A stretch of 46,564 bases of DNA from Deltaproteobacteria bacterium (GTDB taxonomy: Bacteria; Desulfobacterota; DSM-4660; Desulfatiglandales; B25-G16). Below are positions 1 through 46,564 of the stretch, piece after piece. Location: NCBI GenBank assembly GCA_019310725.1, contig JAFDDT010000003.1, positions 1 through 46,564 of the forward strand, in the 5' to 3' direction. Below the pieces are notes generated by a model. It was given only the letters and a program-made list of their open reading frames with translations, had not been told where the DNA came from and ran no database searches. Every line of letters begins with the position of its first letter. The first letter of the stretch is position 1. The position numbers and the translations under genes were made by a program.

Positions 1-226
1 TGCAAGCAAGGCGAGGCGGGCGGGCCCACTCATCTAAACTATGTGGGGCATAATCCAAAAAAAAGATACCCATGTCCTGGACTTTGACGTTATCCTGGGA
101 ACGAGCATTGGCGGCTTGTTTTGGGGAAGAAATATATGCTATAATAAATCAATATCATCTATCTCTCACACAAGTCCTGATTCCACAGGGCAATAAGCGC
201 TCCAGGGTTCATGGAAGGAAAAAGCT

Positions 227-1282
227 ATGGCAGACCGAAAAAGTAAAGATAAATACGCAGAGGCAGGCGTAGACATAGATGCTGGTAAAAGATTTGTTGA
301 GAGCATAAAACCAATCGTCAGCACCACCTTTAAGTCAAATGTTATGAGCGATCTGGGCAGCTATGCCGCTCTTTACTCTCTTGGTTTAGGGAATATTAAC
401 AAACCTGTTCTCGTCTCTTCAACTGATGGAGTAGGCACAAAGCTCAAGATAGCCTTTATGCTCAACAAACATGATACTGTAGGAATAGATCTGGTAGCCA
501 TGTGCGTCAACGATATTATCGTACAAGGTGCGACTCCTCTTTTTTTTCTGGATTACCTTTCAATGGGCAACCTCAATCACGACACAGCTGTCGAGATAAT
601 ACGGGGTATCAGTAAGGGCTGTGAGCAGGCGAAGTGCTCCCTTATCGGTGGGGAGACAGCAGAGATGCCGGGATTTTATCCCCAAGATGAATATGATCTT
701 GCCGGGTTTACTGTAGGATTAGTAGATGCTGATAAGATTATTGACGGCAGTGACATAGCTATCGGACACCAACTCATCGGATTAGCCTCCAGTGGGCTTC
801 ACAGCAATGGTTACTCCCTAGTTAGAAGGATATTTTTTGACGGACTCAAGATGTCTGTAGATGAATATATCGAAGAATTCAACCGGACCCTTGGGGAAGA
901 ACTGCTTGAGCCAACACGGATCTATGTAGATACCATAACCCCCCTCATTAGGAATTTTCACGTATCTGGCATCTCCCATATAACTGGTGGCGGGATTACC
1001 GAAAACCTCCCCAGGATACTCCCAGCCCACTGCCAGGCGATAATTAGCCGATCCTCCTGGACGCCCCAGCCCATCTTCCATTTCATCCAGAAGGCTGGAA
1101 ATATCAGCGAGAAAGAGATGATGAAAACCTTTAATAATGGTATCGGGATGATAATCATCGTCGCCGAACAGGATGTTCAGGGTCTTATGGATCAGATTAT
1201 GGCGACGGGTGAAAAGGCTTTTCAAATGGGATGGATAGAGGAGAGAGATCCCGGGGGTTCTGCCCTGAATTTCATTGATTGA
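227..1282 (+). CDS. purM: Phosphoribosylformylglycinamidine cyclo-ligase
   Basis: 351 aa ORF with AIR synthetase motifs (YAEAGVDIDAG, STDGVGTKLKIA, GGETAEMPGFY, GLASSGLHSNGYSLVR, HITGGGITENLPR). Confidence 0.97.
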   Translation: MADRKSKDKYAEAGVDIDAGKRFVESIKPIVSTTFKSNVMSDLGSYAALYSLGLGNINKPVLVSSTDGVGTKLKIAFMLNKHDTVGIDLVAMCVNDIIVQGATPLFFLDYLSMGNLNHDTAVEIIRGISKGCEQAKCSLIGGETAEMPGFYPQDEYDLAGFTVGLVDADKIIDGSDIAIGHQLIGLASSGLHSNGYSLVRRIFFDGLKMSVDEYIEEFNRTLGEELLEPTRIYVDTITPLIRNFHVSGISHITGGGITENLPRILPAHCQAIISRSSWTPQPIFHFIQKAGNISEKEMMKTFNNGIGMIIIVAEQDVQGLMDQIMATGEKAFQMGWIEERDPGGSALNFID

Positions 1283-1293
1283 GGTTGTAACCT

Positions 1294-1767
1294 TTGCCGG
1301 TTCTGATAAGCAGCTGCATCCTTGGTATTCGGTGCCGCTATGATGGTAGTCATAGCCGGGTTGATGAGATCGTCACTAAGGCGCGCAAAATACACCTCAT
1401 CCCTGTTTGCCCTGAACAGTTAGGTGGACTACCCACACCCCGCGCACCATCCAACATTTTTAACGGTGATGGAAAGACGGTCCTCTCTAAGCGCGCGCGG
1501 GTAATAAACTCTTTGGGTGAGGATGTAACACAGGCCTTTCTGAAAGGTGCTCGGGAGACCCTTAACCTGGCAAGGATGACCGGAGCAACAAAGGCACTCT
1601 TAAAGCATAAAAGCCCCTCGTGCGGGCTTGCTACCCCTTATTGCGAGACAGATTCTGCATATGGCGTTGGTGTAACAGCAGCCCTGCTTCTCAGCGCTGG
1701 TATCGAAGTAGTTGAAGTAAATCCAGATAAAATAGAAACGGATTTTATTAGATACCTCGGACTCTAA
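1294..1767 (+). CDS. DUF523 family protein
   Basis: 157 aa ORF, TTG start, with conserved Cys pattern (SSCILGIRCRYDG, CPEQLGGLPTPR, LKHKSPSCG) typical of DUF523. Confidence 0.85.
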   Translation: MPVLISSCILGIRCRYDGSHSRVDEIVTKARKIHLIPVCPEQLGGLPTPRAPSNIFNGDGKTVLSKRARVINSLGEDVTQAFLKGARETLNLARMTGATKALLKHKSPSCGLATPYCETDSAYGVGVTAALLLSAGIEVVEVNPDKIETDFIRYLGL

Positions 1768-1927
1768 TGACGTATTCAATCAGCTAACCGCGTTCACAGT
1801 TTTCTCGCTTCAGAGAGACACCGTGAGCCGTGCATAGGTATCACCAAATCAGGCCAAACCAAGAAACATCTAACTCAGAGCTCGGTGCGGGACACGCGAG
1901 CGAGAGATATTTGCAATCGATTTCTCA

Positions 1928-2230
1928 CTATCCATGAAGATAGGCCCTGGCGATCGTCTTTTCTTCCAACAAGGCATCGATTTTCCCCTGAATCTCTCGT
2001 CGATCAGGATTATTCTCCCAGGCCTTCCAGTCTTCAACGCTGTTCCAGGTGCTTATCACCATAAATTCATCCGGATCACTAATCCCTTTTAGTGTTTCAC
2101 CGGAGATATATCCCCTTTGGGCCATGGCCCTTGTTCGCAGATCCAGTAAAAGTGGAAGCAAATCCTTTTGTCTGCCCTTTGTCACCTTTCTTGTAATGAT
2201 AACCTTAGTCGCCATGTTACACCTCCTCAA
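1928..2230 (-). CDS. Antibiotic biosynthesis monooxygenase (ABM) domain protein
   Basis: 100 aa ORF; KVIITRKVTKGRQKDLLPLL...GYISGETLKGISDPDEFMVISTWNSVEDWKAWE resembles the ABM ferredoxin-like fold. Confidence 0.75.
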   Translation of the reverse strand: MRRCNMATKVIITRKVTKGRQKDLLPLLLDLRTRAMAQRGYISGETLKGISDPDEFMVISTWNSVEDWKAWENNPDRREIQGKIDALLEEKTIARAYLHG

Positions 2231-2243
2231 ATAAAGAGTTAAC

Positions 2244-2454
2244 TGTAGACGGGCTGTTGCCCAAAGGGAAATCCCTTTTCACTGGGTCTAAAACATTTTT
2301 TGACAAATCTAGTGCTCCCCCCAGGCGATGTCAAAACTCGCCTTTAGGGCTCAAACAGTTAACATCGCTTATCTTCCACTTCGCCAAGATTTGTTCGCAA
2401 AAAACGTTTTGATGATCGCTCAAAGGGACTTCTGTTTGGGCAACAGCCTGTAGA
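2244..2454. mobile_element. MITE-like palindromic element with flanking TGTAGA direct repeat
   Basis: Terminal inverted repeat GGCTGTTGCCCAAA (2252-2265) / TTTGGGCAACAGCC (2435-2448). Complementarity extends inward imperfectly (AAAACATTTTTTGACAAATCT vs AGATTTGTTCGCAAAAAACGTTTT). TGTAGA at 2244-2249 and 2449-2454. No ORF inside. Confidence 0.65.
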
Positions 2455-2784
2455 ATGCCAACTGCTCTTACATTACTCCTGCCACGGGAATTTATCAACA
2501 CAGATTTCTACCCTCCCCCTGCCATCATTCAAAAGACCTTTGGTACAATATATCTTGCAAGAAAAGAATTCTTTAAAGAAGTGTTATTCTATTAGAGAAT
2601 GAGTAGGCGTTCACAGGTTCAGAGTTCACCCCTGCCCGAGACGGATGGCCCGTCCGCCGTAATACTATGGATGGCGGGCAGGCGGGGTTCAGGGTTAACT
2701 TTCCGACACGGTCAACAAAGCATATATACACCTGGAGTTCCCTTAATTTTGAGGAAACGCATTGTCTCTAAGCGAAAATTTGCT

Positions 2785-2941
2785 GGGAGCAGTGGGGTAC
2801 CCATCGAGGTGAGCAGGAAGGGGGAAACCCCGCCTTTAGGGCCGGGAAGAGGCAAGTATTCCCCACCTGCGAACCCGATAGGGTCACTGCGGGAGCCTTG
2901 AAGCGAAGAAATAACGGGTTTTCCTTACCCTATCTGGGCTT
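2785..2941 (+). ncRNA. Candidate structured RNA of unknown class
   Basis: Nested complementary segments: GCAGTG 2789-2794 / CACTGC 2885-2890; CCATCG 2801-2806 / CGATaGG 2876-2882; GCAGG 2813-2817 / CCTGC 2866-2870; GGGG-GAAA-CCCC hairpin 2820-2831. Alternative stem GATAGGGT 2877-2884 / ACCCTATC 2927-2934. Confidence 0.4.
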
Positions 2942-3433
2942 ACAAGGAAGATTAATAGGTTCGCCAACCCCAATTAGGATTTTTGAGGAAAATCTAGACA
3001 TAAATCCCTTGACAGGCATAGGAACTCAATGGAATATAATGTCTTTCTAAAGATACTTGCAAGCGAAGCCGCGCCTCAAACCGATCCACCCTCCGTAGCG
3101 GGCTACTGCGGACACCGTCGGCCCCATAGCCTTTGGCATCGGACGAGGACGGGCGAGTGGAGAAAAATCATATTCCATTATTTGAGGCGAATGGATGTTG
3201 GTTTCATCTAAGGTTATAGGGTTGCGCTGCTGGTTTCGTATTACGTTAACCGTTTCGAGCTGCGCCCGCCTGCTAACGCCTGGGTGAAGCAATGGCGGGC
3301 AGGCAACCGGAACCGTTCAATGATCCCAATTATCCTTTGCTTAGTGGTATTACAAAAACATGACATTGATCCGCCGTGAGTCTGGCGGATAAATGTTAAG
3401 ATCTTGGCTTATGAAAACATCTAGAGACAAGGC

Positions 3434-4618
3434 ATGATCGGTATATCAAAACTATACTGCGGAACAGTAGAGCCGTCTGATCCCATCAGATACGGCAGGC
3501 ATTCAAAGGATCTACCTGCCCACCTGCAGCAATTTTCCTCTGATAAAAAACCCGTAGTCGTTTGGAATATCACCAGGGCATGTAATCTAAACTGCATCCA
3601 CTGCTATGCCAAGGCTGTTCACCGAACCAACGATGGAGAATTATCCACAGAGCAAGGCATCAATCTCATTGATGATCTGGCCGCCTTTGGAGTTCCGGTT
3701 CTTCTCTTCTCTGGAGGCGAACCATTGCTCAGGCCCGATCTGGTTGAGCTGGGCCGGTATGCTGTGGATAAAGGCATGCGGGCAGTTATCTCTACAAACG
3801 GCACGCTCATCAACAAACGAGTGGCCATAAAACTAAAAGATGTTGGCATCTCCTATGTTGGTATCAGCCTTGATGGATTGGAAATGGTGAATGACCGTTT
3901 TAGAAGGATGAAGGGTGCCTTTCGCCTGGCCTTTGATGGAATAAAAAACTGCCAGAATGCGGCACTCAAGGTAGGACTTCGCTTCACCATAAATAGGCTG
4001 AATGTCGATCAGATACCGGGTATCTTTGATTTCGTGGAGGAAATGAACATTGAGCGGCTGTGCTTCTACCATCTTGTTTACTCTGGCAGGGGATCAAATC
4101 TTGTCGACCAGGACCTCTCGCACGATGAGACCAGGCAGGTGGTAGACCTCATCATAGACAGGACTATGGACATGCACACCAGGGGATTGAAGAAGGAGGT
4201 GCTCACCGTGGACAATCATGCTGATGGCGCCTATCTGTACCTAAGGATGCTCAGGGAACATAATCCCCGCGCCCCTGGGGTCTTGGAGCTTCTCAAAATG
4301 AACGGAGGAAACAGCTCGGGCGAAGGGATCGCCTGTATAAGCTGGGATGGTCAGGTGTACGCAGATCAATTCTGGCGCCAGCACTCCTTTGGAAATATTC
4401 TTGCGAGGCCCTTTAGTGAAATATGGTCTGACGTGTCCAACCCTTTGATGGCTCAACTCAAGGATAAAAAGAGATATGTCACAGGAAGATGTGCCCTGTG
4501 CAGGTGGCTTGAAATATGCGGTGGTAACTTCCGCGCCAGGGCTGAGGCTGTAACCGCAGATATATGGGGAGAGGACCCTGCCTGTTATCTGGCCGATGAA
4601 GAAATCGAGGGATCTTAA
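3434..4618 (+). CDS. ahbC: Radical SAM/SPASM protein, AhbC/NirJ-like (alternative heme biosynthesis)
   Basis: Radical SAM motif CNLNCIHC, C-terminal Cys cluster CALCRWLEICGGNFRARA, N-terminus MIGISKLYCGTVEPSDPIRYGRHS; adjacent to cytochrome c biogenesis genes. Confidence 0.7.
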   Translation: MIGISKLYCGTVEPSDPIRYGRHSKDLPAHLQQFSSDKKPVVVWNITRACNLNCIHCYAKAVHRTNDGELSTEQGINLIDDLAAFGVPVLLFSGGEPLLRPDLVELGRYAVDKGMRAVISTNGTLINKRVAIKLKDVGISYVGISLDGLEMVNDRFRRMKGAFRLAFDGIKNCQNAALKVGLRFTINRLNVDQIPGIFDFVEEMNIERLCFYHLVYSGRGSNLVDQDLSHDETRQVVDLIIDRTMDMHTRGLKKEVLTVDNHADGAYLYLRMLREHNPRAPGVLELLKMNGGNSSGEGIACISWDGQVYADQFWRQHSFGNILARPFSEIWSDVSNPLMAQLKDKKRYVTGRCALCRWLEICGGNFRARAEAVTADIWGEDPACYLADEEIEGS

Positions 4619-4631
4619 GGTTTTCTAGCAG

Positions 4632-5999
4632 ATGAAAAAAATGCTCCTGTCTTTTCTTTCTTCGCTCAAACTCACGATCACTCTTTTGATTATCATCGCT
4701 GCTCTGTCTATTCTGGGCACTGTTATTCCTCAAGAGTATGGAGCGGGCGAGTCGTTTACCCGTATGAGCCCCGGGTTGGTTAAAACCTTTCGCTCCCTTC
4801 AGCTCTTAGATCTATACCACTCTGTCTGGTTCATTATCCTGATGTGCCTCCTGTCTCTGAATCTGATAGCCTGTTCTCTGAAGAGATTTCCCACTTCATG
4901 GAAGCTCTTCGCCGTAACACCTTCCCTTGATAGGGCCAGGCCCTTTAAAGATCTCCCACCTGACAACATCGTGATGATTGAAGGGGAACAGAACGAAACT
5001 GCCAGCAGGGTGGAACATCTTCTCATGAAAAGATACAAACGCTTCAGAAGTAAGGACACAGATACGGCTACCATCTTCTATGGAGAGAAGGGACCTTACT
5101 CCCATTTCGGGGTGTATATTGTTCATGCCAGCATCCTGATAATCATTGCAGGCACAATCATAGGCTCGCTGTGGGGCTTTGGGGGCTTTGTGAATCTTGC
5201 TGAAGGAGAATCCACTGATACGGTTTATGTGGGGCGGAAAAAGAGTCTAAAAAAGTTGGATTACGCTGTTCGGTGTGATAAATTTTGTATCACCTACTAC
5301 GATAACGGAATGCCCAAAGAATATCGGTCAGATCTCAGCTTTCTTGAAAATAATGCCGTTATTTTCCAGGGACCACTCCTCGTCAACCATCCTGTAACGG
5401 TCAAAGGTATCAAGTTTTATCAGGCCAGCTATGGCACCATTCCTGGTGGCCGAGCACACATGACCATTACCAGGGAAAAATACAAAGCAACCACCCTAAC
5501 GGTTAACCTGAAGGATTCATTCTATCTGAAAGAAGACGGAGCAAAGGTGACAATACAAAGGGTAGAAGAGAATTTTATGTCCATGGGGCCGGCTGTGCTC
5601 TTGAGTATTCACTCTTCTGAAACAAACATGCAGCTCTGGGTGTTTAAAGACATCGAAAAAATGAAGCACATTATCCCTAACCTATTACAAAAGGTCCCGA
5701 AATTTAATCCTGGTCTTTTTAAACCATACTATTTTAAGCTTAACAGTATCGCACAGACTTACTATACTGGTCTCCAGGTGAGCTATGATCCCGGTGTCTC
5801 CACAGTAGCAATTGGCGCATTTTTTATCGTAATTGGTTTTTTCTTTACCTTCTTTTCATCCCACAAAAGGCTGTGGGTTCGGGTGGATGAGTTGGAAGGG
5901 AAAACCAGAATAATGGTAAGTGCCCAGAGCAATAAAGATCCTGTTGGTCTGGAGCGGGAAAGGGAGTATCTTCTCAGGCACTTTAAGAAGGGCCCATAA
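4632..5999 (+). CDS. resB: ResB/Ccs1-family cytochrome c biogenesis protein
   Basis: 455 aa membrane protein; N-terminal LSSLKLTITLLIIIAALSILGTVIPQ, later PYSHFGVYIVHASILIIIAGTIIGSLWGFGGFVNLAEGE. Confidence 0.9.
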   Translation: MKKMLLSFLSSLKLTITLLIIIAALSILGTVIPQEYGAGESFTRMSPGLVKTFRSLQLLDLYHSVWFIILMCLLSLNLIACSLKRFPTSWKLFAVTPSLDRARPFKDLPPDNIVMIEGEQNETASRVEHLLMKRYKRFRSKDTDTATIFYGEKGPYSHFGVYIVHASILIIIAGTIIGSLWGFGGFVNLAEGESTDTVYVGRKKSLKKLDYAVRCDKFCITYYDNGMPKEYRSDLSFLENNAVIFQGPLLVNHPVTVKGIKFYQASYGTIPGGRAHMTITREKYKATTLTVNLKDSFYLKEDGAKVTIQRVEENFMSMGPAVLLSIHSSETNMQLWVFKDIEKMKHIIPNLLQKVPKFNPGLFKPYYFKLNSIAQTYYTGLQVSYDPGVSTVAIGAFFIVIGFFFTFFSSHKRLWVRVDELEGKTRIMVSAQSNKDPVGLEREREYLLRHFKKGP

Positions 6000-6003
6000 C
6001 AAT

Positions 6004-6843
6004 ATGATCATCAATACCACAATCCTGAGCTGGGTCACCTTTATCTATTTTGGCTCAGCCACTTTCTATATCTTCAGGATGGTTACTGGGAAAGAATTCT
6101 GGGGAGCACTTGCCTCATGGAGTGCCCTTGCCGGGCTTATTGCCCAAACCGCTGGCTTGATCCTCAGGTGGTTTGAGTCATACAAGATGGGAATCGGACA
6201 TGCGCCTTTGTCCAATCTGTATGAATCGCTCATCTTTTTTGCCTGGACTATAGTTTTCCTTTACCTCATCGTAGAATGGCGGATAAAAAGCAGGAACATT
6301 GGCGCCTTTGTGATTCCCTTTGCCTTCCTCTCCATGGCCTTTGCCTCCTTTTCGCCCAATGTAAACACCAGGATACAGCCCTTGATCCCTGCCCTACAAA
6401 GTAACTGGCTCATAAGCCATGTTATTACCTGCTTTTTTGGATATGCTGCACTTGCCATAGCATGTGGCCTTGGATTCATGTACCTCCTGAAGGGACTGGA
6501 AAAGGAAGAAAACTCAGCGCCCTTCTTGAGGTTTTTCCCGCGCAGGGAAATCCTGGACGAGCTTACCTATCACAGCGTGGTGATTGGCTTTATCTTTCTC
6601 ACACTGGGGATTATCACCGGTTCTGTTTGGGCGTACTCTGCATGGGGGTCTTACTGGAGCTGGGACCCAAAAGAAACATGGTCTCTCATAACGTGGCTTA
6701 TCTACGCTGCGATGCTTCATTCCAGATTCCTCCGGGGCTGGAAAGGGAAGAGGATGGCCATAATGAGCATAATCGGCTTTGTCTCAGTGCTCTTTACCTA
6801 TTTCGGAGTAAACTATCTTCCCGGTTTGCATAGTTATTTTTAG
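6004..6843 (+). CDS. ccsA: CcsA/ResC-family cytochrome c biogenesis protein
   Basis: WWD-like motif WAYSAWGSYWSWDPKETWSLITWLIYAAMLHSR. ATG at 6004 preferred over the upstream in-frame start at 5920, which lies inside resB. Confidence 0.92.
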   Translation: MIINTTILSWVTFIYFGSATFYIFRMVTGKEFWGALASWSALAGLIAQTAGLILRWFESYKMGIGHAPLSNLYESLIFFAWTIVFLYLIVEWRIKSRNIGAFVIPFAFLSMAFASFSPNVNTRIQPLIPALQSNWLISHVITCFFGYAALAIACGLGFMYLLKGLEKEENSAPFLRFFPRREILDELTYHSVVIGFIFLTLGIITGSVWAYSAWGSYWSWDPKETWSLITWLIYAAMLHSRFLRGWKGKRMAIMSIIGFVSVLFTYFGVNYLPGLHSYF

Positions 6844-7007
6844 ATATACTTATTTAAGTGAGCTAAAGTGACTAAAGCCTGCCCTGGAACTATTTGCTCT
6901 CATCAGCCCATGAAGTCTGTAAGCCAGTATTTATTTGAGTCAGTCTATTAAGCCTATAAGGTCAGGATTAAAGGTGCCTAATTCAACCAAATTCGTGTCG
7001 GCAACAA

Positions 7008-7788
7008 GTGACAAATGACGATTTGTTGACGGTTGCCCGTAGGGGCCAGAAACGGGTATCAAAAAACATTAGACCCATGATCAGATCCATATTTGTCTGG
7101 GCAGTCTTTGGGATACTCAATACCTTCATCTGGGCACTGGTTGCGATATTGTTATCCCTTTTTTCCCGCAGCGGCGGGTTAGTCCATTTCTACTCTGCTG
7201 TCCCTTGGTCCAGGATTATTCTCTGGGGCAGTGGGGTTCGGGTGGAAATTAGCGGGCTTTCAAAAATAGACAAAGAAAAGAGTCATATCTACATTCCAAA
7301 TCACCTGAGTTTCTTTGATATATTCTCCCTGTTGGCATATCTCCCGGTTGATTTTAAATTTATTCTTAAAAAGGAATTGATGCATATTCCAATCCTTGGC
7401 TGGGCAATGAAGAGAGCAGGACATCAGTATTGACCGCTCCTCTCCAGCAAAGGCCAGGTGTACCATTGACCGGGCGGTTGATAAGATAAAAGATGGGAAC
7501 TCATTCGTAATATTTGCCGAAGGAACTCGCAGCTACGATGGGCGCTTGCAACCATTGAAGCGAGGCGCCTTTCGCCTTGCCGTTGCCTCAGGCTCTCCCA
7601 TTGTTCCAGTAGCAATCAAAGGCACCAGGGAGATTATGCCAAAGGGGAGCTTCAAGATACACAAAGGATTCGTCACTATTCAAGTCGGCACACCTGTTGA
7701 AACAATCAACTACACCAAACAAACCATGCCTGATCTTGTCAACAGGGTTACCGTGGCTTTGAAGACCATGTTGGAACAGGAGAAATAG
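7008..7788 (+). pseudogene. 1-acyl-sn-glycerol-3-phosphate acyltransferase (PlsC-like), frameshifted
   Basis: N-terminal half (7008-7433) carries NHLSFFDIFSLLAYLPVDFKFILKKELMHIPILGWAMKRAGH. A different frame continues SIDRSSPAKARCTIDRAVDKIKDGNSFVIFAEGTRSYDGRLQPLKRGAFRLAVASGSPIVPVAIKGTREIMPKG to 7788. Frame change near 7424. Confidence 0.85.
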
Positions 7789-7829
7789 ATTCCTTATTTC
7801 ATGACAGTGCTGGTCGAGGGTTTGGATTA

Positions 7830-8627
7830 ATGGTATCAGGAATTATTACCATAACAACTGACTTTGGTGAAAGAGACCCCTATGTGGCAATGATGAAAGG
7901 GGTCATCCTTACTATTAATCCAGATGCACGGATAGTAGATACAATCCACCAGGTACCACCTGGTTCGATTCTAGAGGGGGCTTCAATCATTAAGCAGACC
8001 TACCAATATTTTCCATCAGGAACAGTCCATCTGGCAGTGATTGATCCGGGTGTAGGCGGCAAAAGAAGGCCAATCGCTGTGCTGGCTGACAACCATCTCT
8101 TTGTAGGTCCCGATAACGGCCTCTTCTGGCCAGTAATAGAAACACAGGAAAACAGCGAGGTGATTCATCTTTGTGATAAGATGTACTGGATGCGGGAAAT
8201 CAGCCCCACGTTTCACGGTAGAGACATCTTTGCCCCGGTCGCCTCCCATCTGTCAAAGGGAATTGACCCCTTTCTTATGGGTGAAAAAGTTGACAATCCA
8301 ATCACCCTGGCCAACCCTCTTCCCCGTGAAAATAGCAGCGATCTTGTTGGCAAGATCATACGGGTGGATCATTTTGGAAATCTCATCACAAATATTACGA
8401 GGGAGCACCTCAACCTATTTCCTGAATCGAAGGGTTTAGAGATTAGGGTTGGCACTCTAACTTTAAAGAAAATCAGCACCACCTACGGTGACGTATCAGA
8501 GGGCGAACCACTTGCACTGATAGGTAGTTCTAACTTACTGGAGATAGCCATTAACAGGGGTAATGTGGCACATGATCTTGGCCAGGAATTTAAGGTAGGT
8601 ACCAAGGTAACTATTGAATTTCATTAG
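7830..8627 (+). CDS. SAM hydroxide adenosyltransferase (DUF62 family)
   Basis: ITTDFGERDPYVAMMKGVIL, VAVIDPGVGG-like segment, GPDNGLFWPVI, FHGRDIFAPVA, DHFGNLITNI. Confidence 0.93.
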   Translation: MVSGIITITTDFGERDPYVAMMKGVILTINPDARIVDTIHQVPPGSILEGASIIKQTYQYFPSGTVHLAVIDPGVGGKRRPIAVLADNHLFVGPDNGLFWPVIETQENSEVIHLCDKMYWMREISPTFHGRDIFAPVASHLSKGIDPFLMGEKVDNPITLANPLPRENSSDLVGKIIRVDHFGNLITNITREHLNLFPESKGLEIRVGTLTLKKISTTYGDVSEGEPLALIGSSNLLEIAINRGNVAHDLGQEFKVGTKVTIEFH

Positions 8628-8803
8628 TCAGTAGTCATTTATCACTTGTAAGTTAGGATAATACCGAGGAAATTTCAGATCTAACCAGTATCTGATGACC
8701 AGCCCATTATAGGATTCGGAAAAGATCTGGGAATTTTTTCCTTCCGATATTGATGTGCTTTTACACACTCTACCCAATTTGGATATGGAGATAGATAGTT
8801 GCA

Positions 8804-9454
8804 ATGGGGAAATTTTATCCAGAATCAAAAGTTGAGATACAGGGGTTTACGGCAAAATACTATGATACAATAATGGATATCTTGTCATTTGGTTTTTATG
8901 GTAGATTTATTGGTAATGTTATATCGAAACTTGAGATAAGTGATGAGGATTATATTTTGGATCTCGGGTGTGGGACCGGCAGAAATGCCTGCCTTATGAA
9001 AAATCACCTAAGCGAAAAGGGATATATTTTTGGTCTTGATGTTTCTGAAGAAATGGGCAAAAAATTTAATAAAAAAACAAGAGATTTTGAAAATATTGCA
9101 TTTAAGAATCAACGCATAGATCTGCCGTTTTCACTTGAAGATAGATTTGATAAGGTCTTTATCAGTTTTGTCCTCCATGGATTCCCCCATGAGGTCAGGA
9201 AAACAATTATTAGTAACGCCTATGAAAATTTGAAAACCGGTGGAACCCTTTGGATATTGGACTTTAACGAATTTGCATTAATGGATATGCCATTTTATTA
9301 TCGTATTCCCTTTGTGACAATTGAATGTCCTTATGCATTTGACTTTATAGAACGGGACTGGAAAGAGATATTGAAAAAATCAGGGTTTGATAATTTCACA
9401 GAAACATTATATCTCAAGTCCTGTGTTCGCCTCCTGGCAGCAAGCAAGACATGA
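8804..9454 (+). CDS. Class I SAM-dependent methyltransferase
   Basis: SAM-binding motif YILDLGCGTGRNACLM, then FGLDVSEEM and later LKTGGTLWILDFNEF. Confidence 0.88.
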   Translation: MGKFYPESKVEIQGFTAKYYDTIMDILSFGFYGRFIGNVISKLEISDEDYILDLGCGTGRNACLMKNHLSEKGYIFGLDVSEEMGKKFNKKTRDFENIAFKNQRIDLPFSLEDRFDKVFISFVLHGFPHEVRKTIISNAYENLKTGGTLWILDFNEFALMDMPFYYRIPFVTIECPYAFDFIERDWKEILKKSGFDNFTETLYLKSCVRLLAASKT

Positions 9455-9482
9455 CAAAATTTTAAATGCACTCTTTCAATTC

Positions 9483-9779
9483 CTATGTAACATCTTGCAA
9501 TGCTTTATGTATATTCCCTTTTTTATAAATGAGTTTTACCCCTCTTTCTTGCAGGCGTTGAATTTCACTCTTACCTATGTGAGCAGAAATGATGATCACA
9601 CAGTCTTGCAACAACCCGTATACATCCAGTGTCTTTAGATGCTGTTGCGTTTTGGCATACGGGTTATTTCGGTTTTCAACCCACTTGATTTGCCCCCCAT
9701 TGAGTTCATAAATAAACATCTTGCCAGCCATGCCCAAAATCTTTGGTGAAAGAAACCTCTGCGCCCCAGGGCAGGGCAT
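9483..9779 (-). CDS. Possible NifX/NifB-type dinitrogenase iron-molybdenum cofactor-binding domain protein
   Basis: GKMFIYELNGGQIKWVENRNNP...VYGLLQDCVIIISAHIGKSEIQRLQERGVKLIYKKGNIHKALQDV resembles the small FeMo-co-binding fold. The N-terminus is atypical and may be degraded. Confidence 0.45.
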   Translation of the reverse strand: MPCPGAQRFLSPKILGMAGKMFIYELNGGQIKWVENRNNPYAKTQQHLKTLDVYGLLQDCVIIISAHIGKSEIQRLQERGVKLIYKKGNIHKALQDVT

Positions 9780-9784
9780 CTTAA

Positions 9785-10186
9785 AACGATTCTAGCTGCT
9801 TGATTGAATATGAGCCACTGATAGAAAAGTACGGAGATCCCCTGATCCACTTTGCCATTGTGTGCGCCTCCCTTAGTTGCCCGGACCTTAGTAAACAGGT
9901 ATACGAAGGGGATCAACTAATTGAGCAATTGGAAAAGTAGGTCTACCAGTTTTTACAGAATAGAAAAAAAGGTCTTCACATACGCAGAGAACAGGGGGAG
10001 GTGTTTTTTTCGCAGATCTATAAATTTGACAAGAAGACCTTTCCTAATGGGGCAAAGGATGCCATCTCCTTTATCACCCGTTTCATAGACAATGAAGAGG
10101 ACCGTAAATACCTACGCTCGGGAAACTACGAGATCAGGTATCTCGATTACGACCGGGGTCTCAATACGTTACAAACCGCACGGTAA
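9785..10186 (+). pseudogene. DUF547 domain protein remnant with in-frame TAG
   Basis: Continuous frame YEPLIEKYGDPLIHFAIVCASLSCPDLSKQVYEGDQLIEQLEK*VYQFLQNRKKGLHIRREQGEVFFSQIYKFDKKTF...IRYLDYDRGLN; amber codon at 9938-9940. No 5' part of the gene visible. Confidence 0.7.
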
Positions 10187-10616
10187 AGGCAACCTATCTT
10201 TTCCCCCACCCCCATGTTTCGCCAGGTGTGTAAAACTTTGCCAATAAAATGGAACTTATTCTCTCAAAACCTTGGTATTTTCTTACATATCTGTGGGAGC
10301 ACTTCTGCAAGACATACGTAACTATTTGAGATCTATTGAAATCACGAAAATGGGGTATTTTGCATGATTCTTGCAGTCTAAGAAAATAAGACTTGGTACA
10401 GGGATCTTCGTGGCAGAACCACCCAATTTCACCGAAAGGATGACGGCAAAATATCTGTTCAGCGAGATTTGTGACACCCTATCGTAGCCTACGGAGTTTT
10501 GTTCACGATCGCCAGAATACCCTGCAGCGACTCGACTGAACTCGACGAAGTCTTGCTGCAGGGAGCTTCATTGAGATACCGTATTTGATGGTATCCGAAA
10601 AAAGGGAGGGCATAAT

Positions 10617-10919
10617 TTGAGCCAACTCACTCGGATCTTGCTGGAGCGTTTAGAAAAAAAAGACATGGAAGCAAGCCTAATTCCAGGTTTCATAAGGGAT
10701 CTCGCAAACACTCTTCTGGTTAATCCCCACATAAGCCATCTGCAGGCGAACAAGCAGTTGCATTTGCTGGGCTGGGATGATGTTGAACTGGACTATCATA
10801 CTCTCCAGCTGGCCATAGCATACCTTGAAGCGGAAGGCTTGGAGACCTCCCAGAATAAGCCGGACCGGTTGGCAGAGATTACTTCTCGGCTGCACAAGAG
10901 CAGCGCTAAGGTCAACTGA
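10617..10919 (+). CDS. Small hypothetical protein
   Basis: 100 aa ORF, TTG start with an AGGGAGG-like RBS just upstream. Confidence 0.55.
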   Translation: MSQLTRILLERLEKKDMEASLIPGFIRDLANTLLVNPHISHLQANKQLHLLGWDDVELDYHTLQLAIAYLEAEGLETSQNKPDRLAEITSRLHKSSAKVN

Positions 10920-11187
10920 GTGCGGTAATAGCAGCACAGGCCCCAGCATATTTACCGAATTAGGAGACACTCGAAGTGAAGCTCACCTTCACCAGCGTTC
11001 CAGCTAATGGGCCGGATCAAGAAACGTTTTAGGCTAAGACAAAAGGGATCTCGGCCAATAGCCTGATTTGAATTGACACTGGAATGTCCTTGCCATAAAC
11101 TACCACCATCCAAAGGCACTATCAAACCACCTGATACAGCATGTAGGTTCAGTCAATCCCCATGTTTGCATAGAAAAGCGGTGCTAT

Positions 11188-12402
11188 ATGGCAATTCTTT
11201 TGTGTGCTGCATACACGAAGACGAAAATTGAAGGATGTGCTGAAAAGCGCGATAATGGGTATTGGAAGGCCGATGAGTGGGCAGATGACAAGTACTACAG
11301 GTGCCCTAAATGGCAGCCTGGCAGGATTTTTTGCTGCACCCCTGTATGGATTTTGAAGGTAATCCGTAAGGCCTTTCACTGGCTCGTCCACAAGGTGCTC
11401 GCTGCCTGGAAATCACCCACATTTCTTATGTGCATCTTTTATGTGGTGTCGCTTTCCGTGTCACACTGGCTCGGGAAGCTATTTGGGTTTGATATTCCGG
11501 CCATCACGAGCCCTACGAGCCCCTTTGGCCCTGCAATCGCCTATGGAAGACACAGGATTCTCCAGGCCGAGGAAAGAAGCACCCCGGTCATCATGTGCTG
11601 GACAGAAACTGCGGATCCCAGAGTCGGCTATTCTGGACTGAGGCTGCAGTATGAACAGCTACAACACTATACCGCCCCCTTCCATAGCGCATTGCCACAG
11701 TACAATACAAAATCGGTTGACGGAGAATTATCTCATCGCGGTCCCGCACTGGCCTTCTTTAGGGATAAATTCTTCCTGGCATGGACCGAAAAGGGGAAGG
11801 GGCACAGAATAAGTATTACCCAGTCTGCAGATGGCGGGGATACGTGGTCTAACAAGATTACGCTCGAGATTTCCTCCCCCTCAGCGCCGGCCCTGGCCGT
11901 ATTTAGGGATCGACTCTACCTCGCCTGGAGAAGTAAACCAAGACAAGGATCATACCTGAATATCATGTCAAGTGCCGACGGAATGCGGTGGATAAACGAA
12001 ACCAAAATGGGAGCCCGAGCCGAGTCAGGCCCTGCACTAGCAAGCTTGGGTTCACTGCTTTTCATTGCCTGGAGCAACAAGGATAGCTATCGGCTCAATG
12101 TGAGGAGCAGCCAGGATGGTATCTTTTTTAACAATGAGGTAACAATTGACGAAACAACTGACAACAAGCCTGCCTTGGGCACAGATGGGAAATGCCTTTA
12201 CCTGGCTTGGCAAGAGAAAAGTGATAAGGGTCTAATAAAAATGCAGCGAAGCAGGAACGGGACCGATTGGGAGAAGATTTCGGTGAGTCCTCTTCCGGCT
12301 TGGCCCCTGAATACCGGTAACCCAGGGCTGGCTTCAGCTGATAGATGCCTCATCATTGGTTGGGCAAATCCAACATTGCATATCGCAGGAAAGATATATT
12401 GA
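11188..12402 (+). CDS. Sialidase/BNR-like beta-propeller protein with N-terminal hydrophobic segment
   Basis: Repeated units of the form PALAxFRDxLYLAWxxK...SxDGxxWxN (FFLAWTEKGKG, LYLAWRSKPRQ, LFIAWSNKDS, LYLAWQEKSDK); N-terminal SPTFLMCIFYVVSLSVSHWL. Confidence 0.7.
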   Translation: MAILLCAAYTKTKIEGCAEKRDNGYWKADEWADDKYYRCPKWQPGRIFCCTPVWILKVIRKAFHWLVHKVLAAWKSPTFLMCIFYVVSLSVSHWLGKLFGFDIPAITSPTSPFGPAIAYGRHRILQAEERSTPVIMCWTETADPRVGYSGLRLQYEQLQHYTAPFHSALPQYNTKSVDGELSHRGPALAFFRDKFFLAWTEKGKGHRISITQSADGGDTWSNKITLEISSPSAPALAVFRDRLYLAWRSKPRQGSYLNIMSSADGMRWINETKMGARAESGPALASLGSLLFIAWSNKDSYRLNVRSSQDGIFFNNEVTIDETTDNKPALGTDGKCLYLAWQEKSDKGLIKMQRSRNGTDWEKISVSPLPAWPLNTGNPGLASADRCLIIGWANPTLHIAGKIY

Positions 12403-12635
12403 CCTTCCATCCTACCCAAATTCCTTCAAGGCCTAACCGCCCCTGTTGATGCTTCGAGATTCCAGACCAGAATGACTCACAATAGTCCCATTACAATTGC
12501 CAGTGGCGAATTTTTTTCAAGACTTGCTTGGGTGATCTTACATCACATGCCACCCGCTGAAGCCAGCAAAAAGGTTTCACAGGAACACCTCAAGAATTTT
12601 CCCAAAGCAGGGTGGCTGCACGTATGACTGAAGGC

Positions 12636-15491
12636 TTACTGTTTCTTCTCTTTGGCCATCCTGGAAATTTTTTTCAGTACTTCTTCCAGATTTTCTAGTG
12701 CCTTACCATACCCGGCCCAGTTCCCCTGGCGCATATCACTCACTGCTTCATTATAATGCTTCAAGGCCAAGCTACCTAGACTGTAAATACTCAACGTTTC
12801 TGGAGCAAGCGGTGAAACAGGTTCCTTTTTGGCAACGGCATCTTCCAAGATGCCATTCAGGGCCTTTTTAAGATCATCGTCCATTCTGAGGCGATTGCTA
12901 AAGGCAACAATAACCCTTTTTAGTTCCGGCAACGAAGCGGCTTTTGATCTATCTACTACCGCGGAACCAAGGGCTCCCTTTCTTTGGGACTTTCCAAATC
13001 CTCTGGGTTGAGGTGATGCTGTTGGGGACACCTCTTCTTCTTGCTTTGCCTCTAGGTAAACTGGTTCCACATAAATAAATGAGTCACCAATAGGAATAGC
13101 GAGAAGATTGCCTCTGATAACCCTGGAACCTCTCTGACCCCACAAGCTCAACTCCCGGGAGATATCCGTCTGCTGATCAACCCTGGCTTCAATCTGCATG
13201 GGCCCGTAGACCAGTTTTTCCTTGGGTAGCTTATAAACCAGCAAACTTCCGTAGTTAGGCAGGTCACTCCTGGCCGCGAGCCAACTTATCATATTATCCT
13301 TTTTAGAAGGAGTAAAAGGTAGCATCAAAAGAAACTCTTCTTTCTCTGCCTCGGGGAGTTTCATAATGACGTAATAGGGTTCCATTTCTTGGCGGCTATC
13401 ACCATAAACCTCATCAGGGGTTTGCCAGAGGTCCTCCTGGTTGTAAAAGACCTGAGGCTCTTCCATGTGATATGTTCTATACGTACCTGCCTGGATCTTG
13501 AAGAGATCTTTGGGATACCGGATATGCTTTTTCAAACCGGCAGGCATTTCACTAAAGGGCTTGAATAGATCGGGGAACATGCGGGCGTAAGTTCGAACGA
13601 GAGGATCAGTTTCATCAATCACATAAAAGGATACACGGCCATTATAGGCATCTATAGTCACCTTGACTGAGTTCCGAATATAGTTGAGCCTTTTTTTATC
13701 AAGAAGGCTGCGCGATCGGTGAGAATAGGGATACATATTAGATGTCGTATAGGCATCTTGAACCCAGTAGAGCTTTCCTTCAGAAATAACCAGGTACGGA
13801 TCAGAGTCATAATCGAGCAATGGGGCAATTGTGCGTACCCGCGTACCGATCCGGCGGTTATACATTATTCTGGTCTCCGGGCTCAAATACGTGGTAAATA
13901 GTATCTGGGGATCGAAAAATTCAAGGGCAAACAAAAGCCTTCGAGCAAATGACTTGATTGGAACCCCTCCCCGTCCCTGATAAACGGTATACACATTCTT
14001 GTCCCCCTTGGCGTAATCAAATTCATCTGTTTTAGTCTTTATGAGAACATATTCATGGGTTTTTTCCCCATAGTAAATCTCCGGACGATCTACCTTTAGG
14101 TCAGCATGAAAGGAAGGAGGGAGGTCTTTGATTAAGAGCCGGGGAAGTCCTTCCCTAGTCACTTCGTTCACCGGGCTTAGGGCCAATCCGTAGCCATGAG
14201 TATAAATCAGATGTCTATTAACCCACGTATTTGCCTGGGGAGGAAGTTGGTTTACTACCAACTCTCGGGCAGCGAGCATGACTTGCCGAAGCTGGTTGTC
14301 AATGAGATAACGATCTACATCTACGTTGTTGAAATCGTAATAGAGCCGTATAGCTTGGATCTGCCTGTAGGTTTGAAGTAAAGGACGGTGGTCCCAGATC
14401 CTAATATTTTGAATAGTTACATTATGCTTCTCAATGTCTTCTGTGGTCAGTTTATCACTGACCGGAAAGTCTACTTCTTTTATCTTGCTCAGATTATAGG
14501 CCTCGCGGGTATTTTCGATATTATAAGCTATGTAGGGCGATTCCTTGTCTAATTCATTTGGCTTCACCACAAATTGTTGCACCAGGCTGGGAAGGAAAGT
14601 TGCAAAAACCAATACAGCCCCTAACCAGACCCCAGCGCTTACCCAGATCAGTTTTATCCGAGGTTTAAAGGCGCTATAAAAAAGAACCACGGCCAAACCG
14701 AGGGAGAAAATGATCAAAGCCCTGTAGCCAAAGACCTTGATGGTGAGATCCGTATAGCTAGCACCAAAAGCAGGTCCTTGGGTAGAATAGAGAAGTTTGT
14801 AAACTTTTAAATGATAGCCCCAGGCCAAGAGGAGAACAACGACTCCTCCCAGGAAAATAAGGTGTTTCCTAGTTTTTTGTCCGATGGATATTTTAGGCAT
14901 TGAGAGTGGCTTTCCTTCCTCTGGAGCAAAGTCACCAATTACATGAAGACCCCCCTTTTTCAGATACCACCCCAGGGTCAGCAGAACAGACAAAATGAGA
15001 AAGACCAAGAGCCTGTTTTGTACCAAAAGGTAAAAGGGAAGAGAAAAAACATAGAAACCGATATCCCGCTCAAAGATGGGGTCGGTGCGCCCAAAAGGTA
15101 CTTGATAAATATAGCGCAGGGCAAGATCCCATTGCTGAAAGGCCTTTGAAGCAATAACAAAACTGATAACCAGAACAAGGGCCATAAAAACAACATTTGT
15201 GGTCTTACCAGAGAGGCCAAATTGCGAAAGATAACCGTCTTCAGATCCAAGGCCCACCCCTGCCCCATGGCCCGGGTTTATACGCCGAGCCACATAGAGG
15301 TTGACGAGCAGGATAAGGAGAAAGATTACCCACATTGCCAAACCAAACCCGAACTTGCTAAAAAGCATCGTCCAAAAAACAGACGAAAAGTTTAGATTTT
15401 GGAACCAAAGCCAATCAGGATATATGGAAAGCACCAACCACAGCAAAAAAACAGCGATAAGCCCAAACCCGATAATTAGTTTCTTCTTCAT
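12636..15491 (-). CDS. UPF0182 (COG1615) family membrane protein
   Basis: 951 aa; multiple N-terminal TM segments, YIAYNIENTREAYNL, NIRIWDHRPLLQTYRQIQAIRLYYDF, LIYTHGYGLALSPVNEVT, VYLEAKQ...LPELKRVIVAFSNRL. Confidence 0.96.
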   Translation of the reverse strand: MKKKLIIGFGLIAVFLLWLVLSIYPDWLWFQNLNFSSVFWTMLFSKFGFGLAMWVIFLLILLVNLYVARRINPGHGAGVGLGSEDGYLSQFGLSGKTTNVVFMALVLVISFVIASKAFQQWDLALRYIYQVPFGRTDPIFERDIGFYVFSLPFYLLVQNRLLVFLILSVLLTLGWYLKKGGLHVIGDFAPEEGKPLSMPKISIGQKTRKHLIFLGGVVVLLLAWGYHLKVYKLLYSTQGPAFGASYTDLTIKVFGYRALIIFSLGLAVVLFYSAFKPRIKLIWVSAGVWLGAVLVFATFLPSLVQQFVVKPNELDKESPYIAYNIENTREAYNLSKIKEVDFPVSDKLTTEDIEKHNVTIQNIRIWDHRPLLQTYRQIQAIRLYYDFNNVDVDRYLIDNQLRQVMLAARELVVNQLPPQANTWVNRHLIYTHGYGLALSPVNEVTREGLPRLLIKDLPPSFHADLKVDRPEIYYGEKTHEYVLIKTKTDEFDYAKGDKNVYTVYQGRGGVPIKSFARRLLFALEFFDPQILFTTYLSPETRIMYNRRIGTRVRTIAPLLDYDSDPYLVISEGKLYWVQDAYTTSNMYPYSHRSRSLLDKKRLNYIRNSVKVTIDAYNGRVSFYVIDETDPLVRTYARMFPDLFKPFSEMPAGLKKHIRYPKDLFKIQAGTYRTYHMEEPQVFYNQEDLWQTPDEVYGDSRQEMEPYYVIMKLPEAEKEEFLLMLPFTPSKKDNMISWLAARSDLPNYGSLLVYKLPKEKLVYGPMQIEARVDQQTDISRELSLWGQRGSRVIRGNLLAIPIGDSFIYVEPVYLEAKQEEEVSPTASPQPRGFGKSQRKGALGSAVVDRSKAASLPELKRVIVAFSNRLRMDDDLKKALNGILEDAVAKKEPVSPLAPETLSIYSLGSLALKHYNEAVSDMRQGNWAGYGKALENLEEVLKKISRMAKEKKQ

Positions 15492-15642
15492 AACTTACTC
15501 CCCATAAAGATGAACTTACAAAGTTTCCCAAGCTATGCACGCCAATGAACATCATTTTCAAGATGGTATTGCCTAGACTCGCCCAGAAAATTTCTCGTAC
15601 ACTTAGGCTAAAAGGGCAACTTAAGGATATGAATAATAGGCT

Positions 15643-15670
15643 CTTGCACATCTCAGTGCAAGCATTTTTT
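15643..15670 (+). terminator. Intrinsic terminator-like hairpin
   Basis: CTTGCAC (15643-15649) / GTGCAAG (15656-15662) followed by CATTTTTT. Confidence 0.45.
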
Positions 15671-15896
15671 CATAGGGAGAAAACCACGGCACTTCGATAT
15701 GTTCTCAGGGTGTCTGCTTTCTGATCTGGACAGCTCAGATATGAGTATGGTAATCTGATATAATATATTATGACATCATGGTAACTGTGGCAGGATATTT
15801 GCAGATTCATGGTACAGAGATAAACACTCTCTTGCCGACTGATGCGAAGAAACATGCACTAACCTGAGACGTTCTTAACCAATAAGGAGCTCCACC

Positions 15897-17243
15897 ATGA
15901 GCGAACCCGACTTAGACCCCCGTTTGCCTCTCATACAAAATGCTGACCTAAAGGATAAGGTCGTTCTGGTCAGAGTTGACCACAACGTTGTCAAGAAGGG
16001 TGAAATCCGCGATCCCTACCGGATCGATGCCACCCTGGGGACACTTTACAATATCGTGGAGCGAGGAGGCCGGCTCATCCTCATGACTCACGTGGGCCGA
16101 ACACGAGACAAAGAGACCAACCACATCAAAGTGGACGATGACACCTCCGTCCATCCGGTTGTTGATTATCTAGAGCGCAAATTGCACACCAAGTTTATGG
16201 TACCCCAGTTTCCAGTCCATCCAGAATGGGGTATCAGAGAGATCGATACCTCCATCAATTGGTATATTAGGGACCTCTTAGCACACCGGGTGGGGGGCAT
16301 CTACCTGCCCAATACGCGCTGGTTCGAGGGTGAGGAGGCCACTGGTGAGAAGCGACAGCGCTTTGCCGTGCAACTGGCTGGCCTGGCCGATGTCTTTGTC
16401 AACGACGCCTTTGGCTCGTGGCAAGCTCATGTCTCAACGGTTGACGTGACCAAACATCTGCCGAGCTTTGCCGGTTTCCTTCTCCAGAAGGAACTCAGCA
16501 ACCTGAAGCACGTGCTGGAACCCGATCGGCCCTTTATCGCCGTTGTAGCCGGGGCCAAATATGACACCAAGATCGGCCCGCTATACCAAATCTACAAAAA
16601 GGTTGATCACCTGATACTGGGGGGAATCATTTACAATACCTTTCTGTGCGCCAAACACGATATTCACGTACGCGGGGTAAGCGAAACCGACATCCAGGCA
16701 GCCAAGGATCTGGTGAAGCTGGACAAGGTAGCCAAGAAGGTGATCGAATTACCTTTTCTGGTCGAGTCAGATACCATAGAGGGTCGGGTGGAAGGCAAGT
16801 ACCGCACCCGCAGCATCAAGGACTTTAAGAAAGGAGATCAGTTCGGCTATTTCTTGGATGTGCCTCCGGAATCATTCGACGCAACAGGGGTGGCAGAGGT
16901 TATTGGCTCGGCAAAAACCATTTTTGTCAATGCGGTTATGGGCCTCACTCCGCACTTTTACGAAGGGTCGGAAAAACTGGACCACACCATTGACCGGAAC
17001 AGGCAAGCCCAAAAGTTCTATGGCGGGGGCGACACCCTCCAGGAATTCAAGAACCTCAGCCCCGGACTGTACCTGGCCGCTATGGATAGCGCTCAGTATT
17101 ACTTTTTTACCGGAGGAGGAACAGTGCTTAAAGCCATTGAGGAAGGCACACCCTACGGTCTTGAACCAGTTAAGGCCCTAATAGAAAACGGGGGATCAGC
17201 GCCAAAAAACCCAGCGCATAGTAATTTGTCACAGATCACGTAG
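15897..17243 (+). CDS. Divergent phosphoglycerate kinase-like protein
   Basis: PGK landmarks DKVVLVRVDHNVV, MTHVGRT, VFVNDAFGSWQAHVST, AGAKYDTKIGPL, YGGGDTLQEF, FTGGGTVLKAIEEG. The canonical WNGPxGVFE segment reads VNAVMGLTPHFYEGSE. Confidence 0.85.
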   Translation: MSEPDLDPRLPLIQNADLKDKVVLVRVDHNVVKKGEIRDPYRIDATLGTLYNIVERGGRLILMTHVGRTRDKETNHIKVDDDTSVHPVVDYLERKLHTKFMVPQFPVHPEWGIREIDTSINWYIRDLLAHRVGGIYLPNTRWFEGEEATGEKRQRFAVQLAGLADVFVNDAFGSWQAHVSTVDVTKHLPSFAGFLLQKELSNLKHVLEPDRPFIAVVAGAKYDTKIGPLYQIYKKVDHLILGGIIYNTFLCAKHDIHVRGVSETDIQAAKDLVKLDKVAKKVIELPFLVESDTIEGRVEGKYRTRSIKDFKKGDQFGYFLDVPPESFDATGVAEVIGSAKTIFVNAVMGLTPHFYEGSEKLDHTIDRNRQAQKFYGGGDTLQEFKNLSPGLYLAAMDSAQYYFFTGGGTVLKAIEEGTPYGLEPVKALIENGGSAPKNPAHSNLSQIT

Positions 17244-17255
17244 AAGGGAAAACAA

Positions 17256-18026
17256 GTGCCATTCACAAACATAAATGGGATAGACATCTATTACGAGACC
17301 CATGGCGATGGTGATACCACCATACTCCTCCACCATGGTTTTGGCTGTACCAAAATGTGGCACGATATATATCCACCTCTGGTGGGAAAGGGTTACAGGG
17401 TAGTTATGTATGATAGAAGAGGATATGGACAGTCTGAAAAGGGCACTGATTTCCAAGGATTTTATGAAGGAGATCAATTTCGCTCTGAGAGTGTAAAAGA
17501 TTTATCCACACTGAGAGAGATCCTGGATATCGACTGCTTTCATATCATTGGTCATTGTGAAGGAGGAGTAATCGGAATAGAATATGCGGTCAAATATCCT
17601 CACCTCGTTAAGACACTGGTTGTTTCAAGCACTCAGTGCTACAGCACCATGACTATGGCCGAATTCAACCGACAAAAATTCCCAAAACCATTTCGAGATC
17701 TGGGGCCTGACCTGAGGAAAAAGTTTGTTGATTGGCATGGAAAGGACCGTGCTGAATCATCCTATGATCAGTTCCGTAAGTACGGCGGGGCTTATGGGAA
17801 GGGGATCTTTGACTTGAGAGGTTTGCTACCATCCGCAGCGTGTCCCACTCTTGTGCTGTATCCGGACAGGAGTTTTCTCTTTGACGTTGAGCAGGGGGTT
17901 TCGTTTTATCGTCACCTACCCAAGGGAGAGCTTGCAATACTTCCAGGCTGTGGGCACAATACCTATGAGGAACAACCCAAGGAATACACCCGGCTTGTCT
18001 TGAATTTTCTTAAGAGACACCATTAG
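17256..18026 (+). CDS. Alpha/beta hydrolase fold protein
   Basis: HHGFGCTKMW (oxyanion region), DRRGYGQSEKG, nucleophile elbow GHCEGG, LYPDRSFLF, GCGHNTYEEQP. Confidence 0.9.
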   Translation: MPFTNINGIDIYYETHGDGDTTILLHHGFGCTKMWHDIYPPLVGKGYRVVMYDRRGYGQSEKGTDFQGFYEGDQFRSESVKDLSTLREILDIDCFHIIGHCEGGVIGIEYAVKYPHLVKTLVVSSTQCYSTMTMAEFNRQKFPKPFRDLGPDLRKKFVDWHGKDRAESSYDQFRKYGGAYGKGIFDLRGLLPSAACPTLVLYPDRSFLFDVEQGVSFYRHLPKGELAILPGCGHNTYEEQPKEYTRLVLNFLKRHH

Positions 18027-18337
18027 AACTTAGGGGCTTCGCCCCAATTGGAGCACTGTCGAATACTGGAGTTCTGGAATGATGGGTGAGGACTCGTTTG
18101 CCAGTGTCCCTTGCTTGCAAGCCCATCTCATCCACTATCACGATTGCATTCCCCCGTTGGTGTCTTTTTATCGGTCTTGCACACCATAATCAATAGATAC
18201 CCCCATATCTTGTGCTTTCTTTTTCTTTGACACACAATCGACTTTGGCTTATATTTACCAAATAAGAAATCAGCCTGTATCGGTTTTGACAGCTCAAGAA
18301 ACACCACGTAGTTTCGCATCCTCATACAGGATAAACG

Positions 18338-21064
18338 ATGAAAGACAGAGATAAGACAAAGGAGCAACTCATACATGAATTGAATGCCCTGCGCCAGCGG
18401 GTTTCCGATTTAGAAGCAGAGGCCACCGAACACACGCAGGCAGAAGAAATGTTGAGAGAATCAGAGGAGAAATTTAGGACCCTTGCAGAACATTCACCTA
18501 ACATGGTTTTTATCAACATAAAGGGCAAGGTCGTGTATGCCAATGACAAAGCTGTAGAGATTACAGGGTATACCAAGGAGGAGTTTTACTCCCCTGATTT
18601 CGACTTCCTTGCCTTGATCGCACCGGAATATAGAGCCCTCTTGAAGGCAAATTTCAACAGGCACATAAGAGGCGAACAGCTCCCCGCATATGAATATGCA
18701 CTTATCACGAAAGAGGGTAAGAGAGTTGAGGTACTGCTTACCTCAAGATTGATAACATACCGTGGAGAGCATACTATCCTCGGGACTGTAACGGACATCA
18801 GCATGCGCAAGCGCGTGGAAAGTGCCTTGCGCGAGAGCGAAGAACGTTATCGAGATCTCTTTGAGCAGTCCAAAGATGCTATCTATATCACCACCCGAAA
18901 AGGCAAACTTGTTGAAGTCAATCAATCTTTCTTGGATCTTTTTGGCTATAGTGGAGAAGAGTTAACAAAATCGAAGGCTCAAGACATATATGTTAATCCC
19001 ACCGACCGAGCCAAGTTCCAGCAAGAGATAGAAAAAAACGGTTCGGTCAAAGATTTTGAAGTGAAACTTCGCAAGAAAGATGGAACTGAGATGGATTGTG
19101 TGCTCACTGCAACTGTGAGGCAAGCGGATGATGAGAGTATCCTTGGATACCAGGGCATCATCCGCGATATTAGCGAGCGGAAGACCTTGCTGAAAATGTT
19201 GCGCAAATACGAGTTTATTGTGAATACCTCCAAACAATTTATGACCCTCATCAACAGAGACTATACCTACGAGGCTGTGAATGAAGCATATTGCCTCGCC
19301 CACAACAAATTGCGAGAGCAAGTCCTTGGCAAAACCGTGGCAAAAATCTGGGGAGAAGAGAGATTCAAAAGAATCATTAAGCCCTATTTAGATAAGTGCT
19401 TTGCCGGCCACCAGACCCATGACCAGAAGTGGTTTGAATTTACTGGGAAAAAGCAGAAATATTATGACGTAAGCTATTACCCATACTACGGGAACAAATC
19501 AGAGGTGACCCACGCTGTGGTCATTACTCACGACATGACAGAGCGAAAACACGCAGAGGAGGCACTTCAGGAAAGTGAACTCAAATTCCGGAATCTGTTC
19601 GACCTTTCTCCTCAGGCTATCGCTGTTGCAAACGGGAAGACGGGCAGATTAACTGAGGTCAACGACAAGTTCTGTGAACTGACCCGATACGCTCGAAAGA
19701 AGGTCCTCGGAAAAAGCCTTTCGGAATTGCGCTTTTTCTCTGAGAGCGAGAGAGACGCGTTTCTAAAAGAGCTTCAGACATCAGGGGAACTTGACGGATT
19801 GGAGATACACCCCGAAGCCAGGGACGGCTCTGTTCTCAACGTGATCATGTCCGCCAAGCTCATTCGCATCACAGGTGAAGAATTTGTACTTACGGCATTC
19901 CTCGATATGTCTGACCAAAAGCGGCTCGAAGCACAACTTCAACAGGCGCAAAAAATGGAAGCTCTTGGCACTTTGGCCGGCGGCATTGCTCACAACTTCA
20001 ACAACCTCCTCATGGGCATCCAGGCAAATGCCTCCTTACTCCTGCTGGAAATTGACCCTAATGATCCAAATTATAATAGGCTTATGAATATTGAAAAAAT
20101 GGTTCAAAACGGGTCCAGACTCACCAAACAACTACTTGGGTATGCCAGAGAGGGCAGATATGAGGTCAGGCCCACGAGTCTGAATCGATTGGTGAAAGAA
20201 ACCTCTGACACCTTTGGCCTGACCAAAAAGGAGATCAAAGTTCATCAGAAGCTTTCCAGAGACCTGTTTGCAATAGAGGCAGACCAGGGGCAGATTGAGC
20301 AAATCCTGTGGAACCTCTATGTAAATGCCGCAGATGCGATGCCGGATGGTGGAGACCTCTTCCTGGAAACTATAAATGTTACCCATAAGGATATTACAGG
20401 TAAACCCTCCAAGTTAAAGCCTGGGGACTATGTGCTGCTAACCCTTACTGATACAGGCACAGGCATGGATAAAAAGACCGTAGGACGCATCTTTGATCCC
20501 TTTTTTACCACTAAGGGTATGGGCAGAGGCACTGGCCTCGGATTGGCCTCTGTTTACGGGATCGTAAAAAGCCATGGTGGTACCATTTCTGTCTCGAGCA
20601 AAAAAGGTAAGGGTACTACCTTTAATCTTTATCTGCCAGCCTCAAAAAGGCAAGCAATGAAAGAGGACAGAGGGCTTGATAAATTTGAACCGGGCAAAGA
20701 AACTGTTCTTCTCGTGGATGATGAAGATATGGTTCTCGATGTTGGCACACAGATTCTGGAAAAAATGGGACACAAGGTCATGAAAGCCAAGAGCGGACAA
20801 GAGGCCATAGAGATTTACGAAAAGCATAGGGATCTGATCAACCTTGTGATCCTTGATATGATTATGCCGGGTGTAGGTGGGGGTGAGACCTATGACAGGA
20901 TAAAAGCAATCAACCCCGAGGTAAAAGTCCTTCTCTCAACTGGTTACAGCATTAATGGGCAGGCAACCGAAATTCTGGAACGCGGTTGTAACGGCTTCAT
21001 CCAGAAACCTTTTAGAATGGAAGAACTGTCTCATAAAATAAGAGAGGTTCTGGGCAAAGACTAG
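18338..21064 (+). CDS. PAS-domain hybrid sensor histidine kinase / response regulator
   Basis: Several PAS domains; DHp motif GIAHNFNNLLMGI; HATPase DTGTGMDKKTVGRIFDPFFTTKGMGRGTGLGLASVYGIV; C-terminal REC VLLVDDEDMVLDVG...VILDMIMPG...FIQKPF. Confidence 0.96.
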   Translation: MKDRDKTKEQLIHELNALRQRVSDLEAEATEHTQAEEMLRESEEKFRTLAEHSPNMVFINIKGKVVYANDKAVEITGYTKEEFYSPDFDFLALIAPEYRALLKANFNRHIRGEQLPAYEYALITKEGKRVEVLLTSRLITYRGEHTILGTVTDISMRKRVESALRESEERYRDLFEQSKDAIYITTRKGKLVEVNQSFLDLFGYSGEELTKSKAQDIYVNPTDRAKFQQEIEKNGSVKDFEVKLRKKDGTEMDCVLTATVRQADDESILGYQGIIRDISERKTLLKMLRKYEFIVNTSKQFMTLINRDYTYEAVNEAYCLAHNKLREQVLGKTVAKIWGEERFKRIIKPYLDKCFAGHQTHDQKWFEFTGKKQKYYDVSYYPYYGNKSEVTHAVVITHDMTERKHAEEALQESELKFRNLFDLSPQAIAVANGKTGRLTEVNDKFCELTRYARKKVLGKSLSELRFFSESERDAFLKELQTSGELDGLEIHPEARDGSVLNVIMSAKLIRITGEEFVLTAFLDMSDQKRLEAQLQQAQKMEALGTLAGGIAHNFNNLLMGIQANASLLLLEIDPNDPNYNRLMNIEKMVQNGSRLTKQLLGYAREGRYEVRPTSLNRLVKETSDTFGLTKKEIKVHQKLSRDLFAIEADQGQIEQILWNLYVNAADAMPDGGDLFLETINVTHKDITGKPSKLKPGDYVLLTLTDTGTGMDKKTVGRIFDPFFTTKGMGRGTGLGLASVYGIVKSHGGTISVSSKKGKGTTFNLYLPASKRQAMKEDRGLDKFEPGKETVLLVDDEDMVLDVGTQILEKMGHKVMKAKSGQEAIEIYEKHRDLINLVILDMIMPGVGGGETYDRIKAINPEVKVLLSTGYSINGQATEILERGCNGFIQKPFRMEELSHKIREVLGKD

Positions 21065-21270
21065 ATAGCGCTTCTACAAATCTCGCACCAGCATTTCCTT
21101 TGGCCCGATATGGCATGTTCTGTCTAAGAAACCCGAGTCTGCTTCAGAAAACCCAAACCACACATACTGTGCTATGCCACTATCCTATTGGCCCTTTTTT
21201 AGTCCCTTACAAATGGAATTGTGCCCAAAATGGTCACGATTTTTTCCTGGAAAAGACCTGCTGGTCAGAA

Positions 21271-21346
21271 GATTTAGGGATTGAGGGATTACATTAAGCA
21301 GATTGTTTACAATTCGTTGATTCCTCAATCCGTAATTTCTCAATTC
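21271..21346. repeat. Octamer-periodic inverted repeat (GGATTGAGG type)
   Basis: GATTTAGGGATTGAGGGATTA (21271-21291) faces TGATTCCTCAATCCGTAATTTCTCAATTCC (about 21319-21348); the arms show ~8-nt internal periodicity. Confidence 0.55.
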
Positions 21347-21484
21347 CGGTTTATCCGGGTTAGGAAATCTAAACCCAGCCCTTTGATGGTAGGCTATCGC
21401 TAAAAAAATCGAAAAAGATTAAAGTTTTCCTCAAAAGATGCCGATAGGCTATGTGGATTGTTGTAAAATGTTGTGATTTTGCTG

Positions 21485-21565
21485 AAGGGCAAACCTTCCG
21501 AAAGGTTGGGACGCAAAGCCTCCGACTTAGATCAGCTTGAGGTGACAAGGTAGCGGGGCTGCTAA
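21485..21565 (+). promoter_or_regulatory. Cyclic di-GMP-I (GEMM-I) riboswitch aptamer
   Basis: AGGGCAAACCTTCCGAAAGGTTGGGACGCAAAGCCTCCGACTTAG...GGTAGCGGGGCTGCT reproduces the GEMM-I core: GNRA-capped P2 hairpin, GGGACGCAAAGCCUCCG, GGUAGCGGGG. Confidence 0.93.
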
Positions 21566-21576
21566 GCAAACGAAAC

Positions 21577-21615
21577 AAATAAACCCGCTTCTTGCCCCCA
21601 GAGGTGGGTTTATTT
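21577..21615 (+). terminator. Hairpin in the expression platform downstream of the c-di-GMP riboswitch
   Basis: AAATAAACCC (21577-21586) / GGGTTTATTT (21606-21615), directly after the aptamer and before the 21665 start codon. Confidence 0.7.
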
Positions 21616-21664
21616 ATGCAGCTTCTCCAAAACGATCAACATCTCGCAATTTTGGTGAGAACAC

Positions 21665-22012
21665 ATGAAAATTACCGAAACCGCCAGCTCCATTAGGCAA
21701 CAACAGCCTGGGCAATTCAGGAAACCAGAAGACGGTAGCGCACCGTTTACTCATGTGAACGACCAAAAGCTGGTTACCACAAAGGACCAGAAAGGATACT
21801 CTGTTTACGTCAGTAACGAGAAGCTCGTAGCCCCGGACAGGGTGATAGAATCTGATTTCCCCAAGCTCTTTGATTTTGATGCCGGGGTGCAATTCAGTCT
21901 TGAAAAACTGAGTCGGACTCCCAGGGATGAAGACATTCACCCACAATATGACAAGGCCGCAAAACCAGAGATAGTGACCAAAAAGAAATCGATCATTGAT
22001 CAGTGGGTCTGA
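21665..22012 (+). CDS. Hypothetical protein under c-di-GMP riboswitch control
   Basis: 115 aa ORF directly downstream of the GEMM-I aptamer and terminator; no family recognised. Confidence 0.7.
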   Translation: MKITETASSIRQQQPGQFRKPEDGSAPFTHVNDQKLVTTKDQKGYSVYVSNEKLVAPDRVIESDFPKLFDFDAGVQFSLEKLSRTPRDEDIHPQYDKAAKPEIVTKKKSIIDQWV

Positions 22013-22168
22013 AACACTGGGAAGCGCAAGATCTTGCGTCTGAAAAACGGTATTGAGCCCAGGGGAAAGCAATATCCCGGGAAAATCATGCGTGTCTCTA
22101 TACAACGCTGTTTGAACCTGAAGGTGACTCTCATGACATCACATATATAGATTAATGAAAAGGAGAAC

Positions 22169-22564
22169 ATGTTCATGAAAAGCAAAACATACAAACCAGG
22201 AGAAATCATAATCCAAGAAGGGGAGATGGGAAGAGACCTCTATGTTTTGAATGACGGTGTTGTTGAAATATCAACTAAGGAAGACAATGGAAGTGTTATT
22301 CTGAACGAAATTGAGCCCCCACAAATTCTTGGAGAACTTTCTTTTTTGACTGGTCTTCCGAGGACAGCGACAGCAAAAGCGAAGACAAATACAGAGCTAT
22401 ATATCTTCAGATACGAGAATTTGGAAGGGCAAATTGCGGAATTACCTAAGAGTATTAAGCCAATCATAAATACACTCATTAACCGCGTCAGGGCTCAGGA
22501 CAGAAGGATTGTAGAGTTGGAAGAGGAGATGTTAACGTTAAAGAGAAAACTACTAACATCGTAA
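22169..22564 (+). CDS. Cyclic nucleotide-binding (Crp-like effector) domain protein without HTH
   Basis: YKPGEIIIQEGEMGRDLYVLNDGVVEIS...PPQILGELSFLTGLPRTATAKAKTNTELYIF; short, ends in a coiled coil. Confidence 0.88.
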   Translation: MFMKSKTYKPGEIIIQEGEMGRDLYVLNDGVVEISTKEDNGSVILNEIEPPQILGELSFLTGLPRTATAKAKTNTELYIFRYENLEGQIAELPKSIKPIINTLINRVRAQDRRIVELEEEMLTLKRKLLTS

Positions 22565-22713
22565 TTCCCGCTTTCATGAACAACTGTTCTACAGCTCACA
22601 CTCATCCTTCACGTAATACAGTGACTGTTTCCACATCTTTTCAGCACGAGCAGAAAATCCACCTTTGTAATCAGATCACAGGCGTTGAAACTATATCACT
22701 ATCGCGGCTCCCC

Positions 22714-22739
22714 CCACAGAACCCTTGAGGGTTCTGTGG
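22714..22739. repeat. Perfect hairpin CCACAGAACCC-TTGA-GGGTTCTGTGG
   Basis: 11-bp perfect inverted repeat with 4-nt loop, no T-tract. Confidence 0.6.
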
Positions 22740-22803
22740 CCCAGATTCTCACATTGAGATTAAACGTGAAACTAAACCGGTGGTTTTTGTAAGGCAGGCT
22801 TTC

Positions 22804-23028
22804 ATGACCAAAAAAAGATCCCCATACCCTGCAAGAAGCTTAAGAATCAATAGCCTTAGGTTTCACTATGACATGGCCCTGCTCATCGATGCATATCGAT
22901 TGCGCACAACTAAGAAACATGGTATAGGTGACACTGTGCTGTATCTAGTCATTGGCCCTAAGGAGGAAGCGCTAGTCAGAGGATTGACCGGCATCCACCT
23001 TTGCAACCGCAAACTCCTGGGCTATTGA
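22804..23028 (+). CDS. Small hypothetical protein containing the INSLRFHYD repeat motif
   Basis: ORF MTKKRSPYPARSLRINSLRFHYDMALLID...; part of its coding sequence recurs inverted at 24068-24122. Confidence 0.4.
   Translation: MTKKRSPYPARSLRINSLRFHYDMALLIDAYRLRTTKKHGIGDTVLYLVIGPKEEALVRGLTGIHLCNRKLLGY
22832..22886 (+). repeat. Copy 1 of a coding-type repeat (27-bp identical core 22845-22871)
   Basis: AATCAATAGCCTTAGGTTTCACTATGA is identical to the reverse complement of 24083-24109; flanks also similar. Confidence 0.8.
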
Positions 23029-23044
23029 AGAATTACTGATTGAT

Positions 23045-23908
23045 TTGAGAAATCTGATGGCCCAAAAGTCCCTCATTGAGCTCATTGAGGAAACACTTGA
23101 TCGTGAAGAGATTGAGCTCCCTATCTTTAATCAAGTCGCCCTGAAACTCCAGCAGCAGCTTACAAGGGGCGATTACAGCCTGGCTGGGATTGCCAGAATC
23201 ATACATAAGGATCAGGGACTTGCCTCTGACGTCCTAAAAATGGCCAACTCCGTTTTTTACGCTGGTGTAAAACCTGTCAAAACCATTCAGGAGGCTACCG
23301 TGCGTCTGGGGGGAAAGACTATTTTCAATCTGGTCACCGCAGTAACCCAAAAACAGCTCTACCGCGTTCACAAAAAGAAATATGATTACTGGGCCAAACC
23401 GCTCTGGAGCCATGCCCTTGGTGTTGCCTATGCTGCTCGCTGGCTTTCACGCCACCTGGGTATGGATCAATTTGTTGACGAAGCATTTATGGCAGGCCTG
23501 CTTCATGACATTGGAAAGCTGCTTCTCCTCAAGGTAGTCGAGGATCTCGATGGAGCTGAAGTAACCCAAGACGATATCTCAAAAGATCTCGTTGATGATA
23601 TTTTGGAGACCATGCACACCTATCACGGAGAACGGCTCATGAGAGGCATGAATATCCCAGATGTGTATTGCAATGCAGCCGCGATGCACCATGATCCAGA
23701 CGTTAGTGCTGAAGATAGCATCCTAAATCTAGTAAGACTGGGAAATCTCGCTTGTCGTAAGGTTGGCATTGGGCTTAAACATGATCCTGAGCTCCTCCTT
23801 GAGACTACATCAGAGGTGATAAACCTCAATGTGACGGATCGTGAATTGGATGGCTTGCACGTAAGGTTGGAAGAATATGATGAGTGGCTGGGGAACTTTT
23901 TAGCTTAA
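23045..23908 (+). CDS. HDOD domain protein
   Basis: LPIFNQVALKLQQQLTRGDYSLAGIARIIHKDQGLASDVLKMANSVFYAG...IQEATVRLGGKTIFNLV...FMAGLLHDIGKLLLL. Confidence 0.93.
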   Translation: MRNLMAQKSLIELIEETLDREEIELPIFNQVALKLQQQLTRGDYSLAGIARIIHKDQGLASDVLKMANSVFYAGVKPVKTIQEATVRLGGKTIFNLVTAVTQKQLYRVHKKKYDYWAKPLWSHALGVAYAARWLSRHLGMDQFVDEAFMAGLLHDIGKLLLLKVVEDLDGAEVTQDDISKDLVDDILETMHTYHGERLMRGMNIPDVYCNAAAMHHDPDVSAEDSILNLVRLGNLACRKVGIGLKHDPELLLETTSEVINLNVTDRELDGLHVRLEEYDEWLGNFLA

Positions 23909-24067
23909 CAGTGATTGAGAGCTCACCCGAGCCATCTCGGGCGAATCCAGTTTTGGGTTCTTTTGGTCTCTATCCCTTTCCTTTGAGTTGGTTTTTCCCA
24001 TAGCGCCAATTATCCAAACAGGGATTATCCCCAACAGGGTGGAGTCAAGATGCGCTCTGAGCGAGAA

Positions 24068-24122
24068 ACAAGCAGTGCCACATCATAGTGAAACCTAAGG
24101 CTATTGATTTTCAGGTTTCTTG
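24068..24122 (-). repeat. Copy 2 (inverted) of the coding-type repeat
   Basis: Reverse complement encodes TRNLKINSLRFHYDVALLV, matching ARSLRINSLRFHYDMALLI of copy 1. Confidence 0.8.
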
Positions 24123-24162
24123 TTAGAACCCCTTCTGGACAGGACAAGAATGGGAGGAAATC

Positions 24163-26253
24163 TTGAACACGGTATACATCACTGACGGGCCCAATAAGGG
24201 CACATCCTTTAACCTAAATGATGGCATCACCACTATCGGGAGAGCCACTGACAACGATATCTGTCTCTCAGATAGAGGGGTTTCCCGACATCATGGCAAG
24301 TTTTTCAGAAAGGATGGTGGGCTCTTTGTTGTAGATCTGAACAGCTTGCACGGCGTTTTTGTTGATGGTGAGAAGATAGAGCCGGGCCAGGAGGTGGCGA
24401 TCACAAAAGAGAACAGTGTGCTTATTGGAAAAACGGTTCTCTCTTTTCAAAGGAAACTTTCTAGGGAAAAAGTCAATCAACCATACCCCGTCTATGAGCA
24501 GAGAAAGCTCTTTGATACAACTGCGCCGCCCCTGCTGGTAAAAGATAGCACTAGGAGCTATGTCCGCAATTTGGAGTTATTGCTCAAGGTGTCAAATATC
24601 TTTGCTCAATCCCTCAATATCGATAAGCTTCTCGGTGAGGTAGTAGATCAGATTTTTAGTCACTTGAAGAGAATCGATCGTGGAGCCATATTATTGCTGA
24701 ACCAGGAAACCGGCAGCTTGAAAGAGGCGGTTTCAAGGACCAGAATGAAGGACAAAGAAGGCCTCTTTTCTAAAATCAACTACAGCAGGACGATCGTTAA
24801 AAGAACCATAGAGCAAGCTAAACCTGTAATGATGTCAGATACCAGCAGTATGGACAAGGTTAACCTCTCCAACAGCATGGAAAAAATGCATATCATGTCA
24901 GCTATGTGCGTGCCTCTCAAGTACAAAGAAAAGGTTGGGGGAGTTATTTATGTGGATTCCCTTGGGGTGCCTGAAGGACTCGGAAAGGATGACCTCCAAT
25001 TGCTTACAGGCTTGGCCAACACCGCGGCTATTGCCATAGAGAATGCCAGGCTCTATGATGCCCTGAAGCAAGAGCTAGCTGAGCGCAAGCGCTCAGAAGA
25101 GGAAAAAGCAAAACTGGAGGCCCAATTCCAGCATGCCCAAAAGATGGAAGCCCTGGGTACACTGGCGAGTGGCATCGCCCATAATTTCAATAACATCCTC
25201 ATGGGTATACAGGGCTACGCCTCATTAATGCTCATGGACATTGACTCCGGCCATCCCCACTACAAAAGACTGAAGGGCATTGAGCAGCAGGTTCAGAGCG
25301 GGTCTACCCTGACCAAACAGCTCCTCGGATATGCACGGGAGGGGAAGTATGAGGTCAAACCCATCACCCTGAACCAGATGGTGAAAGAAGTCTCTGACAC
25401 CTTTGCGATGACCAAGAAGGATATCACAGTCCATCTAGACCTTGCTGAAGACCTGCATATAATAAAGGCAGATCAAGGGCAGATCAGACAGACGCTGATG
25501 AATCTATATGTAAACGCTGCAGATGCCATGCCTCGTGGCGGAGATATTTTCCTGAAGACTGTAAATATTGCAGATAAGGATATGAAAGGTAAGCCCTATA
25601 CACCGAAGCCAGGAGACTATGCCCTGATAACCATTACTGACACGGGAATGGGCATGGACAAGAACACCATGGAGCGTATCTTTGATCCTTTCTTTACCAC
25701 CAAGGGTATGAGCAAAGGAACCGGTCTCGGATTGGCCTCGGTGTACGGCATTGTCAAGGCTCATGGCGGATACATTGATGTAGACTCCAAGAAGGGACGG
25801 GGAACAACCTTCAGTATCTATCTGCCAGCCTCAGATACGGAAGGAGGAAAACAGAAGGAAATCGCCGCAGAAGTCCTCAAAGGTAAAGAAGGTGTCCTTC
25901 TCGTAGACGATGAGGATGTGATTATTGACGTTAGCCGGGAGCTTCTTCAGACACTCGGCTACGAGGTTTACGTGGCCAGAAATGGGAAAGAAGCTATTGA
26001 CACCTATAAGGCAAACGAGGACAAGATTGATATGGTCATCCTGGATATGGTTATGCCGGATATGGGCGGCGGAGAGGCGTATGATATAATGAAAGGCATA
26101 AACCCCAACATTAAAGTCCTCCTCTCAAGTGGGTACAGCATAGATGGCCAGGCAGCCGAGATACTCGATCGGGGGTGCAATGGTTTTATCCAGAAGCCCT
26201 TTAATATTACGCAGTTATCTCAGAAGTTAAGGGAGATTCTGGAAAAGCAATAG
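24163..26253 (+). CDS. FHA-GAF hybrid sensor histidine kinase / response regulator
   Basis: FHA: TIGRATDNDICLSDRGVSRHHGKFF...LNSLHGVFVDG; GAF; DHp GIAHNFNNILMGI; HATPase; C-terminal REC GVLLVDDEDVIID...VILDMVMPD. Confidence 0.95.
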   Translation: MNTVYITDGPNKGTSFNLNDGITTIGRATDNDICLSDRGVSRHHGKFFRKDGGLFVVDLNSLHGVFVDGEKIEPGQEVAITKENSVLIGKTVLSFQRKLSREKVNQPYPVYEQRKLFDTTAPPLLVKDSTRSYVRNLELLLKVSNIFAQSLNIDKLLGEVVDQIFSHLKRIDRGAILLLNQETGSLKEAVSRTRMKDKEGLFSKINYSRTIVKRTIEQAKPVMMSDTSSMDKVNLSNSMEKMHIMSAMCVPLKYKEKVGGVIYVDSLGVPEGLGKDDLQLLTGLANTAAIAIENARLYDALKQELAERKRSEEEKAKLEAQFQHAQKMEALGTLASGIAHNFNNILMGIQGYASLMLMDIDSGHPHYKRLKGIEQQVQSGSTLTKQLLGYAREGKYEVKPITLNQMVKEVSDTFAMTKKDITVHLDLAEDLHIIKADQGQIRQTLMNLYVNAADAMPRGGDIFLKTVNIADKDMKGKPYTPKPGDYALITITDTGMGMDKNTMERIFDPFFTTKGMSKGTGLGLASVYGIVKAHGGYIDVDSKKGRGTTFSIYLPASDTEGGKQKEIAAEVLKGKEGVLLVDDEDVIIDVSRELLQTLGYEVYVARNGKEAIDTYKANEDKIDMVILDMVMPDMGGGEAYDIMKGINPNIKVLLSSGYSIDGQAAEILDRGCNGFIQKPFNITQLSQKLREILEKQ

Positions 26254-26280
26254 GTTTTATTCCCCACTCGTGACTATTGA

Positions 26281-26551
26281 GCCACCAAGGCACAAAGACC
26301 CAAAGAGAAAATGAATATGAATTAAAAAATGGAGTTTTCTCATTAATGATCCTTAGGCTCATTAATCTCAATGTGCCACGTATCAAAAAGGCTGTAACCG
26401 TTCACGAGTTCACAGGTTCAGGGTTGAACAAAAATCTGAAAAGTCTTACGAGCAAGGTTAACGAAAGAAATGTAACCCTGAACGGTGAACCTTGAACCTA
26501 TGAACGCCTAAGAATAATTCTATAATCTTGGTGTCTTGGTGCCTTTGTGGC
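26281..26551. repeat. Nested intergenic inverted-repeat element with octamer-periodic arms
   Basis: Outer arms GCCACCAAGGCACAAAGACCCAAAG (26281-26305) / CTTGGTGTCTTGGTGCCTTTGTGGC (26527-26551). Inner arms ACCGTTCACGAGTTCACAGGTTCAGGGTTGAAC / GTAACCCTGAACGGTGAACCTTGAACCTATGAACGCC. Confidence 0.7.
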
Positions 26552-26619
26552 AAGATACCTGAGTAATACCCACAGGTTAGAAAGGTCACTAGAGATATGA
26601 ACCCATGTGCGGGTGCATG

Positions 26620-27210
26620 CTATGCCCTCGACCCCAGAATAGCCTGACGACCTTTTACCGCTCTACTAATCTCTTCGATAAGGGTATCCCATCTCCTATT
26701 ATCAATCGCATCATCTATGATGATTTCTCCCCTGGAATCTCTGTTCACCTTGGTAATGCCAGGATATTTCTTCTCCAGGTTCTTGATGAATGCAGACTGC
26801 TGCTTTTCCATGCTGAGCAAACGCTGGACTGCTTTTTTGAGGTCATTGTGTTGAATTGCCCTCCGGATCGTCATAGCAAGGTCAAGCACGTTGCATGGTT
26901 TGGTGAAGAAACGATAGATCTCTCCCTCATTGATAGCACGCATCGCGGATTCCAGGCTTCCGTGTCCAGTAAGAATCATTCGGATTGTATCCGGATATTT
27001 TTTCCGAACAACGGCAAGAAATTCCGACCCAGACATACCAGGCATTTTTTCATCTGAGATTATTACATCCACCTGTATCTGAGCCAGGAGACCGAGGGCA
27101 TCTTCCGCGGAACCGGCAGCCAGGATAACATACGGTCCACGAGAAAGCGCCTCTGTCAAAATCTCTGTAATGAAGGGCTCATCGTCAACGATCAGAATCG
27201 TGTGCTCCAT
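26620..27210 (-). CDS. Response regulator receiver protein
   Basis: HTILIVDDEPFITEILTEAL...DVIISDEKMPGMSG...MILTGHGS...FFTKP; no recognisable DNA-binding output domain. Confidence 0.92.
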   Translation of the reverse strand: MEHTILIVDDEPFITEILTEALSRGPYVILAAGSAEDALGLLAQIQVDVIISDEKMPGMSGSEFLAVVRKKYPDTIRMILTGHGSLESAMRAINEGEIYRFFTKPCNVLDLAMTIRRAIQHNDLKKAVQRLLSMEKQQSAFIKNLEKKYPGITKVNRDSRGEIIIDDAIDNRRWDTLIEEISRAVKGRQAILGSRA

Positions 27211-27542
27211 AATAGGGGCTCCTCATACCTCAATATATTACCTTGGTAAACCAAAACCCATTACCTTTGGAATCGTTTTCTTGTCAACGGTCCAACCATA
27301 GAAGAATCTGTTACTTCGCCAATTCAAAAAACGCTCAGACATTATAGCTGCAAGACGGATGCCAGAGCTAATAGCTTTCTGGAAATGAGGTCAAGGGATA
27401 CAAAAATCCCCAGCCCTATAATCGAGCAACTCTCAAAATTATTCTCTAACCTCCTGATATCCTCCAAAAGTGGTGGCATAGAAAGATGAACTTAGGCACG
27501 CCTTCTCTACCTTACATACTTTTATACCTAACTGTTCAGCTA

Positions 27543-27742
27543 GCCACAAAGGCACAAAGGCACCAAGGCTAAATATTAATTTATCTCCTAAGTAACTCGA
27601 GCAGAAAATGAGTTACTTCCACCAATAACCTGAGCAAGGGACTGGCTAGATGGTTTGCTGAAAAAGGAAGAAGACAATGTGCTACGCATAAAAAGGGTAT
27701 CAAAATAATGTTCAAATCTCAGTGGCTTTGTGTCTCAGTGGC
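27543..27742. repeat. Second pair of GCCACAAAGGCAC-type arms
   Basis: GCCACAAAGGCACAAAGGCACCAAGG (27543-27568) and CTCAGTGGCTTTGTGTCTCAGTGGC (27718-27742). Confidence 0.5.
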
Positions 27743-27888
27743 TGAATGGTAACCTTTATGCCAACACTTTTGAGCGATATAAGATTTTTGCATAGCCCGA
27801 TATCGCAACGATTCAGGCTTGTTTTTTGCTGAACTTGTAGTATCTTAGGTAACGTACCCCCACTGGAAAATAAGGGCGAAGGGATATT

Positions 27889-30201
27889 ATGAAAACTGTT
27901 AATACTTTCACACTGCTTTGTTTTGCCGTGTTTGGATCACTTGCACTGCTCAGCACGGCATATGCACAGGACAGAGTAAGGTGTACCATTCATACCATTA
28001 ATCTCAATATGGCGTATGATGTGATAGATCCGGAGGATTTTGCAGGAAGACTTGACACCGTAGCCAATTTACTGCTGAGGGACCTTGATTCCGGCAATAG
28101 ATCCTGGGACTTAATAGGTCTCAGCGGGGCCTATAGCAAACGTCAGGGCACTTTTGTAACCCTTAAGGAGATGTCCCATCCCTGTCGCTGTTACAATGCT
28201 GGTCATCCGGGCTGGACCGCAGGGGAAAAGCTTACCACCCGCTGCCTTGCAAGCTACCTACAAAAGAAAAAAGCCGGGACAGATGAGGTAGGGCCCAAGA
28301 TTGACATTAATCATCAGAAGGGAGAGATCGGGCTTATCGCGAGACAAGACAAGTACGATGTCCTCGATGGAGTGGTGTACAAAAAACTACTGGGAAAAAC
28401 GTGGTTTGGTATAGCAAGAAAGAGGGTCTTGGGCACTCGACTACGTATCAAAGACACGGGCCACATTCTTCCCTTTTATGCAACCCACATCAGTTCCGGA
28501 GTGCAGCCCTTTCGTCCGGGTGCATCAGCCAACAACACAACCAAACAGGTAAGGGATCTTGTGTCCGCCATAAAGAAATGGTGGCACCCAGGTGATCTGA
28601 CTCCTATCGTGGTGGGCACCTTCAACTTTAAAAGGGGTACCAGATGTTATGACATCATGGGTGAGGATTTTGATGAAGTAGGCCATAATTATGGCTACGA
28701 CGGGATTGAACAGGTGTGGATTGGGAAAGAAACCAGTTTTCCAGGAGCACGGGGTAGGATGGAGGCAGTGCGTTATGAAGGCTCAGGGGTATTTGACAGT
28801 GACAGCACTGGATTGTCGGATTATTCTGTCTGCTATGTTGAACTCCTAACCCCAGGGCCCGATGTTCGTGACTTAACCATTGATCACTGTAATTTCCAGA
28901 GCAGATTCGCCCTCGGTTCCCAGCCTAAAGTGAGATGTGATCGCTATGACCTGAAATTTTCCTGGGCATGTAACTACATACCGCGCTTTACGGTATTAGT
29001 TGATGGACATCCCTATCACGATCCACGAGACAATTCCAGCCTTGCACACAGATTATGTCCTCAGAATACCGGGTCAACCTCTGTGCCCCTGCACTTCCTT
29101 ATTTCCGAAAATTCCTATGCTCGCACTGTTAGGGTTGAATTAGAAAGGCCGGACTGCTTCAGAACAATTGATATTCAACTCGGCAGACCAGCAATCGAAG
29201 TGTTTCCCTTTTCACACCAAGGATACGCATATACGGCTATGGGCATTCAAAATCCAGAACAATTCATTCAAGGTGTTACAGAAGCCCACAAAGATGTGCA
29301 GGTAATCGATAGAAATCCCACTGTGGAAGAAATTGAGGCCCTCTGGGACCGACGCGTGTTTGTTCATGGTAGACCCATTGGAGATACTAATGATCCCAAC
29401 TCACTCATCGTTGGATTTGTTATCGATTATAAACTTGGCTACGTTGCCAAACCCGTGTTTTGTAACATGCGTGCTAATGCTCTGGTTGATCCGGTCAACT
29501 TGTCCGCCACCATAACCAAAGGTCATGGAGCAGAGGTGCTGGAGCAGAGTATCGTAAATGACCTTCCCCTTGAAGGCTACCTCATATTTGACGGGTTTAC
29601 CGAACAGGACTATTGTGACCATATCTCGTTGACATTTGATGTTGAGGCTATCGATGATGCCGGACAGAGATCCCATGGGCATCAGAGCTTTTTTGCAAAC
29701 TCCCTTCTGTGCATTGTACGACCTGACTACAGTGAATTGTTATTTGATCTGGATTCAGGAAGCGTAAAAGACAGAATACACAACTCGGTTACCAGAGAGC
29801 TCTTCATGGACCTACTGGCGACATTAGGGGAAGATGAAAAAGCAATCGCACAGCAGAGGTTCCCTATTTTTAAAAATAGAATTGCCAATCTTGTGAGGGC
29901 ATCATTGGCAAAGGTTCAGAAGGATAGAGACCTCTGGCGGGCTTTCAAGGCCGCACAGAGAGAACACTACATAGACACCGAGCAAAAGATCTTTCAGCAA
30001 TTTGCCTCTCAAAAGAGCTTTGCTGAGGCTCAGACCAGGATCGAACCACTTCGTGAAACAATGATTGAAAGGGCACTGTCCACGCCCATTGAGATTTTTG
30101 CTCATGCCACGGTCTTAGACCTAAAAGAAGCAGAAGCAGTAAGCCAGCTTATGGAGAATTTGTTATTTGAAGAATCCAATGGGAGCTCTTGGCCGCCGTG
30201 A
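27889..30201 (+). CDS. Secreted EEP (endonuclease/exonuclease/phosphatase)-like protein with substituted catalytic residues
   Basis: Signal peptide MKTVNTFTLLCFAVFGSLALLSTAYAQ; EEP-like order TINLNMAYD, DLIGLSGAYSKRQG, YATHISSG, VVGTFNF, LSDYSVCYVEL; long C-terminal extension. Confidence 0.6.
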   Translation: MKTVNTFTLLCFAVFGSLALLSTAYAQDRVRCTIHTINLNMAYDVIDPEDFAGRLDTVANLLLRDLDSGNRSWDLIGLSGAYSKRQGTFVTLKEMSHPCRCYNAGHPGWTAGEKLTTRCLASYLQKKKAGTDEVGPKIDINHQKGEIGLIARQDKYDVLDGVVYKKLLGKTWFGIARKRVLGTRLRIKDTGHILPFYATHISSGVQPFRPGASANNTTKQVRDLVSAIKKWWHPGDLTPIVVGTFNFKRGTRCYDIMGEDFDEVGHNYGYDGIEQVWIGKETSFPGARGRMEAVRYEGSGVFDSDSTGLSDYSVCYVELLTPGPDVRDLTIDHCNFQSRFALGSQPKVRCDRYDLKFSWACNYIPRFTVLVDGHPYHDPRDNSSLAHRLCPQNTGSTSVPLHFLISENSYARTVRVELERPDCFRTIDIQLGRPAIEVFPFSHQGYAYTAMGIQNPEQFIQGVTEAHKDVQVIDRNPTVEEIEALWDRRVFVHGRPIGDTNDPNSLIVGFVIDYKLGYVAKPVFCNMRANALVDPVNLSATITKGHGAEVLEQSIVNDLPLEGYLIFDGFTEQDYCDHISLTFDVEAIDDAGQRSHGHQSFFANSLLCIVRPDYSELLFDLDSGSVKDRIHNSVTRELFMDLLATLGEDEKAIAQQRFPIFKNRIANLVRASLAKVQKDRDLWRAFKAAQREHYIDTEQKIFQQFASQKSFAEAQTRIEPLRETMIERALSTPIEIFAHATVLDLKEAEAVSQLMENLLFEESNGSSWPP

Positions 30202-30385
30202 GGCAAGCGGGCACTGGGGAATATGATAAGAAAAATAGTCACATTGTGGCTAGAAAATAATCATGTTTTATGATATTGTATATTTTAGTATGGCCTCAAC
30301 GAGAGGGATCTATAAAAACTGCACCCCATTAAGTGCCTTTTTTTAATCAATCTTGATGTTCCAATACATGGATAGTTGATAACCG

Positions 30386-30562
30386 ATGAACAGTAAAAGA
30401 AAAAGCGAGACCGCCTCAGATGAGAAGGCAAGAAAGGTCAAATTTGAGATCTTTGGAGAAGAAATGCTCGAAAAAGAGGTGAAACTGAGCGGTAACAGCG
30501 GTCGGATCTATCTTCCACCAGAGTGGGTCGGAAAACATGTAAAGATAATCAGGACAGATTAA
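30386..30562 (+). CDS. DUF2080 family (transposon-associated, AbrB-like) small protein
   Basis: 58 aa ORF not in the track: MNSKRKSETASDEKARKVKFEIFGEEMLEKEVKLSGNSGRIYLPPEWVGKHVKIIRTD; GNSGRIYLPPEWVGKHVKII matches the DUF2080 pattern. Confidence 0.7.
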   Translation: MNSKRKSETASDEKARKVKFEIFGEEMLEKEVKLSGNSGRIYLPPEWVGKHVKIIRTD

Positions 30563-30600
30563 CCAAAGAACCATATATAAATGGCAGGAGGTTTATCGCA

Positions 30601-31038
30601 TTGGAAAAGCTGATCATAAGAAGGTTAGGGAAACAGGACCTCACTGATATTTCCAAAATCCTGAAAGCACTCACAGAGAAACGTGGCACAATAGACTATC
30701 AGAGGGCCGTTGAAGAAGAGGTAAAAAATAGAGATAGGGTTAGCTTTGTAGCTGAACTTGATAGTAAGGTGGTAGGATTTCTGATCACCTATATTCTTTA
30801 CGGTGGATTCGGTCTGGAAAAAAGTGCCTGGATTGGGCTTTTTGGCGTCGACCCCAAATATATGGGACAGGGGATTGGAAAGAGGATGGCGCAGGAGGTT
30901 TTCAAGGAATTTAAGAAAATGGATGTACTAAATGTCTACTCCTCAGTTAAGTGGGATTCAACTGACCTTTTATCCTTTTTCAAGTCCCTTGGTTTTGATA
31001 GATCTAACTTTATTAACTTGGAAAAGACGCTTGATTGA
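30601..31038 (+). CDS. GNAT family N-acetyltransferase
   Basis: IIRRLGKQDLTDISKIL...FVAELDSKVVGFLI...IGLFGVDPKYMGQGIGKRMAQEVF; TTG at 30601 is a likely start inside ORF 30523-31038. Confidence 0.85.
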   Translation: MEKLIIRRLGKQDLTDISKILKALTEKRGTIDYQRAVEEEVKNRDRVSFVAELDSKVVGFLITYILYGGFGLEKSAWIGLFGVDPKYMGQGIGKRMAQEVFKEFKKMDVLNVYSSVKWDSTDLLSFFKSLGFDRSNFINLEKTLD

Positions 31039-31105
31039 GGATTTGCAAGAAAGTGGAAAGATCTTAGCCTAAACATCACAGAAGAATTTCAAGTATTTTC
31101 CAATT

Positions 31106-31137
31106 AAAGGGTTGCGTTATTCACGCAACCCTTTTTT
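31106..31137. terminator. Intrinsic terminator
   Basis: AAAGGGTTGCGT (31106-31117) / ACGCAACCCTTT (31123-31134) followed by TTT. Confidence 0.85.
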
Positions 31138-31405
31138 CGATCTCATTGATGATTCCACCTTGTTTTCAATCTCTTTACCGATCCTTCTTACGAGGCTCTG
31201 GTTAGTAAATCCGCACCTGATTGTTCCATGAAGCTCTCAGTACAAAGTAGGCGCACTCTAAGGTGATCTCTCGGTTCGAAGCCTTCAGCAAGGGCACCAA
31301 ATACAATACTCTTTCCCCCTATTTCTGGCGAAAGAACGAGGTTTCAGTCCGAATATTGAGAATAAAGGGATTGCAAAATATCCGAGGACTGCTTAGAGTT
31401 TAGGC

Positions 31406-32542
31406 ATGAAAATTTTGCTTCTCTTACTCTTCTGGGGCCTGTGGTATGTTAATTTTTCCAGCAGAACAGTCATTTCTCCCCTTTTACCCCTTATCGAAGA
31501 TGAGCTCGCCATCAGCCATGCTCTGGCAGGCAGCATATTCACCTTTCTGTCCATAGGCTATAGCATAACCTTGGCCTTAGCTGGATTGCTATCCTCCCGC
31601 ATTGGCTACAAACGTTCCATTGCATTAGGGTTTGCTATTCTGGCGACAGCCCTATTTTGCTTGAGATACACCACAACTTTCTCTTCACTTGCAACTGTTG
31701 CCGTATTTGTCGGGATTGGTACGGGCCTATACCTCCCAAGCGCCCTTCCCCTCTTAACCACAATCTTTAGGGGTGAAAACTGGGGAAAGGCCATCTCATT
31801 TCATGAAACTGCTGCCTCTCTTAGCATTCTCTCCATCCCGCTTTTCACAGCCCTTGCCCTGCCTTTTTTCTACTGGAGGACCTTTTTTTTCGTTCTGAGT
31901 GCAGCCTGCGTAATTGTCGGTATGTTTTTCTGGGCCTTTTCTCCAGACCCTCGTCCGCAGGAGGAAAAACGAGTTCGGTTCTCACAGGTGCTTCGTCGCA
32001 GGGATTTCTGGATCATAGCCATCCTCTTGATTTTTGCTGCGTCGAGCAGCCTCGGTCTCTACAATATGATACCTTTATTTCTCGTCAAGGAGAAGGGAAT
32101 TGAACTGGAAATGGCCAATACCATCTTTGGCTTTTCCCGGATTGGCGGTTTTTTTGTGACACTCATAGCCGGGTTTCTTGTGGATCGGTTTGGGGTCAAA
32201 AGGATTCTGCTCTTTTCATTGCTAGCTACAGGTCTTTCGACGATTGGCGTGGCTGTTTCCCAGACTTTCCCTCTCTTGGTGACCATGCTCATTCTCCAGG
32301 CAACCTTTTCCCCTGGATTTTTTCCGGCTGCCCTCGTGGCAATCTCAAAACTCACAACATTACACGAACGAGGTATCTTTACTGGAGCAACCATGGCCAT
32401 CGGGGTCGCGTTTGGACTTGGGTTCACCCCCGCCATCTTGGGCGCAGTGGCTGATGCGTGGAATTTCCAGATTGGCGTTCTAGTCCTGGGGGTGCTTACG
32501 GTTCTTTCTTGCGTTTTATTGAGAGGACTTGGAAAGATCTAG
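31406..32542 (+). CDS. MFS transporter
   Basis: About 12 hydrophobic segments; LSSRIGYKRSIALGF and AGFLVDRFGVKRILLFS loop motifs. Confidence 0.9.
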   Translation: MKILLLLLFWGLWYVNFSSRTVISPLLPLIEDELAISHALAGSIFTFLSIGYSITLALAGLLSSRIGYKRSIALGFAILATALFCLRYTTTFSSLATVAVFVGIGTGLYLPSALPLLTTIFRGENWGKAISFHETAASLSILSIPLFTALALPFFYWRTFFFVLSAACVIVGMFFWAFSPDPRPQEEKRVRFSQVLRRRDFWIIAILLIFAASSSLGLYNMIPLFLVKEKGIELEMANTIFGFSRIGGFFVTLIAGFLVDRFGVKRILLFSLLATGLSTIGVAVSQTFPLLVTMLILQATFSPGFFPAALVAISKLTTLHERGIFTGATMAIGVAFGLGFTPAILGAVADAWNFQIGVLVLGVLTVLSCVLLRGLGKI

Positions 32543-32590
32543 AGAGAAGTTTCTCCGTGGATCTGAAATCCCTCGAACCTGCCTCGAGAA

Positions 32591-33667
32591 TTACTCGTAC
32601 CATCCGAAATCATTGACCGCCTTCGCTATGGCAAACAAGTTGACCGGGGGTGAAAGGGGAGGCAATTCGCAGCCTGCTGACAAGACGAAACCACTTGGCG
32701 CTTTTTTTCCTTTTTCAATGGCTATCTTAGTGAGATCATAGACCTGCTGGGGGGTTCCCATTTGAATGACTGTAGGTTCAACATTACCGTAGATAATGTC
32801 ATGAGGGAAAAACTTTGCGGCCTCTTCAAGATCGACCTCATGTCCAAAGCTGAGGAGGCTGGGGTGAGGCCACAGGGAAGCACCTGCCAGAGCTGGGAGG
32901 TTTAAGTTCTGATCACCGCAAATATGAAACCAGAACCGTTTTATGCCCAGGGATTTTAACCTCTTATGGTATTCTACGTGATAAGGAAGGGCAAACTTCT
33001 CGAACTGTCTTGGCGAGATCACCTGATTGGACTCGCAGGGTGAACTCATAAGCGCGAAGATCTGGTCCGCCCCAAACGTATCCGTCCAGTATTGCAATAC
33101 GTTGAAAATGTGATCCATTGCTATCATCATTAACCTCTCGCACAACTCAGGCTTTTTCAGCATCCACTTGGAAAACTGCTCTAGGCCACAAATGTTCGCC
33201 GCTACACTGAAAGGGGAGCGAGAAACAAAAGTGACTGGCAGACCATGTTTCTCCTGAAGCTTAGATAATTCCATCGCCTTTCCGATTCTGCCACTCTTCT
33301 TTGGATCAGGCACTCTGAGATTATCAATGTCTCCTTCTGTTTTCACAGGAAAGGATGTTATGACCAGCGCTCCTTCAAATTCGCATTCCGGCAATCGAAA
33401 CCCCCCTCCAAAGTCCACAGATCCCAACACAACATGAGGACAGATTTCGGGTATCAGATCCCAACCATATTGTTCCGCAGTCCATATCATGGCTTGAAAA
33501 TATTTTTCCGGGTCATCATATCCAGTTGCCACCGTTTGACCGACATTCCTGCATGGAAACCCGACAGTTATCATATTGATAGGAATCCGATCCGGTTTTC
33601 TGTAGTTAAACAAAGCATCCATCCGCTCCTGGCTGCTCATACGGTCTTGTTTGAATCGCATGATCAC
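32591..33667 (-). CDS. Uroporphyrinogen decarboxylase (URO-D) family protein, MtaA/CmuA-like
   Basis: MSSQERMDALFNYRKPDRIPINM start; candidate metal ligands in FWFHICGDQN and LSAGCELPPLSP. Confidence 0.85.
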   Translation of the reverse strand: MIMRFKQDRMSSQERMDALFNYRKPDRIPINMITVGFPCRNVGQTVATGYDDPEKYFQAMIWTAEQYGWDLIPEICPHVVLGSVDFGGGFRLPECEFEGALVITSFPVKTEGDIDNLRVPDPKKSGRIGKAMELSKLQEKHGLPVTFVSRSPFSVAANICGLEQFSKWMLKKPELCERLMMIAMDHIFNVLQYWTDTFGADQIFALMSSPCESNQVISPRQFEKFALPYHVEYHKRLKSLGIKRFWFHICGDQNLNLPALAGASLWPHPSLLSFGHEVDLEEAAKFFPHDIIYGNVEPTVIQMGTPQQVYDLTKIAIEKGKKAPSGFVLSAGCELPPLSPPVNLFAIAKAVNDFGWYE

Positions 33668-33759
33668 CCACCTCCTGCGGGTGTTCAGTTTCCTGTTCTT
33701 ATCCTTTATTAGGAATCGGCTGAGTTTTCTGAGAGATTAGCTGCTCTGTGAATTGCTTT

Positions 33760-34956
33760 TCAAGAACCCAGAGCTTCAAGCATAATCTCAGAAATATCCT
33801 TGACAACGATGGCATCTTCTTTATCCAAAACCTTAATGGCATCTTCAAAATTAATGAGACAAAAGGGGCAAGCAGTAGCCAATACTTCAGCTCCAATCTC
33901 CAGCGCTTCAAGCACCCTGACTTCAGCTAAACGTGATTCTTCATCAAACTCGGCCCACATTCTACCGCCGCCGCCGCCACAGCATAGACTATTTTCTCGA
34001 CTTCTTTGCATTTCAACCAATTCTATGCCAGGAATGCTATTTAATATCTTTCTTGGTTCCTCGTAGATATTATTATGTTTTCCCAGGTAACAGGGATCTT
34101 GATAGGTTACTCTCTTTTTGAATGCTTTTTTGAAGGATATCTTTTTTTGTTCTACTAGGTCAGAGAAAAATTGAGTGTAATGTTTAATTTCAATTTTCTG
34201 CAGATCTTCAGGATATTCTTTTAAAAAGCAACTAAAGTCATGGGGGGACGTGGTAAAGATCCTCTGGATGCCACATCTTTTGAATTGCTCTAAATTTCCC
34301 TCTGAAAGCATTTCAAATAACCCCAATTCTCCCATGATCAAAGCTGGATCACCGGAACATTTTTCGTTTTCTAAAATCCCAAAATTAATACCGGCCTCTT
34401 GTAAGATTCTGACAATTGATTTAGCAATATTTTGGGCTCTATCATCATAAGAAGGCGTACACCCTACATAATAAAGGGTAGCAATATCATCGGATCTATC
34501 TGTTAGCTTATTGAGATTAAGTCCCTCTGCCCACGCTGTTCTTTTTGTAGGTTGCTTATCGTAAGGATTGCCCAGTATTTGCAAAGACTCTAAGGCCTTT
34601 TGCTGCTCCCGAATTGGATTTATTTCTTCTTCAAATAATAATTGCCTCCCAATTCTAATGGCATCAACGAGAGGTACCCCTGCCGTCAATTTTTCACAGA
34701 TAATTTCACAGCTCCGACAGGTTGTGCAGCGCATCAAAATATCCCTTAAATCCTTATCTATTTTATTAAATTTCACACCATAATAGAGAGATTGAGTAAT
34801 CCCTGAACCTCCTTGGGTTACCCAGCCATCCGAAACTTCATAGACTGGACACTGAGTAAAGCAAAAGCGACATCTAACGCATCTTGACACAATATCTAAA
34901 ATGTTCTTTTCTAACATATTTCTATTTTCATCGTACTCGTGCATATTGACATCCAC
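33760..34956 (-). CDS. (Fe-S)-binding protein with two 4Fe-4S motifs and CCG domains (GlcF/HdrD-like)
   Basis: CVRCRFCFTQCPVY and CTTCRSCEIICEKL, then YVGCTPSYDDRAQ...CSGDP and CYLGKHNN...LCCGGGGGRMW. Confidence 0.9.
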   Translation of the reverse strand: MDVNMHEYDENRNMLEKNILDIVSRCVRCRFCFTQCPVYEVSDGWVTQGGSGITQSLYYGVKFNKIDKDLRDILMRCTTCRSCEIICEKLTAGVPLVDAIRIGRQLLFEEEINPIREQQKALESLQILGNPYDKQPTKRTAWAEGLNLNKLTDRSDDIATLYYVGCTPSYDDRAQNIAKSIVRILQEAGINFGILENEKCSGDPALIMGELGLFEMLSEGNLEQFKRCGIQRIFTTSPHDFSCFLKEYPEDLQKIEIKHYTQFFSDLVEQKKISFKKAFKKRVTYQDPCYLGKHNNIYEEPRKILNSIPGIELVEMQRSRENSLCCGGGGGRMWAEFDEESRLAEVRVLEALEIGAEVLATACPFCLINFEDAIKVLDKEDAIVVKDISEIMLEALGS

Positions 34957-34969
34957 CTTTGTTGTATTC

Positions 34970-36379
34970 CTATAGACCTTCTAAAATCCCACGATTGAGG
35001 ATATTATTCGGGTCAAAAACCTTTTTTATTTGTCTAATAAGATCATAGGCATTATTACCGTATCTTTTCTTGAAAAATTTTGTTCTTTTTCCAAATTGAG
35101 ACCATTCTCCTCCACAAGTTCCAAATCTCAAATTCATCTCACACTCTATTTCAAATTCTGCCTGCACAAGTCTTCTTTTTTTTTCATCATCCCAATCCTT
35201 AGGCACAATTAACGTGGGATGAAATGTCAATGCACCAATATGGCCAAGCAAATAGAGCGGAAGATTTTTAAAAATTGGGTCTTTTTCTCCATAATTTTCC
35301 AATTCTTTAATGCAACCCACAAGGTTCGGTAAAGTAGTAACTATTTCTGGCCCTGAGAATTGGCCATCATGTTTTTGCATTAAAGATGCGATAATAGCTT
35401 CTCTCGCTGTCCAAATTTTCATCCATTCATCAAGGTCTTTGATTTCCTCTGCCCTTATAGGATTTTCCTTTCTCATAACATCTAATAATTTTTGCGAATT
35501 ATCAGATGCTTCTCTTTCTGTGGATCCCAATGAAGCGAAAAATATTGAACATCCTGGAGGCACAGGTAGTCCTGCATGCTCAAAGCCTATAGTCGTGGTT
35601 GCTTTGTCCATAAATTCCATAAACAATGGCGCTGGAGCCTTTTCTCTATACATTCTCACGACACCTTTACCTATAGATTCTGGATCTTTAAAATATACGA
35701 TCCCGAATGCTCTTTGCTTTGCTGGAACTAATCTCATTCTGATTCGAGTTACAATTCCTGTTAATCCATCATTACCAACAAAAAATTTGGTTAAATCGGT
35801 TCCAGCAGGTTTCCTTAATGCCTTTGATCCTGTTTCTAAAATTTTCCCTGTAGGAAGAACGACGGTTAGACCTAAAACATAGTCTGCAGGTTTTCCTATA
35901 CTTGCATCAATGATATGTCCGCTAGTATTACCTGCCATCATTCCTCCCATAGTTGCAACTATTCTGCTCCCAGGATAGACTGGTAAAAAGAATCCTTGTT
36001 TTCCCAGAGCGATGTCTACTGAGTCAACCGTTGCACCAGGGCCACATTCGAAATACCCATAATCTGTATCAATTTCAATAAAGTTCATTCTTCCCGTATC
36101 TAAAATAATGCCTTTTTCAGGTGCTCTCGCTGAACCTGTTAAGCTAGTACCTGATCCCCTTGGATAAACAGGAATATTCTCATTGTTAGCAAATTTTAAT
36201 ATCTCGCTTACTTCTTTCTCATCTTTGGGTTTGACAACAACATAAGGCAGTTTTTCTTTATTAAGATCTAAATCATAGGGGAAAGCATCAAGTGTATTAT
36301 TGATTAACTCAAAAAAATTGTCCGATATGTTCTTTTCACCCACAATATCCTTTATTTTCTCGTAAACTCTATCTGCCAT
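34970..36379 (-). CDS. FAD-binding oxidase (GlcD/lactate dehydrogenase-like)
   Basis: VVKPKDEKEVSEILKFANNENIPVYPRGSGTSLTGSARAPEKGIILDTGRMN; C-terminal KKVFDPNNILNRG. Confidence 0.93.
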   Translation of the reverse strand: MADRVYEKIKDIVGEKNISDNFFELINNTLDAFPYDLDLNKEKLPYVVVKPKDEKEVSEILKFANNENIPVYPRGSGTSLTGSARAPEKGIILDTGRMNFIEIDTDYGYFECGPGATVDSVDIALGKQGFFLPVYPGSRIVATMGGMMAGNTSGHIIDASIGKPADYVLGLTVVLPTGKILETGSKALRKPAGTDLTKFFVGNDGLTGIVTRIRMRLVPAKQRAFGIVYFKDPESIGKGVVRMYREKAPAPLFMEFMDKATTTIGFEHAGLPVPPGCSIFFASLGSTEREASDNSQKLLDVMRKENPIRAEEIKDLDEWMKIWTAREAIIASLMQKHDGQFSGPEIVTTLPNLVGCIKELENYGEKDPIFKNLPLYLLGHIGALTFHPTLIVPKDWDDEKKRRLVQAEFEIECEMNLRFGTCGGEWSQFGKRTKFFKKRYGNNAYDLIRQIKKVFDPNNILNRGILEGL

Positions 36380-36554
36380 TGCACAGACCCCTTGTTAGCA
36401 AACCTAGGCTATATTTGTTTCAGATAAACCGAATAACTGAAGATTTTCAGCCTTATCCATGATTCCTGCCGCCATACCTTCAAATGTTTCCCGCCACTAT
36501 TGCTCTGCAGCTTGTCTGGGAGATTGTATTCCAGCTTATTTCGATTTCAGTTCC

Positions 36555-37925
36555 TCAATGAACTAGGCTGGTAATTTCAGAGATGTCAGCTAATGCTTCC
36601 AGGTTTTCCACAAGCCAGATTATTCTGCGGGTCTTTTCGCGCGATATGATTCCCTCTGTCTGGGAAAGGAACTTTTCAATAATCTCCTCATGTGACATGG
36701 GTTTCTGGGGATCGCCCTTACAGTAGTCCGTGGTCTTTGTATAAGCCTTATCAGCAGTTGTCTTTACCTCAAGCACGGTTACAGATTTCTCTGGTTCTCT
36801 TGCAAAGGCTTTTACAGCCTCAGGAAAGGTCTTAATTTTGACCTTTTGCATGAACCTCTTGAGCGCTTCATCTTTGAAACGTTCTTCAATGTACCAAGTC
36901 GGCCCAACCGTATATCCCAATGCTGCATTGCCAAAAGCCCATGGTACGCTCCAGTAAGCATCTTCTGCGTTTGAAGGGTTAATGTTGTCAAATGGGTATC
37001 CCGTGATCTTTTCATGAGCGTGGTAGGTGACTTCCTCAATGTCTTGTGGCTTCAGACCGTTGGACGCCATGATGTCTAACAGGGATTCAACACCAGCCTG
37101 CGCCCATCTGCAACTAGGCCAAGGCTTAAACGCCAACGCTGAAAGAATCAAAAAATCCTTGCCTAAATCTTTGGTGTACGTTTCCCAGTCGTTGATATCC
37201 GAAATAGTCGTCCAGTATGGATATGGCTCGTCCAGGATTTCATGGTAGCCCGTATAACCCAGCTTAGCCAAAAGAGCAGCATTTACGGCGACAAAACTGT
37301 GAAACTGATTACCGCATTTTGACATGGATGCAGGCACATACAGAATATTATGGACATTCATTGTCGGTCCATTGCCCAGGCCCATACCGAAAGCATTCAT
37401 ACCCTCTTCCTGGCTCAATCCCAGTAATTTAATTGAAACAACCAGCGGACCACAACCCTGCCAGCTTGAGTTCCACACCATTCTTCTGTGCTCGGGAGAA
37501 GGGAAGGTAGCGTCAATAATCCTTCCGGTGACATCATAAGCGGTGCAAACTGATGTCAAAATATCCCTGCCATTAACCTTCTCCCTTTCACCAAGGGCGA
37601 GAGCTGTCATAACCATTCCCGATCCAGGATGACCTCTGTTCTTATAGGTTTCCATAAGCTCCAAACCCATGCATAATTGGGTATTGACACCTGAGGCGAT
37701 CCCGACCGGGAGCTTTGTGCCGTCTGAGAATAACGTGGCTTCAGGAGTGCCACCCAATTGTCTGCCCCACTCAATAATGATCCTGCCAGATAGAAGTGCT
37801 GACCCACCCAAAGCATTGCCAATCTCGTCCAGGATAAATTCTTTGGCTTTTGTGACGGCTTCCTGTGGAATATTCTCAAAACGCGCTCCTATGATATAGT
37901 CCGTAAGCTTCCTCGTAATGCTCAT
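36555..37925 (-). CDS. MmgE/PrpD family protein
   Basis: Fold-typical layout: EFILDEIGNALGGSALLSGR, MGLELMETYKNRGHPGSGMVMTALALGERE, FKPWPSCRWAQAGVESLLDI. Confidence 0.85.
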   Translation of the reverse strand: MSITRKLTDYIIGARFENIPQEAVTKAKEFILDEIGNALGGSALLSGRIIIEWGRQLGGTPEATLFSDGTKLPVGIASGVNTQLCMGLELMETYKNRGHPGSGMVMTALALGEREKVNGRDILTSVCTAYDVTGRIIDATFPSPEHRRMVWNSSWQGCGPLVVSIKLLGLSQEEGMNAFGMGLGNGPTMNVHNILYVPASMSKCGNQFHSFVAVNAALLAKLGYTGYHEILDEPYPYWTTISDINDWETYTKDLGKDFLILSALAFKPWPSCRWAQAGVESLLDIMASNGLKPQDIEEVTYHAHEKITGYPFDNINPSNAEDAYWSVPWAFGNAALGYTVGPTWYIEERFKDEALKRFMQKVKIKTFPEAVKAFAREPEKSVTVLEVKTTADKAYTKTTDYCKGDPQKPMSHEEIIEKFLSQTEGIISREKTRRIIWLVENLEALADISEITSLVH

Positions 37926-38079
37926 GACCTCATTCCTCTATGATCTTTAAAAATGATATCCTCTGCAAAAGACAAGGCACTGGCACGGCTGGATCTTCCT
38001 TTGGCCAATTCTTCACAACCTCCAAACTCCAATGAAAGGTAAGAATCCGGTCATCATCATTCCTTTGCAGGATTCATGA

Positions 38080-39384
38080 TTATCCCTTCATAAGATTAGG
38101 CAAAAAGAGCGCAATCTGGGGGAAAATTATCACGAAAATTATGCAAACTATCATCATTAACAGAAAGGGGGCTATACCCCGGAATATGGTAAAAAGAGGT
38201 ACATCTTTAGCCACCCCGTGGATTACATAAACATTGAGCCCAACAGGCGGCGTAATCACTCCCATCTCCGAGACCAGCACCATTATTACCCCAAACCATA
38301 TGGGGTCGAAACCCAGTTTTACGATTACAGGATAGAAAATGGGCACAGTGAGTATAACCATGGCTAGAGTGTCCATAATGCAACCAAGGAATAAGTAGAC
38401 GATCAAAATGCCTATCAGAATGACATGAGCCGATACCGGGAGGCCACCGACAAAGCTGGCCAGCTCAAAGGGAACCCTACTTATGGCCAAGAAGTAACCA
38501 AAGATCATAGCGCCGATGACAATGACAAAAATCATGGCTGTCGAACGCATGGTCTCATTCAGGGCAGTAATAAGATTCTGTTTGGTAAGCCGCTTCTTGA
38601 ACAGCGCGAAAAGGAAAGCGCCAAATGCTCCAGCTCCTGCTGCTTCAGTGGGCGTGAACAGCCCTACATAGAGACCACCCATAATCAGCAAAAATAAAGC
38701 CAAGACCCCCCAGCTATCCTTAAGTGCGCGCAACTTTTGGCCAAAGTTCGTTCTATCCCCGGGAGGACCTAGTTTGGGGTTGTGTCTAACCCGAACATAG
38801 ATGCTAACCATAAACAGGAGCGCAAGCAGAATGCCGGGGCATACACCAGATATGAAAAGCTTGCCTATGGATTGTTCTGTGAGTATCCCATAAATGATGA
38901 AAATAGAGCTCGGGGGGATAAGAATGCCCAGCGAACCCCCAGAAGCAACCACCCCGGTGGCCAATGCTGAATTGTAATCATATTTTTTCATCTCTGGCAA
39001 AGCTATCATGCCCATTGTACCTGCTGTTGCAAGGGTAGAGCCGGATACGGCGGCAAATCCACTGCACCCTAAGATGGTAGCCATAGCCAGTCCACCGGGC
39101 AACCCACCAATCCACCTATAAGCACTATAATAAAGGGCCTCACTTAACCCAGAATGGAAGGCAAATGAACCCATCAGTAAAAACAAGGGGAGGACGCAGA
39201 GGTCATAACTAGCTGCGGTGTTAAAAGGAACTGTTCGTAGCAAGCCAAAGGCGCCTTCCACGCTGGTTATATAGGCGAAACCAACAAAGCCTACGAGCCC
39301 CATAACCAGGCCTACTGGCATTCGCAAAAAAATCAGTATAACAAGCAAACCTACTCCAATTAATCCAACCGCAAGAGGACTCAC
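38080..39384 (-). CDS. dctM: TRAP transporter large permease (DctM-like)
   Basis: 434 aa; SYDLCVLPLFLLMGSFAFHSGLSE, GGSLGILIPPSSIFIIYGILTEQSIGKLFISGV, LVSEMGVITPPVGLNVYVIHGVAKDVPL. Confidence 0.95.
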   Translation of the reverse strand: MSPLAVGLIGVGLLVILIFLRMPVGLVMGLVGFVGFAYITSVEGAFGLLRTVPFNTAASYDLCVLPLFLLMGSFAFHSGLSEALYYSAYRWIGGLPGGLAMATILGCSGFAAVSGSTLATAGTMGMIALPEMKKYDYNSALATGVVASGGSLGILIPPSSIFIIYGILTEQSIGKLFISGVCPGILLALLFMVSIYVRVRHNPKLGPPGDRTNFGQKLRALKDSWGVLALFLLIMGGLYVGLFTPTEAAGAGAFGAFLFALFKKRLTKQNLITALNETMRSTAMIFVIVIGAMIFGYFLAISRVPFELASFVGGLPVSAHVILIGILIVYLFLGCIMDTLAMVILTVPIFYPVIVKLGFDPIWFGVIMVLVSEMGVITPPVGLNVYVIHGVAKDVPLFTIFRGIAPFLLMMIVCIIFVIIFPQIALFLPNLMKG

Positions 39385-39887
39385 TTCTTTAGTGCTCCAT
39401 GCATAGATTCAAAGAAGTTTGCCACAAGAACCAGATCGAATACTGCACAACCAATAACCAGTACAATCAAAAAAGGAAAGTGGGGAATATGCAATACTCC
39501 GGATACATGCCCCGAATGCCATAAGCTTTCTGCTTGCACCGCACCTTGCCAGGCTATCAATGAGACTACACCTATACTGAGGAGACAGGTAAAGGCATCA
39601 ATAATTGCCTGAGCCCGCCGTGGCAGCCGAGCGACTAACAGATCCACGCTAACATTTCCTCGCTGGACAGCACAATAACCGAATCCCCAAAAGACTACGA
39701 AGGTCATCAAGAATTGTATAAGTTCAACTGCTCCGGGTATGGGAAGATTAAAGAGGTACCGTCCTGCTACATGCACGACAACGAGCAACATTAATGCGAG
39801 CAAGAAACCAAAGCCCGCATAGTTAATCACCCGGCTTGGCGGATGGGCAATCCTCTCGATGAGGTCAACTGACTTTTTTAGCCACAT
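39381..39887 (-). CDS. dctQ: TRAP transporter small permease (DctQ-like)
   Basis: 168 aa, 4 TM segments; overlaps the start of the large permease by 4 bp. Confidence 0.93.
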   Translation of the reverse strand: MWLKKSVDLIERIAHPPSRVINYAGFGFLLALMLLVVVHVAGRYLFNLPIPGAVELIQFLMTFVVFWGFGYCAVQRGNVSVDLLVARLPRRAQAIIDAFTCLLSIGVVSLIAWQGAVQAESLWHSGHVSGVLHIPHFPFLIVLVIGCAVFDLVLVANFFESMHGALKK

Positions 39888-39977
39888 TTTTTGTGTTTTA
39901 TTTCTGCCTCCTAAGTCTTAGAGGCATTGCCCGAAAGCGATGCCTTTTTGACCGAAGGCTTCAACCAATCCTTATTG

Positions 39978-41051
39978 TTAATCTCGCCAGCTTCCAAACT
40001 CATTGTTATATTTTTTTATCAGTCGCTTCGCCTCCTCAACAAACCTTCTCCCTGGGTACCCTTTTGCTTCCATACGGGCTATCCAATTCTCCGTTATAGG
40101 AGCACACTGCCGCTCCCATCTCGCTGTCTCCTCAGCGGATAGGTGTATTTCCTTCATACCCGTCTTTTTTCCGAATTCAAAACCAGCTTTGTCGGCGGCG
40201 TTCCACGCCTTTCCCAGAAGATCAGCGCCTGCTGCGCCGCTGCACTCGTCTATTATCTTCTGGATGTCCTTTGGCAGGCTCTCATATTTCTTTTTGTTCA
40301 TGGCTACCCAAAACCACTGAACATAAAAATCGCCGATAGTCATATATTTTGTTACCTCATGAAGTTTCCACGTCCTAATTGCCTCAGCAGGAAAGATGGT
40401 AGCATCTACCGTGCCTTTAGACAAAGCAAGGTAGCAGTGGGGAGCAGGCATTGATACTGGAGAGCCGCCTAAAGCTTTGACAATATCACCTATTCCGCCC
40501 GGAGCTCTCACTATTAGGCCCTTCATATCTTCCATGGTGCGGACTGGTTTTCGCGAGAAAATCTGACCAGGTCCCTGAGAGAACAACCAAAGGAGATGAA
40601 CATCGGAATATTCTTTTCTCAGTTCTGGAAATTCCTTGTAAAGATCCATCCAAGCACGACTTGCAGCCCAGGATGAATGGGCACCCATAAACGGGAGTTG
40701 CGTGGCCTCACTCATTAGGAAACGACCCATATAATAGGGGCCAGGGTCCAAGCAAATATCAATAGTGCCTGCCTTGACCGCATCATACATAGTGCCTGGT
40801 TTGGCCAAGGCACAGCCCGGGTAAAGGGTTACTTTGACCCGGCCGTTCGTTCTCTTTTCAACCATATTCTTCCAAGGCACAACAACATCAGTATGACACC
40901 AGGCTACCTCTGGAAAGAGGTGATTAAAGCTCAACTCTATGGGTTTATTCGATGTTGGAGTCTTGGCCCAACTCACCGTGAAGGACAGCACTACTAATAG
41001 CAATGCTAAACATGTGCTGCCTATTACTCTTACTAACCTGTGTCTTATCAT
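39978..41051 (-). CDS. dctP: TRAP transporter substrate-binding protein (DctP-like)
   Basis: Signal peptide; TMYDAVKAGTIDICLDPGPYYMGRF, MEDMKGLIVRAPGGIGDIVKALGGSPVSMPAPHCYLALSKGTVDA. Confidence 0.95.
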   Translation of the reverse strand: MIRHRLVRVIGSTCLALLLVVLSFTVSWAKTPTSNKPIELSFNHLFPEVAWCHTDVVVPWKNMVEKRTNGRVKVTLYPGCALAKPGTMYDAVKAGTIDICLDPGPYYMGRFLMSEATQLPFMGAHSSWAASRAWMDLYKEFPELRKEYSDVHLLWLFSQGPGQIFSRKPVRTMEDMKGLIVRAPGGIGDIVKALGGSPVSMPAPHCYLALSKGTVDATIFPAEAIRTWKLHEVTKYMTIGDFYVQWFWVAMNKKKYESLPKDIQKIIDECSGAAGADLLGKAWNAADKAGFEFGKKTGMKEIHLSAEETARWERQCAPITENWIARMEAKGYPGRRFVEEAKRLIKKYNNEFGSWRD

Positions 41052-41126
41052 TTTAATACCTCCCCTAAGATAGTGTTAATGAGTCTTTACTTGTTCTCAA
41101 CAAAACCTTTGCACAAAATCTGTTAT

Positions 41127-41141
41127 TAGAACTTAGTTCTA
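41127..41141. promoter_or_regulatory. Candidate operator TAGAAC-TTA-GTTCTA upstream of the TRAP operon
   Basis: Perfect 6-bp inverted repeat with 3-nt spacer between the GntR gene and the start of dctP. Confidence 0.35.
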
Positions 41142-41435
41142 TATCATCGTATCACCTCCCTTCACTGGTCTTGCAGTCGTAGCCATTCCCGATATACCGC
41201 GACGTCCTGCTCTTTTTGGGTTTCCATGAGCTTCGACCCAGCACACAGTTGGATATTTGCATCTGAGGCAATACAGGGCAATATCTTGCCCCGTCTGAGA
41301 ATATGCTGGGCTCTGCTGCTCTACCTAATTGCTGCACCCGTTCAACAATTATCTTACTAGACTACCGCATACATCCGTTTATTCTATAGAGAACCCCACC
41401 CAAGGTGAACTCTTTGATTTTTCAGGCAGAGAGTC

Positions 41436-42110
41436 TTATAAAAAAACACCCTGCATCTGAGCATATTTCTTTTCTGCGTGCTGGAGGTGCAATTTCGTAA
41501 GTCTTTTTAACTTCTTTACGTCCTTTCTTTCTAACGCCTCAAACATCTCTTTATGATCGTTCAAAGACTCCCGAGCTCCCCCCACCGCACTCAAAGCTAT
41601 TGCACGAAGCCATTGAAATTTATCGATAAGACCCGAGATAGTCTGAAAAAAAACCTCTGATTTCGTTGACTTATATAGGATTTCGTGAAATTCTGTCTCA
41701 CATCGAATAATATTGTGAAAATCACCTACCTCAACGTAAGCTTGGGCCTCTATTATATTTTGCTCTAGGTGTTTCATTTCAGAGAGGGTTATTCCTTCGA
41801 TAATCAGAGGAACCGCAAAGAGCTCAATGACATTCCGAATTGCAAAATATTCCCGACCTTCTTTTGAAGAAAGCTTTCTTATTATAAATCCTAATCTATC
41901 ATCACAATAGACCAGATTCTCATTTTCAAGCATTAATAGGGCTTCTCGGACGGGAGTCCTGCTTATTTTCAAACCCCTTGCAATCTCATTTTCAGATAAT
42001 TTGTCTCCCGGTTTGTACTCAAAATAAAGGATTTTTTTCTTGATATTTTCATAAATCTTGAAGCGCAACCCGCGTTTAGTATTCAATTGGACCTCCCAGC
42101 AATAAATCAA
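41436..42110 (-). CDS. GntR-family transcriptional regulator (FCD subfamily)
   Basis: wHTH EYKPGDKLSENEIARGLKISRTPVREALLMLENENLVYCDDRLGFIIRKL; helical C-terminal FCD-type domain (ETEFHEILYKSTKSE). Confidence 0.95.
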   Translation of the reverse strand: MIYCWEVQLNTKRGLRFKIYENIKKKILYFEYKPGDKLSENEIARGLKISRTPVREALLMLENENLVYCDDRLGFIIRKLSSKEGREYFAIRNVIELFAVPLIIEGITLSEMKHLEQNIIEAQAYVEVGDFHNIIRCETEFHEILYKSTKSEVFFQTISGLIDKFQWLRAIALSAVGGARESLNDHKEMFEALERKDVKKLKRLTKLHLQHAEKKYAQMQGVFL

Positions 42111-42523
42111 TAATGCAATGAATCATATAAAATATATGGATCTGTATATTTAGCTGTATACTATGAATTATCCTATGCCTCAAGCTTTTTTTATTACATT
42201 TTGCCAGTGAAAAGGGGCTCATATCTATTTTGTTGACTGCTCCAAAGCCTCATTTCGCGTTAAGGCTATTTCATCCTAGCAGCTTCTTGGCCCGGCAAAT
42301 TCCGCTTCAATCCAATAGGTTAGCGAACTAGTTGACGAAAACATGTCCTTGAGTGCTTGGTATGGGCCGTCGGCAGGACAGATAACTAAATGTGATGCAA
42401 TCGAAACCAGAAACGGTTTACTGTTTTGGTTTCATTATGATATCGTTGCTTTTCGAAAAGCGTTAGTTCATATACAAAAGGGGGAATTGGCCTGATCGAT
42501 CCACCCTGAAAATGGAGTAACCA

Positions 42524-43231
42524 TTGGTGATGGGCAGACAGAACCTGATATTAGTGCCGGGTCTTTTGTGTGACCGTGCCCTGTGGCAGCATCAATCCAA
42601 GCACCTGGTCGAACTCGCTGAGATCATCGTTGCTGATGTAACACAGCACGACTCGATGGCCAGCATTTCCGAAGCACTGATGATCCAGGCGCCAGAACGC
42701 TTTGCCCTAGCGGGGCTTTCGATGGGTGGTTATGTGGCGCTAGAAATTATGCGTAGGGCACCAGAGCGAGTAACCAAGCTGGCATTACTCGACACCTCAG
42801 CCCGAGCCGACACCAAAGAAAAGACCAGGGGCCGCATGGAATTGATTGAGCTGACTCTGAAGAGGAGGTTCAATCAGGTGATGCCGCGACTTTTGCCGCA
42901 GCTTGTTCATCCCAACCGGCGCCAGGACCGCCAGCTGACCAACGCGATCGTGTCGATGGCAGGGCGCGTTGGCCGAGATGCCTTTGTGCGCCAGGAGACA
43001 GCGATCATGGCTCGCCCAGATAGCCGCGATGACCTGCGCAGAATTGAATGCCCGACCCTGGTCCCGTGCGGCCGCCAGGACACCTTGACTCTACTAGAGC
43101 TCCATGAGGAGATGGTGGCTTGTATCCCGAACGCTCACCTCGCAATCATTGAGGATTGTGGTCACATGTCGGCCATGGAACAGCCTCAGGCAGTAACTAC
43201 CTTGCTCCGGGACTGGTTGCTCTACAGTTAG
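42524..43231 (+). CDS. Alpha/beta hydrolase
   Basis: ILVPGLLCDRALWQHQ, nucleophile elbow AGLSMGGYVAL, DCGHMSAMEQP. Confidence 0.92.
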   Translation: MVMGRQNLILVPGLLCDRALWQHQSKHLVELAEIIVADVTQHDSMASISEALMIQAPERFALAGLSMGGYVALEIMRRAPERVTKLALLDTSARADTKEKTRGRMELIELTLKRRFNQVMPRLLPQLVHPNRRQDRQLTNAIVSMAGRVGRDAFVRQETAIMARPDSRDDLRRIECPTLVPCGRQDTLTLLELHEEMVACIPNAHLAIIEDCGHMSAMEQPQAVTTLLRDWLLYS

Positions 43232-43393
43232 GGCACATATTGATGCCGGGTTATACCATATCTTTTGATGCTTTGTCCTTGACACCAAGGCCTATTTCCT
43301 GCAGAGTTAAATCATCCAACTCTGGCGAATTACCAGACGGAGCAGGCGCCTTCTCCGCAGCGTGACCAAGCAATATTTGACAAAGGGATTACT

Positions 43394-44167
43394 ATGTTTA
43401 TCGAAGTGAAAGGACATCGTCTCAACACCGCATCCTTCGGGCCTGGACCCAGAACGTTTCTGGCCCATGGTGGTTGGGTTGCTAATTGGGAGGTTTGGCA
43501 GCAACCCTTTGAGCTGATGAGCAAGACATGGCGCTGTGTCACTTACGACCACAGGGGTTCCGGCGAAAGCCCAGTGCCACCCCATGAAATTAGCCCAGAG
43601 CTGCTGGTTGATGACCTGTTTGCTGTGATGGACACTATGGGAATAGAGAGATGTCTGCTTGGTGGTGAGTCATCCGGCGGATTTATCGCCCTGCTGGCTG
43701 CGCTGCGTTCACCCGAGCGGTTCGAGGGACTGGTCCTGATTGCTACCATGCCAGCTATCAACGAGACTGCAAAGCCTCTCATCGATGGCAGCCGCACCGA
43801 TTACAGAGAAACCATTCGATGGTTCGTTGAGGCATGCGTACCAGAGCCCGACAGCGAGCACATCAAACGCTGGGGTCGGAACATCCTCCTTCGGGCCGAA
43901 CCGGAAGCAGCGGCCCGTATGCTCGAGAGCGCATATGAGAGGGAATTTGAGATTGCCCTTGGCAATATCTCTCTGCCCACTTTGGTCATCCACGGCACCG
44001 AGGACACGATTGTACCCCTAAAACTCGGCCAGCAGATTGCCGATGCCATTCCAGATGCTGAACTGGTGGTCTTCGAAGGAACCGGACATGTGCCCACAAT
44101 GACTCGGCCTCACGAGGTGGTGGCAGCAATCGAGCGCCGCTTCCGAGAAATCGTTGGATTTAGTTGA
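43394..44167 (+). CDS. Alpha/beta hydrolase
   Basis: LAHGGWVANWEVWQ, DHRGSGES, LLGGESSGGFIAL, VIHGTEDTIVP, GTGHVPTMTRP. Confidence 0.93.
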   Translation: MFIEVKGHRLNTASFGPGPRTFLAHGGWVANWEVWQQPFELMSKTWRCVTYDHRGSGESPVPPHEISPELLVDDLFAVMDTMGIERCLLGGESSGGFIALLAALRSPERFEGLVLIATMPAINETAKPLIDGSRTDYRETIRWFVEACVPEPDSEHIKRWGRNILLRAEPEAAARMLESAYEREFEIALGNISLPTLVIHGTEDTIVPLKLGQQIADAIPDAELVVFEGTGHVPTMTRPHEVVAAIERRFREIVGFS

Positions 44168-44477
44168 CTATCTTTGGGTTGCTTCAGAACCGAAATCCCC
44201 TATTTTTATAATAATAAGATCAGTTACATATATTTTTATTAATTCAGGTATAATTCTTGCATAATTATATATCAATATGGTTATTATATATTATAGTTAT
44301 AAACTCTTAATAGCAATTTACCTATTTTTGGGCGGGGTGCTCAGTTGGCTATTAAGCCACAATCATCAATATTTTCTAGCGGACAAAATCATCGAAACCC
44401 TGACGTATACATTATTAGCAGAGAATTTATCCAATGGAGTCACAATTTTATTGGCATTCTAACTTCAGCTAAACACA

Positions 44478-44750
44478 ATGAGAAAACATCACATATTATC
44501 AGTCGATAGCCAGGCACAAGGGCCGCGACAAATATTTGACGAACAACGTAAAAATCTGATGCAAAGTGTCAAACCCTTGAGCGAATTGTTTCCTATATGC
44601 GCAAACTGCAAGAAAATCCGTGATAGTAATAACAATTGGCAAGATCGGCTAAAATACTTCGGAAATCATTTTGAGGGCCAATATACCCATACCATCTGCC
44701 CAACATGCGCAAAGATACTTTACCCAGAGTTTTTTGAAAAGAGACACTGA
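44478..44750 (+). CDS. Orphan Cys-rich tail protein resembling the C-terminus of PAS kinases
   Basis: LSELFPICANCKKIRDSNNNWQDRLKYF...YTHTICPTCAKILYPEFFEK: CxxC...CxxC tail usually fused to PAS/REC proteins. Confidence 0.7.
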   Translation: MRKHHILSVDSQAQGPRQIFDEQRKNLMQSVKPLSELFPICANCKKIRDSNNNWQDRLKYFGNHFEGQYTHTICPTCAKILYPEFFEKRH

Positions 44751-44818
44751 GAAATCCAAAGAGGGCGATATTCAGATAATGAGTATATTCCGGTAAGAAT
44801 GAGGGATGTGCCCTGTGC

Positions 44819-45817
44819 TTACAGGAACCCTTGAAACACTACCAGTCCTGCTTCGTCATAGTCCACTGCATATAAGAACGGTCTTCTCTGGTTGATCGAA
44901 CCAAAGCGAAGGTCAAAAAACTCTACTCGCCGGTTGCCGCGTTTAAACCCTCTATCCCTGACAACGGGAAATCGGGCGAACCACAAGAACGTCTTTACCT
45001 TTTCGAGTTCTAAGGCCTTCTCGACCCACGGGGAGTCATCAAACCTCTGTATCTCCTGGTACTGAACCCGGCGGATAGGCCTATAGCGGGCCAGAAAACG
45101 GCTAAGAAAGTTCTTCTCCTTGCCCGGGTTCCGATCCTCGGAGCCAATCAGGTTTACGAACCCTTGATAGATGCTCTTGTCTGTGAGGATGTAATTCCCC
45201 CAATTGAAAGGAGACAGGGGTTGTGGCAATGACGCAATGGCAGTTGCCGCCAACCCCTTTTCCTGTGCAAAACCTTTTGCCAATGAGAGGGCCCGGGAGT
45301 GATTAAAGACACACAGCCCAATATAGAGGATGGCTATTAAAAGCGAAGCCCTGCCAAGGGTTATGCCCTTTTGCTTCCAGAACAATAAAGCGATAAGAGG
45401 AAATAGGAGCGCAGCAACAAGATAAGGATCAATGATAAAGAGCCAATCCAACTTGAACCGGTAATCGGAAAAAGGGCTCAGGATCATAGTGCCGTAAGAT
45501 GTGGCCAGATCGAGAAGGTCATGGGCGACAATCACAACCACACATATCACAAAGAATCTCCAGTACTTTCCTATCCTAGAGATCTTTGCGAAGAGCAAAG
45601 CTAAGAGAAGGGAGAAGGGAACAACCAAGAAAACGGAGTTGGTCAGGCCCCGGTGGTACTTGAGGGCGAATTCTGATCCAAATATTCCCAGCAGAATATC
45701 AACGTCTGGAAAGATAGAAGCAGTCACTGCTGCTATGGTACCCCACTTTCCCGTGCCTTTGTTCAATCCCGCCTTAGCGATCACATACCCGGTTAGTGCG
45801 TGCGTTGCCGTGTCCAT
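44819..45817 (-). CDS. Membrane-bound metal-dependent hydrolase (DUF457/YdjM-like)
   Basis: MDTATHALTGYVIAKAG, SIFPDVDILLGIFG, HRGLTNSVFLV, AHDLLDLATSYGT. Confidence 0.9.
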   Translation of the reverse strand: MDTATHALTGYVIAKAGLNKGTGKWGTIAAVTASIFPDVDILLGIFGSEFALKYHRGLTNSVFLVVPFSLLLALLFAKISRIGKYWRFFVICVVVIVAHDLLDLATSYGTMILSPFSDYRFKLDWLFIIDPYLVAALLFPLIALLFWKQKGITLGRASLLIAILYIGLCVFNHSRALSLAKGFAQEKGLAATAIASLPQPLSPFNWGNYILTDKSIYQGFVNLIGSEDRNPGKEKNFLSRFLARYRPIRRVQYQEIQRFDDSPWVEKALELEKVKTFLWFARFPVVRDRGFKRGNRRVEFFDLRFGSINQRRPFLYAVDYDEAGLVVFQGFL

Positions 45818-46195
45818 TAAAGGAAAATATACCCCGCCTCGATGGGGAGATTCAAGCAGATTTCACGTGCAGGGAAAATGTGCTTGAAGCCTTGCTTAAA
45901 GCACAGCCCCTGGTCCTCTTCATTGGACCCCAGAAAATCATCGGTTCCCCTCCAGAGGCGGGCAAGCATACCGTGTTCAAGCAGACTTCGCCATAGTAGC
46001 CTATGGCTACGACGGCTGAATTGGATATAATTACAAATCTTATGGTTATTAGCCAACCCCTTTATGACTCACGGCATAGGCGAGTCAGGATAGATAACGA
46101 CTACCGTCTGGATATGTGTGGGTGCAGAAGATACCAATCACGTCTTGTGGATTTACACCAACCCCATTGCTGGTTCACTGCTGCACCCAAACTGA

Positions 46196-46564
46196 TTAGG
46201 TAAAAAGCCTATCCACATCATAGGCCACCTTATCTCTCATGATGTAATAGGATGCCCTGGTCAGTTTATTGCTCAATGCCTTTATGGCAACAATCCCATT
46301 TGTCTTAGCCATCTTGCGCTGGTAGAATGTTTGGGCATGGGGGCAAAATCTCTTGGCAAAGTTGGCTGCCTCTACATATGCCCAGGAGAGGTAACGGTTC
46401 CCATTCTTTCTGTTATTTTCATCCTTCTTTTTGCCATTGGAGAGCCGCTCAGCTTTTACACACCGACAATACGAGGAGTAGTCTCCTACCTTAGGAAAGC
46501 GATTTATGTCTCCCACCTCCAGCATGATGGTCAATGCCAGGATATCTCCGATCCCCGGAATCGT
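46196..46564 (-). mobile_element. IS110-family transposase, C-terminal part, cut by the window edge
   Basis: Reverse strand reads TIPGIGDILALTIMLEVGDINRFPKVGDYSSYCRCV...NRKNGNRYLSWAYVEAANFAKR...KTNGIVAIKALSNKLTRASYYIMRD, the Transposase_20-type C-terminus; frame open to the window end. Confidence 0.88.

Follow-up and report, generated by a model that had tools for sequence, protein, structure and literature searches.

Many c-di-GMP-I (GEMM-I) riboswitches precede genes of unknown function. Among those described, Cd1 of Clostridioides difficile acts on the flgB operon as an OFF switch,(PMC6366702) with a T+H terminator and a T+A antiterminator.(PMC9262584) The seven functional class I switches of this organism, the flagellar one included, are described as uniformly OFF, and the authors caution against extrapolation.(PMC6366702) The switch of pilM, where the terminator is built from the aptamer 3′ strand, is ON.(PMC9262584) In Geobacter aptamers an A at position 20 confers selectivity for cyclic AMP-GMP (cAG), and the change A20G confers selectivity for c-di-GMP.(PMC6456294) The consensus for sigma-28 promoters is TAAAGTTT-n11-GCCGATAA.(PMC2859248)

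The window, by which is meant the whole 46,564-nucleotide stretch of DNA analyzed here, carries on its forward strand an RF01051 match at 21478-21566 (64.8 bits, E 1.5e-10, 46.6-kb window vs Rfam), the alignment spanning model positions 1-87 in full and the gathering threshold of the covariance model being 35 bits. An earlier sequence-only reading had called a near-textbook GEMM-I aptamer here, and this above-threshold match bears it out, except that the start proposed at that time, 21485, is 7 nt late. No second Rfam family reached its own cut-off in the whole-window scan. The aptamer, near-invariant in sequence across four genomes, is itself an ordinary c-di-GMP-I riboswitch; the novelty lies in the protein it controls. 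New beyond the earlier reading are an orphan protein family with a distant homologue, a sigma-28-type promoter, and a potential pairing between the terminator 5′ arm and the P3 3′ strand of the aptamer. We lean towards regarding the locus as a FliA-driven, c-di-GMP-repressed, monocistronic gene for a small motility-phase protein. The aptamer, the terminator and the promoter-like site are established as sequence elements; the motility role of the protein is inferred.

Promoter, terminator and predicted direction of the switch

The promoter-like site, TAAAGTTT-n12-GCCGATAG at 21420-21447 (+), possesses 15 of the 16 bases of the sigma-28 (FliA) consensus; no other site of this type on either strand of the window scores as high, the runner-up reaching 13/16. 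Its spacer is n12, versus n11 in E. coli. It is conserved in G001-G003, and the version in G139, a genome from another class, is TCAAGTTT-n12-GCCGATAT (14/16); all five genomes with an assembled leader have a sigma-28-type site just upstream of it. In G139 about 11 nt separate the end of the site from the conserved aptamer core, which leaves scant room for P1. The pattern TAAAG-N14-16-GCCGATA occurs eight times in G000 versus twice for the reversed control. FliA (TIGR02479) was found over cut-off in G000, G003, G004, G008, G009 and G139, and G000 encodes two flagellins. No flagellar gene adjoins the 115-aa gene. We infer that FliA uses the site at 21420-21447.

Just upstream of the promoter, approximately 130 bp of the window (21220-21340) are missing from G002 and G003. 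This segment contains a 16-nt imperfect inverted repeat (21274-21289 / 21320-21335) and is perhaps a small inserted repeat element.

Elsewhere in the same family, sigma-28-like sites (14-15/16) precede the GEMM-I aptamers of L017 (FlgG-like rod protein), L020 (126-aa protein) and L010 (HDOD protein). No such site was found before the GEMM-I aptamers of Ig/FN3-like extracellular, PAS-GGDEF and minor-pilin genes of this family, and the MAG containing the L020 cassette (80% complete) has no FliA over cut-off. Within the genus of the window, the n12-spaced site is also seen upstream of a Flg_bb_rod protein gene and of HDOD genes. A stand-alone 117-aa Flg_bb_rod/Flg_bbr_C protein has both a sigma-28 site and GEMM-I upstream at L017 (G009), and at L068 in another genus (G003) a sigma-28-like site without a GEMM-I match. 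In several genomes of the genus a 417-aa HDOD protein (L055, L066, L071) has a sigma-28-like site 69 nt upstream; HDOD proteins turn up repeatedly in the family close to GEMM-I and sigma-28 sites, also at L010 and at window position 23045.

The hairpin placed at 21577-21615 (+) by the sequence-only reading proved exact in position. Its MFE fold has a 16-bp stem (5′ arm 21577-21592, loop 21593-21599, 3′ arm 21600-21615), with local folding z-scores of -3.9 to -5.0 (mean about -4.4) in four orthologous sequences, and a U-rich TTTATTTAT-like stretch follows it, partly within the stem. A terminator scan supports this structure as an intrinsic terminator, and G139 has an equivalent hairpin. Neither arm of the terminator overlaps the aptamer. 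Within the 5′ arm, CCCGCT (21584-21589) is complementary to AGCGGG (21552-21557, +), the 3′ strand of aptamer P3 and its predicted antiterminator partner. When the transcript is folded only up to the loop the antiterminator is favored, with 6.8-9.8 expected pairs in the window, G001-G003 and G139. Shuffling of the arms gave p values of 0.013 for the window, 0.063 for G003 and 0.10 for G139; in the same test the signal was absent at three other GEMM-I loci, L010, L017 and L024. Independent covariation for the antiterminator is not claimed, matched and mismatched loci being nearly equal (-12.2 vs -11.3 kcal/mol).

Because the terminator 5′ arm can pair with the P3 3′ strand, a topology shared with Cd1, the flagellar OFF switch, we predict with reasonable confidence that the switch is OFF, c-di-GMP leading to termination; this direction is not secure, since the shuffled-arm test is weak outside the window and fails at the three other loci. 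The opposite arrangement, with c-di-GMP blocking termination and the protein serving a sessile or surface-attached state like the products of GEMM-I-controlled pili and matrix genes, is considered unlikely. GEMM-I terminators of the ON type are known from pilM and pgcA,(PMC9262584, PMC6456294) but the arms of the present terminator are clear of the aptamer, unlike those of pilM, and its G-rich 3′ arm has no complementarity to the aptamer 3′ strand. The weak antiterminator signal at several loci, and the minor pilins and Ig/FN3-type extracellular proteins driven by other GEMM-I loci in the family, would suit an ON switch; the sigma-28 site indicates the motile state instead.

Extent and distribution of the conserved unit

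Downstream of the terminator, an open reading frame at 21665-22012 (+) specifies a 115-aa orphan protein. Its ATG follows, at a distance of 5 nt, the sequence GGTGAG (21654-21659, +), which was read as a probable ribosome-binding site and is conserved in four genomes. The family is found in five genomes of one genus (G000-G004) and in G139, which belongs to another class of the same phylum; the G139 homologue (E 2.2e-37) is likewise 115 aa in length and is 50% identical. In profile or protein searches of 86 genomes of the order/class, about 396 of the phylum and 5 of the class of G139, no homologue beyond G139 was added. When 85,462 GTDB species were scanned for short peptides identical to parts of the window protein, only the four same-genus genomes came up. 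G280 (E 0.005) and G011 (E 0.049) gave weak matches; the former looks like chance and falls in an ORF that we take, from reading it, to be a LysM/NlpC-P60 protein. No homologue was found in viral contigs, plasmids or phages, and a phage or plasmid origin was rejected for want of any match. Among the five genomes of the class of G139 only one carries the gene (L051:6578-6925), a distribution suggestive of horizontal transfer or of repeated loss.

An RF01051 match precedes the gene in G000-G003 and in G139 (73.0 bits), and riboswitch and terminator together precede it in five of the five genomes with an assembled leader; G004, where a 100-N assembly gap spans the N-terminus and the leader, was left out of this count. 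Whether homologues share the riboswitch had been posed as a check on the sequence-only reading, and in every checkable case they do. In G139 the gene lies alone between unrelated genes, presumably hydrogenase/NADH-dehydrogenase-like ones together with an ORF that is likewise unrelated; its stop codon is directly followed by a strong hairpin and a T-run. For these two reasons the conserved unit is judged to be the leader plus one gene.

The next gene in the window (22175-22564, +; start at 22169 or 22175) encodes, as had been surmised, a lone cNMP-binding domain (PF00027, 8.3e-21). Since the G139 homologue stands alone without a cNMP gene, this gene probably lies outside the switch unit; together with the HDOD and kinase genes of the window it represents genus-level synteny. 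That the riboswitch controls a longer operon of 115-aa protein, cNMP-binding protein, HDOD protein and kinase, with the 115-aa protein as a minor leader, seems to us improbable: the gene order is kept in four or five genomes of the genus and the terminator scan found no clear + strand terminator between 22012 and 22175, but that gap is long and fast-diverging, and in G139 riboswitch and gene occur by themselves with the hairpin and T-run closing the unit. Further downstream, between the cNMP and HDOD genes, the segment 22780-22900 shows >35% divergence plus indels, far above its surroundings.

Ligand and coding capacity

The bases expected to contact the ligand are G20, A47 and C92, found within GGC, CGCAAAG and CTGC at the aligned positions, numbering being assigned by alignment to the Rfam consensus. 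Because these bases are canonical, c-di-GMP is the expected ligand of the aptamer at 21478-21566. Membership of the RF03167 variant (c-di-GMP-I-GGC) was rejected, the score being 56.5 bits against a cut-off of 59 and position 47 being A, not G. Sensing of cAG in place of c-di-GMP is decidedly unlikely: numerous GEMM-I aptamers of the Geobacter lineage do sense this dinucleotide,(PMC6456294) but the specificity base here is G and not the A required for GEMM-Ib membership, in all orthologues, and it is just this replacement, A20G, which makes a cAG aptamer selective for c-di-GMP.(PMC6456294) A different base is seen at L012 (G006:C171:1312-1402, minus strand), where a GEMM-I aptamer of 72.6 bits upstream of an Ig/FN3-like extracellular protein has C in place of G at position 20 (AAACGCAAACC); an altered ligand or an assembly error is possible.

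The small gene had been described as belonging to no recognizable family, and this description stands. The frame at 21665-22012 is open in four genomes with neither stop nor indel, and its product has no family match in Pfam, NCBIfam, PHROGs or PDB. Codon usage is coding-like (0.15-0.17 bits per codon vs a coding mean of 0.14), as is GC content by codon position (0.54/0.35/0.53 vs 0.52/0.38/0.49). Comparison of the first 36 codons between the genus and G139 reveals 12 identical, 13 synonymous and 11 non-synonymous, for 25/36 residues in common; the conserved N-terminus reads MKIxE...IRQQQPGQFRxPED and the rest of the protein is fast-evolving. Among pairs of the window, G003 and G002 the pN/pS of the gene is 0.87-1.34; the five neighboring genes have whole-gene values of about 0.1-0.4 and few 115-codon windows >0.8. 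Given a 50%-identical homologue of 115 aa in G139 with synonymous substitutions, the frame reads as a real protein gene of a rare orphan family, and the coding status on which the earlier description depended is upheld by the N-terminal comparison. That the conserved unit is a regulatory RNA with an incidental or decaying ORF is hardly credible, for the missing protein-level constraint within the genus (variable sites 10/17/12 at codon positions 1/2/3, pN/pS about 1, a synonymous/non-synonymous split differing from that of the neighbors with Fisher p 8.6e-5) is outweighed by the equally long homologue in another class, by the 13 of 25 common residues in positions 1-36 that are specified by synonymous codons, by the coding-like composition, and by the lack of conserved RNA structure 3′ of the terminator.

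Several other identities were considered and rejected. An RNA gene in the ORF region was set aside, no conserved structure having been found there. So was a protein encoded by a 163-aa ORF on the opposite strand: codon usage scores lower when read in the antisense frame, and variability peaks at position 2, which is the second base whichever of the two frames is read. FlgM, flagellar rod proteins and other known small flagellar families gave neither a sequence nor a profile match, and hhalign was negative for homology with the proteins of the L017 and L020 cassettes.

The 115-aa protein is polar (GRAVY -0.82), lacks cysteine, and lies near the disorder boundary; an AlphaFold model built from four near-identical sequences was uninformative (pLDDT 42). 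It is probably largely disordered. A small factor that binds a partner or is exported would suit its conserved N-terminus and polar composition better than an enzyme would.

Proposed mechanism and comparison with described systems

In the favored FliA-driven, c-di-GMP-repressed arrangement, RNA polymerase carrying FliA would start at about 21452-21458 once the flagellar regulon is on. At low c-di-GMP the nascent leader would form the antiterminator (21552-21557/21584-21589), allowing read-through into the 115-aa gene; at high c-di-GMP the aptamer would keep the P3 strand, the terminator at 21577-21615 would form, and transcription would stop. The protein would thus be made in the motile state, its function presumably carried by the conserved N-terminal 36 residues; the chain as a whole is small and polar, has no cysteine, and is probably disordered for the most part.

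A motility-phase role is our best guess because of the sigma-28-type promoter upstream. This flagellar-type promoter and the predicted OFF switch both point to production while swimming, and the fact that the whole unit has stayed together in two classes speaks for a genuine protein. The protein may, as the earlier reading had it, be a new c-di-GMP output. More tentatively, the family may represent a new c-di-GMP-gated late motility effector, mostly disordered and made only with FliA active and c-di-GMP low, its leader being one of a few interchangeable "sigma-28 promoter + GEMM-I + terminator" cassettes which place different genes (for the 115-aa protein, a FlgG-like rod protein and HDOD proteins) under a common double gate. 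The data suggest that individual late genes here come under both sigma-28 and a c-di-GMP riboswitch, an arrangement of which no description was found in a limited search of the open-access literature. For uncultured deltaproteobacteria, the 115-aa protein would be a small participant, new and open to testing, in the decision between swimming and settling.

Of the described systems, Cd1 has in common with this locus a terminator outside the aptamer, a 5′ arm able to pair with the aptamer 3′ strand, and a motility context. Cd1 controls an early flagellar operon with sigD, whereas the present riboswitch follows a sigma-28-type promoter and precedes only one small orphan gene, and its OFF action is a prediction. 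The GEMM-Ib (cAG) riboswitches pilM and pgcA of Geobacter, a deltaproteobacterium in the broad sense, likewise combine a GEMM-I aptamer with a transcription terminator; they are cAG-sensing ON switches with A at position 20, where this locus has G, and the pilM terminator uses the aptamer 3′ strand, which the present one does not. The sigma-28 class III flagellar genes share the TAAAGTTT and GCCGATAA elements; this locus differs from them by the n12 spacer, by the riboswitch placed after the promoter, and by a product outside the known flagellar families. By comparison with RF01051 c-di-GMP-I (GEMM-I) riboswitches in general, the aptamer has the same fold, conserved core, GAAA tetraloop and G20/A47/C92 bases and no unusual feature, whereas the gene under its control is new.
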